Shown in pieces: positions 1 through 50,483 of a stretch of DNA of 50,483 nucleotides (the first letter of the stretch is position 1; each line of letters starts with the position of its first letter). A model generated the notes under the pieces. The model searched no databases, was not told the DNA's origin, and saw nothing but the letters and a program-made list of their open reading frames with translations. Both the position numbers and the translations under genes were made by a program. Source of the stretch: Streptomyces aureus (GTDB lineage Bacteria; Actinomycetota; Actinomycetes; Streptomycetales; Streptomycetaceae); the NCBI RefSeq assembly GCF_001418135.1, contig NZ_LIPQ01000004.1, positions 1 through 50,483 on the forward strand. The letters are read 5' to 3'.

Positions 1-595
1 CGGCAAGTCGACCCTGCTGCACGTCGCGGCGGGCATGCTCACCCCCGAGCGGGGCGACATACGGCTCTTCGGCCGTGCCGTCGCGGCCTGCCCGCCTGCG
101 GAGCTCACTGCACTGCGCGTGCTGGCCCCCCAGGAGGCGTACGTCTTCACGGGCACCCTGCGGGACAACCTGCGGTACCTGCGGCCCGACGCCGACCGGG
201 CCGCCGTCGACCGGGCCGTGGACGCGCTCGCCCTGGAACCGCTCGTCGACCGGGTGGGCGGGCTCGACCGTACGCTGACGCCCGACGCCCTGTCTCACGG
301 CGAACGCCAGCTGATCGCGCTGGGGCGCGCCCATCTGGCCCCCGCCCCGCTGCTACTGCTCGACGAGGCGACCTGCCACCTGGACCCCGTCGCGGAGGCC
401 ACGGCCGAGCGGGCTCTCAGCGCCCGGCCGGGAACCCTGGTCGTGGTCGCCCACCGGTTGTCGTCGGCACTCCGAGCGGACAGGATCCTCGTCCTCGACG
501 GCACCCGGGCCCAGTACGGAACGCACGACGAGCTGCTCGCGCGTTCCGCTCTCTACCGCGATCTCGTGGGGCACTGGAACCAGGTCCAGGAGTGA
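1..595 (+). CDS. ABC transporter ATP-binding domain, 5' end outside window
   Basis: This is the C-terminal ATPase part of an ABC transporter, which hydrolyses ATP to drive transport across the membrane. The window begins inside the Walker A loop: the first full codons read GKSTLL in the frame starting at base 2. The Q-loop region follows (LAPQEAYVFTGTLRDNL). The usual LSGGQ signature is the variant SHGERQ, next to Walker B LLLLDEAT and the H-loop VVAHRL. The order and the phrase TGTLRDNL resemble exporters with a fused membrane domain, so the missing 5' part may hold a transmembrane domain. Substrate cannot be told. The stop is TGA. A convergent LuxR gene follows 34 bases later. Confidence 0.9.
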   Translation, partial: GKSTLLHVAAGMLTPERGDIRLFGRAVAACPPAELTALRVLAPQEAYVFTGTLRDNLRYLRPDADRAAVDRAVDALALEPLVDRVGGLDRTLTPDALSHGERQLIALGRAHLAPAPLLLLDEATCHLDPVAEATAERALSARPGTLVVVAHRLSSALRADRILVLDGTRAQYGTHDELLARSALYRDLVGHWNQVQE

Positions 596-629
596 GCGGA
601 CCGCGCCCGCGCGGACGCCGCGGCAGTGC

Positions 630-1244
630 TCAGGTCCAGCCGGCGCCCTGGGCGATCCGGATGGCATCCACGCGGTTCCGTGCGCCGACCTTGCGGATGA
701 CGCTCGCCATGTAGTTGCGGACCGTGCCCTTGGTCAGGAACAACGTCGCGGCGATCTCAGCGACCGGCGCTCCGTCGGCGGCCAGCGAGAGGACGCTCAG
801 CTCACGCCGGGTCAGGGGCATCTCCGCGGCCTGGAGGAACCCGAGCGCGAGCGTGTCGTCGATGTAGCGCTCCCCCTTGGCCAGACGGTGTACGGCCTCC
901 AGTAATCGATGCTTCGGGGCGTTCTGGTCGACGAAGCCGCTCGCCCCCGCGGCATGGGCCCGCCGCAGAACCCCCGGCCGCTGCCCGGCCACGAGGGCCA
1001 GCAGAGCCGGGCGGCCACCCGAGCCCTCTCCCGGGGGCGGTGCGGCAGCGGCCACGGGCCGCGTCGCCGAGGGCGGCAGACACTCGGCGTCCGCCACGTA
1101 CACGTCCGGTTCGGACTTCCCCGTCGCCGGGCCGTGCGGCCATCGGGGCAGCGAGGAGACCACCATGACCCCGCCCGACCTCAGCAGTTCGACCAGCGCG
1201 GTCCGCAGGAGCTGCGCCTCGTAGACCACCGTCACTCGTATCAT
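630..1244 (-). CDS. LuxR-family response regulator (DesR-like)
   Basis: A 204-residue DNA-binding transcription regulator. The C-terminal third is a LuxR/GerE helix-turn-helix: LTRRELSVLSLAADG, then VAEIAATLFLTKGTVRNYM and a final helix VGARNRVDAIRIA. The N-terminal part has the pattern of a receiver domain (MIRVTVVYEAQLLRTAL, a candidate phospho-acceptor in DVYVADAE, and GASGFVDQ near the end), but it is short and its acidic pocket looks weak. The open frame runs far upstream, but that part translates into transposase debris. I chose the ATG at 1244 because it opens the receiver-like fold; only a poor GGGGTGGG precedes it. No partner kinase is in view. It is convergent with the ABC gene. Confidence 0.85.
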   Translation of the reverse strand: MIRVTVVYEAQLLRTALVELLRSGGVMVVSSLPRWPHGPATGKSEPDVYVADAECLPPSATRPVAAAAPPPGEGSGGRPALLALVAGQRPGVLRRAHAAGASGFVDQNAPKHRLLEAVHRLAKGERYIDDTLALGFLQAAEMPLTRRELSVLSLAADGAPVAEIAATLFLTKGTVRNYMASVIRKVGARNRVDAIRIAQGAGWT

Positions 1245-1582
1245 TCCCACCCCTTCGGTTCTCCGTCGTGCCAGGGGTGCACGACGCGAGCAATCACCCC
1301 CACCCCTCTGCCCTTGCCGCACCAGGCGGAACGCCGCACCGGGTGCACAGGGGGCGCACTCCGGAGCGCGTCGGCCGGATCCGGTTCGTCCCTCCGATGG
1401 CGAAGCAGGCCGACGGCGTGTGATGCCTGCCGCGCCGAAGCAGGAATGTCCGGATCGAACCCGTACGGCGCGCGGGCGCGGGAGTGCGCCCACGGGGATC
1501 CGGCGAGTCGCCACGGACCCGCTCGGCCGGTGCCCGACTCCGCCGCATGCGCGTTCGATGAGGAGGACCCTGCCTGGCGGGC
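1245..1582. other. intergenic stretch without recognisable gene
   Basis: This should hold the promoter of the LuxR gene. Both strands have open frames caused by GC bias, but none reads like a protein. I see no repeat or hairpin. Confidence 0.4.
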
Positions 1583-1760
1583 GGGCCGTCGGCGGCTGAT
1601 CACCTTGGTGCGACGTGCGGCCGATGGATCCGAGGATGGGCGGTGGCTGTCCGAGGCGACATGTGCCGCATTGGACGAGCGGACCGTGACGGTCCCGGCG
1701 ACCGGGGCGGCCGCGTTGATCCTCCCGAGCTTGGCCGGCTCGCGGACGGCTGTGGCGGTG
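1583..1760 (+). pseudogene. IS110-family recombinase fragment
   Basis: Translation of this segment gives GRRRLITLV, then ALDERTVTVPATGAAALI and PSLAGSRTAV. It matches the middle of the intact IS110 recombinase at 16111-17313 (GRRRLVTLI, ALDEQTVIVPGTDAAALI, PSLAGSLTAV). Both ends are missing, so this is an internal fragment of a dead copy. It is cut on its right by a piece of a different transposase on the other strand. Confidence 0.8.
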
Positions 1761-1847
1761 GAGTCTTCGACAACCGGCAAGCCAGCACGCCGTTCTCTCG
1801 ACCACCCACCGATGCAGGCCCAGCCGCTGCGAGGACTCGACACCTTT
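1752..1847 (-). pseudogene. IS5-family transposase C-terminal fragment
   Basis: The minus strand reads KGVESSQRLGLHRWVVER followed by TACWLAGCRRLHRH. This is the conserved C-terminal DDE block (RHRWVVERT...WL...RRL) of IS5-family transposases. The same block occurs at 35649-36441 as KGIESSERLGRHRWVVKR. Only about 32 codons remain. It abuts the IS110 fragment, so at least two elements were stacked here and then lost. Confidence 0.75.
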
Positions 1848-1957
1848 GCGGGGCCTGGCTGCCGTCACCCGTCCAGGAGCCGTACCGGCACTGTTCTACG
1901 ATCATGGTTCTGCCGTCATGCGGCGCTGTACGAGTACGGGATGGACTGGGGGACGGA

Positions 1958-2647
1958 ATGGCGATCGACAGGCCTGGCCGGCCGGAGAACCTGCCGGCAG
2001 CCGAAGTGTTGTGGGCGCGCTGGGCCCTGGTCGCCGTGCTGGAGGCCACGGCGAAGGCGGAAGCCCAAGGCGTTCGCCGCGGCGGCACATGGATTGACGG
2101 CAGCGGTCTGCACCTCGATGATCGCGGCTGCACCTGGTGGACGTTCCAGCAGATGGGAGAAGGCCGCTACCTGCTGTACGGCGAGGACGAGTCCAGTGCC
2201 GTGAAGTGGCACGAACCCTCGATCGACATGCTGGCGCAGGCGCCGGACTGGCTGCCGTACGAGCACCTTCGCGAGCTGCTGGAGGGCTGGGAGCTGGGCT
2301 GTGTGTACTGGTACGAGAACGGTGCCTGGGCTCGTGCGCCCTACCCGGACGACTTGGACGACGACGGCCTCGACTGCGGGATGAGCCGTTACGCGGTGCG
2401 CGAGGAATTGCTGCGCGACCTGATCGCCTCGGAGCGCGGCCTGCCCCGCGGCCGGGCTGACGGTCTTGTGGCCGCGGCGGAGGCGCGCAGCATGACGGCC
2501 GCCGAGATCCGGGAGGTGCTGGACGCGGCTGCCGCCGCGGACGAGTACGTGCCGGCGGACCGGGAAGCGCTGCTGCGGTCCCTGGAGCTTGCGGCGCTGG
2601 CTGCCCCCGGTTCCGTCGCTCCGGCCGCGTCGAACGAGCCCGGCTGA
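1958..2647 (+). CDS. hypothetical protein, 229 aa
   Basis: I do not recognise the family. The ATG at 1958 follows GGGGGACGG, and the frame is fully open to the TGA. The protein is soluble and acidic. An aromatic-rich segment lies near residues 40-110 (GCTWWTFQQMGEGRYLLYG, GCVYWYENGAWARAPYP), and a helical Ala/Glu-rich tail makes up the last 80 residues (EIREVLDAAAAADEYVPADRE). There is no signal peptide or membrane segment. Codon use is normal, so I think the gene is real. The first part overlaps no recognisable IS sequence. A 75-bp repeat begins 15 bases after the stop. Confidence 0.7.
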   Translation: MAIDRPGRPENLPAAEVLWARWALVAVLEATAKAEAQGVRRGGTWIDGSGLHLDDRGCTWWTFQQMGEGRYLLYGEDESSAVKWHEPSIDMLAQAPDWLPYEHLRELLEGWELGCVYWYENGAWARAPYPDDLDDDGLDCGMSRYAVREELLRDLIASERGLPRGRADGLVAAAEARSMTAAEIREVLDAAAAADEYVPADREALLRSLELAALAAPGSVAPAASNEPG

Positions 2648-2662
2648 GGCGCGGGAATCCAT

Positions 2663-2737
2663 CCACGCGCAGGCCCGCTCCCACTCAGGACAGAGACGTC
2701 GTTCGTCACAGACGAGTCCATATCTGAGACGTGACGA
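2663..2737 (-). repeat. 75-bp dispersed repeat, copy 1
   Basis: The segment matches 40898-40972 in the same orientation over 75 bases with no gaps and about eight mismatches. The middle part, GACGTCGTTCGTCACAGACG, is identical in both copies. In copy 2 a tRNA-like element follows on the minus strand; here the end of the hypothetical gene at 1958 follows instead. It encodes nothing recognisable. Confidence 0.85.
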
Positions 2738-3116
2738 CACCCGTGGGTGACCACGACGACCACCCGCCACCGTCGGCCGTCGCCCCTGCCCTACATGGCG
2801 ACACCGAACAGCGGGCTGGTCGTCCCGGGCCCGCTTTCCGGTGTCGCCGCGTCGCGGGCTTGGAGCCCATCAGCACCTCTACAGGCTCCATCGGGACCCT
2901 CACCACCACCAGCCACGCGCCAGGACCCGCATCCCGTCACGGCGGCGGAGACTGTCCTGATGATTTCTGGCGCCGATCAGGTCTTGCGGGCCCCACCCCA
3001 GCCCTGCCGCACCTGTACACAATTGCCCGACCGAACCAGCATGGGCATCACTGCCCCTGCCGCATCACGGTCCTCACCAGCAGCTGCGCGGCCGCCTCGG
3101 TTTCCCTGCCCAGGTC
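2738..3116. other. non-coding stretch with a diverged repeat
   Basis: The part around 2745-2860 resembles 5025-5110: both contain ACCACCCGCCACCG and, about 30 bases later, GGCGACACCGA followed by CAGCGG. It is probably decayed mobile DNA, but I cannot name the element. The remainder of the stretch shows no gene. Confidence 0.4.
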
Positions 3117-4028
3117 TCACCCGCGCGGCTCACCCGCCACCTGCTTGTCGACAGGAATGTCCAGCCGGGCGGCCAAGGTGGTGAGGGCCGCCCCCAAAGG
3201 CAGTGCTACCCGCGTGACCGCGTGTCGGTCGCCGCGGGTCGGGTCCTGGTTGATGATCAACACCGGCTTTCCCGCCTGGGCCGCCTGGCGAACGAACCGG
3301 AGCCCGCTCATCACGGTGAGGGAGGACCCCAGAACCAGCAACGAGGCTGCTTGATCCACCAGCTCACGGCAGTGCTCGACACGCTGCGGTGGAACGGCTT
3401 CGCCGAAGAAGACCACATCAGGCTTGAGGACGCCTCCGCAGACAGCGCATGGCACCACACGGAAGTCCCCGACCTGTTCGTCGCTGAGGTCGGCGTCACC
3501 GTCCGGGTTGATTCCGGCCGCCATCGGCTCGAAACCTGCGTTAGCCTCCTCCAGCCGCCGCGCGAGATCGCTGCGCCGGCTGAAGGCGCCGCAGGAGAGA
3601 CAGACCACCCGTTCCAGGCTTCCGTGCAGTTCCACGACGTCTTCGCTGCCGGCCGACTGGTGCAACCCGTCGACGTTCTGGGTGATCACCCCCGAGAGCA
3701 GTCCGTGGCGTCCGAAGGCAGTCACTGTCAGGTGCCCGGTGTTGGGCCGGGCGCGGCCGAAGGTACGCCAGCCGAGGTGGCTGCGCGCCCAGTACCGGCG
3801 CTGTGCCTGACCGTCGGCGATGAATTCCTGGTAGGTCATCGGAGTGTGTCGGCTCAGGCTTCCGCCCGCGCCCCGGTAGTCGGGGATGCCTGACTCCGTG
3901 GAGATGCCCGCTCCGCTGAGCACCAGGACACCGCCAGTGCGCAGTGCAGCGACGACCGGCTCCAGATTGGTCGTGCCCGGCAGCAGGTCCTCGGTGGGGG
4001 TCCAGCTCAAAGTAGGGCGCATACGCAT
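3117..4028 (-). CDS. Sir2-family NAD-dependent protein deacylase
   Basis: Sirtuins remove acyl groups from lysines using NAD+, giving nicotinamide and O-acyl-ADP-ribose. All expected elements are present in 303 residues. The NAD loop is GAGIS at 39-43 with PDYRG after it. TQNVDGLH lies at 116-123, and the catalytic His is in ELHG near residue 135. Two Zn-binding pairs are C143/C146 and C194/C197. The Rossmann end is VVFFGE and GSSLTV. The spacing between the Zn pairs is longer than in minimal sirtuins, filled by EEANAGFEPMAAGINPD, as in other actinobacterial sirtuins. The ATG at 4028 gives the usual N-terminus. It stands alone, with no obvious acyl-CoA synthetase partner. Confidence 0.93.
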   Translation of the reverse strand: MRMRPTLSWTPTEDLLPGTTNLEPVVAALRTGGVLVLSGAGISTESGIPDYRGAGGSLSRHTPMTYQEFIADGQAQRRYWARSHLGWRTFGRARPNTGHLTVTAFGRHGLLSGVITQNVDGLHQSAGSEDVVELHGSLERVVCLSCGAFSRRSDLARRLEEANAGFEPMAAGINPDGDADLSDEQVGDFRVVPCAVCGGVLKPDVVFFGEAVPPQRVEHCRELVDQAASLLVLGSSLTVMSGLRFVRQAAQAGKPVLIINQDPTRGDRHAVTRVALPLGAALTTLAARLDIPVDKQVAGEPRG

Positions 4029-4465
4029 GCCACCAGGGTACGGAGCCAGGCCGTTTTCTTCGGATCACATGCCGTCGGTGCCGCTCGCATCCACGTACAC
4101 CGGACCACGGTCCGAGCTGCGCTCCGTCCTTTGACCGTGAGGCCACGTCTGGGCGCTGTTCCTCACCCCAGAGCCTCCTGACCAGGCACCTCACGTATGC
4201 CTAGTGGTCGATCCGGCACCGACGAAATCGTTTCCGCGGCCTCGGAAGAATGCCTGGCATGGGTACAGACCCAGCGGTTCATCGAGTATCGGGCTCCGCA
4301 AGACGCTCAGGAGGAGGCGTCCTGGTACAGCGCACACGGTCTCAGCTCCCTCGACACTGTCCGCAACTACGCGAACCTCCTTCCCCTGGCCCCAGGCAGG
4401 GGGTTTCCGCCGATGCCTCGGCCACCGCGAGTGCACGGCTCGCCCAATGACACGGGGCACGACAA
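4029..4465. other. upstream region of Sir2 and unassigned DNA
   Basis: This stretch holds the promoter side of the Sir2 gene. On the plus strand, around 4230-4400, a frame reads RFIEYRAPQDAQEEASWYS. It has the look of a protein fragment, but I cannot assign it to a family and see no start signal. Confidence 0.35.
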
Positions 4466-4498
4466 GGGCGCCTGCCGGGCTCTGCCCGGCAGGCGCCC
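4466..4498 (-). terminator. strong hairpin terminator
   Basis: A perfect 14-bp stem, GGGCGCCTGCCGGG, closes on a 5-base CTCTG loop. It lies about 50 bases beyond the stop codon of the DUF5133 gene. There is no clear U-tract, as is usual in streptomycetes. It probably ends that minus-strand transcript. Confidence 0.75.
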
Positions 4499-4550
4499 TC
4501 GGGCTGTTCCGGCCCGGCCCGCGCCCCTCCCCGGCGCAGGTCGGACCGGT

Positions 4551-4778
4551 TCAGGCCGTCAGGACCGAGTCGTCCTCGGGGCGCGCTCCGGGCAGGCGGT
4601 GGCGGGCGGCGATCAGCGCGGTGTCGACGTCCCGGGTGCCGGTGGAGACACACAGCGTGTAGGCGAGGTCCTCCATGCGCCGACGCACCTCGCGGCTCCC
4701 GTCCTCCGCGTGCAGCACGCTCAGTGCCTCGTACTCCTCGACCAGCTTGCTCAGCACCACGGGATGGGCCATCAGCAC
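4551..4778 (-). CDS. DUF5133 domain protein
   Basis: A small, mostly helical protein of about 75 residues. It matches the actinobacterial DUF5133 pattern: LMAHPVVLSKLVEEYEAL, then an HAEDG turn, VRRRMEDLAYTLCVSTGTRD, and ALIAARHRLPGA near the end. Function is unknown; in streptomycetes such genes are often scattered and found beside regulators. I chose GTG at 4778 because GAGGAG lies nine bases upstream. The ATG two codons later, at 4772, is the alternative. A strong hairpin follows the gene. Confidence 0.85.
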   Translation of the reverse strand: MLMAHPVVLSKLVEEYEALSVLHAEDGSREVRRRMEDLAYTLCVSTGTRDVDTALIAARHRLPGARPEDDSVLTA

Positions 4779-6321
4779 AGTGGATCTCTCCTCACCGCCT
4801 GGGCGCCGACCGCCCGGCTTGGAGCCGCGCCTACCCCGGTTTCCCAGGCGCATACCGACACCCGGGGGCATGCCCCCCACACGTCAGGGCGGCCGGACCG
4901 GGGGACGGCGTAGTGAACTCCCCGTCACCTCCGCACCGGGCGCCGTCCCTGTCTGCTCTCCGCCTGATTCCTCGCCCTGAACCACGACGGGGAGTTCAGC
5001 GTGTCGCAGGCAGGCTGCGGACAGCCATGGGTCACCTCGACAACCACCCGCCACCGCCGCCCGATGTCCCCGCTGTGCGCGGCGACACCGATCAGCGGAC
5101 CCCGTACTGCTAGGGCGCTGTGGCGTGCTGCGGCATCGAGGGCATCGGCCCGCGGTGGACTATCGCGGCTTCTACCGGTTCCACTGGAACCTCACCGGCA
5201 CCGTCCACTCGCCGCATACGGCGTCGGGGCCGGCTTCGTTCGCACACGCCTGCGCCGTCGCGAGATCCGGCGCAGTCCCGGCGGGGACGTAGGTGAAGCC
5301 GTCCCGCTGCTCCAGAACCCGCGGCTCGTCGGGCCGGAGGTGGCCACCGCATCCGGGGAAGGGCCGGTGACGGTGGCAGTCGTCCGGTGGCGGGCGTCTG
5401 CGCTTGTCGTACGTATCGAGCGGGTCTTCGGCGTTCACCGCGCGGGAAGACGCGGGACGGCCGGGTCGGGGACCGGGTCGGCGGTTGCTTGCTCATGCAC
5501 TCGATGCTCGCGGGCTACGCACGGTCGACTGCAGCCATCTCGTACGAACAGGTGGCGGCGAACAGTGCGTTGGGGCACATCTGCTCTGGGACGACAACCG
5601 TGGCAGTGCTGGACATCGCGCCGGGAGACGCTGGTGGATCGCCAGAGCACCGACTGCCGGTATCGCGCCCTGAGGGGACGGCTCGGCGGCACGCACCACT
5701 GTAGGCGAGGTGAAATGAACCCCCGGGATACCCCGTTCATGTAGATCCGATCCTGCTGATCGTTCTGTACTAGCGGGCTAGTTCGGAGACGGGAGAGAAG
5801 CCCCGGGCCCCGTCGGCCCGGCCCTGTGCTCGCTCCCGAACGGGTCGATGCCGGCGGCGTCGAGGCAGAGGACCAGGGCACAGCAGCCGGTCTGGGAATT
5901 GCGGCCCGTGGACGCTGGCCCCTTCGCAGTGATCAGGGTCTTGGCCGGGTGGACACGCTCGCCGTCGTGGAACTCCCCTCTAGGACGTAAACGAACTCCT
6001 GCATGTGACAGGGGCTTTCGCCGAACGGGGCACCCGGCGCGAGCTCGAAGAGCGTCACCGACGGCTCATCACCGGTGCCCTCCTGCTGCGCCATGGTCAC
6101 ATGCCGTCGGCCGCCGGCGTCCTAGCGCCTGATCGACGTGGGCGGCTTCGAATTCTCCGCGCGTACCTTGAGGTCGACGCACGGTCGCCTGCGGCCGAAA
6201 CCCAAGTTCCGTCGGTCGCTCGTCCGCGTGACGCCCAGCAGAGAATTGGTACGCCTCCCTGTGTGCCCCCACGCCAGCGATCCCCGGGTTGGGGGCGCAG
6301 TACGTTCCCCCTTTGCTGCGG
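4779..6321. other. degraded DNA, no convincing gene except one weak candidate
   Basis: About 1.5 kb with only GC-driven open frames. 5025-5110 resembles 2745-2860, so a shared decayed element may be present. Codon quality changes often, as in broken genes. One candidate small gene at 5172-5438 is listed separately. I see no intact promoter, RNA or IS end here. Confidence 0.4.
5172..5438 (-). CDS. possible small hypothetical protein
   Basis: The 88-residue frame ends in TYVPAGTAPDLATAQACANE and VCGEWTVPVRFQWNR, which reads more like a natural protein than its surroundings. Four cysteines are spaced through it. There is no good ribosome binding site, and the first 25 residues are basic and low in complexity. 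It may be the 3' end of a broken gene. Confidence 0.2.
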   Translation of the reverse strand: MNAEDPLDTYDKRRRPPPDDCHRHRPFPGCGGHLRPDEPRVLEQRDGFTYVPAGTAPDLATAQACANEAGPDAVCGEWTVPVRFQWNR

Positions 6322-6579
6322 GGCGGGGCTGTGGTGGACGGCGGTGGTCTCGCAGGCCTGGGCGAAATCGGTCTGCGCGTCGGTTTGGTTCTGGTCGGCT
6401 GCCAGGCCCCAGGGGCTCTTGGTGGTGACCCACTCGGAGACGAAGCGGCAGTGTGCCTCGGGGAGTTCAGGTAGCCACTCGACCGGGACCTGGTCGGCCT
6501 TCGACCGGTTCGTACGCGCGGTGACTACCAGGAGTGGGGCGGCGGCGTCCTGGTCGTTCAGGGCGACTGTCGGATTCAC
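6322..6579 (-). pseudogene. remnant of HNH / DUF1524 (GmrSD C-terminal type) nuclease
   Basis: The minus strand reads VTARTNRSKADQVPVEWLP, then AHCRFVSEWVTTKSPWGL, and a last segment with CETTAVHHSPAP. This is the usual ending of secreted actinobacterial HNH-family nucleases: TNRSKGDQ, then PxEWLPP, a conserved Cys, and WVxxKxRWGL. The upstream HNH catalytic part (DHxVPL) is not in frame and was not found. The frame also runs on into unrelated sequence after the normal end. It is therefore a C-terminal remnant. Confidence 0.6.
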
Positions 6580-6949
6580 GTTCCGCGCTGTTGGTCCATC
6601 AAGAGCTGCTGGAGCTGACGAGGGTCCCTACGGTCGATCATGGACACCCCCGCCACAGGACGGGTGCCCCCGGGGCTGGTGCCGGGCCCGCCGCTTCCCC
6701 GAGCATGACGAGATCGGCCCCCCTTTGGGGCCTTACGCGAGAGTAAAGGACTGGGCCTCGGCGGCCAGCTTCGATACGCAGAAGGCCACACCCGGTCTCG
6801 GGCGGTCAGGTCGGCGTGGGGCCAGAAGCGGCGGGCAGCGCCGACGCCACTGGTTTCGAGGCAGCCGCGGATCTGGTCAGCCATCACCACTGCCTCCAGC
6901 GCACCTCACCATCGCCACAAGGCGCGCACCAGTCGCAGGGTGCCCCGGA
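6580..6949. other. unassigned decayed sequence
   Basis: The minus frame reads ADQIRGCLETSGVGAARRFW and later DPRQLQQLLMDQQR, which may be broken pieces of a gene. No start, domain or repeat can be supported. Confidence 0.3.
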
Positions 6950-7144
6950 TCAGGAGCGGGACCAGGGCCGGCGTCCGTTGCTGTGGCGGGTACGGCCGGC
7001 GCCGATGCCCGCGACGTGCAGCGCCAGGGCCGTGAGCCCGAGCAGCATCACGTTCGTCGAGGAGAACACATCGTTGGTGCCGATATCCGCGGCGTTGATC
7101 AGGAAAGCGATGAAGAACAGTACGGCGGCTGCGATGCCGAGCAT
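6950..7144 (-). CDS. small two-helix membrane protein, 64 aa
   Basis: Two hydrophobic helices (MLGIAAAVLFFIAFLINAA and VMLLGLTALALHVAGIGAG) are joined by a short polar loop (DIGTNDVFSSTN). A basic tail (RTRHSNGRRPWSRS) should face the cytoplasm. I chose the ATG at 7144 because AAGGAGC lies seven bases upstream; the open frame extends further but loses sense. Similar tiny membrane proteins are common in streptomycetes and have no known role. The surrounding DNA is decayed, so this gene is an island. Confidence 0.75.
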   Translation of the reverse strand: MLGIAAAVLFFIAFLINAADIGTNDVFSSTNVMLLGLTALALHVAGIGAGRTRHSNGRRPWSRS

Positions 7145-7706
7145 CGTGAGGCTCCTTCCGAGAGGTGCTGTCCGTGTGCCCGCGCACTGCTGCTGCACAC
7201 ATGTACGACCACGGGCCGGGTGCTGGCCGGGATGCGAAGGAGCGAACGAGAGGGGACTTCGATACACGGCCTAGCCTTGCAGGCCACCGAGCGGGTAACA
7301 AAGGTCTACCGCTGCATCCACCAAGTGAGAGCTGCTCCGCCGGTACGACGTGCTGGCTCGTCGGCGGAGGGGACGGCCCGCGGCGGCAGCCGTCATCTCC
7401 AGGGCCCGTGCGCGTCGTGCGCGACTCGCGGGGTTCGACTCCACGGATGCCGGCACGGAAGACCGAGGCGCACGGATCCGAAGTCGAGGTGGCCGAGTTC
7501 GCCGCCGTGGGCCTGGCGAGCCGGGTGTCGAGGGTTTCCCGCATGCCAGACAGCCGCAGGGCCCTTGAGTGACTCCCGCAGGGCGGCGTCCATCACGGTC
7601 ATCGGGCTTCCACCTCGGCTTCGTCGTGGACCTGGTCGTCGTGGTCGCCGTCCGTCGGGTCGGGGGTCGCGACGGTGGCGGAGAGGCGAGCGGGGCCGTG
7701 GAGTAA
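7145..7706. other. no recognisable gene
   Basis: The first 40 bases should hold the promoter of the 64-residue membrane protein. The rest has only chance open frames. The last three bases (TAA, 7704-7706) are one copy of the target duplication of the IS5-family insertion. Confidence 0.4.
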
Positions 7707-8590
7707 GAGGTCCTAACAGAAGCTATTGATCATGTGACTGTCGGCTTGGCTGCTCGTTGGTCCGTTCGTGGCGAAGAGGAACTCCCGGCCGTGGATCGTG
7801 TCGGATGAACTGTGGTCGCTGGTCGAGCCGTTGTTGCCAGCTCCGGCGCCGAAGCTGGTGTCGGGGCGGCCGCGGGTTCCTGACCGGCAGGCTCTGTGCG
7901 GGATCCTGTTCGTGCTGCACACCGGCATCCAGTGGGAATACCTGCCCCAGGAGCTCGGCTTCGGCTCCGGCATGACGTGCTGGCGACGCCTGGCGACCTG
8001 GAACGAGGCCGGCGTGTGGGACCAGCTGCACCTGGTCCTGCTCAAGAAGCTGCGCTCGGCCAAGCAGCTGGACTGGTCGCGGGCGGTGATCGACTCCAGC
8101 CACGTCCGGGCCGCTCGACGCGGCCCAAAAGCGGACCCAGCCCGGTCGACCGAGCACGGCCGGGCAGCAAGCACCACGTCCTCGTCGACGGACAGGGCAT
8201 CCCACTCGCCGTGTCGCTGACCGGCGGAAACCGCAACGACGTCACCCAACTGCTGCCCTGCTCGCCAAGATCCCGTCCGTCGCCGGCCTGGTCGGACGAC
8301 CCAGGCGACGACCGGACACGCTGCTGGCCGACCGCGGCTACGACCACGACAAATACCGCCGTCTCATCTGGGCGCAGGGCATCAAACCGGTGATCGCCCG
8401 CCGCGGCGTCCCACACGGCTCCGGCCTCGGCGTCCACCGCTGGGTCGTCGAGCGGACCATCGCCTGGCTGCACGGCTTCCGCCGTCTCCGCGTCCGCTGG
8501 GAACGACGCGACGACATCCACGAAGCCTTCCTCGGCCTCGCCACCTGCCTCATCACCCACCGACACGTCCAACGCCTTTGTTAGGACCTC
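7707..8590 (+). mobile_element. IS5-family insertion sequence with TAA target duplication
   Basis: The 884-bp element begins GAGGTCCTAACA and ends TGTTAGGACCTC, a perfect 12-bp terminal inverted repeat. It is flanked on both sides by TAA (7704-7706 and 8591-8593), the direct repeat made on insertion. It holds one transposase reading in two overlapping frames. The ends are well preserved, so insertion is fairly recent, but the transposase carries a one-base deletion. It lies immediately left of a decayed CRISPR array. Confidence 0.88.
7768..8584 (+). pseudogene. IS5-family transposase, two frames, inactivated
   Basis: The first frame begins MAKRNSRPWIVSDELWSL and holds the N-terminal helical domain up to AVIDSSHVRAARRGPK (first catalytic Asp in VIDSSH). 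At 8124-8130 the heptamer C CCA AAA has the X XXY YYZ form of a -1 slip site. The -1 frame continues KHHVLVDGQGIPLAVSLTG and GGNRNDVTQLLP, a natural fusion product. Near 8257-8262 a base is missing from a C run, and the last part, LLADRGYD (second Asp) and HRWVVERTIAWLHGF (Glu), sits in a third frame. The first shift is probably programmed and the second is a lesion. Confidence 0.8.
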
Positions 8591-8723
8591 TAAGGCTGCT
8601 GCTCCGGCGTCTCCGCCGGTCTCGGGCTCGGGGTCGGTTTCGGTGCCCGCGATCAGGATGCCCTTCGATCGAGACTCCCGTTCGATCGACAGACTCCATG
8701 CTCGGTATGACACCGGCTTCTCA

Positions 8724-8922
8724 GGACCATCCCCGCAGGCGTGGGGGCGATGGAAGAGGAGACCGGGAACACCGGCCTGATCACGGAATTCACCCGGCGG
8801 GGGCTGCGCGGTCGTTCTCCTGAGCTGGAGGCCTTCCGGATCATCCCCGCCGGTGCTGGATCGGAGAGGGCCAGGTGATCCCGAGCGCCCGTCCGAACCA
8901 CCCCTGCCGGCACGGGGCGACC
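8724..8922 (+). CRISPR. decayed type I-E-like CRISPR array, about four repeats
   Basis: Repeat 1 (8724-8752) has the type I-E shape: GGACCAT, then a C4 and G5 palindrome (CCCCGCAGGCGTGGGGG), then CGAT. Related segments start at 8785, 8838 and 8895 (GGAATTCACCCGG, GGATCATCCCCGCC, GAACCACCCCTGCCGG). The first step is exactly 61 bases, the normal 29+32 unit. The second is 53, explained by about eight bases lost from repeat 2, and the third is 57. Repeats worsen to the right, as at a trailer end. No cas gene is in the window. The 133 bases between the IS and repeat 1 may be the old leader. Confidence 0.6.
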
Positions 8923-9264
8923 GGTGACACACAGGAGTCTCGGGGTAGTACCTCGCACGTCAGACATGCTGTTGCAGCCGGGCCCTCATGCCATGGACCG
9001 GCTCCGGCCCATCGCACAAACCAGCGCCTGTGGGCCGCCGCGCGCCCATGCCCGGACGGCGCCGGGAAACCTGGAGACCTTCGGCGGCACGTTCCAACCT
9101 CACCATCCTGATAAAGGCTTCCGCCTGCCCGGAACAGTAACCAGGCGCGCCAGGGCCACGAGCGCACGTCCCGCAGCGTTGCGTGGCCACATATCGCAGT
9201 CGCACCCTTGCACCCCTCGAACACGACTGCGATTACGTGCCGTGGTCCGGGGCAGAAGGGCGCC
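8923..9264. other. intergenic, no gene seen
   Basis: Lies between the CRISPR relic and the DUF6328 gene. Its last part should contain that gene's promoter. No further CRISPR-like repeat is visible. Confidence 0.4.
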
Positions 9265-9786
9265 ATGACGGCGACGGAGGAGACGAGTGTGAGTGGTACT
9301 GACGGACAGAGATCCGCGCGCGACGAGACGCACCAGGAACGGGCGGACCGTCGGTGGACTGAGCTCATGCAGGAGATACGGGTCGCGCAGACCGGAGTGC
9401 AGATCATGCTGGGCTTCCTGCTCACCGTGGTCTTCACCCCGACCTTCCGGGGCTTGGGACAGACCGACAAGACGATCTACCTCACCACGGTCGTGCTCGG
9501 TAGCCTGGCGACCGGGGCCCTGATAGCACCGGTGGCTTTTCACCGCATCGTGTCCGGACGGCACCTCAAGCCCCACGGCGTCGCCTGGGCCTCGCGGCTC
9601 ACCTTCACCGGTCTCGTGCTGCTCCTCGCCACTCTGACGTCCTCGCTCTTCTTGATCCTGCGCGTGGCGACGCACGACCGATACGTACCGTGGCTCGTGG
9701 CCGGGGTCGTGACCTGGTACCTGTGCTGCTGGTTCGTCCTGCCCTACTGGGCGCGCTTCCGCTACGCGAGCGGCGACGAGGACTGA
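9265..9786 (+). CDS. DUF6328 family membrane protein
   Basis: A 173-residue integral membrane protein. A polar N-terminus (to about residue 35) leads into RRWTELMQEIRVAQTGVQ, the family hallmark at the first helix. Four hydrophobic helices follow: IMLGFLLTVVFTPTF, LTTVVLGSLATGALIAPVAF, LTFTGLVLLLATLTSSLFLI and VPWLVAGVVTWYLCCWFVL. HRIVSG sits in the central loop. Start is ATG at 9265 with AGAAGGG just upstream. Function is unknown; a role in envelope or stress physiology is only a guess. It stands alone. Confidence 0.8.
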   Translation: MTATEETSVSGTDGQRSARDETHQERADRRWTELMQEIRVAQTGVQIMLGFLLTVVFTPTFRGLGQTDKTIYLTTVVLGSLATGALIAPVAFHRIVSGRHLKPHGVAWASRLTFTGLVLLLATLTSSLFLILRVATHDRYVPWLVAGVVTWYLCCWFVLPYWARFRYASGDED

Positions 9787-10685
9787 CCAGGGCCAGTCCA
9801 GAACCGGACGCCCTGTCCTCGCCCCGGCCGGTAGGTGGCACAGCACTGTCGTCGCCGGATGGAGGCGAGCCGGCCACCAGCGGGCGCGCAGTACGCCATC
9901 GCTGCCCGGTTGGGCAGAACCGGCCAAGGGGTGCCGTTCGTCGACGTAGTACGAACCGACTGGCACGAACACTTCGCGTCCTTCTACACCTTCCCCGACA
10001 AGTCCCGCGGCGCGGTGACGGGACTCCGGCCCGATCCGAAGGACGCGACCTGCTGGTCACGCTCGCCAGAGGCCGTGCGGGGGAGCAGCACTCCAGCCAC
10101 TCCCCCGCCGGCGCTGGAGCAGCCTTCGGTCGGCCGACGCAGAGGTGAGGGCTGCCGCCGCAAAGGGTGCTCTGCCCCCACGGGACGTGACGCTGCCGAC
10201 TCAGCCGCTGGACATGTTCCAGCTGGCAGCCACAGGCTGTGTCCCCGCTACCCAGGCCGCAGACTCTCGCCGACCAACAGACAAGGACGCCCATCACCGA
10301 CAGGCCGCGCGCATTGCGCCAGGTGGCGGGCGTCCTGGCGGTGATCGTCACCACATTCGTGGGCGGGTGATGCCGGTCTGTCGTGCGCTGCGGTCAGGGG
10401 CGGGGAGGGAAGTGCTGAGGGTGTCCCGGCCCCCGGTTCCGGTCGGGTCAGTTTGTAGCTGTGTCGCTGCATACGCATCCGATTACGCGCGGGCCGGGCC
10501 GCTCACCCATCACCATGGCTGCACCACCCACCCCCAGGGGGAGCATTCAGCCACGGACGAGCCCCTGCACGCCTGCTCCCTTTGCACTCCCGGCCGTCCT
10601 GGGGCGCCGGGGGCTTGTAGCTACCACCTGGGGCGGGTATCGAAAGTGCCTGGTGGAGAGCCCATTTGTGATCCAGAATGTTTGA
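9787..10685. other. 900 bp without recognisable gene
   Basis: Open frames exist on both strands, but none combines a start signal with a protein-like sequence. The plus frame around 9920-10050 (VPFVDVVRTDWHEHFASFY) is the most protein-like and could be a gene scrap. No IS end or RNA was recognised. Confidence 0.4.
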
Positions 10686-11228
10686 ATGGTCACGCTTGAG
10701 ACTCCCCGTTTGATCCTGCGGCGCTGGCGCGAGGAAGACGTTGCGCCCATGTCAGCCATCAATGCCGACCCCGAGGTCATGCGGTGGATCCGTGACGGCA
10801 GCGTCCGTGACGAACAGCAGACTCGCGGCGGAGTCCAGGCATGGGAGAGCGAGTGGGAGTCACAGGGATTCGGCCTGTTCGCCGTGGAGATCCGGTCCAC
10901 TGCCGAGCTGGCCGGGTTCACCGGGCTTTCGGTGCCCGACTTCTTGCCGGAGGTACTGCCGGCGGTTGAGGTCGGCTGGCGGCTCGGACGTGCCCACTGG
11001 GGGCAGGGCTTGGCCACCGAGGCCGCCGCGGCCGCTGTACGGTTCGGGTTCGAAGAGCGAGGGCTGGAGCGGATCGTCAGCATCACTCAAGTGGGCAACG
11101 ACGCCTCCGAACGGATCATGACCAAACTGGGGATGCATCCGGTCCGTGAGACCGTCAATCCCACCGGCGGTCGGCGAGTAAGGGTGTTCGAGTTGTCGTC
11201 GGACCAGTACGTCACAACCACTCGTTGA
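10686..11228 (+). CDS. GNAT acetyltransferase, RimJ/RimL-like
   Basis: GNAT enzymes move an acetyl group from acetyl-CoA to an amine. The 180-residue protein opens with [19 protein letters not shown], the typical RimJ/RimL start. It has [17 protein letters not shown] and then the acetyl-CoA loop [18 protein letters not shown] (Q-x-x-G-x-G/A form). The end is [20 protein letters not shown], where the Asn-x-x-S/A helix is conserved. The substrate is not predictable. No good Shine-Dalgarno precedes the ATG. The last codons, YVTTTR, overlap by 17 bases the end of a broken IS5 transposase on the other strand, so the C-terminus may have been changed by insertion. Confidence 0.85.
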
Positions 11229-11869
11229 TGGCGGCAACGAGGACGGTAGCCTCGTAGCGGACCGCGAGTTTGTCGTACTGGGTGGCTACGGCTCGATGTC
11301 TCTTGAGGCGATTGATGCCACACTCGACCGCGTGCCGGGCTTTGTAGTCCTCTGGGTCGAACTGCGGCGAGTCCCCCGCTGCCCTGCCGTCACCACGATC
11401 GACATGGGCTTCTGACCCTGCTCGACAGCCAAGTGCAGCTTGGTCGTGAACCCGCCGCGCGAACGCCCCAGCCCGTGATCATCGGGCTCGTCGAAGACAC
11501 CGCCCGGTGGTTCTTTCTGCGGGTCACTCTGCTTGCGGGCGCCGGCCGCATGCTGATGGGCACGGCACACGGTGGAGTCGACGCTCAGGTCCCGCACAAT
11601 CGCGCCCTTCGCATCGGCCAGGGCCTGGAGCCGGGTGAGAACCTGGTGCCAGGTACCGTCTCGCTGCCACCGGCGAAACAGGTCGTTGATCCGGCCCCAC
11701 GGCCCGTACTCGACGGGCACGTCCCGCCATGGCACTCCGGTGCGGACCCGGAACCGTATGCCGTCAGCTGCCGCCGGGACCAGACCGGCGGCCGCCCCAC
11801 CTTCATCCTCTTCGGCAACAACGGCTCCAGCACAGCCCACTGCTCATCCGTGAGATCTCCCCGCCCCAT
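11212..11869 (-). pseudogene. IS5-family transposase with deletion and frameshift
   Basis: The start MGRGDLTDEQWAVLEPLLP is typical. Near 11765 the frame breaks between WSRRQL and DGIRFRVRTGVPWRD. DDE parts follow: LSVDSTVCRAHQHAAGA and [17 protein letters not shown]. After [13 protein letters not shown] the sequence jumps straight to [20 protein letters not shown]. About 60 codons containing the second catalytic Asp are therefore missing. It ends [10 protein letters not shown] with TGA at 11212. The frame break does not sit on a slippery heptamer, so the copy is simply dead. It overlaps the 3' end of the GNAT gene. Confidence 0.85.
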
Positions 11870-11999
11870 GAACCGAGATCATCCACAGCTCAAGATCCAT
11901 ACACGGCCGAGGAAACCACGCTCCCCCGGTACGCGAGCTCCAGGGGACGGTCAGCCCCGCCGGCCGGAGTGCCCCGTACGGCGGAACCACACCGAGCGG

Positions 12000-12204
12000 G
12001 CTGTACCGGTGGCTCCGTCGAACCGGCCTGTGCTGCCGGAGCAGGTGGCCGTGTTGAACGTGACCCTGCAGCCAGAGAGAGCGGCGCTCGAAGTCGATGC
12101 TGCTGTCCCTCCAACCGCGCCCCACGGACGCTGGCCTCGCCGTTGGAGAACTCCGCCTTGCCGAAATCGATCCCGCCGCCGGAGAACCCCGTGCCGAGAA
12201 ACGG
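12000..12204 (-). pseudogene. pentapeptide-repeat protein fragment
   Basis: The minus strand reads GTGFSGGGIDFGKAEFSNGE and then ASVRGARL, with F/L every fifth residue. In another frame it goes on CRVTFNTATCSGSTGRFDGA. This is the A(D/N)LxX rhythm of pentapeptide repeats as found in actinobacterial membrane-linked proteins of this type. A frame change splits it, and no start or membrane part is present. Confidence 0.5.
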
Positions 12205-12331
12205 CGGAACGCACCCCACCAGGTTGCTCGCAAACCCCAGTCGACATCGATGGCAGGAGGTGGTGTCGGGAAGCCAGGACAGGTCGTGCCCGGCGACGGG
12301 ATGCTTGCACGTCTTGGCGCGGCAGAACTTG

Positions 12332-12960
12332 CGGTTTGTGGGTTACCCAAAGCAGTTCCGCCGGCCAGCGGTGTGCCCAGTCGGGTGGGTCGGTTTCGTT
12401 GTAGCCGTTGGGTGTTCCGGGTTCGGGCCGCGGCTCGATCAGGTCGTCGATGATGAGACCCGCGCCGCGAAGGACCCTGACCCAGTCGCCGTAGGTGAGC
12501 TGATAGCTCGTCGCGCCGTCGCCTTCGGCGATGGTGTCCAGCCCGAAGAAGTCCTTCTGCAGCGTCGTCGTCACACGGCTGCCGCCTTCGTCGTAGCAAG
12601 CTTCGAACCACGGCGTTGAACACCAGGCGCCCACCCCGGCGCAAGGGCGTGCGGCCTACGGCACTGCCAGGTGCCGGGGGGCGCCCAGCTGAGCCCACCG
12701 AAGTCGCAGAACATCAGGTCGAAGCTCTCTTCGACGAAGGGGAGTTACACGGCCACGCCTTGTACCAGCTGGTAGCGGGCATCTCCCATCACGCGGTCCG
12801 CTGCAGCAAGTTGGGCTTCGGACAGGTCGAACCCGACCACGGTGGCGCCCTCGGCGGCGAGCGCCCTGGACCACTGGCCGGCGCCGCGGAGGAACGCCCG
12901 AGATGGGGGACAGACGATGGACCTGCCGAGTTGAGCCAGCAGGCCGTGCGCGCTCACAAG
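12332..12960 (-). pseudogene. class I SAM-dependent methyltransferase, broken
   Basis: The pieces are in the right order but not in one frame. First comes GAGQWSRALAAEGATVVGFD with LSEAQLAAA, the SAM-binding motif I and its acidic residue. A TAA stop follows GVAV, then LPFVEESFDLMFCDFGGLSW (motif II/III). A shift leads to RGGRLVFNAV, and another to PWFEACYDEGGSRVTTTLQK, DFFGLDTI and AELLWVTHKP, the usual end. There is thus one nonsense codon and at least two frameshifts. The original substrate is unknown. Confidence 0.75.
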
Positions 12961-13178
12961 CTGTACGACAGGCTGAACGAGCACCAGCGAGGCCGGACCT
13001 GGACCCGAGAAGAGTTCAGGCTCGGCTTCACGGGCGACGTCGGGACCTCTCCAAGCTCGTCATGGGGCGGAAGGCGCCCGAACGATGCGCGGAGGCAAAG
13101 CCGCCCTGAGCCAAGTGGCCCTGGCTCACGTGCTGTGATCTGTGCCTGGTTACTCACCTGCGCAAACGGCGAAACCAG

Positions 13179-13292
13179 CCCGGCATCCTGCCGGTGATGA
13201 CGCCACCGTCTTCCATGGCGAGGAGTCCGGTCCGGCAGCAGGGGCTCGATCCTGGCCAACTGAGCGTCGGTCAACACGCTCAAGACAGCGAC
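13179..13292 (-). pseudogene. IS5-family transposase N-terminal fragment
   Basis: The minus strand reads VLTDAQLARIEPLLPDRTPR and HGRRWRHHRQ, the start of a common streptomycete IS5-type transposase (LTDxQwxrIePLLP...GRpwrDHR). The next expected segment, IAWKYRTGxPWRDLP, is absent and unrelated sequence follows. Only about 38 codons remain. Confidence 0.7.
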
Positions 13293-13322
13293 AGGCGCCC
13301 AGCGCCTCAACGGCTCAACGGC

Positions 13323-13634
13323 TCAGAACCCGGCCATGGCCTTGTCGAGCACTCCGCCCAGCGCCCCGTAGGCGCTGCAGCGAACCGAGTGCCTTGCCCT
13401 GCGGCGCAGCCCGAATCCCACGACGAACGACAAGGCGAAGAGTCCGCCAAGGACCATCGTCACGACCGGGTTGTAGACGAAGTACGTGAAGCACGCCACC
13501 CCAGCCCAGACAAGGACCGGCAGGAACGAGCCGCGCAGTACCGACCAGAACCCGATCCGCTCAGGTCCCGACGGCAGCGCACGGTCATGCCACACCTCTA
13601 TGTGATGCCTGGTCACACAATGCTCGGGTCGCAT
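13323..13634 (-). CDS. small membrane protein, about 103 aa
   Basis: Two hydrophobic helices (FLPVLVWAGVACFTYFVYN and VVTMVLGGLFALSFVVGFGL) follow a polar N-terminus of about 35 residues. The C-terminal part is basic, RRRARHSVRCSAYGALGGVL. The family was not recognised. The ATG at 13634 is the first start with a sensible N-terminus, but its ribosome binding site is weak. A start closer to WHDRALPSG cannot be excluded. The flanks are IS debris. Confidence 0.6.
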   Translation of the reverse strand: MRPEHCVTRHHIEVWHDRALPSGPERIGFWSVLRGSFLPVLVWAGVACFTYFVYNPVVTMVLGGLFALSFVVGFGLRRRARHSVRCSAYGALGGVLDKAMAGF

Positions 13635-14389
13635 GGATCCATCAAATCACTGGTAGCTCGGCGACTGTCCAGTGATCGACAAGAAGCGGCCTGGACCTCC
13701 TGGCCGTGCCGCAGCGGCACCGGCCCGGTGATCACCACCGTCTGCGACTTTGCGGGTTCCGCGGACGGCAGCGTTGCCGCTGGCCTGCCCAGAACCCACA
13801 CCCCGCACCACTGATCTTCGAGCGAAGACGTATGCATGGTGACAGGATCTGTGGGCAGCCGGGTGGAGAGCAGGTGGGACTGCTCACCGGGTCCGCGGAC
13901 TCCCCTGCCGCAGGGCCCGACCGGGTGGACGACCGGCCCGCACTCGTGGTGTTGTGCGGGCCGGTCACCCGTACGGGCGCTCCAAAGCCCGGTCACTGTC
14001 GTCCCCGTCGCCATCCCGGCACTGACGGCCCTGTGCACGGTTCCGAAGAGCCCGAAGCGAGGGCATGCTAGCGACGAGGTCGCTACGAATCTCGTGTCCG
14101 CCTCATCCGCGGGTGCGGCGAAGGGTCGCACACATTCACGAGGCCGCTTCGCTCTCTCCGCGCTCTTCGCATGGCGTGAGTGGAGGGCTTGAGGGCTCGG
14201 CAGTGAAGTCGGACGGGCAGGGACTTCCGGCCCGTCGCAGCCCCAGCGCAGGAGGCAGCGGACTCGGCCGATCCGGGAGACGGTGTCATGGGACCCGACG
14301 TCGTCGAACAGCTCTACGCGGTTCGGTCCGCGACGTAGACGTAGGCCGCCGGCTCTCCGACGGCTGGATGGCTGTTCTCGGCGACCAAG
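13635..14389. other. unassigned, no convincing gene
   Basis: About 750 bases between the small membrane gene and the DUF5954 remnant. Long open frames on both strands are GC artefacts. Short blocks of inverted complementarity occur but no clean terminator. Confidence 0.35.
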
Positions 14390-14841
14390 GTACGTGCGCG
14401 TCGACGTCAGTCTCGGCGTCGCAAGGGATCAGACCGCGCTTGCGCGCCTTGATCCAGGTCAGGGCGAAGACGACGGTCGGGCGGGCGTCGTGGGCGGTGG
14501 GCCGCAGGCCACTGCCCGGTGTCCAGGGCTCGTTCGCTTGACGACCAGGAGCTCCGGCCGCGTGAGCACGACGTCGGGGCTCCAGTCGGGGGTGAGGGCT
14601 GCGGTGGTGAGGGCTTGTCGGAGTCGGTGGGCCGGGGCATCTCGAAACGTCGTGCTCGTCCAGGGCCGCGTACTTCTCGCCCCCGCACCACGCGGTAACG
14701 GGTACTGAGCACGGCGAGCCCGTCGCCGTACTCCGTCCCCAGTCGGGCGACCGCAGCCCGGCAGCGCGCCCTCTCCTGGGGGCTCTTCGCCAGCTCCTTC
14801 GCCCTCTCCACCACAGCAGCGCATTCACGGCGGCCGAAGAG
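14390..14841 (-). pseudogene. DUF5954-family protein, frameshifted
   Basis: Three frames must be joined. The first reads LAKSPQERARCRAAVARLGT and VLSTRYRVVRGRE. The second is LRQALTTAALTPDWSPDVVL, then TRPELLVVKRT. The third is GLRPTAHDARPTVVFALTW, then KARKRGLIPCDAETDVDA. The last string (PxDARRxLxFALTWxxxRERGLIPxDAExDvDA) is diagnostic of DUF5954 proteins of streptomycetes. The N-terminal third of the family is missing. Function of the family is not known. Confidence 0.7.
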
Positions 14842-14863
14842 CGGCGCACGCACGAGGACTCCC

Positions 14864-15040
14864 TCAGTCAGAGGACGGAGGGTCGGATCGTTTGATGGCC
14901 CGGCCGACAAGCACAGCGAGCGGGATCACGACTGCGATGTAGACCGCGCAGAGCGCTGCTGCCGTAGTGCTGGCGAATACCAGGAGGACAAGCCCTCCGA
15001 GAACGAGGGCCACGGTGAGTGTCAAGAGAAACACGCGCAT
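14864..15040 (-). CDS. small two-helix membrane protein, 58 aa
   Basis: Nearly all of the protein is hydrophobic: MRVFLLTLTVALVLGGLVLL, then VFASTTAAALCAVYIAVVIP and LAVLVGRAIKRSDPPSSD, giving two transmembrane helices and a short polar tail. I chose ATG at 15040; a TTG six codons upstream is possible. No strong ribosome binding site is seen. The family is unknown. Confidence 0.55.
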   Translation of the reverse strand: MRVFLLTLTVALVLGGLVLLVFASTTAAALCAVYIAVVIPLAVLVGRAIKRSDPPSSD

Positions 15041-15349
15041 GAGAGATTCAACGACCAAAGCAGCCTGGGGACCTCAACTACATCCAATGACTTCTTACCA
15101 GAGTGCGCGGCGCCAACGGAGCCGCTGCAAGCCGAGTTTCTGCCGGCCTTGTCCCCCACAAGAGTGGCTCAACCACACAGAAGAGTGCGAGACCTGTACC
15201 GGCGCTGCTGCGTCCGTGGCCCGGACGGGATCGTCGTCGGACTGGCGCAGGCGATCGGCTGAGGGGCAGCGGGCCCGGCGCTGCGACCAGGCGCTCCGTG
15301 CGAGAAATAGGGGGCCGCCGGCCGATTACGTGGCCTACGCTTCCGGCTC
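15041..15349. other. divergent upstream region, no gene
   Basis: Lies between the divergent 58-residue membrane gene and the GNAT gene. TACGCT near 15335 could be a -10 box giving a nearly leaderless message for the acetyltransferase, whose ATG has no Shine-Dalgarno. Confidence 0.35.
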
Positions 15350-15862
15350 ATGACCGTCGTACTGCGGGGCGAAGCCCTGGAACTGACCCCGGCCGGGCCG
15401 GACGACGTATCCGCTCTGGCCGCCATCCGGGCCACGCCAGAAGTGCGTGAACGCTGGCGCGGCGGGCCCGACCTGGCGTCCGAGATCACCGACGACCTCA
15501 CCGACCCGGACACCCACTGCCTGACGGTCCGCAGCGAGGGCCGGATCGTCGGCATGATCCAGTGGTACGCGGAGGAGGACCCCGACTACCGGCACGCGGG
15601 CATCGATCTCTTCCTCGACCCGTCCGTGCACGGGCGCGGGCTCGGCACCGACGCCGTACGCACGCTCGCCCGCCACCTCGTCCACGACCTGGGCTTCCAC
15701 CGCCTGGTGATCGACCCGGCCGCCGACAACGCCCCCGCCGTCCGCTGCTACACGAAAGTCGGCTTCCGGCCGGTGGGTGTCATGCGGCAGTACGAGCGCG
15801 GCGCCGACGGCAGCTGGCACGACGGGCTGCTGATGGACCTGCTGGCGGAAGAGCTGCTCTAG
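15350..15862 (+). CDS. GNAT acetyltransferase, aminoglycoside 6'-N-acetyltransferase-like
   Basis: A 170-residue GNAT enzyme with the pattern of the AAC(6')-Ib-like branch: ELTPAGPDDVSALAAI at the start, VGMIQWYAEEDPDYRHAGID, and the acetyl-CoA loop DPSVHGRGLGTDAVRTLARH. HRLVIDPAADNAPAVRCYTK and VGFRPVGVMRQYERG follow, then WHDGLLMDLL. The WHDGLLMDL ending and DPAADNxxAxxCYxKVGF are hallmarks of that branch. Real resistance activity cannot be inferred, because many streptomycete relatives act on other amines. No Shine-Dalgarno is visible and the message may be leaderless. The gene is intact and its codon use is typical. Confidence 0.85.
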   Translation: MTVVLRGEALELTPAGPDDVSALAAIRATPEVRERWRGGPDLASEITDDLTDPDTHCLTVRSEGRIVGMIQWYAEEDPDYRHAGIDLFLDPSVHGRGLGTDAVRTLARHLVHDLGFHRLVIDPAADNAPAVRCYTKVGFRPVGVMRQYERGADGSWHDGLLMDLLAEELL

Positions 15863-15979
15863 GGCGTGTTACTGATAGCTGCGGCACGGGCATTTGGGTT
15901 GCATGCGTGGGGGGGTGCCCCTATGTGTTTGGTCAAGGTAGTGGGTGCCGGGCGAGGGTCATCTGGCACTCTGCCTGCC

Positions 15980-16141
15980 ATGAGTGATGAAGCACATGTG
16001 CAGGAATCAGCCGATGAGGGCATGCGTCCGTGCGTTTTCTGTAATCACCCTGTCGTGATCAACTGTCTCGACGAATGGGACTGCCCGGTGTGCGGCGTGT
16101 CCGATGAGGATCAGCCTGAGGTCACGGTCCGGGACTCGTAG
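15980..16141 (+). CDS. small zinc-ribbon-like protein, 53 aa, end possibly altered by IS110
   Basis: Two CxxC pairs (RPCVFCNHP and WDCPVCGVSD) are 14 residues apart and could bind one zinc ion. The ATG at 15980 opens MSDEAHVQESADEGM. The last eight codons (EVTVRDS and stop) overlap the 3' end of the IS110 recombinase gene on the other strand. The natural C-terminus may therefore have been replaced when IS110 inserted. Function is unknown; rubredoxin-like or RNA-polymerase-binding ribbons look similar. Confidence 0.5.
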   Translation: MSDEAHVQESADEGMRPCVFCNHPVVINCLDEWDCPVCGVSDEDQPEVTVRDS

Positions 16142-17313
16142 AAGGTTCCGTCGCGGAGCATCGCGGACAGGACGTCGGCTCGTCGGCGGGCGAGGCAGAG
16201 CAGGGCCTGGGTGTGGTGCTTTCCTTGGGCGATCTTCTTGTCGTAGTAGGTCCTGGAGGCGGGGTCGGCCAGGGCAGCGAACGCGGACAGGAAGAAGGCG
16301 CGTTTGAGCTGCTTGTTTCCACGTCTGGAGGGTTGTTCACCGCGGATAGAGGAGCCCGAGCTGCGGGTTGCCGGGACGAGGCCGGCATAGGCGGCGAGGT
16401 GGGCGGCGGACGGAAACGAACTGCCGTCGCCGACGTCGATGAGGATCCTGGCTCCGGTCCTGACGCCGATCCCCGGCATGGACGTCGGGACCTTGGAAAG
16501 AGGGTGAGCCTCCAGCAGTTCCTCTATCCGTCCGGCCAGCGCTTTCCGCTGGTCAAGGACTGCGGTGAGCGAGCCGGCCAGGCTTGGGACAATCAGCGCG
16601 GCCGCGTCGGTGCCGGGGACGATCACGGTCTGCTCGTCCAGCGCGGTGAAGATGTCGTCGACCAGCCGCTCGGCCATCCGCGGAGCCTTCGGACGTATCA
16701 AGGTCACGAGTCGTCGTCGTCCGGCCTTGCGGATCTGGGCCGGGGATCCGAACCGTTCCAGCAGCGTGAGCACGGCCAGGTGCTGGATGCGAGGGCCGAG
16801 GACTCGCTCCAGGTGCGGGTGGGTCTGGGTCAGCAGGCCGCGGAGGCGGTTGGAGATGCGGGTTGCTTCTCCGGCCAGGTCGTCGTCGAACCCGACGATC
16901 ATCTCCAGCTCGGCGATGGTCTCGTCTTCCAGCCCGACCGAACGGAGCGTGTGAGGCATGACGCGGGCCGCGTCCGCGATGACGAAGGCATCGCGGACAT
17001 GGGTCTTGGCCTCACCTGGATAGAGGTCCGCAATCCGTCGCATCGTCAGGCCCGGCAGACAGGCGACGGGGCAGCCCATGTCCCGGGCCACCGCCAGTGG
17101 CAGGGCACCGATCGAAGCGGGCTGGTCAACCACGACAAGCACAGTTCCGTGATTGGCCTTGAGCTTGCCGAAGACCTCCCGGAGCTTGGGCTCGCTGCTG
17201 GACAGCCGCTTGTCGAACGCCTTCTTCCCGGCCGGCGTGACGGCAGTGGCGTGATGCTCGCCTTTGCCGACGTCCAGTCCGAGGAAGGCTCCGATGTCAC
17301 TGACGTCGATCAC
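16111..17313 (-). CDS. IS110-family recombinase (DEDD transposase)
   Basis: Intact, 400 residues. The N-terminal RuvC-like DEDD domain starts IGAFLGLDVGKGEHHATAV (first Asp) and continues VLVVVDQPASIGALPLAVAR and EAKTHVRDAFVIADAAR (last Asp pair). The C-terminal transposase_20 domain has TSMPGIGVRTGARILIDVGD, AAYAGLVPATRSSGSSIRGE with the candidate catalytic serine, and KRAFFLSAFAALADPASRTYY. GTG at 17313 has GGAGGA ten bases upstream. Members of this family act with a structured bridge RNA made from the element's end. No frameshift or stop is seen, so this copy may be active. Confidence 0.92.
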   Translation of the reverse strand: MIDVSDIGAFLGLDVGKGEHHATAVTPAGKKAFDKRLSSSEPKLREVFGKLKANHGTVLVVVDQPASIGALPLAVARDMGCPVACLPGLTMRRIADLYPGEAKTHVRDAFVIADAARVMPHTLRSVGLEDETIAELEMIVGFDDDLAGEATRISNRLRGLLTQTHPHLERVLGPRIQHLAVLTLLERFGSPAQIRKAGRRRLVTLIRPKAPRMAERLVDDIFTALDEQTVIVPGTDAAALIVPSLAGSLTAVLDQRKALAGRIEELLEAHPLSKVPTSMPGIGVRTGARILIDVGDGSSFPSAAHLAAYAGLVPATRSSGSSIRGEQPSRRGNKQLKRAFFLSAFAALADPASRTYYDKKIAQGKHHTQALLCLARRRADVLSAMLRDGTFYESRTVTSG

Positions 17314-17545
17314 ACGCGTCCTCCGGTCGTCCCCGCCCGGCCGTCCCACGGCACCGATCGCCACATCCCCATTACGAAGAGCCTCCCGACCTGCGAAGAA
17401 GCCGGTGGTCATGCCCCTAATCAGCGGTCTGTCGATGCCTCCGGAACCGGTGACACCACCCCCAGGCCATGCGTTCGACAGGGGGAGCAATTCATGCCAA
17501 CTCCGGAGGCCGGGCGCCCCATTGCGGGGCCGCCAAGAAGGTAAT
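17314..17545 (-). ncRNA. candidate bridge-RNA region of the IS110 element
   Basis: The 232 bases upstream of the recombinase start correspond to the non-coding left end from which IS110-group elements transcribe a bridge RNA of roughly 180 bases that pairs with donor and target DNA. I infer this from family and position only. The sequence contains short complementary blocks (for example CTCCGGAGGC and GCCCCGCAATGGGGC) compatible with stem-loops. The two guide loops were not resolved. Confidence 0.45.
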
Positions 17546-17565
17546 GGGGAGGTGAAGGCTGAACG

Positions 17566-17860
17566 TTGTGGGTGGAGTCGTTCCCGGGTCTGCGGATGCG
17601 TCAGTTCGAGCGGTTGCTGAAGGCGGTCCGTGAACGGGGCGGGAACGGCCCTGGTAGTGGCCTGCCGTGGCGTCTGCCCTGGCGAACCGGGTGCTGCTGG
17701 AGGCCGTGTCCTACCGCACCAACCTCACGATGCGGCAGCTCGCACCGCTGTTCGGCGCCTCGCCGGCGACGGTGTGCCGGGGGGTCCAGCGGTGGCGGCA
17801 GCCGCCGATCCATCGCGTCGGCCGCCCGCCCGGCCGACGCGGTGGATCGGCTGTGGATCA
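17566..17860 (+). pseudogene. IS transposase N-terminal fragment (DDE_Tnp_4 type)
   Basis: One plus frame reads VESFPGLRMRQFERLLKAVR. A second reads ANRVLLEAVSYRTNLTMRQL, then APLFGASPATVCRGVQRW, a helix-turn-helix typical of the N-terminus of this group. A third frame ends AVDRLWI, the start of the catalytic domain, which then breaks off. A fragment of the catalytic start of the same family lies at 30246-30335. The copy has frameshifts and is truncated next to the IS630 remnant. Confidence 0.7.
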
Positions 17861-17936
17861 GCGGAAGTCGTTTCCGGGCAAGCGCCCGCCGGGGGTTGGT
17901 ACGGGCAGGCCACCTGGCGCGGGGTGCCCGCCCATG

Positions 17937-18840
17937 ACCGCGTTCGGGAACGCGGTGGTCAGCCGATCGGCGGCCTTCTTCCCACGGTGGGAGGAACCGT
18001 TGTCCACGATCCAGAAGACGCGTTTCGCGCTGGCGTAGGGCTCCTGGCTCATGACTTGGGCGGTCAGAGCCATGAACGGAACGATGCCGGTGGATTTCTC
18101 GCAGCGGCCGAACACCTTTGCCTGGTGGACGTCGTTGGCGGCGAGGTAGGCCAGGGCACCGCCGCGCCGGTAGGTGTGGTTGACCCGCATCGCTCTGGCC
18201 TGGCCGGGGGCGAGGGTGGGATGGCAGCGGCAGCGAGCCTGGACGGAGGTCTACTCGTCTGCGCTGATGACGTACTCGTCGCGGCCCAGCGCGGCGCCCT
18301 CGAACGTACGGGCATATAGGTCAAGGACTGGCTGGGCCCGGGGGCGGAAGTCCGGGTCGGTGATGAAGATCCAGGAGTGGTGCTGCCAAGGCTTGAGCGC
18401 GTCGGTCTTGAGCCAGCGGCGCACGGTGGAGGCCGACAGGGAGGTGACGATGCCCCGCTCGGTGGCCTCGCGGGCCAGCTCCAGGCCCGACCAGCGTGAC
18501 AGAGGCACTCCGCTCTCGGCAGGCAGCCGGCAGGCCAGGGCCTTCACTTCGGCGGCCTGCAAGGGCGTGAACGACGACGGGCCGGCCAGGTCGTTGGCGG
18601 TCCCGCAGTCCGGCAAGTCCCTGTTTTCGGCGAAGCGGTGCAGCCAGCGGGCCACCGTGTCCAGGTGCAGGCTCGTCTCCCGCGCGACGCGGGCGATGGA
18701 GCGGCCGCGCGCGGCGTGCAGCACGATCTGCGCCCGCACCCGCTGCCGGTACTCGCTCTTGTGGCCCGGGCCATCTTCTTCAACCGCTTGCGGTAGGTGG
18801 CGGTGAGAAGGATCGGACAGGCGGCGGCAACGGGCACGGT
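17937..18840 (-). pseudogene. IS630-family transposase, nonsense and frameshift mutations
   Basis: The N-terminal part LPVAAACPILLTATYRKRLK is followed by a frameshift near 18770. It continues RVRAQIVLHAARGRSIARVA with a helix-turn-helix (ETSLHLDTVARWLHRF) and ASTVRRWLKTDALKPWQHHS. At the first catalytic Asp (YVISADE) the next codon, expected AAG, is TAG at 18251. The same frame then goes on TSVQARCRC, MRVNHTYRRGGALAYLAA and VFWIVDNGSSHRGKKAADRL (second Asp). It breaks off at about 17937, before the last catalytic Glu. Confidence 0.85.
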
Positions 18841-18883
18841 AGACGGGCCAACTCCTGGTACGCGAAGCCCGCTGGCGGGCCAG

Positions 18884-19702
18884 TCAGTGGGGTCCGGAGA
18901 GCAGCGCGTTGAGTTCCGGGAAGGGGATGCCTCGGGCGAGGGAGTCGTAGCCGCCGGTGCCGAAGAGGTCCTGTGCGGCGCAGCGGGCGGCAGCGTAGGC
19001 GGCCTGCGCCACGCTCGAGCCGAGACTGACGCGAGCCACTCCGAGGGCGCCGAGCTCGGCAACGGTCGGGGCGCCGGGGCCGGCCATGACGTTCAGCGGT
19101 ACCGAGATGTCCCTGGCCAGCGTCGCGATGGTGGCGGTGTCGGTGACTCCGGGGACGAAGATGCCGTCCGCGCCCGCGTCAACGTACAAATGCGCCCGGG
19201 CCAGGGTTTCCTTCAGCCGGGTGTCCGGGTCGCCGAGCCCGAACAGGAAAGTGTCGATACGGGCGTTGAGGAACAGATCCGCGCCTGCCCGGTCGGCACT
19301 CTGCCGGGCCGCGGCCAGCCGCGCCGCGAGCTCTGCCGGAGGCCGGGTGCCGTCCTCGATGTTGACGCCCACGGCGCCCGCCGCGAGGACCCCGGACACG
19401 GTCTCGGCAACGCCGGCGGCATCCGTCCCGTACCCGCCCTCGATGTCAGCGGTGACTGGCACCGCGACGGCAGTGACGATCCGGGCGATCAGCTTCAGCG
19501 CCCGGTCGCGGGTAAGGACGTCGCCATCTGGAGCTCCCAGCGACCAGGCGACACCGGCGCTGGTGGTCGCGATCGCGGGGGCGCCCGCGGCCTCGATGAC
19601 GCGGGCGCTCGCAACATCCCAGGCGTTGGCGAGCGCGAGGGGTTCAGCTGGGGTATGCAGGGAGCGGAAGAGGCTGGCACTGTCCGGCTGCGTGATAGTC
19701 AT
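18884..19702 (-). CDS. isocitrate lyase / PEP mutase family enzyme
   Basis: A 272-residue TIM-barrel enzyme of the isocitrate lyase/phosphoenolpyruvate mutase superfamily, whose members break or move C-C or C-P bonds of small carboxylates. Visible marks are ALANAWDVASARVIEAAG, PAIATTSAGVAWSLGAPDGD, the metal-binding VTADIEGGYG, VGVNIEDG, and GADGIFVPGVTD near the end. The short oxaloacetate-decarboxylase-like branch fits best; the substrate is unknown. I chose ATG at 19702 (MTITQPDSASLF). An ATG 17 codons upstream is in frame but the added residues look unnatural. It is intact although IS copies flank it on both sides. Confidence 0.85.
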   Translation of the reverse strand: MTITQPDSASLFRSLHTPAEPLALANAWDVASARVIEAAGAPAIATTSAGVAWSLGAPDGDVLTRDRALKLIARIVTAVAVPVTADIEGGYGTDAAGVAETVSGVLAAGAVGVNIEDGTRPPAELAARLAAARQSADRAGADLFLNARIDTFLFGLGDPDTRLKETLARAHLYVDAGADGIFVPGVTDTATIATLARDISVPLNVMAGPGAPTVAELGALGVARVSLGSSVAQAAYAAARCAAQDLFGTGGYDSLARGIPFPELNALLSGPH

Positions 19703-19785
19703 TGATGCAGTCAAACATCGACTACTGCCCGTCTTCTGGCAAGAATCCGACACGAATGTCGATCTCGAAACCGCCCCATGGTCCC

Positions 19786-19821
19786 GGCTCCGAAGTCAAC
19801 CCCCGAAGGATTTTCGGAGCC
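19786..19821. terminator. hairpin, possible terminator
   Basis: A 9-bp stem, GGCTCCGAA with TTCGGAGCC, encloses an 18-base loop. It lies between the upstream side of the PEP mutase-like gene and the left end of the IS5-family element, just outside the IS. It could stop minus-strand transcripts coming from the IS. Confidence 0.4.
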
Positions 19822-19826
19822 GACCA

Positions 19827-19850
19827 CTAGGCACTGTCCGGCGGATCATG
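19827..19850 (+). repeat. left terminal inverted repeat of the IS5 element
   Basis: Identical over 23 bases to the reverse complement of the right end at 21127-21149. It also contains the stop codon of the enclosed small gene (19846-19848). Confidence 0.85.
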
Positions 19851-20139
19851 CTTCGGGGGCGACGGTCCGCAGGTCGTAGAGGTAGGAGCGGTCATCCTTG
19901 GAGCTGCGCCAGACGGTGGCCGGGGGTTCGGGTTCGTCAGCGAGGCTGTTGAGGGGATGGGCGGTGACGAGGCCGTCCGTGATCTCGCAGTGCCAGCCGT
20001 CGGCCGGCGACCAGACACACCACACCTTCCCGTCCGTTCGGCGGTAGGCAGGACGGCCGTTGTGCTCGCCGTCCCGTTCGAAGTGGTAGCGGAGCCCGTC
20101 TATATGGCGCACGAAGGTAAAGGATGCGAGTGCCGTCAT
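19846..20139 (-). CDS. hypothetical protein inside the IS5 element (candidate passenger gene)
   Basis: The 97-residue protein begins MTALASFTFVRHIDGLRYHF and has an aromatic-rich middle, GKVWCVWSPADGWHCEITDG. It ends ATVWRSSKDDRSYLYDLRTV. The family was not recognised. It follows the transposase on the same strand after 73 bases, and its TGA lies in the terminal repeat, so gene and element end are physically joined. ATG at 20139 has a GAAGG too close to work well. An upstream in-frame start at 20211 would overlap the end of the transposase. It could be a true passenger or a host gene caught between two IS ends. Confidence 0.6.
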   Translation of the reverse strand: MTALASFTFVRHIDGLRYHFERDGEHNGRPAYRRTDGKVWCVWSPADGWHCEITDGLVTAHPLNSLADEPEPPATVWRSSKDDRSYLYDLRTVAPEA

Positions 20140-20212
20140 ACCTTCGGCACTGTATGGGATGACGCTGCCGGTGGCTAAGCAGTTCTGTGTGTAACCAGAT
20201 GCAGGGCGCATC

Positions 20213-21093
20213 TCACGGGCGGAGCCAGAGCCGGATTGCGGCGACGGTGACGGTGCCGTGGAAGACGTAGGCCCTCTTGTAGTAGCGGGTGGCGACGGCC
20301 CGGGAGTTCTTGAGCCGGTTGATCGTTCGCTCGACCTCGTTGCGGCGTTTGTAGATCTCGGTGTCGAAGCCGGTGGGCCGACCGCCCTTGCTTCCGCGTC
20401 TTGTGCGGTTGGCCCGCTGGTCCTTCGGCTCGGGGATGGTGTGCTTGATCTGGCGTCTTCGCAGGTAGCGGCGATTGCGGCGTGAGCTGTATGCCTTGTC
20501 GCCGCCGAGGCGGTCTGGCCGGGTGCGTGGCCGTCCGCCCTGCGGTCGGGGAATGGCGACGCGTTCGAGGACCTCGATCATCTGCGGGGCGTCGCCCCAC
20601 TGGCCGGGCGTGAGCAGGAACGCCATAGGCCGGCAGCCGCCCTCACCGGCGAGGTGGATCTTGCAGGTCAGTCCGCCCCGGGACCGTCCGAGTCCTTCGT
20701 CGGGGCGGTGGTGCCGAGGCGTCGTCCCTTTTTTGGGATGCGTGGCTTTTTCTTGCGTGCCCCGGCCGCGTGCTGATGGGCACGGCAGGACGTCGAATCG
20801 ACGCTGACCATGCTCCAGTCGATCCGGCCCTCGAGATCGGCGTCCGCCTGGACAGCACGCAGAAGCCGGTCCCACGTGCCGTCCGCCGACCAGCGCCGGT
20901 GCCGCTCGTAGACGGTCTTCCAGCTGCCGAAACGCTCCGGAAGATCCCGCCACGGTATGCCCGTTCGCACTCGGAACAAGATCCCGTTGATCACCCTGCG
21001 GTGATCACTCCATCGGCCGCCACGCTGCCCCGACACTGGCAAATGCGGCTCCAACCGGCCCCACTCGGCATTCGTCAGATCACCCCGCCCCAC
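20213..21093 (-). CDS. IS5-family transposase made by -1 frameshift (orfA-orfB)
   Basis: orfA (21093 to 20668) begins MGRGDLTNAEWGRLEPHLP and holds NGILFRVRTGIPWRDLPERF and MVSVDSTSCRAHQHAAGA (first Asp). orfB, in the -1 frame and ending at 20213, adds LGRSRGGLTCKIHLAGEGG, RLGGDKAYSSRRNRRYLRRR (second Asp) and RNEVERTINRLKNSRAVATR (Glu). The frames overlap at CCCAAAAAAGGG (20737 to about 20726), where C CCA AAA is an X XXY YYZ slip site. Slipping there joins PRIPKKG to [18 protein letters not shown] without losing conserved residues. The product of about 290 residues would be complete. Confidence 0.85.
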
Positions 21094-21126
21094 GCAGCGA
21101 ACAACGAGCCACCAACCCGACAGTCA

Positions 21127-21150
21127 CATGATCCGCCGGACAGTGCCTAA
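21127..21150 (-). repeat. right terminal inverted repeat of the IS5 element
   Basis: It mirrors 19828-19850 over 23 bases. The sequence just inside (TGTGACTGTCGG on the minus strand) is also found just inside the left end of the IS at 7707, so the two elements are related. Confidence 0.85.
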
Positions 21151-21152
21151 GC

Positions 21153-21240
21153 GGTGGCGAGGCATCGCCACTCGCTACGACAAGACCGTCAAGTCCTACG
21201 AAGCCGCGGTCACCCTCGTTGCACTTCTCATGTGGGCGTG
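21153..21240 (+). pseudogene. C-terminal scrap of a second IS5-type transposase
   Basis: Directly outside the right end of the IS5 element, the plus strand reads KRWRGIATRYDKTVKSYEAA then VTLVALLMWA and TGA. This is the standard ending of another IS5 subgroup (RWRGIATRYDKtxxSYeAAvtLasLlMW). The upstream part of that gene is not found left of the element. Confidence 0.75.
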
Positions 21241-21286
21241 ATCCTCTTGACCGCCTCCTGCGGTGCCGCCGAGGAGATGACCGCGA

Positions 21287-21757
21287 TCAACGCGTGACGA
21301 AACCCAGACGGTTCGGGACATCGTCCATTGTGCAGAGCGCCGTGACCTGATCCTCCAAACGGCTCAGGGCATCCATGAGGGAAAGTTGATCGATCCGCTC
21401 AAAATGGAGGGTGTGCACGTGGGCGCCGAACTCTCCCCGAGGTCTTTCAAGGTCGACATCCACCCTGGCTTCAACGATGCAACCTGTCGAGGCAATGGTC
21501 ACACCTGCCGAGAAGCGCAGCTCACTGACATCCGAATCGCCCTCCGCGAAGAAGCCGAAGCGGTGGTGGAGCCGTAGTTCAGGTCCCGAGAGGTGCTTTT
21601 CGATCAAGATGGAAGGCACCAGCCCAGAGTCGTCCCCGAAGTCGTAGGCGATGTGGAGCTGAGTGGTGAAATCGTCCAGTTGCTTGTGCAGCCGGTGCAT
21701 CGTGGTCAGCAAGAGAGCGGTGCTGTCGGCATCGTCCGCGCCGGTGACATTCAACAT
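21287..21757 (-). CDS. hypothetical protein, 156 aa
   Basis: A soluble acidic protein not recognised as a family. It has an N-terminal helix (ALLLTTMHRLHKQLDDFTTQ), beta-rich centre (LRFSAGVTIASTGCIVEARV, DVDLERPRGEFGAHVHTLHF) and a helix at the end (LSLMDALSRLEDQVTALCTM). No signal peptide or membrane segment. ATG at 21757 is the first reasonable start; the ribosome binding site is poor. It lies between IS copies but is undamaged. Confidence 0.6.
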   Translation of the reverse strand: MLNVTGADDADSTALLLTTMHRLHKQLDDFTTQLHIAYDFGDDSGLVPSILIEKHLSGPELRLHHRFGFFAEGDSDVSELRFSAGVTIASTGCIVEARVDVDLERPRGEFGAHVHTLHFERIDQLSLMDALSRLEDQVTALCTMDDVPNRLGFVTR

Positions 21758-21937
21758 CGGTCAATCATCGCCCAGGCGCAGCAGCACTGGCACGTGAGTT
21801 TCGCTCACCAGGCCGCCCCATCCTCTGCACCGTTCAAACCCCGATCTCGCGATCCGTGACCCTTTGACGACACGGCCTAAGGGCAGTCCCGTAAGCGATC
21901 TCAGACGTGCTCCTCATCAGCCGTCGGCATAGACCTG

Positions 21938-22706
21938 CTATCCGGTCAGGGCGAGGTTGTGGAGGCGGGCGATGCCGAGCATGGCGTCGTGGACGCCGTT
22001 GCCTTTCAGTCGGTAGTCGCGGAGGATCTCCCAGGCCTTCATGCGGGCGAAGGTGTGCTCGACTCGGGCGCGGACTTTGCGAAGACGTACTCGACGCGGG
22101 CTCGGACCCGCTTGTGGGACGTGTTGGGTTCCTCTTTCCAGTCCGGGAGTTCGCTCTGACCGCGCTGTCGGCGGTGCGGGATGACCAGCCCGGTTCCCGG
22201 GTAGCCGCCGTCGGCGATCGCTACGGTGTTCCCGCAGGCGGCCTTGGCGCCGCACTCCTCCCAGGCCTTGCGGTCGTCGCGGTTCCCGGCGAGTGGCCGG
22301 CCGACCACGACGACCAGGCGGGTGTCGGCGTCGATGGCGACCTGGTGGTTGGTGGGGTAACGGTAGTCGCCTGGCGATGATGTGGTCGCAGGTGGGGACC
22401 AGGGTGCTGTTCACGACGAGCACGGCGTCGTTGGCGAACCGCTTGCGGGGCTGGAGCGCGAGCATCGGCCCGAGGTGGTCGATAATGCGGTCCGCTGCCG
22501 ACTTCGAGGCCCCGCACAGCAAGGCGAGCTGGCGGTCGGTCAGGTTCGTACGTCCGTACGCCAGTACGCCGCGACCAGCAGGGCACGGTCCTCCAGCGGA
22601 AGGCTCCCCGGCCTGCCCCTCGGACCGCGTCCGCGCCTGCGCGACGCAGCACCGTCACCAGCTTCCCGAAGGCTCGCGAGCTGAGCCCGGAGAACGGGGC
22701 GACCAT
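21938..22706 (-). pseudogene. IS transposase (DDE_Tnp_4 type), several frameshifts and a small duplication
   Basis: Parts in order are GLSSRAFGKLVTVLRRAGAD, LVAAYWRTDVRTNLTDRQLA, LLCGASKSAADRIIDHLGPM, STLVPTCDHIIAR, VVVGRPLAGNRDDRKAWEEC, IADGGYPGTGLVIPHRRQRG and VRARVEHTFARMKAWEILRD, ending IARLHNLALTG. They lie in at least three frames. Near 22055-22115 the segment coding VRARVE(H/Y)xFA occurs twice in a row with differences (VRARVEYVFAK, then VRARVEHTFARMK), as if two copies had recombined. It is non-functional. Confidence 0.8.
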
Positions 22707-22833
22707 GACGACTCCGACCCGTGATCACACCAGCCACATCAAGATCATCCCAGTTGTCAGCTGGTCAGCCAGAGCCGGCTGCACTACGAATATTGGGGCG
22801 CCCGGGCCCCGGCGCATCGGCCAAAATGCCCCC

Positions 22834-23214
22834 ATGAGTCAAGATCTGGTGACGTTCCTCAACGCACGGCTGGACGAGGAGGCCGACCTGGCCCGACGCT
22901 GCGACGGCGACGGATCTGGGGAGTGGGCCGCTCAGGGGCACACTGTCGACTTCGGTCAAGGAGAACTCGCCGGATTCCATCCTGCGGTCGCCCTGCACGT
23001 GGCGCTGTACGACCCGGCTCGCGTTCTCCGGGAGGTCGAGGCCAAGCGACGCGTGCTCGCCCGCCATGAGTTCAGTCCGGCCATAGGCGACCCGGAACTC
23101 CCCTGGGACAACCGCGATGATTGCCAGTACGACGGCGAGCCCTGGCCGTGCGACGACCTGCTCGATCTCGCCTCGCCCTACATCGATCACCCTGACTATC
23201 CGGGACACCCCTGA
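22834..23214 (+). CDS. DUF6221 family protein
   Basis: A 126-residue protein with the DUF6221 pattern: MSQDLVTFLNARLDEEADLA, then ARRCDG, HVALYDPARVLREVEAKRRV, and a C-terminal cysteine-containing end, WPCDDLLDLASPYIDHPDY. The family occurs in actinobacteria and their phages; its function is unknown. The start is ATG at 22834, with no clear Shine-Dalgarno, and the message may have a very short leader. It is intact. Confidence 0.88.
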   Translation: MSQDLVTFLNARLDEEADLARRCDGDGSGEWAAQGHTVDFGQGELAGFHPAVALHVALYDPARVLREVEAKRRVLARHEFSPAIGDPELPWDNRDDCQYDGEPWPCDDLLDLASPYIDHPDYPGHP

Positions 23215-23393
23215 GTGGAGATCGTTTACGGGGTAGCCCTTAGCTCTCGCAATGTACCCAGCAACGAACAACACCCACGCCACGCCACCCCGCAGCCGCT
23301 CCCGCCTCTCCCAAGCCGTCACCTGCGACTGGCACCAGTTCCGGATCCTCGCCCGCACAGGCCTCGCCCGCTACGACGAAGACGGGGCCCGCC

Positions 23394-23545
23394 CTGCGCC
23401 GCGCTCTCGCGATCGTCCCCGGCCGGCCCCTCGCCGCAATCGACCCCCAGCGCCACGCCTGGGCCGAGCCGGCCGTCCAGGAAATGGTCTCGGCCATCGC
23501 CGACGTTGCCTACGAGCTGTCCACTCGCCGCCGAGGGGCCGCCGA
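23394..23545 (+). pseudogene. remnant of a BTAD-domain regulator
   Basis: The plus strand reads LRRALAIVPGRPLAAIDPQR, HAWAEPAVQEMVSAIADVAY and ELSTRR. This is the end of a bacterial transcriptional activation (BTAD) domain as found at the C-terminus of SARP-like and LysM-linked proteins (RALALVRGRPF...YAWAEP..QEMisAIvDvAHELa.RR). The part upstream (FRILARTGLARYDEDGA) is in another frame, and no DNA-binding domain is present. Confidence 0.55.
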
Positions 23546-23608
23546 CTATGCTGGCCGCGCTCTGGGCCGCGCACCAAGGTCCTGGCCAGAGACCGAGGGG
23601 GTACCACC

Positions 23609-25138
23609 ATGCCGCAGGTCTACCGGGCGGAACAGCTCCTGCCGGGCGACTACGTGCGGACCGGATTCGAGCGATTCAGCGCCGACGGCCCACGCGCGGG
23701 CGAGTACTACGCACGCATCGAACACGTTGAGCACGTCGAGCGTCCCGACTTCGTCGGCCCGGACACCGGCTTCGGGCTGGATCACACCGTGAAGCGCTTG
23801 GTGGCAGTTCGCATCCAGGGCATGCCCGGTCCCGTGCTCCTACGCGCCGGAGATCACCACGTGGCCAGGGCCATCGACGAGGAACGGCAGAGGTGGGACC
23901 GCCTGCACCCGACATGGCCGGAGCCGTCCACGGCTATGTTCGTCGGAGGCAAGGCACAGACGGAGCTCCTCTGGGGTCGCACTGAAACTCCAGGGCCGGA
24001 GCCGATCCGATCGAGCCCTGGCAGCGAGGTCAGGCGCAGGCCGAGGACGTTCGAGAAACGCGCCGGCGCCCTTCGTGTGGGTGACTACCTGCAGACTCAG
24101 ACCTGCAGGTTCCCCGCCGAGGACATGGGAGTCGACGAAGGGTTCTGGCGGGTGGAGTGGATCGCCCACCTTGAGGGCGCGGCCCTGCAGAACCTGTTGG
24201 CCGACCCCGCATGGGCACGTGGCAGGGTGACGCTGGCCAACGTCTACGGCATCTCGGGGGTCCTGGTGATTCCCGAGACCAGCGTGCGGGTTCTCGTCGT
24301 CCCCAATCCCGAACGGCTGCGCAACGATCTTGACGGACCCTGGCGCGAGAGGCCGTACTTCCAGTTCGTTGGCGCCACTGTTCCCAACGAAGAGGATCAA
24401 CAGCGACGGGACGCCGTCCTGCGCTCACCGGCCCAGGCGGATGAAGCTGACCTCTACCCGAGCGCCTTCTCCGACCCTGCCGACCGTGAGCTCTTCTTGA
24501 ACGGGGTGCAGGGGATCCGTCCCGTGCCGGCCTCGCAGCTGCCGTGGCCCCACCGTCTGTCCAAATGCCGTCACTTTCCGCGTGTGGAAGCGATCGAGAA
24601 GAGCTATCCAGACGACTGGTACGCCGGACAGGTGGCGCATGCCGAGCTCTTCGCCCGTCTGACGCCGGAGGACTTCGCCGCCTGCCCGTATCACCAAGGG
24701 AACTGGGCAGCGATTGCCGAGGCCGCGACCGAACTGGCGGCCGCCCAACTCGCCGGCGACGACGAACGCGAGAGAACGGCGTACGCGATGGAGCACCTGG
24801 ACAAACAGGATCGCCAGTGGGCCCGCGCCCTGGTGGCGGATCCCATCTGCTGGGACGACAACCATGACAGTCTGACGAACGGACAACACCGAACCTGTGC
24901 CCTACGTGCGGCAGGGGTCCCCTACCTGCCAGTCGAAGGCCGCCACCTGCCCCACGCCTCCAAGCCGGATAGCGTGGACGCCCGCACTCACGCCCAACAG
25001 ACCGTCCACGGTTTCTGGCGCGACGTTCTCACCGCCGTCTTCGGTCCCGCGCACCCGCTGGTAAAGGCAGTGCCCCTGCTCATGCGCTTTCCGATCTTGA
25101 GGCTGCTTCTCTCCTCGGCACGAGAGCGCCGCGAGTAG
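23609..25138 (+). CDS. hypothetical protein with duplicated domain and a ParB-like loop, 509 aa
   Basis: No named family was recognised. Two related N-terminal units are visible. The first (about 1-90) runs AEQLLPGDYVRTGFERF, YYARIEHVEHV and VRIQGMPGPVLLRAGDHHV. The second (about 145-235) runs AGALRVGDYLQTQTCRF, FWRVEWIAHLEG and YGISGVLVIPETSVRVLVV. In the last quarter, NDSLTNGQHRTCALRAAG resembles the nucleotide-binding loop of ParB/Srx-type domains (dGqHRxxAl). The C-terminus ends in a hydrophobic stretch, FGPAHPLVKAVPLLMRFPIL. Start ATG at 23609, GAGGGG eight bases upstream. It is a single gene with good codon use. Confidence 0.7.
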   Translation: MPQVYRAEQLLPGDYVRTGFERFSADGPRAGEYYARIEHVEHVERPDFVGPDTGFGLDHTVKRLVAVRIQGMPGPVLLRAGDHHVARAIDEERQRWDRLHPTWPEPSTAMFVGGKAQTELLWGRTETPGPEPIRSSPGSEVRRRPRTFEKRAGALRVGDYLQTQTCRFPAEDMGVDEGFWRVEWIAHLEGAALQNLLADPAWARGRVTLANVYGISGVLVIPETSVRVLVVPNPERLRNDLDGPWRERPYFQFVGATVPNEEDQQRRDAVLRSPAQADEADLYPSAFSDPADRELFLNGVQGIRPVPASQLPWPHRLSKCRHFPRVEAIEKSYPDDWYAGQVAHAELFARLTPEDFAACPYHQGNWAAIAEAATELAAAQLAGDDERERTAYAMEHLDKQDRQWARALVADPICWDDNHDSLTNGQHRTCALRAAGVPYLPVEGRHLPHASKPDSVDARTHAQQTVHGFWRDVLTAVFGPAHPLVKAVPLLMRFPILRLLLSSARERRE

Positions 25139-25218
25139 GGACCCGACACCCCCAGCTCCTGACAGTTCGTGCTGTCCACCGAACCCCCGCGCTCCAGCAC
25201 CATCCCCGCAGCCTGACG

Positions 25219-25234
25219 CCGTCCTACAGGACGG
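25219..25234. terminator. weak hairpin between convergent genes
   Basis: A 7-bp stem (CCGTCCT with AGGACGG) and a three-base loop lie between the 509-residue gene and the convergent kinase gene. A second short hairpin (ACCACCC with GGGTGGT) follows at about 25256-25272. Either could help end transcription. Confidence 0.35.
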
Positions 25235-25281
25235 TCGCCGTGGATGGGCCCGTCACCACCCGTAGGGTGGTCCCGGCCACG

Positions 25282-27339
25282 TCAGGGCATCTGCCAGAGC
25301 AGGACCGAGGTCTTGGCTTCAGGGGTGATCGCCAAGCTGAGGCCGATTGCCACGGTCTTGCCGTCCGGGCTGACGGCCACTGCCTCGACCTGGTTGGGGC
25401 ACTCGTAGCTGCCGACCTCTTTCCCTGCGACCGTGTCCCATACGTTGACGGTCGTGCCGGCGCCGCTGACCAGGAGGCGTCCCTCCGGATGGAACGCGAG
25501 GGCTGTGGCCCAGTCCTTGAGCCGGATGACCTCCGAGCGGGTTTCGGTGTTCCACAGCGCGATACTGCCGCTGTTGTTCCCGTAGGCGAGGAGGCTCCCG
25601 TCCGGGCTGAACACGGCGACCTTGGTGTTGCCGCTGCCCTTGACCGTGCCGGTGACCTTGCCCGCGGGGGTCAGGGTCTCCAGGGAGTTCCCACCACTGA
25701 CCAGCATTTCACCGTCGCTGCGGAACGCCACGGGGCCGCCGGGTTCGTTCGTGGAGACGCTCGTGTGCTTGCCGGACGGCAGGTCCCAGAGGTGCAGGCT
25801 CTCCCCGGTGCTCGCGGCCAGCCTCTTGCGGTCCGTGCTGATCGCCAGGCCCGTGGGCCAGCCCTCCTGGCTCGTGCCACCCTCGGTGGACAGCGTGAAC
25901 GTGTGCACGATCTTGCCGGTGGTCGTGTCCCAGATGCGGACCCTGCCCTCCTCCGCTCTGACCAGGAAACTGAGATCCCGACTGAACACCGCTTCTTGCC
26001 GGTACCTTTGGGCGCCGATGTGGACCGGGTCGCCTGCCCCGGTGCTCGGATTCCAGCGCCAGATGGTGCTCTGGTCCGCTCCGTACAGCTGCCTGCCATC
26101 CTGGCTGAAGGCGAGCGTTCGCCCGCCTTCGAGGCCCTTGAGGAGAACGACCTCGTCGGCTTCTTCCGGCTTTGAAGTGAGCGGCAGGGGGGCGGGCTTG
26201 TCACCGGCGTCGGAGGAGCCGCCCGCCTTGTCGTCGTTGCGCAGAAGCATCGGCACCCCGACCGCTGTGGCGGCTACCGCCGTCCCGAGCCCGGCGAACA
26301 GGAGCGTCCGTCGCGACAGCCCGCCCGGGCGGGTCCTGTCGCCCGCCTCTTCAGTGGTGCTCGCCGGCCCGAAACCCGGTGGCGGAGCACTGGGGGCTGC
26401 GGTGACGGTCGGCGGGTACGTCACCTGTGGGGACGGGGCAGCCGCGGGTGCACCCGCCAGAGCCATGGGGATACGAGGGTCTACCGAGCCGGCTCCCGCC
26501 GGTCGCGGCCCCGCAGCCCGACCCCCGCCTGCGGCTGCACGCGTTGCGAACAGCCCTGGCAGCTCATCAACGGCCGGCCGCGCCTCGGGGGCCTTGGCCA
26601 GGCACGCGGCGAGCAGCTCCCGCAGCGCACCGTCGTCGATGCCGTCGAGCGTGGGTGCCTCGTCCAGGATGCGCTGGACGATTTCGATCAGTGTGGGAGC
26701 GTCGAACGGCCCGCGCCCTGTCGCGGCGAACGCGAGTACCGAGCCGAGCGAGAACACATCGCTCGCCGTTCCCGCCCGGTCGGCCCGGATCTGCTCCGGC
26801 GACATGTACGAGTAGGTGCCGATGACGGTGCCCGTCGCGGTGAGCGAGCTGGCGTCCACGGCGCGGGCGATACCGAAGTCGATGACGCGCGGCACGTCGG
26901 CGGCGATGATCACGTTGCCCGGTTTCAAGTCCCGGTGCACAAGGCCGCACTTGTGGATCGCGGCGAGTCCTTCAGCGAGCCCTGCACCGAGCCGCCGCAC
27001 GGCTGTGGCATCCAGCGGTCCGCCCTTGGCGACGACTTCATGCAGTGTCGGTCCCGGGATGAATGCCGTGACGAGCCACGGGGACGCGGCTCCGGGATCG
27101 GCGTCGACCACCTGGGCGGTGTGGAAGCCGCCCACCCGCCGCGCCGCGTCGACTTCGCGGGCGAACCGCTCCCGGAAGTGCGGGGCCGCCGAGAGCTCTC
27201 GCTTGATCAGTTTGACTGCGACCTTCCGGCCGCCCGGTGACGTGCCGAGAAAGACCGATCCCATGCCTCCCTCCCCGAGCCGTCCGTCCAAGCGGTAGGG
27301 GCCGACCCACTGCGGATCGTCGGGCCTGAGTGCGTCCAT
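25282..27339 (-). CDS. membrane Ser/Thr protein kinase with C-terminal beta-propeller
   Basis: A 685-residue eukaryotic-type (PknB-like) kinase. Glycine loop GEGGMG near 22-27, ATP-anchoring Lys43 in VAVKLIK, catalytic HRDLKPGN at 135-142, DFG at 154-156 and GTYSYMSPEQ in the activation segment are all present. A Pro/Ala-rich linker leads to one membrane helix near 345-366 (TLLFAGLGTAVAATAVGVPM). The extracellular part is a WD40-like propeller with repeats such as VFSPDGSLLAYGNNSG and VAVSPDGKTVAIGL. It probably senses an outside ligand or surface. It is the second of two tandem kinase genes, 77 bases after the first; the spacing suggests one transcript. Confidence 0.93.
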   Translation of the reverse strand: MDALRPDDPQWVGPYRLDGRLGEGGMGSVFLGTSPGGRKVAVKLIKRELSAAPHFRERFAREVDAARRVGGFHTAQVVDADPGAASPWLVTAFIPGPTLHEVVAKGGPLDATAVRRLGAGLAEGLAAIHKCGLVHRDLKPGNVIIAADVPRVIDFGIARAVDASSLTATGTVIGTYSYMSPEQIRADRAGTASDVFSLGSVLAFAATGRGPFDAPTLIEIVQRILDEAPTLDGIDDGALRELLAACLAKAPEARPAVDELPGLFATRAAAGGGRAAGPRPAGAGSVDPRIPMALAGAPAAAPSPQVTYPPTVTAAPSAPPPGFGPASTTEEAGDRTRPGGLSRRTLLFAGLGTAVAATAVGVPMLLRNDDKAGGSSDAGDKPAPLPLTSKPEEADEVVLLKGLEGGRTLAFSQDGRQLYGADQSTIWRWNPSTGAGDPVHIGAQRYRQEAVFSRDLSFLVRAEEGRVRIWDTTTGKIVHTFTLSTEGGTSQEGWPTGLAISTDRKRLAASTGESLHLWDLPSGKHTSVSTNEPGGPVAFRSDGEMLVSGGNSLETLTPAGKVTGTVKGSGNTKVAVFSPDGSLLAYGNNSGSIALWNTETRSEVIRLKDWATALAFHPEGRLLVSGAGTTVNVWDTVAGKEVGSYECPNQVEAVAVSPDGKTVAIGLSLAITPEAKTSVLLWQMP

Positions 27340-27416
27340 GTGTTCCGTCCGGTGCGAGGAAAATCAGAGGGGGCTGAGCGAGGCGGCGGCTTGAGTGGTC
27401 TCTCCAGTGCTGCCGC

Positions 27417-29429
27417 TCACGGCAGCTTCCACAGCTGGATCGACGGCTCGATCCCGTCCTCGCCGGCCGCCGGGGTGCACACACCCGCCAGAGTCCTGCC
27501 GTCCGGGGTGAAGGCAAGGTGGCCGATGTAGGCCCGCATCGGGGTCTTCGGATCGCCGACGACCAAGGTGGTGACGAGATTCCCGCCGGCCACGTCCCAG
27601 ACGCTGACCGTGCGGCCGACGGTGTCGGTCTTCTCGGTCTCTACGAAGCGGCCGCCTCCCACGACGATCGCCTTGCCTGAAGTCCCGGCGTCGGCGGGCC
27701 GGTATGCCGCGCTGTCCAGGTGCCCGTGCTGGTCGGTGAGCTTCCTGGTGATTCTTCCGGAGGCCACGTCCCATAACAGGACGCCGGGGCCGTTCGCGAT
27801 GAGAATCTTGCCGTCGGTGCTGAACGACACCTCGGAGTAGTCGTCGTCCTCACCGTCGCGCAGGGTCTTCAGCAAGCGGCCGCTTGCGGTATCCCACAAT
27901 CGGATGCCGCTCTTGTCGGCTGCGGCGGCGACGCTGGCGAAGGTCTTGCCGTCCGGGCTGAAGTCGATGCTTCCCGCCTTCCCGTCGAGCGTCTCGCGGA
28001 CCCGGCCCGTGCTCGGGTCCATCAGCTCGATCCGGCCGCCGACGCCGACGGCGAGGGTCTTGCCGTCCGGACTCACGGCCAGGCAACGGACGAAGTCGTC
28101 CTCACTCCTATAGGCAGCCAGTTTCTTCTTCGCGGCCCCGCTGTTCGCGTCCCAGGCGAGCAGCTCCATGAGAGCGCCGGAGTACAGGGTGGCGCCGTCG
28201 AGGCTGAAGGCCACCGCCCTGACGGCATTGGTGTGGCCTTCGAAGGTTGTCTTCTCGCGGCGCGCAGTGAGGTCCCACAGCTTCAGCGTCGTGTCGTAGC
28301 CGCCCGTGGCGAGGAACCTTCCGTCCCGGCTGACCGCCATGCTCTCGATGTTCCCTTCGTGACCCTTGAGTTCGCCGACGGGCCTGGTGATGTCCCGCTC
28401 GGGGCTCTTGCTCGCCTTCGGCTTGCCCTTCGGCTCGGCGGGTGGTGTGTCCTTCGGCCACAGGACGAATGCGGCGGGCACGGCGACCACGGCCGTCGCG
28501 GCGGCCAGCCCACCGAACAGTACGGAGCGGCGCCGGATCGGATGGCCGTCGACGGGAGTCGTTGCGGGAAGCGGGGGTGTCACCGGAGGCATGGTCGGCA
28601 CAGGAGGCGCGGCGGGGGCTGTGACAGCCAACCGGCACAGGACCTCGGAGGTCGGCGGGCGCCCGGTGGGGGCCTTGGCGAGGCAGTGGCAGACCAGGGC
28701 GTGCAGCGCGCTGCCCACAGCGATGCCGTTGAGTACGGGTGCCTCGCTCGTGACCCGGTGGATGATCGCCAGGACGGTCGACGCGTCGAACGGGCCCCGG
28801 CCGGTAGCGGCAAAGGCGAGCACCGAGCCCAGTGAGAAGACGTCACTGGCCGGGGTCACCTGGGCGGGGGCACGAATCTGCTCTGGCGACATGTAGGCGT
28901 AGGTGCCGATGATGGCGCCCGTGTGCGTCATCGGACCGGCGTCGGGGGCGTGCGCGATCCCGAAGTCGATGATGCGCGGGCCGTCGGCGGCGAGTATGAC
29001 GTTGCCGGGCTTCAGATCCCGGTGCACAAGACCGCAGTTGTGGACCGCGGCCAAGCCCTCAGCGATTCCGGCGCCCAGGCGGAGCACGGCGTCCGGAAGG
29101 AGCGGGCCTTGCGCGGCGACGACCTGCTGGAGCGTGGGGCCCGGGATGTACTCGGCGGCCAGCCAGGGCGATGCGGCGTCAGGATCGGCGTCGACGATCT
29201 GGGCGGTGTGGAATCCGCCCACCTGCCGTGCCGACTCGACCTCGCGGGCGAATCGTGCGCGGAACTGAGGGGCGGACGCGAGCTCCGGCCGGATGACTTT
29301 CACCGCGACCTTGCGTCCGGCCGCCGATGTTCCGAGAAATACCTGCCCCATGCCCCCGGCGCCGAGTCGCCCTTCGAACTGGTACGGACCGATGCGCCGG
29401 GGATCCGTAAAGGCCAGAGGCTCCACCAT
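27417..29429 (-). CDS. membrane Ser/Thr protein kinase with C-terminal beta-propeller (paralogue)
   Basis: A 670-residue paralogue of the next gene with the same layout. Marks are GAGGMG near 23-28, Lys44 in VAVKVIR, HRDLKPGN at 136-143, DFG at 155-157 and GTYAYMSPEQ. One membrane helix, SVLFGGLAAATAVVAVPAAF, is followed by propeller repeats (MAVSRDGRFLATGGYDTTLK, CLAVSPDGKTLAVGVGG, AFTPDGRTLAGV). I chose ATG at 29429 (MVEPLAFTDPRRIGPYQFEG). A GGGAGA lies rather far upstream, and the frame is open further but makes no sense. A 14-base perfect palindrome lies 25 bases before the start. The pair arose by tandem duplication. Confidence 0.92.
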   Translation of the reverse strand: MVEPLAFTDPRRIGPYQFEGRLGAGGMGQVFLGTSAAGRKVAVKVIRPELASAPQFRARFAREVESARQVGGFHTAQIVDADPDAASPWLAAEYIPGPTLQQVVAAQGPLLPDAVLRLGAGIAEGLAAVHNCGLVHRDLKPGNVILAADGPRIIDFGIAHAPDAGPMTHTGAIIGTYAYMSPEQIRAPAQVTPASDVFSLGSVLAFAATGRGPFDASTVLAIIHRVTSEAPVLNGIAVGSALHALVCHCLAKAPTGRPPTSEVLCRLAVTAPAAPPVPTMPPVTPPLPATTPVDGHPIRRRSVLFGGLAAATAVVAVPAAFVLWPKDTPPAEPKGKPKASKSPERDITRPVGELKGHEGNIESMAVSRDGRFLATGGYDTTLKLWDLTARREKTTFEGHTNAVRAVAFSLDGATLYSGALMELLAWDANSGAAKKKLAAYRSEDDFVRCLAVSPDGKTLAVGVGGRIELMDPSTGRVRETLDGKAGSIDFSPDGKTFASVAAAADKSGIRLWDTASGRLLKTLRDGEDDDYSEVSFSTDGKILIANGPGVLLWDVASGRITRKLTDQHGHLDSAAYRPADAGTSGKAIVVGGGRFVETEKTDTVGRTVSVWDVAGGNLVTTLVVGDPKTPMRAYIGHLAFTPDGRTLAGVCTPAAGEDGIEPSIQLWKLP

Positions 29430-29453
29430 GACTACGCGAATCTCCCAGATATC

Positions 29454-29467
29454 TGTGTGATCACACA
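29454..29467. promoter_or_regulatory. perfect palindrome upstream of the kinase pair
   Basis: TGTGTGATCACACA is a perfect 14-base palindrome 25 bases upstream of the first kinase gene. It has the GTG...CAC symmetry used by Crp/FNR- and GntR-type regulators. It is in a good place for an operator. The binding protein is unknown. Confidence 0.45.
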
Positions 29468-30245
29468 CGGAATTCAACCGTGCCCGGATGCATGAGCTGG
29501 GACGCCGACCTATTCCCGAGGCCCTGATCCGATCGGACCGGCCCTGGGGGCACCAGCCCGGTGGACCGCGAGAGCGGCATGGTTTCCCTCTTCGCCATGG
29601 GCCAGCTCCCCCATACCCGCCTGAACTGCACCGACCCACGGTCAACGGACGTTGTCATCGCCGTGAGCTGACGCGTGCCGCCACCCATACCCGGGTCGGC
29701 GAAGCCCATCTGCCTTTCACCGGCGATGGCCGCGAATGCGCTTTCCCAGGCGGGCCTTAGGGCCCGCGTATCGGGAGGTCGAAGTCCTGCGGGTGTCGCC
29801 GATGGTGAGAACGCGACGGCGAGCGTGATCAGCGGCGGCGTACCTCAGCCGACGCTGACGATGCCCCCCACCACGTACCCGGCCCACGGCGGGCGTCTGG
29901 CCACGAGGTGGCCTGCTTCTCGCCCAGCCATGCAGCCGTGCCTGATCCTGTCATGCCTTCCCTACCCCCAGGAATCCCATCGTCGCCACGGTGTTGTGGT
30001 GGGTTCACAACTCCGCACTCTGATTGCCACTCTGGGGCACCCCCATGCTCCGGCGCTGAAATCGTGCTGCAAAGAGCATGAATCCCGTGGCCACACCCTC
30101 GCCGCGCCTGTCACAAGGCCCACGAGCCTGGCTGATGGCCGGTCACCGCTCGAGCCACGCCCCGACGTCGCGTGGAAACGGCGAGGCGTGCGTTCAGGAG
30201 TCTCGACTGCGGCATGTCCGTCACCTGAGGCCGCTGCGGAAGCTG
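29468..30245. other. unassigned, no gene seen
   Basis: The first part is the upstream region of the kinases. The rest has only chance open frames. From about 30180 the sequence merges into an IS fragment. Confidence 0.4.
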
Positions 30246-30335
30246 ATACCGCGGCCCCGCGGCCGGTCGCTGACGTGGACCGGTTGTGGATCGTGGACGG
30301 CACCTTGATCCCGGTCCGCGACCGCAGCGTAGGCG
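30246..30335 (+). pseudogene. IS transposase fragment (DDE_Tnp_4 type)
   Basis: The plus strand reads PVADVDRLWIVDGTLIPVRD then RSVGG. VDRLWIVDGTLIPVRDR is the start of the catalytic domain, with its first Asp, in the same transposase type as 17566-17860. The sequence on both sides does not continue the protein. Confidence 0.75.
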
Positions 30336-30355
30336 GGTGCCGGCTGGTGGTGGCG

Positions 30356-31402
30356 TCAGGTGGTCCGCGGCCTTCTCAGGGGTGCTCCCGCCGCGTGGAG
30401 GCTGGCAAGGGTCTGCCGGTAGGAGTTGATCAGGCTGGTCTCCGCGTAGCTGACCCCGAGCTCCTGGCAGTACTGGCGGACGATGGTCCGGGCCTTGCGC
30501 AGGTGCACGCTGGGCATGCTCGGGAAGAGGTGGTGCTCGATCTGGTAGTTGAGACCGCCGAGGGCGATGTCGGTCAACCGGCCTCCGCGCACGTTGCGGG
30601 AGGTCAGGACCTGTCGCCTCAGGAAGTCGGGGCGCTCGGCGCCTCGCAGGATCGGCATGCCCTTGTGGTTCGGGGCGAAGATCGAGCCGAGGTGGACGCC
30701 GAAGAGGCACTGGTGGACCAGGAGGAAGACGACCGCCTTGCCGGGCGGCAGCACAAGGAACAGCGTGCCGAGGTAGGCGGCGATGTGCCCAGCGAGCAGG
30801 GTCCCTTCCCACATGCGGTGTTTGAGCGAGGGGTCGAGCAGCGACCGCATCCCGGTCGCGTGCAGGTTGAACCCCTCCAGCGTGAGCAGCGGGAAGAAGA
30901 GGAACGCCTGCGAACGGCCGAGCAGCCGCGGCAGTCCCCTGGCCGCGCGGGCCTGGTCCTGCGTCCAGACGAGGATGTCCGGGTCGAGGTCGGGATCGAG
31001 ACCCTCGTGGTTGGGATTGGCGTGGTGGCGGGTGTGCTTGTCCTGCCACCAGCCGTACCCCATGCCGATACCGAGGTTGCCGGCGAAGCGGCCGGAGATC
31101 TCGCTGGCCTTGCGCAGGCGGAAGACCTGTCGGTGGGCGACGTCGTGCGCGAGCAGCGCTACCTGCCCGAACACGAGGGCCAGAAAACCGGCCACCAGCA
31201 GCGTCCGCCAGCTGTCGCCGATCATGACGAACGCCGTCCAGCCGGCGGCGTACAGGGCGGTGACGGCCGTGATGCGCAGCGCGTAGTACCCGGGGCGCCG
31301 GGCCATGAGCCCAGCCTCCTGGATCTTGCGGGAGAGACGGGCGAAGTCGCTCCCCGTATCCGCCCGTACGGGAGGGGGACGCACCGTCTCGGAGGAATGC
31401 AT
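30356..31402 (-). CDS. membrane fatty acid desaturase
   Basis: A 348-residue diiron desaturase that puts a double bond into fatty acyl chains in the membrane. The three histidine boxes are HDVAH (86-90), HTRHH (123-127) and QIEHH (287-291). The Q-x-x-HH form of the third box is typical of the acyl-lipid, front-end-like group. Hydrophobic helices lie near 43-62, 67-86, 165-180, 200-220 and 222-240. ATG at 31402 (MHSSETVRPPPVRADTGSDF) is preceded by GGAAAGTGG at a distance. No partner ferredoxin gene is adjacent. It may adjust membrane fluidity in the cold, by analogy with the family. Confidence 0.93.
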   Translation of the reverse strand: MHSSETVRPPPVRADTGSDFARLSRKIQEAGLMARRPGYYALRITAVTALYAAGWTAFVMIGDSWRTLLVAGFLALVFGQVALLAHDVAHRQVFRLRKASEISGRFAGNLGIGMGYGWWQDKHTRHHANPNHEGLDPDLDPDILVWTQDQARAARGLPRLLGRSQAFLFFPLLTLEGFNLHATGMRSLLDPSLKHRMWEGTLLAGHIAAYLGTLFLVLPPGKAVVFLLVHQCLFGVHLGSIFAPNHKGMPILRGAERPDFLRRQVLTSRNVRGGRLTDIALGGLNYQIEHHLFPSMPSVHLRKARTIVRQYCQELGVSYAETSLINSYRQTLASLHAAGAPLRRPRTT

Positions 31403-31855
31403 GATCAGAAGCCACTTTCCGTTCCGTCGGAGAGAAGGCAGCACCGGCCCGGGCGGAGCGCTCCAGCCGGGGCTCCACCCGGCCTGCGGGTGGCACTCCC
31501 CATACCGCGCATACCCGGGATATCGGAATCGACGTATGTCTGGGTCCACCTTCCGTTCCCACTGCCGGCGACGGGGCGCCGGTCTGGCCCACACGGCGTT
31601 TCCGCTGAGGCGAAGCCGCTGCGAGCAAGTGTGAGCGGTCACGTGAGTCAGTCCCGCCCCCACTCCCGCCCGTGAGCCCGCTGCGGCCGACGGCACCCCT
31701 GCCGGGCGGAGCGTGCAGCCACCAGGAGCACCGGCGCGCCTGCGGCGGCGTGTCTGCCGGGGGCTGGTCCGGGTGAGGCGCTCGCCTTGGACAGTGCCAA
31801 GCGATGAGCATGATCAGCGGGGGCTGTCCGCCTACGAGCGCGGTGACGAGACGGA
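31403..31855. other. upstream region of the desaturase and intergenic DNA
   Basis: No gene recognised. It holds the desaturase promoter region on the minus strand. GGGATATCGGAATCGACGTA near 31517 is AT-richer than its surroundings, but no -35/-10 pair is convincing. Confidence 0.35.
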
Positions 31856-32341
31856 TCAGCCCGGACGGATGGTCGTGACGGGCAGGCCGTGCTCGGCGCG
31901 CAGGCGCTCGGCCACGAGTGAGCGGTGGCATGCCTGCGGATCGCGCTCGACGCAGAAGAGGGCGGTCACCGAGCCTCTCGGAAGCTCGGCCACGAGCGTG
32001 CCGAGGTCGAACGGGTCGAGGATCTCACGGGTGTATCGCTCGGCGTACTCGGGCGCCAGCGCGATCCGGTTGCGCTTTCCCACGCCTTGGCGGTCGTCCT
32101 CGCGGTACTGGAGATGACGCAGTTCCGTCGTCGGCGCCAGCTCCTTCACGTGCCGGTAGCCGATGTTCGCCGTGGCGAGCGCGCGCTGGAGCCGCGCCGA
32201 GTTCGCCCAGGCGTAGTCGGGGCCCCGAACGCCGCGGCGCTGGCGGAGGTCGAGCAGCAGCGCCACGCCCCCGCTGGCGAGCTTCTCCAGAAAAGCCTCA
32301 GCCGTGAAGCCGTAGACGCCGATCGTCGCAATGTGTCTCAT
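31856..32341 (-). CDS. DUF488 domain protein
   Basis: A 161-residue protein of the DUF488 family: MRHIATIGVYGFTAEAFLEK at the start, LLLDLRQRRGVRGPDYAWAN (the D-x-R hallmark), and VTALFCVERDPQACHRSLVA (the C-x-E...CHR hallmark). The family's biochemical role is unclear; a conserved Cys-His-Arg cluster suggests nucleic acid or nucleotide handling. ATG at 32341 has GAGGGG six bases upstream, a good site. The gene is intact and alone. Confidence 0.9.
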   Translation of the reverse strand: MRHIATIGVYGFTAEAFLEKLASGGVALLLDLRQRRGVRGPDYAWANSARLQRALATANIGYRHVKELAPTTELRHLQYREDDRQGVGKRNRIALAPEYAERYTREILDPFDLGTLVAELPRGSVTALFCVERDPQACHRSLVAERLRAEHGLPVTTIRPG

Positions 32342-33177
32342 CGCAGTACCCCTCATGGGCGTGGGGGCGCCGAGTCCATGTCTGAGGCACTCGCCGCCTG
32401 GCGTCGCACGGCGCGCGCTGCTCCTGCACACGCCGCTGTACGTCGGCGGTGGGCTCGGCCACGCCACCCCGCCCACCTCTGCTACGGCATGAGTGACGGC
32501 TGCCGGCGAGCCCGACCTCAAGGGCTGCCTGCCTCACCGGGGCACCTGCCCGAAGTAGCCGGTGCTACGCCGGCAGGCTGAGCGCCCGCGCCCGTCATGC
32601 AGTGCGGCCGAGTGGTCTCCCGGCCTGAGACAGGGCAGCGGGGGGTCCAACGGTGACGGCGTCGAGCGCGGTGAACACGCTACGGCGGCAGCGTAGGGCC
32701 GCCCCGGTTCGGCAGACTTGATCGGCCCGGCAGCCGCATGCCGCGGCCGGACACCCGTTGCGGTCAGGACTGCCGTCCCTGACGGGCTGATCCATGGCGC
32801 GGTAGTGGCGTGGACGTCGTCGGCCGACGCCTGATGCGGGTCCCACGACGCGGCGGCGACGCACCAGGAGGAGCGCGCCGAACGGGTTCCCGTCGCCGGC
32901 AGCAGCGTCTACGACAGACCGGCACCCCAAACCGAAGCGCTGGAACGACCCGTTCCACGCCACCGAGCAGGAGAGCCCCGGACGCGGGCCCCCATCACCA
33001 AAGGGGCGCCCACGAGCCACGGCGACCGAATCCGTGGAATTCCGGCAGACCCCAAATTTCGAGAGCCGCGTCATCCCCCCACACTTCGGCGAGATGGTCA
33101 GACTGTCGGATGTTTGGAAATCCCCGGGCTGTGAAGAAGCTGAACTACCACCGGCTACGACCAGGCAGGAAGGCATC
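32342..33177. other. unassigned, no gene seen
   Basis: More than 800 bases with only GC-driven open frames. The right end contains the leader of the GlsB-type gene, including AATCCGTGGAATTCC near 33028, which is AT-richer. No IS end or RNA was recognised. Confidence 0.4.
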
Positions 33178-33450
33178 ATGGGCATCATTGCTTGGATACT
33201 CATCGGGCTGCTCGCCGGCCTCATCGCCAAGGCGCTGATGCCGGGCAAGGACCCGGGCGGCCTCATCATCACCATGCTCATCGGCATCGCGGGGGGCCTG
33301 CTCGGCGGCTGGCTCGGCAAGGTCATCTTTGGCGTCGACTCCATCGATGGCTTCTTCGATCTCTCCACCTGGATCGCCGCCATCGTCGGCTCCCTCATCC
33401 TCCTTGCCCTCTACCGCCTCATCACCCGCAAGAAGCACCGCCATGCCTGA
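33178..33450 (+). CDS. GlsB/YeaQ/YmgE family membrane protein
   Basis: A 90-residue inner membrane protein of the family once called transglycosylase-associated. It has three hydrophobic helices: MGIIAWILIGLLAGLIAKAL, GLIITMLIGIAGGLLGGWLG and WIAAIVGSLILLALYRLI. The G-rich pattern LxGLIAKxLMPGxDPGG is the hallmark. Relatives respond to general stress. ATG at 33178 follows AGGAAGG at five bases. A clear hairpin terminator follows 27 bases after the stop. Confidence 0.93.
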   Translation: MGIIAWILIGLLAGLIAKALMPGKDPGGLIITMLIGIAGGLLGGWLGKVIFGVDSIDGFFDLSTWIAAIVGSLILLALYRLITRKKHRHA

Positions 33451-33477
33451 CGCGGCGCGCTGATCAGCCCACCACCC

Positions 33478-33516
33478 GAAACGGCTCCCCCTCCCGCTTG
33501 AGGGCGGAGCCGTTTC
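33478..33516 (+). terminator. hairpin terminator after the GlsB-type gene
   Basis: An 11-bp perfect outer stem (GAAACGGCTCC with GGAGCCGTTTC) continues into an inner CCCTCCC/GAGGG pairing. It lies just after the stop of the membrane protein gene and is a likely transcription end. Confidence 0.8.
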
Positions 33517-34526
33517 CTGGGCTCGGCACTCGGCTCCCGTTCACGGCGACGTCGTTGCCCCTCCGTCGACGATGCGTTCCATCCAGTCGTTCGAGCATCT
33601 CGTTCAAAGCCGTGGCGGCCCGCTCGCGCCTCATCTGCACGCCCTCGCCGACAAGCCGGTGCATCACCGGCCTCAACGTGACCTTGAGCGGCGCGTACCC
33701 GTCCACGTCATGTACCCCTCCGCGCGGCCGCCGGGCGCTGTTCTCGAAGATGAGCACGTGGGGCCGCACGGCGCACTCACTCCAGAACTGCAAGGTTCGC
33801 CACCTCATCAGCCGCAACGCGCGGCACCGCCGGACCTCACCGACTCACACCCTGTCCAGTGCTCGAAGCTCGTACGGAAGAACGCGTGACCGTGCGGCAG
33901 CTCATCCATCGAGGATCCTGAACCCGAGAGCCCCGTGCGGGCAGAACGCGCGAGGACCGGCCGGCGCCCAGCGCCACCGGTCTTTTCAAAGACCTCGCAC
34001 GGTCGGAGGTGCCGTAGGCGTCACCACGGCACCGACCGGACCACACACGTCCTGCCCCGGCGGACGCCGCCCGCCAGCCCCTCAGAGATCCAGAACCTCT
34101 CATGGCTGACGAATGAGACGTGCCGTCGCGACGACCAGGCTCGACCACGGCAGCTGACCTGCACAAATGGAAGACCACCATTTTCGGGGTTCCCGCCTCC
34201 GGCAGCACATCCGGTCCCCCGCCCAGTGCAACGCCGCCATACACCTGTCCCGCTCCCCTTCCGGTACAACCCTCCTGCGGGCCGGAGTGAGGCCGCCAGC
34301 CGCCCCTGCCGAGATCGACACTGCCCGACGCGGTGGCAGCTGCGCCGGCACAACGACGACGGGGGCGAGGAACGAGATGAACGCAGCCCTCGCCGCCGGG
34401 GTGGGGCGTACAGCATGAGCGACGGTCCCGGTAACAGGAGAACGCAGTTGGTTGGAGACCTGTTGCCCCTTCCAAGGTGTCGGCAGCCAGCGGATGATGT
34501 TGGCGAGCACCGCGACGCCCCTTCCG
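33517..34526. other. about 1 kb without recognisable gene
   Basis: Several open frames exist, but none reads convincingly. One minus frame at 33550-33817 (HVLIFENSARRPRGGVHDVD) has some protein character but runs into the terminator hairpin, so I did not call it. The segment looks decayed. Confidence 0.35.
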
Positions 34527-34690
34527 ACAGACCGTGGCGGCCTTCGTCGACGACCTGCGCGCACCTGCGCGCCGGTCGCTTCCGCGCCGGTCTCCGCGTC
34601 CAGCGCGTCCAGCGCGCATCCGGCAGCTACGAACTCACCTGGCGCATGGGCTCCGGCACCGCGGGACGCGCAACCTGGGAGTACGGGGTG
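34527..34690 (+). pseudogene. 5' part of a small conserved actinobacterial gene, split
   Basis: The plus strand reads VAAFVDDLRA, then after a one-base shift LRAGRFRAGLRVQRVQRASG, SYELTWRM and AGRATWEYG. This is the first two-thirds of a small protein I know only as a conserved, possibly ParE/RelE-like, actinobacterial type (RxGxRVKxVQGxxGvYExTWxxDGRATwxYG). Its expected ending (PHVIWRRIGTHxIF) occurs at 37180-37240, 2.5 kb away. Between them lie a DUF5959-like gene, an IS5 copy and a SUKH gene. Confidence 0.5.
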
Positions 34691-34997
34691 GCTTTCTTCG
34701 CGAAACCGGTTCTAGTGCGGGTGAGTATGGACCGCCACTGCTTCCAGTCCACCAGGTCAGCCCAGTTTGATGCCGGCCTGGCCCCGTCGCCGGCGATGCG
34801 AGCGAAGGGCTTCGTCGGCGAGGCCCGAAGGGCCGAGCGCCGCTCCGGCGTGTTGACTGAACAGGCTTGTGCGAATGCTCAGGTCAGAGACTGGTCGCTG
34901 CTGGACGAAGGAGCCACGAAGAGTGGCCTGCTGCGCCGGTCACGGTCGGCCTGGGGTCGCTGAGAGGTTCCGGTACTGCGCTGCTGTACCGGGGCAG

Positions 34998-35438
34998 CTA
35001 GCGCAGTGCGGTCGGATGCACGTGCCTCCAAGCCGTGCGGATTCCACCGAGCAGCTCGCGTTGTTCTTTGATCCAACCGCGGTTCACTTCCAGGCTGATG
35101 GCCACCCGAGTTGTCTGCTGGTCGGCGACCGTGACAGTGATCTGGTCCTGGTCGTCTTCCCTGTCCACGAGCTGGATGCCTATCTCGGCTACTCGGGCGT
35201 GCTCGCGCCACACCGCGTCTCGGCCGGCCTCGACCTCGTCCAGCACGTGCTCCCAGGGAGCGAGGTCGGACGGCTCGACGTAGGTGCGAGTGAGTCCGGC
35301 CACGAAGTCGTTGTGCACCATCAGCTCGCCACTGGTGTCCGGAATGCCGGACACATTTGATTCATCGAGTTCAATGGCTACGCTGCCGCCGTACTTGCCA
35401 GTGATCCGCAGCAGAGTGAACCGCTCACGATCTTCCAC
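34998..35438 (-). CDS. DUF5959-like protein, 146 aa
   Basis: The protein reads MEDRERFTLLRITGKYGGSV, SGELMVHNDFVAGLTRTYVE, DLAPWEHVLDEVEAGRDAVW, EIGIQLVDREDDQDQITVTV and ISLEVNRGWIKEQRELLGGI. The order of a beta-rich half, then DLxxWExxLDxLxxGxxvxW, and a last helix of the W(I/V)xxxRxxLxxIRxAW type fits DUF5959 of streptomycetes; the assignment is tentative. There are no membrane segments. ATG at 35438 has no strong ribosome binding site but GGGCGGGACGTGGAAG lies upstream. Confidence 0.6.
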   Translation of the reverse strand: MEDRERFTLLRITGKYGGSVAIELDESNVSGIPDTSGELMVHNDFVAGLTRTYVEPSDLAPWEHVLDEVEAGRDAVWREHARVAEIGIQLVDREDDQDQITVTVADQQTTRVAISLEVNRGWIKEQRELLGGIRTAWRHVHPTALR

Positions 35439-35648
35439 GTCCCGCCCCAGGGTGTTGGCTACCCAGCTTTTTGCCGTGCAGCGTACAGGCCCTGCGGTCG
35501 GGTGACCGCGTGAGGTCGCAGAAGCGGGTGTGGACTGAAGCTGCCAAGGAGCGACGGATCATGGCCCCATACGCCGGCTCCGTAGACGGGCAGGTTGTGA
35601 GCCTGCCCGCTGTCGCTCGGATCAGGGCCGTGATCCTTAGAGGACGTC

Positions 35649-36441
35649 TTAGTTGGTGATTCGGCGGTAGCAGATGAGTGCTGCGGCGATGCCAATGAAG
35701 CCAAGAAAGTGATCTGGCATACGTTCATAGCGGCGATGTAGGCGACGGAGTCCGTTCATCCAGGCCACGGTCCGTTTAACCACCCAGCGGTGCCGGCCGA
35801 GTCGCTCCGATGACTCGATGCCCTTGCGTGCGATACGAGGCGTGATGTTCCGGTCTCGTAGCCATCGTCGAAGGTGGGGATAGTCGTGGCCCTTGTCTCC
35901 GTGAAGCTTCGCAGGACGGCGTCGGCGTGGTCCACGACGCGAGCGAATCGGCGGAATGCCCTGGACCAGGGGCTTGAGTCCTTGGCTGTCATGGGTGTTC
36001 GCCCCGGAGATGCCGGCTGAGAGAGGCAGTCCGTTGCGATCGGTCAGCAGGTGGATCTTGGATCCCATCTTGCCTCGATCGGTCGAATTCGGTCCCGTTA
36101 GGGCCCCCCTTGAGAGCCCGGAGACTGACTGAGTCGATGGCGCATCGAGACCCGTCGAGGATGCCGTCGGAACCGAGCTCGTCGAGGATCACCCGGTGAA
36201 GCTTCGCCCAGACACGGGCTTCGGTCCACTGAGAGCCGGCGATGGACCGTCTGCCAGGAAGCCCCGAAGACTGGTGGAAGCTGCCGCCACGTGCAGCCGG
36301 AGGTGGCGACGAACAGGATCGCGGCCAGAACACCACGGTCGTCAGTCTGCGACGTCCACCTCCTTGGGGACGGACCGGTGCCTCAGGCACCACTCGCAGG
36401 AGGAGTTCCCACAACTTGTCCGGCACCAGCCGCTGCGTCAT
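35649..36441 (-). pseudogene. IS5-family transposase, frameshifted
   Basis: The start MTQRLVPDKLWELLLRVVPE is normal. The middle, VLAAILFVATSGCTWRQLPP, sits in a second frame and SQWTEARVWAKLHRVILDEL returns to the first. The first Asp is in AIDSVSLRALKGG. A base gained in a G/C run at about 36105-36113 then moves the frame to TDRGKMGSKIHLLTDRNGLP, LHGDKGHDYPHLRRWLRDRN (second Asp) and HRWVVKRTVAWMNGL, where the Glu is replaced by Lys. It ends AAALICYRRITN. The copy is dead. Confidence 0.82.
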
Positions 36442-36536
36442 CTCCATGCCACCACAACGAGGGACCCGGCTGACCGGAGTCATGAGATGTGGTCGATGCT
36501 GTCCGAGACGTGGCCCGTCAGCATCCTTGAGGAACC

Positions 36537-37148
36537 ATGACCGACTACCTGCAAGCCATCTTCGACATGCTCGGCCCGGCGGAGAACCGATATGCCGACC
36601 ATGCCGCGTGGCTTCGCCTGGAGCAGGAGCTCGGCAGAGAACTCCCCACGGACTACAAGGCGATCGTCGACGCCTACGCGCCCGTCCAACTCAATGGCCA
36701 CCTCTACCTCTCGGCTCATCCGGCTTGCGCAGGAAGCGAGCTGGGCGAGGAGATCCGGTCGACGTCGAGAGCTTGGGCGGAGAGCCTGTGGGAGTCCTAC
36801 GACCTGGCTCCCGACGAGGATCCCCGTGTGATCTGCAACCGTCCGCAGATCACCTTCGGCACCCCCGACGGCCTCATCCCACTCGCCGGCACGGACCAGG
36901 GAGCCGCCATCTTCCTCGCTCCAGAAGTCCACGGATTTCCCGACGGCGTGGTCGTTCAGGGGGCAGAGGGAGAATGGGCCGGCCACCCCATGACCTTCGC
37001 CGAGTGGCTGTATCGCTATCTGATCGGTGAGGAGATGGCCGGCTGGGACAGCGCGACCTTCTACCCCGGCCCCGTCCAGCTGGAGTACCTGCCCACAGGA
37101 CCGGGAGAACGCACCCGCAAGACATACGGCCCAGAGCGCGGCATGTGA
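36537..37148 (+). CDS. SMI1/KNR4 (SUKH) family protein
   Basis: A 203-residue SUKH-domain protein. Marks are LEQELGRELPTDYKAIVDAY near residues 29-48 (the LPxDY hallmark), an aromatic hydrophobic core (NGHLYLSAHPA), PLAGTDQGAAIFLAPEV, and MTFAEWLYRYLIGEEM at the end. SUKH proteins are often immunity partners of secreted or contact-dependent nuclease toxins, but many are orphans. No toxin gene is nearby. ATG at 36537 has GAGGAACC upstream. A broken IS5 precedes it, and a second SUKH gene lies at 37897. Confidence 0.85.
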   Translation: MTDYLQAIFDMLGPAENRYADHAAWLRLEQELGRELPTDYKAIVDAYAPVQLNGHLYLSAHPACAGSELGEEIRSTSRAWAESLWESYDLAPDEDPRVICNRPQITFGTPDGLIPLAGTDQGAAIFLAPEVHGFPDGVVVQGAEGEWAGHPMTFAEWLYRYLIGEEMAGWDSATFYPGPVQLEYLPTGPGERTRKTYGPERGM

Positions 37149-37179
37149 GGTCCGCACCAAGCGAGACGACTTCTTAGCG

Positions 37180-37240
37180 CAGAGAGGGCACCCCTCACGT
37201 GATCTGGCGCCGCATCGGAACCCGCTCGATCCTCACCGAG
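37180..37240 (+). pseudogene. 3' part of the split small gene
   Basis: The plus strand reads GTPHVIWRRIGTRSILTEP. This is the expected ending of the protein whose beginning lies at 34527-34690. It has no start of its own. Confidence 0.5.
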
Positions 37241-37451
37241 CCCTGGCTGCCGAGTGTGCCCGTCGTGCCGGACCGGCAGCAGTCATGGTGTGCCGGCATC
37301 ACGCGGATTGGCTGTACTCGTTGGGTGGGGTATGAAGCAACCCACCCCTCAGGACCCGCTGGGCGAGAGCCCGGTGGTCACGGTGTGTGCGCCCGCTGAT
37401 GCCGTCGGAGCCGAGCGGTGAAGCACCTGCGACAGCGGGCCCATCCGCATT

Positions 37452-37735
37452 GGACGAGCAGACCGCCACCGTTCCCTGGACCGACGCGACCGCGCTGACC
37501 GTCCGAGCCTGACCGCCTCGCTGCCGGCCGTCCTTGACCAGCGAAGACTCTCGCCCGGCCGGATCGGGGAACTCCTGGAGGCCCACATTTCGAAAGCCCT
37601 GACGCCGATGCCAGGAGTCGGCGTCAGGATCGGAGGCCGAATCCTGATCGAGGACGGTGACGGCAGCACATTCCCGACCGCCGGCCACCTCGCTGCCTAC
37701 GTGGGACTCGCCCCGGCGACCCGGAGCTCGGTGCA
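37452..37735 (+). pseudogene. IS110-family recombinase fragment, frameshifted
   Basis: One frame reads LDEQTATVPWTDATALTV and another TPMPGVGVRIGGRILIEDGD then GSTFPTAGHLAAYVGLAPAT. This follows the C-terminal half of the intact recombinase (TSMPGIGVRTGARILIDVGD...AAYAGLVPAT) up to the point before the catalytic serine. At least two frame changes are present and both ends are missing. Confidence 0.82.
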
Positions 37736-37896
37736 CGACGTGCTCGTGGATTCGAACGGTGGGCTGGACGTCCCCACGGTCTGCGGGAAGCTCGCCCGGG
37801 ATCCTGAAGAAGCCGTCCGGCGGGGTGCCACAGCCCATCTCGGCGTGGACAGACGCCGAAGGACCTTGATTCCGAGCCGTACCGTCTGCGTGCTGC

Positions 37897-38502
37897 TCAG
37901 TCCTCGCTGATCGTTTGCAGCGCTTCGTCCCAGACGTTGCCCCCGTCGGCCCAGGTCCAGAGCCAGTGGCGCAGCGACGACGCTGCGTAACGCAGGCCGT
38001 CGTGAGGGCCCTGTCCCCAGTCCGGCTCCCAGCCGTCGGCGTCGTAGAGCAGGACCGGGTGGTCGACCGCCATCAGCGAGACGTACCACTCCATGCTGCA
38101 GCCGCCGCCCGTCAGATAGAACCATGACCGCGGCGGTGCCCAACCGGGGCGCTGGTCGTGGATGGTCAGCGCGCAATGCCAGTCCGTCAGATCCCCGGGC
38201 GAGCGGAGGCCCTCCGTCAACGACGCCAGACCCCCCTCTGGCCCAAATCCCCCGTCACCGATCTCGGTGTAGATGCGCCGGAGCAGGTCGGGCAGGCGAT
38301 ACCCGATCTTCCGTTCCGCGCGCTCCAGCTCGGCCACAGCAAGCGGAGGGAAAGGGCCCGCCGGCATGACGGTGGGGTAGGGAACCACGCCTCCTCCGGC
38401 ACCCCATGCGAGGGCGTGAAGCCTCTCCAGCAGCGCGTCGTCATCCGCGGCAGTACGGAAGGCAGGATGGGTCACGCAGCAGGAGTCTAGTGCGAGACGC
38501 AT
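37897..38502 (-). CDS. SMI1/KNR4 (SUKH) family protein
   Basis: Marks of the SUKH fold are LAVAELERAERKIGYRLPDL (the ExxLGxxLPxdl helix), LLRRIYTEIGDGGFGPEGGL (the gNGG-like turn), IHDQRPGWAPPRSWFYLTGG, and SLMAVDHPVLLYDADGWEPD. ATG at 38502 gives 201 residues; GTG at 38475 (VTHPAFRTAADDDAL) is an equally likely start, as the first nine residues have little character. Orphan SUKH genes may be immunity genes left from a lost toxin locus. It is convergent with an IS110 scrap. Confidence 0.82.
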   Translation of the reverse strand: MRLALDSCCVTHPAFRTAADDDALLERLHALAWGAGGGVVPYPTVMPAGPFPPLAVAELERAERKIGYRLPDLLRRIYTEIGDGGFGPEGGLASLTEGLRSPGDLTDWHCALTIHDQRPGWAPPRSWFYLTGGGCSMEWYVSLMAVDHPVLLYDADGWEPDWGQGPHDGLRYAASSLRHWLWTWADGGNVWDEALQTISED

Positions 38503-38805
38503 TCAGCGCACCCCGGGCCCGGGCGGGGGTGCCGCCGAGACCGCCCGAGACCCTCCGCGGGCAGGGCACAGGCCAGTGGTACTACGGGGCCCGCCCTGCA
38601 TGACCTGTCCCGACGAGACTTCGACACCTGAGCCTGACCGGCGCCCTGTACGGACGCAGACCTGCGGCGGCGGTCCGCCTGGGAAGTCCCCCACAGGCCC
38701 ACGACAGGACCGCGATGTGGGCACTCCGATCACGACCCGCAGCCCGGCACCGCCGCCCGGTGTCGGGCAGCCTGCACAAACATCTGGCGCAGAGGACGAG
38801 AAGGC
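38503..38805. other. intergenic, no gene seen
   Basis: About 300 bases between the start of the SUKH gene and the end of the receiver-like gene. There are only chance frames. Confidence 0.4.
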
Positions 38806-39195
38806 CTACTGTGGTGCGCGGAGCAGTACGGCGAGGGACGCGGCGAGTTCCGCAGGGTCCACGGGCAGGGTGATCACGGCGTCGGCGTGGCTCCAGGAAG
38901 CCAGCCAGGCGTCCTGCGGCCGTCCGATCAGAAGCAGGACCGGTGGGCAGCGGAAGACCTCGTTCTTGAGCTGTCGGCACACCCCCGCACCGCCGGCAGG
39001 CACCGCTTCGCCGTCCAGCACGCAGGCGTCTATAGGGCTTGTTTCCAGCGCCAGCAGGACCGCGGGCAGAGTCGCACACTCGACGAACGCGACCGGCGGG
39101 ACATCGGACGTGGGGCCACGGCCGATCGCCAGCCGGACTTGCGCCCGGGTACCGGCGTCGCTGCTGTACAGGAGGACCGAGACGCTCGGCAGCAT
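38806..39195 (-). CDS. receiver-like single-domain protein
   Basis: A 129-residue protein with the layout of a CheY-like receiver: VSVLLYSSDAGTRAQVRLAI at the start, then FVECATLPAVLLALETSPID, ACVLDGEAVPAGGAGVCRQL with a candidate phospho-Asp, PPVLLLIGRPQDAWLASWSH, and VDPAELAASLAVLLRA at the end. Similar proteins are conserved in streptomycetes. The N-terminal acidic pocket (SSDAG) is reduced, so it may be an unphosphorylated pseudo-receiver. ATG at 39195; an upstream ATG at 39240 is in frame but unlikely. Confidence 0.75.
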   Translation of the reverse strand: MLPSVSVLLYSSDAGTRAQVRLAIGRGPTSDVPPVAFVECATLPAVLLALETSPIDACVLDGEAVPAGGAGVCRQLKNEVFRCPPVLLLIGRPQDAWLASWSHADAVITLPVDPAELAASLAVLLRAPQ

Positions 39196-39370
39196 CGTTG
39201 CTCCGGCTGCATGATCAACATGGCGGACCACAGTCGCCACCTGCCGGCGGCAGGCAGATCCAGAGGTTCAAAGTTACATAAATCGGGGTATTTTCGCATG
39301 TTCGGCATCCGCCGGGCGCCCGCCCCGTCCCGTACCGGCAGGCATTCGACTGGCATGGCGGTGAGAACCG

Positions 39371-39592
39371 ATGACCCAGTGCAAGACCCCCGACTTCCGC
39401 ACCGGCCACCGCGGCCCCCACTGGACCCACGCCCTTCGCTGCGCCCAGAAGGCCGGAGCCGTCATCGTCACCGACGATACGGAGGAACCGGTGACCTACG
39501 CCCACGAAGCCTCCGGACCCGGCCGCTTCCGGCCCTGGATCACCGACTCAGGCTCCCGCTACGACAGCCACGACGTCCACCCCGAGTGGTAG
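39371..39592 (+). CDS. hypothetical protein, 73 aa
   Basis: A short polar protein, MTQCKTPDFRTGHRGPHWTH, with ITDSGSRYDSHDVHPEW at the end. GGTGAG lies five bases before the ATG, a reasonable start. I do not recognise the family. Confidence 0.45.
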   Translation: MTQCKTPDFRTGHRGPHWTHALRCAQKAGAVIVTDDTEEPVTYAHEASGPGRFRPWITDSGSRYDSHDVHPEW

Positions 39593-39794
39593 CCGCCGAC
39601 GGTTCCGCCCCGTACGGCCACACAGATTCACCACGACTCCGGCCAGGCACGATGGCCGGTCTCGCTGTAGGGCGCTGCCGTGCCTCATCTTGGCCGGCGG
39701 TCCGGCGGAGCAGGCGTGTCCGTCGCCGTACAGGCTCATGACGCTCAGCAGGGGTTGTCCGCCCTCCGCCAGGCCCCATCTAATCATCGACATG

Positions 39795-39816
39795 ACTACT
39801 CACTTTATTGAGTAGT
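39795..39816. promoter_or_regulatory. inverted repeat, possible operator
   Basis: ACTACTCA and TGAGTAGT form a perfect 8-base inverted repeat around the six bases CTTTAT. It is unusually AT-rich for this DNA and lies 51 bases upstream of the SGNH hydrolase gene. It looks like an operator for a dimeric regulator (for example MarR, PadR or TetR type). No regulator gene is adjacent. Confidence 0.5.
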
Positions 39817-39866
39817 ATGCGGTTCCGGGTGCGGCACGCTGATGCCGCGGGAGAGACGGACGGCGC

Positions 39867-40664
39867 ATGAGTAACGGTCAGTACGTGCGGTACGTCGCGC
39901 TGGGCGACAGCCAGACCGAGGGGGTCGGCGACGGCGACGACATCACCGGGCTGCGTGGCTTCGCGGACCGCCTCGCCGAGAGGATCGCGACGGTGAGCCC
40001 CGAGGTCCGGTACGCCAACCTGGCCATCCGGGGCCGGCTCGCCGGACAGGTCCGCGCGGAGCAGCTCGGCCCCGCGCTCGCCCTCCGCCCCGACGTCGCC
40101 ACTGTGGTCGCCGGGGTCAACGACCTGCTGCGACCCCGGTTCGACCCGGACGAGACCGCGGCCCATGTGGAGGCGATGTTCGCCGCGCTCACCAGCACGG
40201 GCGCACACGTCGCGACTGTCACGATCCCCGACATCACCCGTATCGCGCCCATCGCCCGCCCCGTCGCACCCCGGATCGCCGCCCTCAACGACCGCATACG
40301 GCTGGCAGCGGCCCGGCACGGCGTCGCTCTCGCCGAGACCTCTCCGCACGCCGCCGCCACCGATCGGCGTCTCTGGGCCGCGGACCGACTGCATGCGAGC
40401 CCGCTGGGACACGATCGGATCTCCGCCGCGCTCGCCCACGCGCTCGGCCTGCCGGGCAGCGACGACTCGTGGACCCTGGAGCTGGCTCCCGACACGGACG
40501 CGGCCGCCGGCGCGGTACGCACGGCAGCCGCCGAACTACGCTGGGCCGCGGGGTTCCTCGGCCCCTGGCTGGTACGCCGCCTGCGGGGCCGCTCCTCCGG
40601 CGACGGCCGCGCCGCCCGGCGCCCGGAGCTGCTGCCCGTGGCGATGCCGCCGGTCAGCACCTGA
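39867..40664 (+). CDS. SGNH/GDSL-type hydrolase
   Basis: A 265-residue esterase of the SGNH superfamily. Block I is GDSQTEG with Ser15 as nucleophile, block II Gly is in NLAIRGR near 55, block III is GVND with Asn85, and block V is DRLHAS with Asp173 and His176. There is no signal peptide, so it should act in the cytoplasm. The C-terminal 60 residues (ELRWAAGFLGPWLVRRLRGR) are basic and helical and may touch membrane. ATG at 39867; no strong Shine-Dalgarno. An inverted repeat upstream may control it. Substrate unknown. Confidence 0.9.
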   Translation: MSNGQYVRYVALGDSQTEGVGDGDDITGLRGFADRLAERIATVSPEVRYANLAIRGRLAGQVRAEQLGPALALRPDVATVVAGVNDLLRPRFDPDETAAHVEAMFAALTSTGAHVATVTIPDITRIAPIARPVAPRIAALNDRIRLAAARHGVALAETSPHAAATDRRLWAADRLHASPLGHDRISAALAHALGLPGSDDSWTLELAPDTDAAAGAVRTAAAELRWAAGFLGPWLVRRLRGRSSGDGRAARRPELLPVAMPPVST

Positions 40665-40766
40665 ACAACAAGAGCGCCGCGCGGCCGTAGCGCGACGATC
40701 GCGGCCGAGCCGAGTGGGCGTTCCCTTCCGACGGGGTAGCGCGTTGCTCCGACCCAGTACGGTTGC

Positions 40767-40886
40767 GATGCCGACGGGATTCGAACCCGCGAGACAGACA
40801 GGGGCAAGGCCGCCCCGTCTCCGTCACTCGCCGCGAGGGGGCCCTCCCCCACGGCGATCGCATTGGACCGCTCTGCCACGGCACGC
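40767..40886 (-). tRNA. tRNA-like element with oversized arms (probably not a working tRNA)
   Basis: On the minus strand GTGCCG and CGGCAT form an acceptor-like stem. A D-arm (GCAGAGCGGTCCAATGC) and a standard T-arm (GCGGGTTCGAATCCCGT) are clear. In place of the anticodon arm is an 11-bp broken hairpin, TCGCCG...CGGCGA closing over GGGGG...CCCCC. The variable arm is also very long (GACGGA, GGGGC...GCCCC, TCTGTC). The total is about 120 bases, well above a normal 75-95, and no anticodon can be placed. It is either a decayed tRNA or a separate structured RNA. No CCA is encoded. Confidence 0.45.
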
Positions 40887-40897
40887 AACCTGCAGGA

Positions 40898-40972
40898 CCA
40901 CGCGCAGTCCCACTCGCACTCAGGATAGAGACGTCGTTCGTCACAGACGAGTCCATATTTGAGACCCGACGA
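40898..40972 (-). repeat. 75-bp dispersed repeat, copy 2
   Basis: Matches 2663-2737 without gaps and with about eight mismatches. On the minus strand it ends 12 bases before the tRNA-like element, so it may hold its promoter, or be a conserved insertion flank. Confidence 0.85.
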
Positions 40973-41047
40973 TCGTTGCGAAGCCGTAGGCCTCTGCGGC
41001 TTGATCGGTGACCGGCCCTCTCCACCCTCAGCCGGCCCGAGGGCTTC

Positions 41048-41272
41048 AGAGGCAGGCCAGCGGGACGTCCTTCTCGATGCAGAGTCGCAGAATGTCCGCC
41101 AAGCCGGCGGGAGTCCGTGATGTGCTGCAAGCGGGAGCTGGTCGCCGGCCTCACTCGCCCACTGGTCGGTGATCGCCTTCAACCGAGGCAGGAACACCGC
41201 GCAGTCGGCGGGCGCGAGGTCGTCACCGCCGGTATCCGGATGACCGAGGGGTGGCTCCAGAACAGTGGCCAC
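41048..41272 (-). pseudogene. remnant of a hypothetical gene
   Basis: The minus strand reads CAVFLPRLKAITDQWASEAG. In shifted frames it continues LQHITDSRRL and LADILRLCIEKDVPLACL with a TGA. The pieces join into a plausible C-terminus of an unknown protein. Two frame changes are needed. Confidence 0.35.
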
Positions 41273-41381
41273 CTCGTTCCTCGGACGCTCGCCCGACCCC
41301 CGCGTCTCAGAGAGGACGAGCTTCTCGGCTCGACAGACCCGTCCTAAGCTCGACCGGCATCAACAGAACCAGGGGGAATAG

Positions 41382-42104
41382 ATGGACTGGCAGTGCGCAA
41401 AGTGCGGGGAGCCCATCGCCTTCGCCGACGGGGAGTCGATAGTGGACGCCACCCGCCGCCACTCACGCGAAGCCGTACACGCGTGGACTGGTGCACAGCG
41501 GACACATCCGAACGGCGCTGAGCAGCGGTGGCTCACGCCGTCCGAGCGCGCCGACCGCTCCGACCGCTCCGACCGCTCCTCGACCTCCCGTCCTGAGTCC
41601 GTTGACCTGTCCGGGCACAGCGCTGCTCGCCCCCGAGAGGGAACGGTGAAGAAGGCCAACGGAGCCGAGAGGTGGGGCCCCGCGGGCGCCGCCCTCTACC
41701 TCGTCGCCGGTCTCGTGATCGCCATCGGCTTCATGGCCTTCCCCGCCGGCTCTGCCGGGAAGCCAGACCCCAGCCCCTCGGGGCCGTCCACCGTCCTGCA
41801 CCCCGGGCCCGACGGCAGCCCTTCTGAGCCGTACACCGCTTCGATCACCGAGCCCGAGGACAGCTCCACCCCGACGTCGCCCACACCTGTCGGCTCCTCT
41901 GCCCCCGCGTACATCCCCGAGCCGGGCGACGGCACGAACACCGCAGGCGGCCGGCCTCGCGACGCACGCGACAACGACAGCTACTACGACGGGAACTACG
42001 ACAACGACGACGAGTGGCACCGCGACCACGGCAACCCTGACGAGTATTACGACGGCGACTACGGCAACGACGACGACTACCACCGCAAGTACGGCAGGGA
42101 CTGA
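41382..42104 (+). CDS. single-pass membrane protein with acidic repeat tail, 240 aa
   Basis: Not a recognised family. The N-terminus has a CxxC pair (MDWQCAKCGEPIAFADG) like half of a zinc ribbon. A Ser/Arg/Asp-rich stretch (ERADRSDRSDRSSTSRPES) precedes one membrane helix near residues 103-122 (GAALYLVAGLVIAIGFMAFP). The outer part is Pro/Ser-rich and ends in an acidic tyrosine-rich tail with two similar units, YYDGNYDNDDEWHRDHGN and YYDGDYGNDDDYHRKYGR. ATG at 41382 has GGGGGA at five bases. A strong terminator follows. The tail might bind metal, but that is only inference. Confidence 0.75.
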   Translation: MDWQCAKCGEPIAFADGESIVDATRRHSREAVHAWTGAQRTHPNGAEQRWLTPSERADRSDRSDRSSTSRPESVDLSGHSAARPREGTVKKANGAERWGPAGAALYLVAGLVIAIGFMAFPAGSAGKPDPSPSGPSTVLHPGPDGSPSEPYTASITEPEDSSTPTSPTPVGSSAPAYIPEPGDGTNTAGGRPRDARDNDSYYDGNYDNDDEWHRDHGNPDEYYDGDYGNDDDYHRKYGRD

Positions 42105-42136
42105 CCGTTCGCTCGGCCAGGCGCCTCGGCACAGCC

Positions 42137-42178
42137 GAAAGGGCGCCCGGCCTGAAGTTCCAGGCCGGGCGCCCTTTC
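42137..42178. terminator. strong bidirectional terminator
   Basis: An 18-bp perfect stem (GAAAGGGCGCCCGGCCTG and its complement) with the six-base loop AAGTTC lies between convergent genes. A-rich and T-rich ends allow termination in both directions. Confidence 0.9.
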
Positions 42179-42193
42179 GTCGGGGCGTGCGCG

Positions 42194-43813
42194 TCAGGAC
42201 GCGGAGACGCTGTTCGCCGCGGGTGTGCCGGCCAGGATCGTCTCCTCCACCGCTTCGTACCGCATGCGCTGTTCGGCCGGGTCACGCTCGTGGAGCACCG
42301 TGCCGAGCCAGCCCGCGAGGAAGCCCAGCGGGGCCGAGAGGATGCCCGACGTGGTGAACGGGAACCAGTTGAAGTCCTGGTCCGGGAAGATCGCCTGGGG
42401 CGATCCGGACACCAGGTTGCTGCCGGCCATGAGGATGAACGCGGAGGCGCTGCCCACGATGAGGGTGCAGAGCAGTCCCTTACGGGAGTAGCGGCGCCAG
42501 AACAGGCTGTAGATGAGGGCCGGTGCGACCGCGGACGCGCCGATGCAGAACGACAGGGTGAGCAGTGCCTGCAGGTTCAGATGCCGTGCACCGGCGGCGA
42601 TCGCTATCGCCACGAGCCCGACGACCGCCGCGGCGGTCCGGGCGATGGCCATCTCTGCGGAGTCCTTCAGTTGCGCCTTGCGGCGCAACCCGTGCGCGAT
42701 GAGGTCGTGCGCCAGGGTGTTGGCACAGGCGAGGGTGATCCCGGCGACCGAGGCCAGCAGGGTGAGGAAGATGGCTGTCGACACGGCCGTGAACACCAGT
42801 GTCTCGACGGTCGTCTGGTCCGTGCCCATGACGGCCTGGCTGACCATGAGGAACGCCGTCTTGCCCTGCGGGTCGCCGGCGACGATCCCCTGGTGGCCGA
42901 CGATCGCTGCCGCGCCGAAGCCTATGACGGCGATCAGCAGACAGGTCACGACGACGGTCGACACGGCCCAGGACATCGAGCGCCGCACGGCTGCCGCGCT
43001 GCGCGCGGTGAACATGCGCATGGTGATCTGCGGCAGCACCGCGGCGCCGAGCACGACCGTCAACTGAGTGCTGATCATGTCGAGTTCGTTGCCGCCGAAC
43101 TGCAGACCGGAGGCGAGATAGGCGTCTCCCGCCCCGCTGCCGCGCTTGGCGGCGTCCAGCAGGGAGGGCAGGCTGAAGTCGAAGCGGTTGAGGATGAGCG
43201 CGGCGATCGCGAAGGACGCGCCGAGCAGGGCGACGGTCTTGACGATCTGGATGAAGGCGGTGCCCTTCATGCCGCCGATCGCCGCGTACGCGATCATCAG
43301 CAGGCCCAGGAACACGATCGCCCCGGTCTTGAAGCCGTCGGAGTCGAAGCCGAGGACGACGGAGAGAAGATCGCCGGCACCCGCGAGCTGGAAGATCACC
43401 AGCGGCAGCAGTGCGGTCAGGGTGACCGCGGCCGTGGTGATCCGCACGGCGGGGCCGGGGAGACGCCGGGTGAAGACGTCGCCGATCGTGAACCGGCCGG
43501 CGTTACGCAGCGGTTCGGCGAGCAGGAACATCATCAGGACCAGCGAGAGCGCGGTGCTCAGGGCGAGCGTGACGCCGTCGTACCCGACGAGCGCGATGAT
43601 GCCGATGGTGCCGAGCACGGTGCCGGCGGAGATGTAGTCGCCGGCGATCGCGAGACCGCTCTGCACAGGAGAGAGCGAGCGGTAGCCGGTGTAGAAGTCA
43701 CCCAGGTCATCACGATCGGGGCCGGTCATCACGCACAGCAGCAGCGTGACCGTGATGACCGCGATGAACGCCATCAGCGACATGGTCTGGGCCTCGGAGC
43801 TGAAGCTGGTCAT
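42194..43813 (-). CDS. cation/acetate symporter (sodium:solute symporter family)
   Basis: A 539-residue membrane carrier of the SSS family, closest to ActP-like acetate/short-chain acid transporters. The family signs are DFYTGYRSLSPVQSGLAIAG, DYISAGTVLGTIGIIALVGY, RTAAAVVGLVAIAIAAGARH, and FCIGASAVAPALIYSLFWRR in the later helices. About 13 transmembrane helices can be counted. ATG at 43813 has GGAGGTG eight bases upstream and overlaps the stop of the DUF485 gene as ATGA, so the two are translated together. In this family the DUF485 partner is usual. A shared terminator follows. Confidence 0.92.
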   Translation of the reverse strand: MTSFSSEAQTMSLMAFIAVITVTLLLCVMTGPDRDDLGDFYTGYRSLSPVQSGLAIAGDYISAGTVLGTIGIIALVGYDGVTLALSTALSLVLMMFLLAEPLRNAGRFTIGDVFTRRLPGPAVRITTAAVTLTALLPLVIFQLAGAGDLLSVVLGFDSDGFKTGAIVFLGLLMIAYAAIGGMKGTAFIQIVKTVALLGASFAIAALILNRFDFSLPSLLDAAKRGSGAGDAYLASGLQFGGNELDMISTQLTVVLGAAVLPQITMRMFTARSAAAVRRSMSWAVSTVVVTCLLIAVIGFGAAAIVGHQGIVAGDPQGKTAFLMVSQAVMGTDQTTVETLVFTAVSTAIFLTLLASVAGITLACANTLAHDLIAHGLRRKAQLKDSAEMAIARTAAAVVGLVAIAIAAGARHLNLQALLTLSFCIGASAVAPALIYSLFWRRYSRKGLLCTLIVGSASAFILMAGSNLVSGSPQAIFPDQDFNWFPFTTSGILSAPLGFLAGWLGTVLHERDPAEQRMRYEAVEETILAGTPAANSVSAS

Positions 43814-44412
43814 GCGCGCGCACCTCCGGTGGGCTGCTGCCACGCGGGACGTCCGGAGCGACCCTGGCGTTCTGGGCGGGGCGCGGCCGCCGCGGCCGCC
43901 TGCTCGGCACGTTCGCGGATCGCCGTGGCGAGCGGGTCGACGTGCTTGCGCGCGATCCGCTCGTACAGCGCGATCGCAGCCAGCGCGACAGGCAGCTGGA
44001 GGAGCCCCAGGACCAGACCGGTGGTGAGACCACCGGTGATCTTGCTGGTCATCATCGAGGGGGCGTAGCCGGACAGGAAAAGGAAGATGACGAAGTAGCC
44101 GAGCGCGGTGAAGGTGGCGACGCGGCGGAGCCGGCGGTAAGCCGATCCGAGCCGGTGCAGATCATCACGATCGTCGGTGCCGGCGAGCGGTTGCGGCTGC
44201 GGGGACGCGTCCCAGGGCTGCTGCGCGGAGTCCCAGCCCTGCGGCAAGGAGTCCCACGCTCGCGGGGACGAGTCCCGGGCTGCCTGTGGATGGGCGTCCC
44301 AGGACGGCGATCCACCCTCCCAGGACTGCGACGCCGCCTCGTGGCGGTGCCGCCCGGCATTCCGGTGCTCGGGTATGGGTGGTGGGCCGGGGAAAGGCTG
44401 GTGGTACGACAT
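43810..44412 (-). CDS. DUF485 membrane protein, partner of the symporter
   Basis: A 200-residue protein with a long Trp/Gln/Ser-rich N-terminus of repeats (SWEGGSPSWDAHPQ, RAWDSLPQGWDSAQQPWDAS). The DUF485 domain follows: LHRLGSAYRRLRRVATFTAL, a helix GYFVIFLFLSGYAP, then GGLTTGLVLGLLQLPVALAA and YERIARKHVDPLATAIR. Such proteins accompany ActP-type transporters. ATG at 44412 has AAGGAGC eight bases upstream. The N-terminal W-D-S repeats are longer than in the core family and could bind a partner. Confidence 0.9.
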   Translation of the reverse strand: MSYHQPFPGPPPIPEHRNAGRHRHEAASQSWEGGSPSWDAHPQAARDSSPRAWDSLPQGWDSAQQPWDASPQPQPLAGTDDRDDLHRLGSAYRRLRRVATFTALGYFVIFLFLSGYAPSMMTSKITGGLTTGLVLGLLQLPVALAAIALYERIARKHVDPLATAIRERAEQAAAAAAPRPERQGRSGRPAWQQPTGGARA

Positions 44413-44899
44413 CGATCTTGCTCCTTGCCGCCCCGGGGACCGGGCGGGTGGCGCTGGTGGTCCGCGTACGTTACTCATGGGTATAGCCCTTGCGTAAGGG
44501 GGTTCCGACCGCTTGGTATGTCGGTTCGGTGACGATCCTGTGCGTGTGGCGACGAAACCGGCGGTATCCCCCCGTCGTGGAGCTTTCCGCAGGTCACGGG
44601 AGGGTCTCGGGCCGCCTCTGGGGCCGGGCGGCCGCTCGGCACGACCGGTCCGGCGAACGCGCCGGGGGGCCGACGACGTGGTCGGGTGGATGCCCCCGAC
44701 TGCCCCCTCCGGCCCGGATCGGTCCGGCCTGCTGCCGACGACGGGAACGCCTCCAGGTCCCCTCCGCCCGCAGCCCCGGGCAGCAAGGCCGATGCCCATC
44801 CTGGCGGGAGTCGGATGCTTCAGGGCGCCTGTCGCAAGTGGATCATGAGACCTGGCACCACGAGACGGGTGATGCGGCTCGGTGGGGCGGTCGGGCGCA
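44413..44899. other. upstream region of the symporter operon, no gene
   Basis: Holds the operon promoter on the minus strand. Open frames on the plus strand read as antisense nonsense. No repeat was noticed. Confidence 0.4.
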
Positions 44900-45085
44900 T
44901 GCGGCATGGAGCATGGACCATGGCGATCGTTTCGGGGTGGGGCCCGGCCGGCGCCCATTCAAGCGAGAAGCGGCCCGTGCCGTGGTCTTCGCGGAGACCG
45001 GGGTCGCCACCGTAGGCGAGAAGTGCATGCACCGTCTCGGTATGGCCTCAGCACGCAGCCGCGCACAGGGGTGTGCCTTCCGCGC
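44900..45085 (-). pseudogene. ankyrin-repeat protein fragment with nonsense codon
   Basis: The minus strand reads GAEGTPLCAAAC, a TGA where Trp is expected, then GHTETVHALLAYGGDPGLRE, DHGTGRFSLEWA and GPHPETIAMV. This is the ankyrin pattern (GxTPLcxAaxxGHxexVraLLaxGADPxxre). About two repeats remain and no start is present. Confidence 0.6.
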
Positions 45086-45154
45086 CGCGTCCGCGCTGCT
45101 GTTGTGATGGGCAAGGTGGCCGCGTTGGGTGGTTCCAGGAGGCCTGGGGGTTTC

Positions 45155-45466
45155 TCACGGACGGTCGGCGGCAGGTCGGTCTGGTGGTGCTGAGTCATCG
45201 GCCCGTCGGATGCGGATCGGGCCTCGGGCCTTGCCTGGTGCAATCGGATGTCCGCGCTGAGTGATCTCCACCTCTCCCTCGTCGACCAGGTGGCGGGCCG
45301 CGAGGCGGGCAGGCTCCATCAGGGCACGCCAGCCGTCGTCGTCCCCTTGGTACGCGGCGCGCGCCGCGTCCGACGGGCAGATCGACGCGCCGGGAGCGCG
45401 GCGCTGCAGGAGCTTCAGGATCGTTTGCTCCAGGCGCCGAACCGTCTCCCTCCCGGTTTCCGTCAT
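45155..45466 (-). CDS. DUF3253 domain protein
   Basis: A 103-residue protein with the DUF3253 winged-helix-like pattern: LEQTILKLLQRRAPGASICP, SDAARAAYQGDDDGWRALME, PARLAARHLVDEGEVEITQR and GHPIAPGKARGPIRIRRA. The phrase SICPSDAARA is the hallmark. Function unknown; a DNA-binding fold is possible. ATG at 45466 has GGAG nine bases upstream. The last 13 residues are an Asp/Pro-rich tail. It is divergent from the peptide-oxygenase operon. Confidence 0.87.
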   Translation of the reverse strand: MTETGRETVRRLEQTILKLLQRRAPGASICPSDAARAAYQGDDDGWRALMEPARLAARHLVDEGEVEITQRGHPIAPGKARGPIRIRRADDSAPPDRPAADRP

Positions 45467-45768
45467 CTGTCCAGTCTCCACGATTCGCTGGATTCCACGC
45501 CTGTCCGGTGTTGACCACTGGCCCCGTTTGGACGCCCGGCGTCCTCTTGCCCGATGCGCGGCGGAGAATCGGATCGACAGAGTCGCAGCCTCGTACGCGC
45601 GCGGCGCGTCGCCGCACGGAGATCGTCGGTGCGGCGACGGAGAAGCCACCACGCGGCGTTCACGTGCGCCGCTGCTCCGGTTGCCCCTCTTACCCGGGTG
45701 GGTGAGCTTGTATAAGGGGCCCGCACAGGACCGCCCCTCACCGATCGTCCCTATTCCCAGGAGGAGAC
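45467..45768. promoter_or_regulatory. divergent promoter region of DUF3253 and the peptide operon
   Basis: About 300 bases between two divergent genes. TATAAG at 45711-45716 is a possible -10 box for the peptide operon; no -35 box sits at 17 bases. AGGAGGAGAC just before 45769 is a very strong ribosome binding site. No gene lies between. Confidence 0.4.
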
Positions 45769-46095
45769 ATGGCGCACTCCGAGCAGGACCCGAACCAGCA
45801 GGAAGGTCCGGCGGACGGTGGCGCTGTCGGCACACCCGGCGTCCACGACGGGGGTGCGGACGGCGGAGCGGACGGCGGAGCCGACAGCGGTGCCGACGGA
45901 GGTGCGGACAGCGGTGCCGACGGAGGCGCCGACGGAGGTGCGGACAGCGGTGCCGACGGAGGCGCGGACAGTGGAGCGGACGGAGGCGCCGACAGCGGTG
46001 CGGAAGGCCCCGCTGACGGTGGCGCGGCCGGCGCCCCCGGCGTACACGACGGCGGTGCCGACGGCGGTGCCGAAGAGGCCGGCGGCCGCCTTTGA
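45769..46095 (+). CDS. Gly/Ala/Asp repeat peptide, 108 aa, candidate RiPP-like precursor
   Basis: The sequence is almost wholly GGAD and SGAD units. A short leader-like start, MAHSEQDPNQQEGPADGG, has few repeats. The segment GPADGGA-x-G-x-PGVHDGGADGGA occurs twice, near residues 13-34 and 80-101, and brackets a core of about 45 residues of alternating DGGA/DSGA units. It ends EEAGGRL. There is no signal peptide. The ribosome binding site AGGAGGAGAC is very strong. The stop TGA overlaps the TTG start of the oxygenase gene by four bases. High expression next to a JmjC-type enzyme suggests it is the substrate, with the many Asp residues as targets; this is inference. It could instead be a structural or metal-binding protein. 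Confidence 0.75.
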   Translation: MAHSEQDPNQQEGPADGGAVGTPGVHDGGADGGADGGADSGADGGADSGADGGADGGADSGADGGADSGADGGADSGAEGPADGGAAGAPGVHDGGADGGAEEAGGRL

Positions 46096-47300
46096 GCACC
46101 GTTCCCACGACACTTCGGGACACGGCCGACGACGTCGACGGCCGTGTCCTGGAGACACGTCTGATCCGACTCAGCCGCGAGAAGTTCGCTCGGGACGTCT
46201 GGGGGCGCACCCCGCTGCTCACGCGCGGAGCCGGTGACTTCTCCGACCTGTTCTCAGCAGCCTCGGTGGACGAGCTGATCTCCCGACGCGGCCTGCGGAC
46301 GCCGTTCCTCCGCGTCGCCAAGGACGGCTCCACCGCACCCGAGTCGTCGTTCACCTCCCCGGGCGGAGTCGGTGCGTCGGTCGGGGACCAACTGGACGAC
46401 ACCGCGGTGTGGCGGAGCTTCGCCGACGGCAGCACCCTGGTGCTGCAGGCGCTGCAGCGGACCTGGGGGCCGATCACGGACTTCGCGACGCGGCTCGGCA
46501 CGGAGCTGGGCCACCCCGTCCAGGCCAACGCCTATGTCACCCCGCCGCAGAGCCGCGGTTTCGACGACCACTACGACGTCCACGACGTCTTCGTCCTGCA
46601 GATCACCGGTACCAAGCGCTGGATCATCCACCAGCCCGTGCACCCGGCGCCGCTGCGCGACGAGCCCTGGACGGAGCACCGCGCCGCGGTCGCCGGTGCC
46701 GCCCGCCGAGGAGAGGCGTACATCGACACCCTGCTCGGGCCGGGCGACGTCCTCTATCTGCCGCGCGGCTGGCTGCACGCCGCCGAAGCCCAGGGCGCCG
46801 TGTCGATCCATCTGACGCTCGGCGTTCACACCTGGACGCGGCACGCGTTGGCCGAGCAACTCGTGCAGTCCGCCTTGGAGCTGCTGCGCGAGGACCCCGA
46901 GATGCGCCGATCCCTCCCCCTGGGCGTGGACGGACCGGGCGCAGAACTCGCGGTCGTACGCCGACGTCTCCTCGCCGCGGTCGCCGAGGCGGACCCCGCT
47001 CCCCTGTTCCACCGCGCCCGCCGCGGCCAAGCACGCCCGGCGCCCCTGGGGCCGCTGGAACAACTCGGGGCTCTCGACGGACTCGGGCCCGGCACAGCGG
47101 TCCGGCTTCGTGAGGCGTTGGAACCACGCCTGGAGGGCCGGCGCCTCGCCACCCGCGTCGGGTGGCTCGACTTCCCGGAGAGGGACCTGCCGTCGGTGCT
47201 CCGGATCCTCGACGGGAGCGCCCGTCCTGCCGGCGAGCTCGGTCTGCCCTTCGTCGAGCGGCTGCTGCGCGCGGGCGTGCTGGTGCCTGCCGAGCCGTGA
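46092..47300 (+). CDS. JmjC/cupin-4 domain 2-oxoglutarate oxygenase
   Basis: A 402-residue protein of the cupin-4 (ribosomal oxygenase, YcfD/NO66-like) group, Fe(II)/2-oxoglutarate enzymes that hydroxylate residues in proteins. The N-terminus has SREKFARDVWGRTPLLTRGA, and VQANAYVTPPQSRGFDDHYD precedes the metal site. Ligands are H160-x-D162 and H229 in GDVLYLPRGWLHAAEA; Lys175 in GTKRW may hold 2-oxoglutarate. A C-terminal dimer/winged-helix part (ALEPRLEGRRLATRVGWLDF, FVERLLRAGVLVP) completes the layout. The TTG start overlaps the peptide's stop (TTGA). A weak start after a strong one would give more peptide than enzyme. Confidence 0.88.
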   Translation: MSTVPTTLRDTADDVDGRVLETRLIRLSREKFARDVWGRTPLLTRGAGDFSDLFSAASVDELISRRGLRTPFLRVAKDGSTAPESSFTSPGGVGASVGDQLDDTAVWRSFADGSTLVLQALQRTWGPITDFATRLGTELGHPVQANAYVTPPQSRGFDDHYDVHDVFVLQITGTKRWIIHQPVHPAPLRDEPWTEHRAAVAGAARRGEAYIDTLLGPGDVLYLPRGWLHAAEAQGAVSIHLTLGVHTWTRHALAEQLVQSALELLREDPEMRRSLPLGVDGPGAELAVVRRRLLAAVAEADPAPLFHRARRGQARPAPLGPLEQLGALDGLGPGTAVRLREALEPRLEGRRLATRVGWLDFPERDLPSVLRILDGSARPAGELGLPFVERLLRAGVLVPAEP

Positions 47301-47310
47301 GACGGTCGGC

Positions 47311-48207
47311 ATGACGACGCCGGCGCGTTTCTTCTGCGCCGATGCCGCCCGCCTGCGCGGCGACCCGCTCGCGGGCACGGCGCCGTACGGCTCGGTCTGG
47401 ATCCTCATCGAGTACCGGGCCGGCTGGCCGGTCAACGGCTTCGACGGCCTCCCTCTTGATCCCGAGGCCAAGGCACGGGTGTACGCCGCCGCGCGGGCGG
47501 CACGCGCCCGCGTCCTGCTCATCAGACGCCATGGCCGCGGTCGGCCGGACGAACCGCCGCGGTGGGCCGTTCTGCGGTACGAGAAGGACGGAGCCCACCG
47601 TCAGGAGTGGGGCACCTGGCACGACGACGGGGATCTGGCGCAGATCGTCGACGCCCTGGACGCGCCCGGGGAACGAGGCCGGCCGCCCGTCGTCCTCGTC
47701 TGCGCCCACGGCCTGCACGACACCTGTTGCGCCGTCCGCGGCCGTCCGGTGGCGCGTGCGCTGAGTGACCGCTGGCCGCAGCTGGTGTGGGAGTGCACGC
47801 ATGTGGGAGGGGACCGGTTCGCCGCCAATGTGGTCGTCGCGCCCGACGGCGTGTACTACGGGAACCTCGACGCCCTCTCGGCGGTCACGGTGGTCGAGGA
47901 GCACTTGGCGGACCGAGTCCACCCGGACCACCTGCGCGGGTACACGGACCTCGTCCCGCCCCAGCAGGCCGCCCTGTCCGCTGTGCTCCGCCACGCGGGC
48001 CCGTCGGGTCGGCACGACTACGTCATCGAGGAGACGGTCCGGGACGGTGATCGGTGGCGGATGCGCGTCACCGGGCGCCTCGCCGGTCTGTCCGCCTTCG
48101 AGGTCGAGATCCACGCCCATCGGGCGCAGCCGCACCAACTGACCTGCCGCGGCCTGTCCCTCAGCTCGGCGGTGCACTACGAGGTCGCGTCCCTTCGCGT
48201 CGGGTGA
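47311..48207 (+). CDS. sucrase/ferredoxin-like family protein
   Basis: A 298-residue protein with a thioredoxin-fold [2Fe-2S] ferredoxin-like domain. Family marks are FFCADAARLRGDPLAGTAPY near residues 8-26 (Cys9), VVLVCAHGLHDTCCAVRGRP with Cys131, Cys139 and Cys140, ECTHVGGDRFAANVVVAPDG, and GVYYGNLDALSAVTVVEEHL. These give the usual cluster ligands plus a conserved His. A C-terminal part of about 60 residues follows. It starts 10 bases after the oxygenase stop and so belongs to the operon. It could supply electrons or act on iron for the oxygenase, but this is a guess. Many homologues have no known role. Confidence 0.85.
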   Translation: MTTPARFFCADAARLRGDPLAGTAPYGSVWILIEYRAGWPVNGFDGLPLDPEAKARVYAAARAARARVLLIRRHGRGRPDEPPRWAVLRYEKDGAHRQEWGTWHDDGDLAQIVDALDAPGERGRPPVVLVCAHGLHDTCCAVRGRPVARALSDRWPQLVWECTHVGGDRFAANVVVAPDGVYYGNLDALSAVTVVEEHLADRVHPDHLRGYTDLVPPQQAALSAVLRHAGPSGRHDYVIEETVRDGDRWRMRVTGRLAGLSAFEVEIHAHRAQPHQLTCRGLSLSSAVHYEVASLRVG

Positions 48208-48776
48208 CGGTATTCCTGCCCCCGTGGGCTGGGGCTTGATAGACGTGGGTCCGTGGAAGGTTGGTTTCCAGGTGCGGGATGACGCCCGGGCGCCCTCCCC
48301 CGCACCCGTCGAGGGTCGCTTCGGTGGAGGGTGTCGGCATCCGACGTGAGGTTGGCGCGTGTCTCGACCTCGTACGTCCCGGTCCGGCAGGGCGAAGGTC
48401 ACGGTCCAGGCCGACTCTCCACGCACCGAGCCGGGTCCTCAGCGGTCCAGCTGTACTGCTCGCACGACCACAGTCCCACGTCGATGCCCGCGTCCTCGCA
48501 CCGCTGGACACCCTGGTCCTACACGATGTCGAGCACCGACCCGACCGGTAGTCCACCAGGTCGCGTCAGACCGTCCAGACCCGCTCGGGGTCGCTCAGCC
48601 GCGTGACGGCGGGCCGCGTGACGGCGGGCGGCGCACAGCCCCCGACCGGGTGCGCCGCCCACCCCGAGTCACCCATGGATGTTGCGTTCCGGCACGGGAT
48701 GCCCATCGCGTTTCAGGACGGTCCGCTCGGGAAGCCGCCATCACAACGGACGACTTCCCCGACGGGAGCTAGGCCG
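48208..48776. other. non-coding stretch
   Basis: No gene recognised. Near 48601-48627 GCGTGACGGCGGGC occurs twice in tandem. The last part is the leader of the membrane gene at 48777. Confidence 0.4.
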
Positions 48777-49337
48777 ATGTCAACAGGAACAATTCTGGCC
48801 ATCGTCATATCCGCTGTGGTGCTGATCGCGCTGATCGCCGTGGCGGTGACCCTCAGCATGCGTCGCCGACGTCGTCTTCGTGAGCAGTTCGGGCCGGAGT
48901 ACGACCGCACGGTCGAGGACGCCGGGAGCCGACGAGCCGCCGAACAGGAGCTGGGCGCCCGCGAGGAGCGCCATGAAGCCTTGGACATCAAACCGCTGTC
49001 GAGTCAGCAGAGGGAGAGGTACGCCCAGGAGTGGCGCGGAGTCCAGGAGGAGTTCGTGGACCGCCCTGAGGGCGCGGTGCACGACGCGGACCAGCTCGTC
49101 ACTTCCCTGATGCACGAGCGGGGCTATCCCACCGAGGGCTTCGAGCAGCAGGCAAAGGATCTCTCCGTCGAACACGGGCGCACGCTGGAGCACTACTGGG
49201 CGGCCCACGAGATCAACACGCTCAGCACCACCCAGCGGGCCACCACCGAGCAGCTGCGGGGAGCCATGGTGCACTACCGGGCTCTCTTCGACGAACTCCT
49301 CACCAACGGAAGCTCGGCCGGTCCCGGCCGGAGCTGA
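48777..49337 (+). CDS. membrane-anchored protein sharing a domain with the next gene
   Basis: A 186-residue protein. One N-terminal membrane helix, GTILAIVISAVVLIALIAVA, is followed by basic residues (RRRRRLREQFG), so the rest lies in the cytoplasm. The body is helical: EYDRTVEDAGSRRAAEQELG, LSSQQRERYAQEWRGVQEEF, VDRPEGAVHDADQLVTSLMH and TEQLRGAMVHYRALFDELL. The segment WxxVQxxFVDxPxxAVHxADxLVxxxM occurs again in the next gene. ATG at 48777 has GGGAG nine bases upstream. Similar proteins are common in actinobacteria and their role is not known. Confidence 0.8.
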   Translation: MSTGTILAIVISAVVLIALIAVAVTLSMRRRRRLREQFGPEYDRTVEDAGSRRAAEQELGAREERHEALDIKPLSSQQRERYAQEWRGVQEEFVDRPEGAVHDADQLVTSLMHERGYPTEGFEQQAKDLSVEHGRTLEHYWAAHEINTLSTTQRATTEQLRGAMVHYRALFDELLTNGSSAGPGRS

Positions 49338-49352
49338 GAGGGAAGGCGCGTC

Positions 49353-49925
49353 ATGCGCGAGCGTGAGACACCGTCGCGGGCCGCGAGCGGCCTGTCGACC
49401 GAGGACATCGCCCAGCGGACCGGTCGCGGTACGGAAGAGGAGACCCGTCGCGACACGCAGGAGGATCGGTGGGAACAGGACCGGGAGCGTGACGGCGCCG
49501 CTCGGAACGCACCCGTGTACCCCGGGGAGAGCACTGCGGTCGGTGACACCACAGACGCCGGTGAGGAGCCGGAAAGCAGCGCTTCCGCATCGGGGACGCG
49601 GACGGACGCGGAGCCGGGCGGGGACGAGCCTGCCACGGAAGAGCAGGCCGACCACTCGGCCCGCCTGCTGGACAGTGACGACGACGCGTCGTTCCGTGCG
49701 CGGTGGAGCGACATCCAGAGCATGTTCGTCGACGATCCTCGGGAAGCCGTTCACGCGGCCGACGCGCTGGTCGCCGATGTGATGCAACAGCTCGCCACCA
49801 CCTTCGCCGACCACAAGAGGAATCTCGAAGGGCAGTGGGGCGAGGACGACCGCGTCGACACGGAGAGCCTGCGGGTGGCCCTTCGTCAGTACCGGTCCTT
49901 CTTCAACCGGCTCCTCTCCCGATGA
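49353..49925 (+). CDS. soluble paralogue of the preceding protein
   Basis: A 190-residue protein with a long acidic, disordered N-terminus (EEPESSASASGTRTDAEPGG) and a C-terminal helical domain, FRARWSDIQSMFVDDPREAV, HAADALVADVMQQLATTFAD and ESLRVALRQYRSFFNRLL. The last 90 residues match the last part of the preceding protein, but there is no membrane helix. It starts 15 bases after it, with GAGAGGGAAGG upstream, so the two form an operon. An interaction between the membrane and soluble forms is plausible. Confidence 0.8.
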   Translation: MRERETPSRAASGLSTEDIAQRTGRGTEEETRRDTQEDRWEQDRERDGAARNAPVYPGESTAVGDTTDAGEEPESSASASGTRTDAEPGGDEPATEEQADHSARLLDSDDDASFRARWSDIQSMFVDDPREAVHAADALVADVMQQLATTFADHKRNLEGQWGEDDRVDTESLRVALRQYRSFFNRLLSR

Positions 49926-50079
49926 CTCGGGTTCGCCGTCCGCCGCGCTCTGCCGGGCCTACGGCCGGAGGGTGCGCGGCGGATCCGCGTCCCGTGCCCC
50001 CGCGCCCCGCCCGTGAGGAGCGATGTGTCAGCACGGGCTGGGTCGTATCCGCGAAGTAGCCGATTCACCCAGCGAATCC
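49926..50079. other. intergenic, no gene
   Basis: Short stretch after the paralogue pair, with no hairpin of note. Confidence 0.4.
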
Positions 50080-50211
50080 TCAGCTTCCGTAGGTAACGGT
50101 CGTGACCGCCGTCAGCTGCTCCGCCTTGTTCGGAGAGAGCGAGACGGCGGTCGCGGGGTCGCGTGAGGAGGACCCGTCGGCCTGCCGTCCGTGAGACCGG
50201 AGGAGGGCCAT
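50080..50211 (-). pseudogene. C-terminal remnant of a hypothetical protein
   Basis: The minus strand reads HGRQADGSSSRDPATAVSLS and PNKAEQLTAVTTVTYGS with TGA at 50080. It has the look of a protein's end, but the upstream part is missing, with an in-frame ATG at about 50211 only by chance. Family unknown. Confidence 0.35.
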
Positions 50212-50305
50212 CCCCAGAGATGCCCAGGGTGGGTTGCTGTCACCACTGCGGGGCTTGGTGCTTGACCCCTCGCAGAAGAGCTCGCAAGCCCGGGCGGCCT
50301 GGAGG

Positions 50306-50483
50306 TCAGGGCCCGAACGCGGATTCGGCGTCGGGATGGAGCGGGAAAACCTGGTCCAGTCCGACGAGGCGCAAGACGCGAAGGGCGTTGGCCGGAACGG
50401 CGGCGAGTGCGATCTCGGCTCCGACGGAATGGGCGTGGTTGCGGGCGGCGATCAACGCGTTGATGCCGCTGGAGTCGCAGAAC
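50306..50483 (-). CDS. STAS-domain anti-sigma factor antagonist, 5' end outside window
   Basis: The last 58 codons of a SpoIIAA-like protein. FCDSSGINALIAARNHAHSV holds the D-S-S phosphorylation site (second Ser) of anti-anti-sigma factors. It is followed by GAEIALAAVPANALRVLRLV, GLDQVFPLHPDAESAF and a TGA. Such proteins release a sigma factor by binding its anti-sigma kinase when not phosphorylated. The start and partner genes lie beyond the window end. Confidence 0.88.
   Translation of the reverse strand, partial: FCDSSGINALIAARNHAHSVGAEIALAAVPANALRVLRLVGLDQVFPLHPDAESAFGP

Follow-up and report, generated by a model that had tools for sequence, protein, structure and literature searches.

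Many actinobacteria carry a compact trio of genes for an Asp-rich repeat peptide, an oxygenase and an iron-sulfur protein. The trio looks like an undescribed peptide-modification system, and we read it, with a probability of roughly 0.6, as a RiPP-like cassette in which a ROX-type enzyme hydroxylates many Asp residues of one repetitive substrate. The locus from which the analysis started lies in a 50,483-nucleotide stretch of Streptomyces aureus DNA (the window), and its features are listed in Table 1.

Table 1. Features of the three-gene locus in the window
Feature	Position	Strand	Evidence
Ribosome site AGGAGG of peptide gene	45759..45764	+	sequence read directly
Repeat peptide, 108 aa, putative precursor/substrate	45769..46095	+	ORF, ATG start, repeats, homologues
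N-terminal 11 aa, MAHSEQDPNQQ, possible leader	45769..45801	+	PEQDPNQQ-type starts in relatives; putative function
First 23-aa repeat unit, EGPADGGAVGTPGVHDGGADGGA	45802..45870	+	read from ORF; family consensus
Eleven DGGA/DSGA units, 44 aa	45871..46002	+	ORF translation, repeat analysis
Second 23-aa repeat unit, EGPADGGAAGAPGVHDGGADGGA	46003..46071	+	read from ORF; family consensus
JmjC_2/ROX-type Fe(II)/2OG oxygenase, TTG start on peptide stop	46092..47300	+	PF08007 4.8e-27; NO66 3.5e-29, Z 25.0
Metal ligands H160, D162 (HxD)	46569..46577	+	invariant in all aligned groups
K175, opposite the presumed 2OG-binding Lys of NO66	46614..46616	+	alignment
Third metal ligand H229	46776..46778	+	alignment
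C-terminal winged-helix region, residues 336-399, RRE-like order	47097..47288	+	model DSSP
Suc_Fer-like thioredoxin-fold [2Fe-2S] protein, 298 aa	47311..48207	+	PF06999 2.3e-17; fold matches

Results

The original prediction had named, as the observation that would count against it, oxygenase genes lacking a repeat peptide nearby in nearly all genomes. When this search was run, the repeat peptide was found directly upstream in 93 of 94 distinct close orthologs (the window counted in), and in the 94th a contig end cuts inside the peptide. In a class survey of 394 genomes, 63 had an oxygenase ortholog scoring at least 248 bits, and every one of the 63 had a small Asp-rich ORF directly upstream of it, compared with 1 of 1154 control positions; DGGA-type repeats were present in 58 of these upstream peptides. 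The Suc_Fer gene adjoined the pair in 52 of the 63 genomes and was absent from 11, two of those near contig ends. Outside the class, all six genomes had the identical gene order, Suc_Fer included, with different Asp-rich cores, and loci chosen by a repeated peptide motif had the oxygenase in 11 of 11 cases. The core type of the peptide, moreover, paired with the enzyme clade on the tree. Both the ortholog set and the survey show a putative precursor gene lying together with the gene of its presumed modifying enzyme, one of the features expected of a RiPP cassette. The genomic half of the earlier interpretation was borne out strongly by the conservation of the trio and by the way the peptide tracks the enzyme clade, while its choice of Asp as the target is favored by comparison.

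The pairing bears on a different reading, in which the peptide would be an acidic, disordered protein with a role of its own (a hydrophilin or metal buffer) and would share no more than its regulation with the oxygenase, whose substrate would be something else, such as a ribosomal protein. The composition of the peptide is indeed that of a soluble disordered protein, and ROX enzymes elsewhere modify ribosomal proteins; but the pairing is strict, core type goes with enzyme clade, and distant JmjC_2 enzymes are found without such a peptide. We consider this reading very unlikely, and the peptide very probably is the substrate of the oxygenase.

For comparison of the flanks of 32 loci, antisense frames were excluded and ORFs of at least 100 aa were counted. 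No such ORF beyond the trio was common to 3 of the 32 loci, and no protease or exporter was conserved beside the trio in these flanks; RiPP loci without an adjoining protease or exporter are unusual. An Asp-rich peptide is not a companion of every JmjC_2 enzyme: the filter found one of the present kind at 0 of 20 further distant Streptomyces places, and six other distant loci (L156-L159, L161, L227) carried small acidic peptides of other kinds.

The peptide gene itself has the size, GGAD/SGAD units and strong ribosome site that had been described, the AGGAGG lying four bases 5' of the ATG, and AGGAGG-like sites precede the peptide gene in most of 101 upstream stretches. The peptide is Asp-rich as claimed, with a count a little under the predicted 20 or so (18 Asp codons, including one in the N-terminal stretch). 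Its bracketing direct repeat is present in two copies, which can now be recognized as the 23-aa unit of the family with the GGAD/SGAD expansion in between; TRF gave periods of 12, 24, and 60 nt. Also as predicted, the peptide stop TGA overlaps the oxygenase start TTG (TTGA), and the Suc_Fer gene starts ten bases past the oxygenase gene. No Pfam model matched the window peptide. A likeness to MSCRAMM Sdr/Clf adhesins, at 13-18 bits against curated cut-offs of 999-2500, is compositional only.

A 12-nt tandem repeat within GC-rich DNA, together with numerous antisense and alternative open frames at the locus, could mean that the open frame merely reflects low-complexity sequence and that there is no gene. 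Between adjacent 4-aa units at 106 loci, however, 1793 of the changes were synonymous and 239 were non-synonymous, a synonymous fraction of 0.88 compared with 0.27 expected if changes were random; the window peptide alone contributed 25 synonymous and 9 non-synonymous differences. From this synonymous excess between adjacent units we conclude that the protein sequence of the peptide is under selection. The ribosome sites ahead of the peptide genes and the retention of the peptide across 20 families in the survey also speak against an artefact, the chance of which we regard as negligible. The degenerate pattern AD[G/S]GAD[G/S]GA gave 11 matches in the 7.9-Mb genome, all inside the peptide gene; the reversed-pattern control gave 0.

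The oxygenase matched PF08007 with 94.5 bits, relative to a cut-off of 22, and its HxD...H ligands are intact, as had been predicted, with H160, D162, and H229 invariant across 55 aligned orthologs. With K175 invariant as well, opposite an NO66 Lys that we take to be 2OG-binding, profile and residues place the enzyme in JmjC_2. Its likeness to the ROX enzymes (NO66/RIOX1, MINA53/RIOX2, YcfD; PF08007) extends from the profile match to NO66 (3.5e-29) and the shared HxD...H and 2OG Lys to the fold, in which 364 residues aligned with NO66 within the span 8-402 of the model (Z 25.0, rmsd 8.7). The NO66 alignment and the model give it the ROX architecture of JmjC core, helical region, and C-terminal winged-helix region. 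The C-terminal model has strands at 346-348, 351-354, and 357-360 followed by helices at 363-372, 380-383, and 385-394, and an extra strand at 336-339 precedes these elements; judged by predicted element order, this is the bbb-aaa arrangement of an RRE as defined in PMC12710340.

Residues R69 and R123 occurred in 111 of 111 enzymes of the Asp-repeat clades, compared with 10 of 25 and 5 of 25 distant Streptomyces JmjC_2 enzymes, respectively, and Q119 in 110 of 111 compared with 2 of 25. Q119 lies opposite L299 of NO66, the residue mutated in substrate complex 4ccn.

We compiled statistics for 329 repeat units, gathered with a pattern that fixed only G2, P3, and A4. Asp was nearly fixed at three positions (D5 in 329, D16 in 318, and D20 in 320 units); since its Gly, Ala, and Pro residues were conserved to a similar degree, Asp cannot be singled out within the close family. 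Among all the cores compared, no residue except Asp was prominent in every one. Against the proposed cassette stand the peptides of L252 and L253, which are Asp-rich without having repeats, and the limited occurrence of a DDDITT-like start, a candidate leader or recognition sequence, which a strict pattern found in only 31 of the 63 survey peptides, none of them from Streptomyces. Neither Cys nor Trp occurred in 106 peptides, and Cys-based metal binding by the peptide was rejected for lack of Cys. On these comparisons Asp is probably the residue altered by the oxygenase.

The closest solved relatives of the enzyme are NO66 and MINA53, the nearest characterized enzymes act on His, and His is present in 273 of the 329 units. 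The enzyme might thus be a histidyl hydroxylase with the His of GVHDGG as its target, Asp and Gly serving only as recognition context. Against this, the His is replaceable (by Gln in 33 units, Ser in 9, and others), was absent from 10 of 63 survey peptides as called by our script, and is lacking in the GGAD expansions and DxD cores; R297 and S421 of NO66, presumably its His contacts, lie opposite V117 and G244 of the window oxygenase. We think a His target quite unlikely.

The Asp-rich peptide could also be oxidized with a different result: it might be cross-linked, its Asp might be oxidatively decarboxylated or turned into aminomalonate, or its backbone might be cut from one repeat to the next. 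There are precedents: a 2OG enzyme of a RiPP pathway cleaves the backbone (PMC12636437), SmaO/SmaX turn Asp into aminomalonate (as cited in PMC13097080), and macrocyclization by 2OG enzymes of RiPP pathways is reported. The ROX relatives with solved structures, however, are hydroxylases, and no sign pointed to one particular alternative outcome. Such oxidations are unlikely in our view, and hydroxylation of Asp remains the preferred reading.

The third protein matched PF06999 with 64.1 bits, relative to a cut-off of 34.9, and the top seven matches of a fold search with it were thioredoxin-like ferredoxins (E 0.004-0.025). Profile match, predicted ferredoxin fold, conserved Cys pair, and HxGG motif place it among the Suc_Fer-like, thioredoxin-like [2Fe-2S] proteins. 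The yeast Apd1 motif is HxGGH; in contrast, the Suc_Fer proteins here have HxGGD, with Asp in 104 of 104, and lack the bis-His of the Apd1 type. Tentatively, the protein may be an electron-transfer helper.

Defence-system models matched none of the three proteins, Rfam at its gathering threshold gave nothing within 45000-48800, and all 113 records from a plasmid search were below 60% identity, which left no annotated plasmid copy as a source of gene names. The annotation 'BatC' found no support.

Discussion

We propose that the trio acts as a self-contained, translationally coupled, RiPP-like peptide-modification cassette. The repetitive Asp-rich peptide would be produced in excess by means of its strong ribosome site, and the ROX/NO66-type JmjC_2 oxygenase would recognize it, perhaps through the RRE-like C-terminal winged helix, and would use Fe(II), O2, and 2-oxoglutarate to hydroxylate many of the Asp residues, with the beta carbon as the likeliest site. 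The Suc_Fer-like [2Fe-2S] protein might keep the oxygenase iron reduced or might act on the product. That the product binds metal is doubtful. A wider proposal would be a widespread actinobacterial class of ribosomally encoded poly-(beta-hydroxyaspartyl) peptides, in which one ROX-type oxygenase modifies tens of Asp in a length-variable tandem-repeat substrate to give a hydroxylated polymer that binds Fe(III) or Ca2+, with Suc_Fer as redox partner in iron handling; taken whole, this is rather unlikely.

The one-to-one pairing of substrate and enzyme over 20 families was seen in one class survey. If the proposal is true, there is a large bacterial ROX branch with an encoded peptide substrate, which bears on the origin of the family and on JmjC functions. 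The natural spread in repeat number already supplies a graded set of substrates for work on hydroxylation at multiple sites.

In the open-access literature searched we found no description of this cassette, no occurrence of the exact peptide repeat strings, and no paper on a cupin with a sucrase ferredoxin in Streptomyces. ROX oxygenases are known chiefly as ribosomal-protein hydroxylases. The window oxygenase differs from them in that its gene is accompanied by a Suc_Fer gene and by the gene of a repeat peptide of its own, and this dedicated peptide argues for a substrate other than a ribosomal protein. PF08007 enzymes with RRE-like domains, and RiPP-like neighborhoods of bacterial homologs, have already been published (PMC12710340); the combination of PF08007 with a bbb-aaa C-terminal domain is the same as in the window oxygenase, whereas the trio of Asp-repeat peptide, oxygenase, and Suc_Fer was not found in the accessible text of that paper. 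According to PMC12257519, the cupin-like PbsQ hydroxylates Orn of an encoded precursor (+15.99 Da) and BpmG is a predicted JmjC enzyme of biphenomycin-type clusters. These resemble the system proposed here in that a cupin/JmjC-type oxygenase acts on side chains within a genetically encoded precursor peptide, but their target residue and partner enzymes are different and their motif is short and non-repetitive. Beta-hydroxylation of Asp in RiPPs by MNIO and HExxH enzymes, as described in PMC12636437 and PMC13060819, yields in a ribosomal peptide the same beta-hydroxyaspartate that we propose here; those enzymes, however, belong to unrelated families and act at one or a few sites, in contrast to the many repeats of the peptide described here.

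Organization of the Trio in the Window

The original prediction placed a repeat peptide gene, a cupin-4/JmjC oxygenase gene and a sucrase/ferredoxin-like protein gene in succession, a layout that ORF and Pfam analysis bore out, the oxygenase being of the JmjC_2 (ROX/NO66-like) type and the third product a Suc_Fer-like [2Fe-2S] protein. Nowhere else in the 7.9-Mb genome did PF08007 or PF06999 match; the peptide gave no Pfam match at E 0.1. The repeat is not a product of chance, because a degenerate form of its pattern matched 11 times in the genome, every time inside the peptide gene (reversed control, 0), and differences between adjacent units at 106 loci were mostly synonymous (1793 versus 239 non-synonymous; 0.88 synonymous, 0.27 expected). 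Two ORFs 3′ of the trio (48780-49925), of 185 aa (with a likely membrane anchor) and 190 aa (acidic), share by eye a WxxxQxxFVDxPxxAVHxADxLV-like segment; neither had a Pfam match reaching its cut-off.

Genes of the trio in contig NZ_LIPQ01000004.1
Gene	Position	Strand	Product	Pfam
Repeat peptide	45769-46095	+	108 aa	
Oxygenase	46092-47300	+	402 aa, TTG start	PF08007, 4.8e-27
Suc_Fer-like protein	47311-48207	+	298 aa	PF06999, 2.3e-17

Conservation of the Trio

The trio proved to be conserved across genomes. From a GTDB genome scan we took the best 80 of 138 relatives (best-segment identity 62-90%), which included Streptomyces, Arthrobacter and relatives, Kocuria, Flexivirga, Nakamurella, Brachybacterium, Aeromicrobium and one Propionibacteriales MAG. 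In a genus survey, matches of at least about 68% identity, orthologs that stood apart from 30-40% paralogs, occurred in 35 of 392 genomes (G000 counted; four matches split or partial). Removal of 17 duplicates from 111 loci left 94 distinct orthologs, the window's own among them; 93 had a repeat peptide directly upstream of the oxygenase, and at the 94th, L037, the contig started within the peptide. The peptide ended in TTGA in 66 of the 94, and a four-base overlap with the extrapolated enzyme start was found in 56 of 93. Suc_Fer lay downstream in 104 of 106 loci (the 94 orthologs and 12 further loci); at L112 the sequence stopped 38 bases past the enzyme, and at L144 Suc_Fer was truly absent. 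Outside the trio, no flanking ORF of at least 100 aa was common to three of 32 representatives compared over up to about 4 kb (less for some); the trio therefore stays together or travels as one block.

A profile built from 55 orthologs (A1) matched 79 of 394 class genomes, 63 at ≥248 bits and 16 at ≤185 bits. All 63 of the former, spread over 20 of the sampled families, had an Asp-rich ORF at the enzyme start (a small ORF stopping there, with Asp ≥12% and Arg+Lys ≤6%); the same test at 1154 control positions within the survey loci was positive once. At least three DGGA, DSGA, DGTA or DGSA units were present in 58 of the 63 peptides, and Suc_Fer adjoined in 52 genomes; two of the 11 without it (G448, G623) had <1.6 kb before the contig end. 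The survey script, whose start codons were sometimes internal to the peptide, saw no ribosome site in 3 of 63. Least typical were the genomes G642, G468 (Asp-rich, unrepeated), G739, G412 and G568. Flanks were examined for nine of the 16 lower matches: six (L224-L226, L228-L230) had both Suc_Fer and an Asp-rich peptide that was DADGTDGDST-like or similar, L227 had a small acidic peptide of a different kind, and L223 and L231 showed no such peptide. Fifteen of 246 genomes sampled from the phylum matched at E 1e-60; the six outside the class (212-237 bits) all had a Suc_Fer gene and, upstream, an Asp-rich frame that in most cases opened with a DEDI(V/E)T-like sequence. By the rule used, no ribosome site was seen at three of these six loci; at L272 that stretch was masked.

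In the converse search, with the peptide motif GPADGGAxG, 91 of 394 class genomes gave matches, many of them single and scattered. Twenty loci were examined: the 11 picked for repeated motifs all had an oxygenase relative (48-69% identity) adjoining the peptide, and the nine picked as distant JmjC_2 (30-41% identity) had no such repeat peptide, five of them having other small acidic peptides. Among the matches listed, 18 genomes had at least two copies within 300 nt; 17 were oxygenase carriers, and the other, G223, had a 25-nt repeat with a shifting frame.

The Repeat Peptide

The repeat unit, EGPADGGAAGTPGVHDGGADGGA, occurred unchanged in 145 of the 315 units counted first, with a search pattern that itself fixed several positions. 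A recount with only G2, P3 and A4 fixed gave 329 units from 106 loci, with D5 in 329, D16 in 318, D20 in 320, A8 in 329, G7 in 328 and G10 in 327; H15 was present in 273, with 33 Gln and 9 Ser among the substitutes. Within this set Gly and Ala thus vary as little as Asp, and only the more distant cores single Asp out. The 106 peptides had a median of 16 Asp (range 3-33, the 3 being the truncated L037) and 3 His (range 0-9), and no Cys or Trp. A DDDITT-like start (strict pattern) was found in 31 of 63 survey peptides; Streptomyces peptides start differently, for example, MTSPEQDPNQQ.

In Micrococcaceae and some Streptomyces loci, an imperfect inverted repeat, GGGCGGTGCC...GGATCGCCC or CGGCGGTGCC...GGTACCGCCG, lies 5′ of the peptide gene and a TTCGAT-C-GGGAGGAA block adjoins its ribosome site; together they are a possible 5′-leader element.

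The Oxygenase

The nearest solved relative of the oxygenase was the ribosomal oxygenase NO66 (sequence, 3.5e-29; Foldseek, 4.7e-24), followed by MINA53 and YcfD, in both sequence and fold. NO66 aligned with model residues 8-402 at Z 25.0 (364 aligned, rmsd 8.7), which agrees with the uncertain domain packing expected from a mean pLDDT of 77.8 and pTM of 0.69. H160, D162, K175 and H229 were invariant across all six aligned groups. In the Asp-repeat clades, R69 and R123 were each present in 111 of 111 and Q119 in 110; in contrast, 25 distant Streptomyces JmjC_2 proteins had R69 in 10, R123 in 5 and Q119 in 2, and six distant loci with other acidic peptides had them in 4, 1 and 0. Common ancestry on its own could account for this difference. 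R74 was non-discriminating (24 of the 25).

In a quick tree of 142 enzymes, for which the program flags long branches and open forks, one branch (support 96) had all 102 rows labelled GGAD on a single side, and another (support 100) did the same for six DxD rows. Peptide-core labels required 6 changes (shuffled mean, 37.8), with L252 and L253 entered as GGAD though their peptides are non-repeating.

At L156-L159, L161 and L227, distant JmjC_2 genes are preceded by small acidic peptides that begin with an LxxDDI/LxxDEI-type motif and end in a D/N-rich stretch, for example with DNDPTDP repeats at L158, L159 and L161; they are probably other precursor families. By eye, distant JmjC_2 genes adjoin a frame resembling a SagB-type nitroreductase at L153 and one resembling a thiopeptide-type SpaB_C domain at L223.

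Proposed Mechanism and Comparison with Known Systems

For a dedicated 2OG oxygenase whose gene comes with that of a repetitive peptide, the simplest reading is that the enzyme acts on this peptide, its putative substrate. Since Asp alone, among residues with chemically reactive side chains, is prominent in every core, our best guess is multi-site hydroxylation, in which the oxygenase would modify many Asp residues of the peptide; related JmjC enzymes usually hydroxylate the β carbon. The overlapping TTG start could keep the enzyme level under that of the substrate, and Suc_Fer, which is dispensable in some lineages, may supply electrons or act on the product. β-Hydroxyaspartate is an Fe(III) ligand in siderophores, hence a possible reading of the product as a metal-binding polymer.

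We found no description of the trio in the open-access library searched, which takes in few subscription papers, so one may already be in print; for PF08007 with RiPPs the search yielded PMC12710340 only. The C-terminal region of the oxygenase model has one extra strand and then the bbb-aaa order by which PMC12710340 defines the RiPP recognition element (RRE); that paper also reports fusions of RRE-like domains with PF08007 in fish and algae, and RiPP-like contexts for the closest bacterial JmjC homologs. By alignment, Q119 faces NO66 L299 (wild-type and L299C/C300S chains compared). NO66 R297 and S421, its His contacts, align with V117 and G244 in the cassette oxygenase.

The Suc_Fer model (pLDDT 92.6) had thioredoxin-like [2Fe-2S] ferredoxins as its top seven fold matches (E 0.004-0.025, about 90 columns); sequence support for this was weak (E 0.003). 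C131, C139, C140, H164 and D168 were invariant in 36 Suc_Fer proteins. The motif of yeast Apd1 is HxGGH, whereas all 104 of 104 cassette proteins have HxGGD, with Asp (D168 in the window) in place of the second His, which suggests an unusual [2Fe-2S] ligand set.
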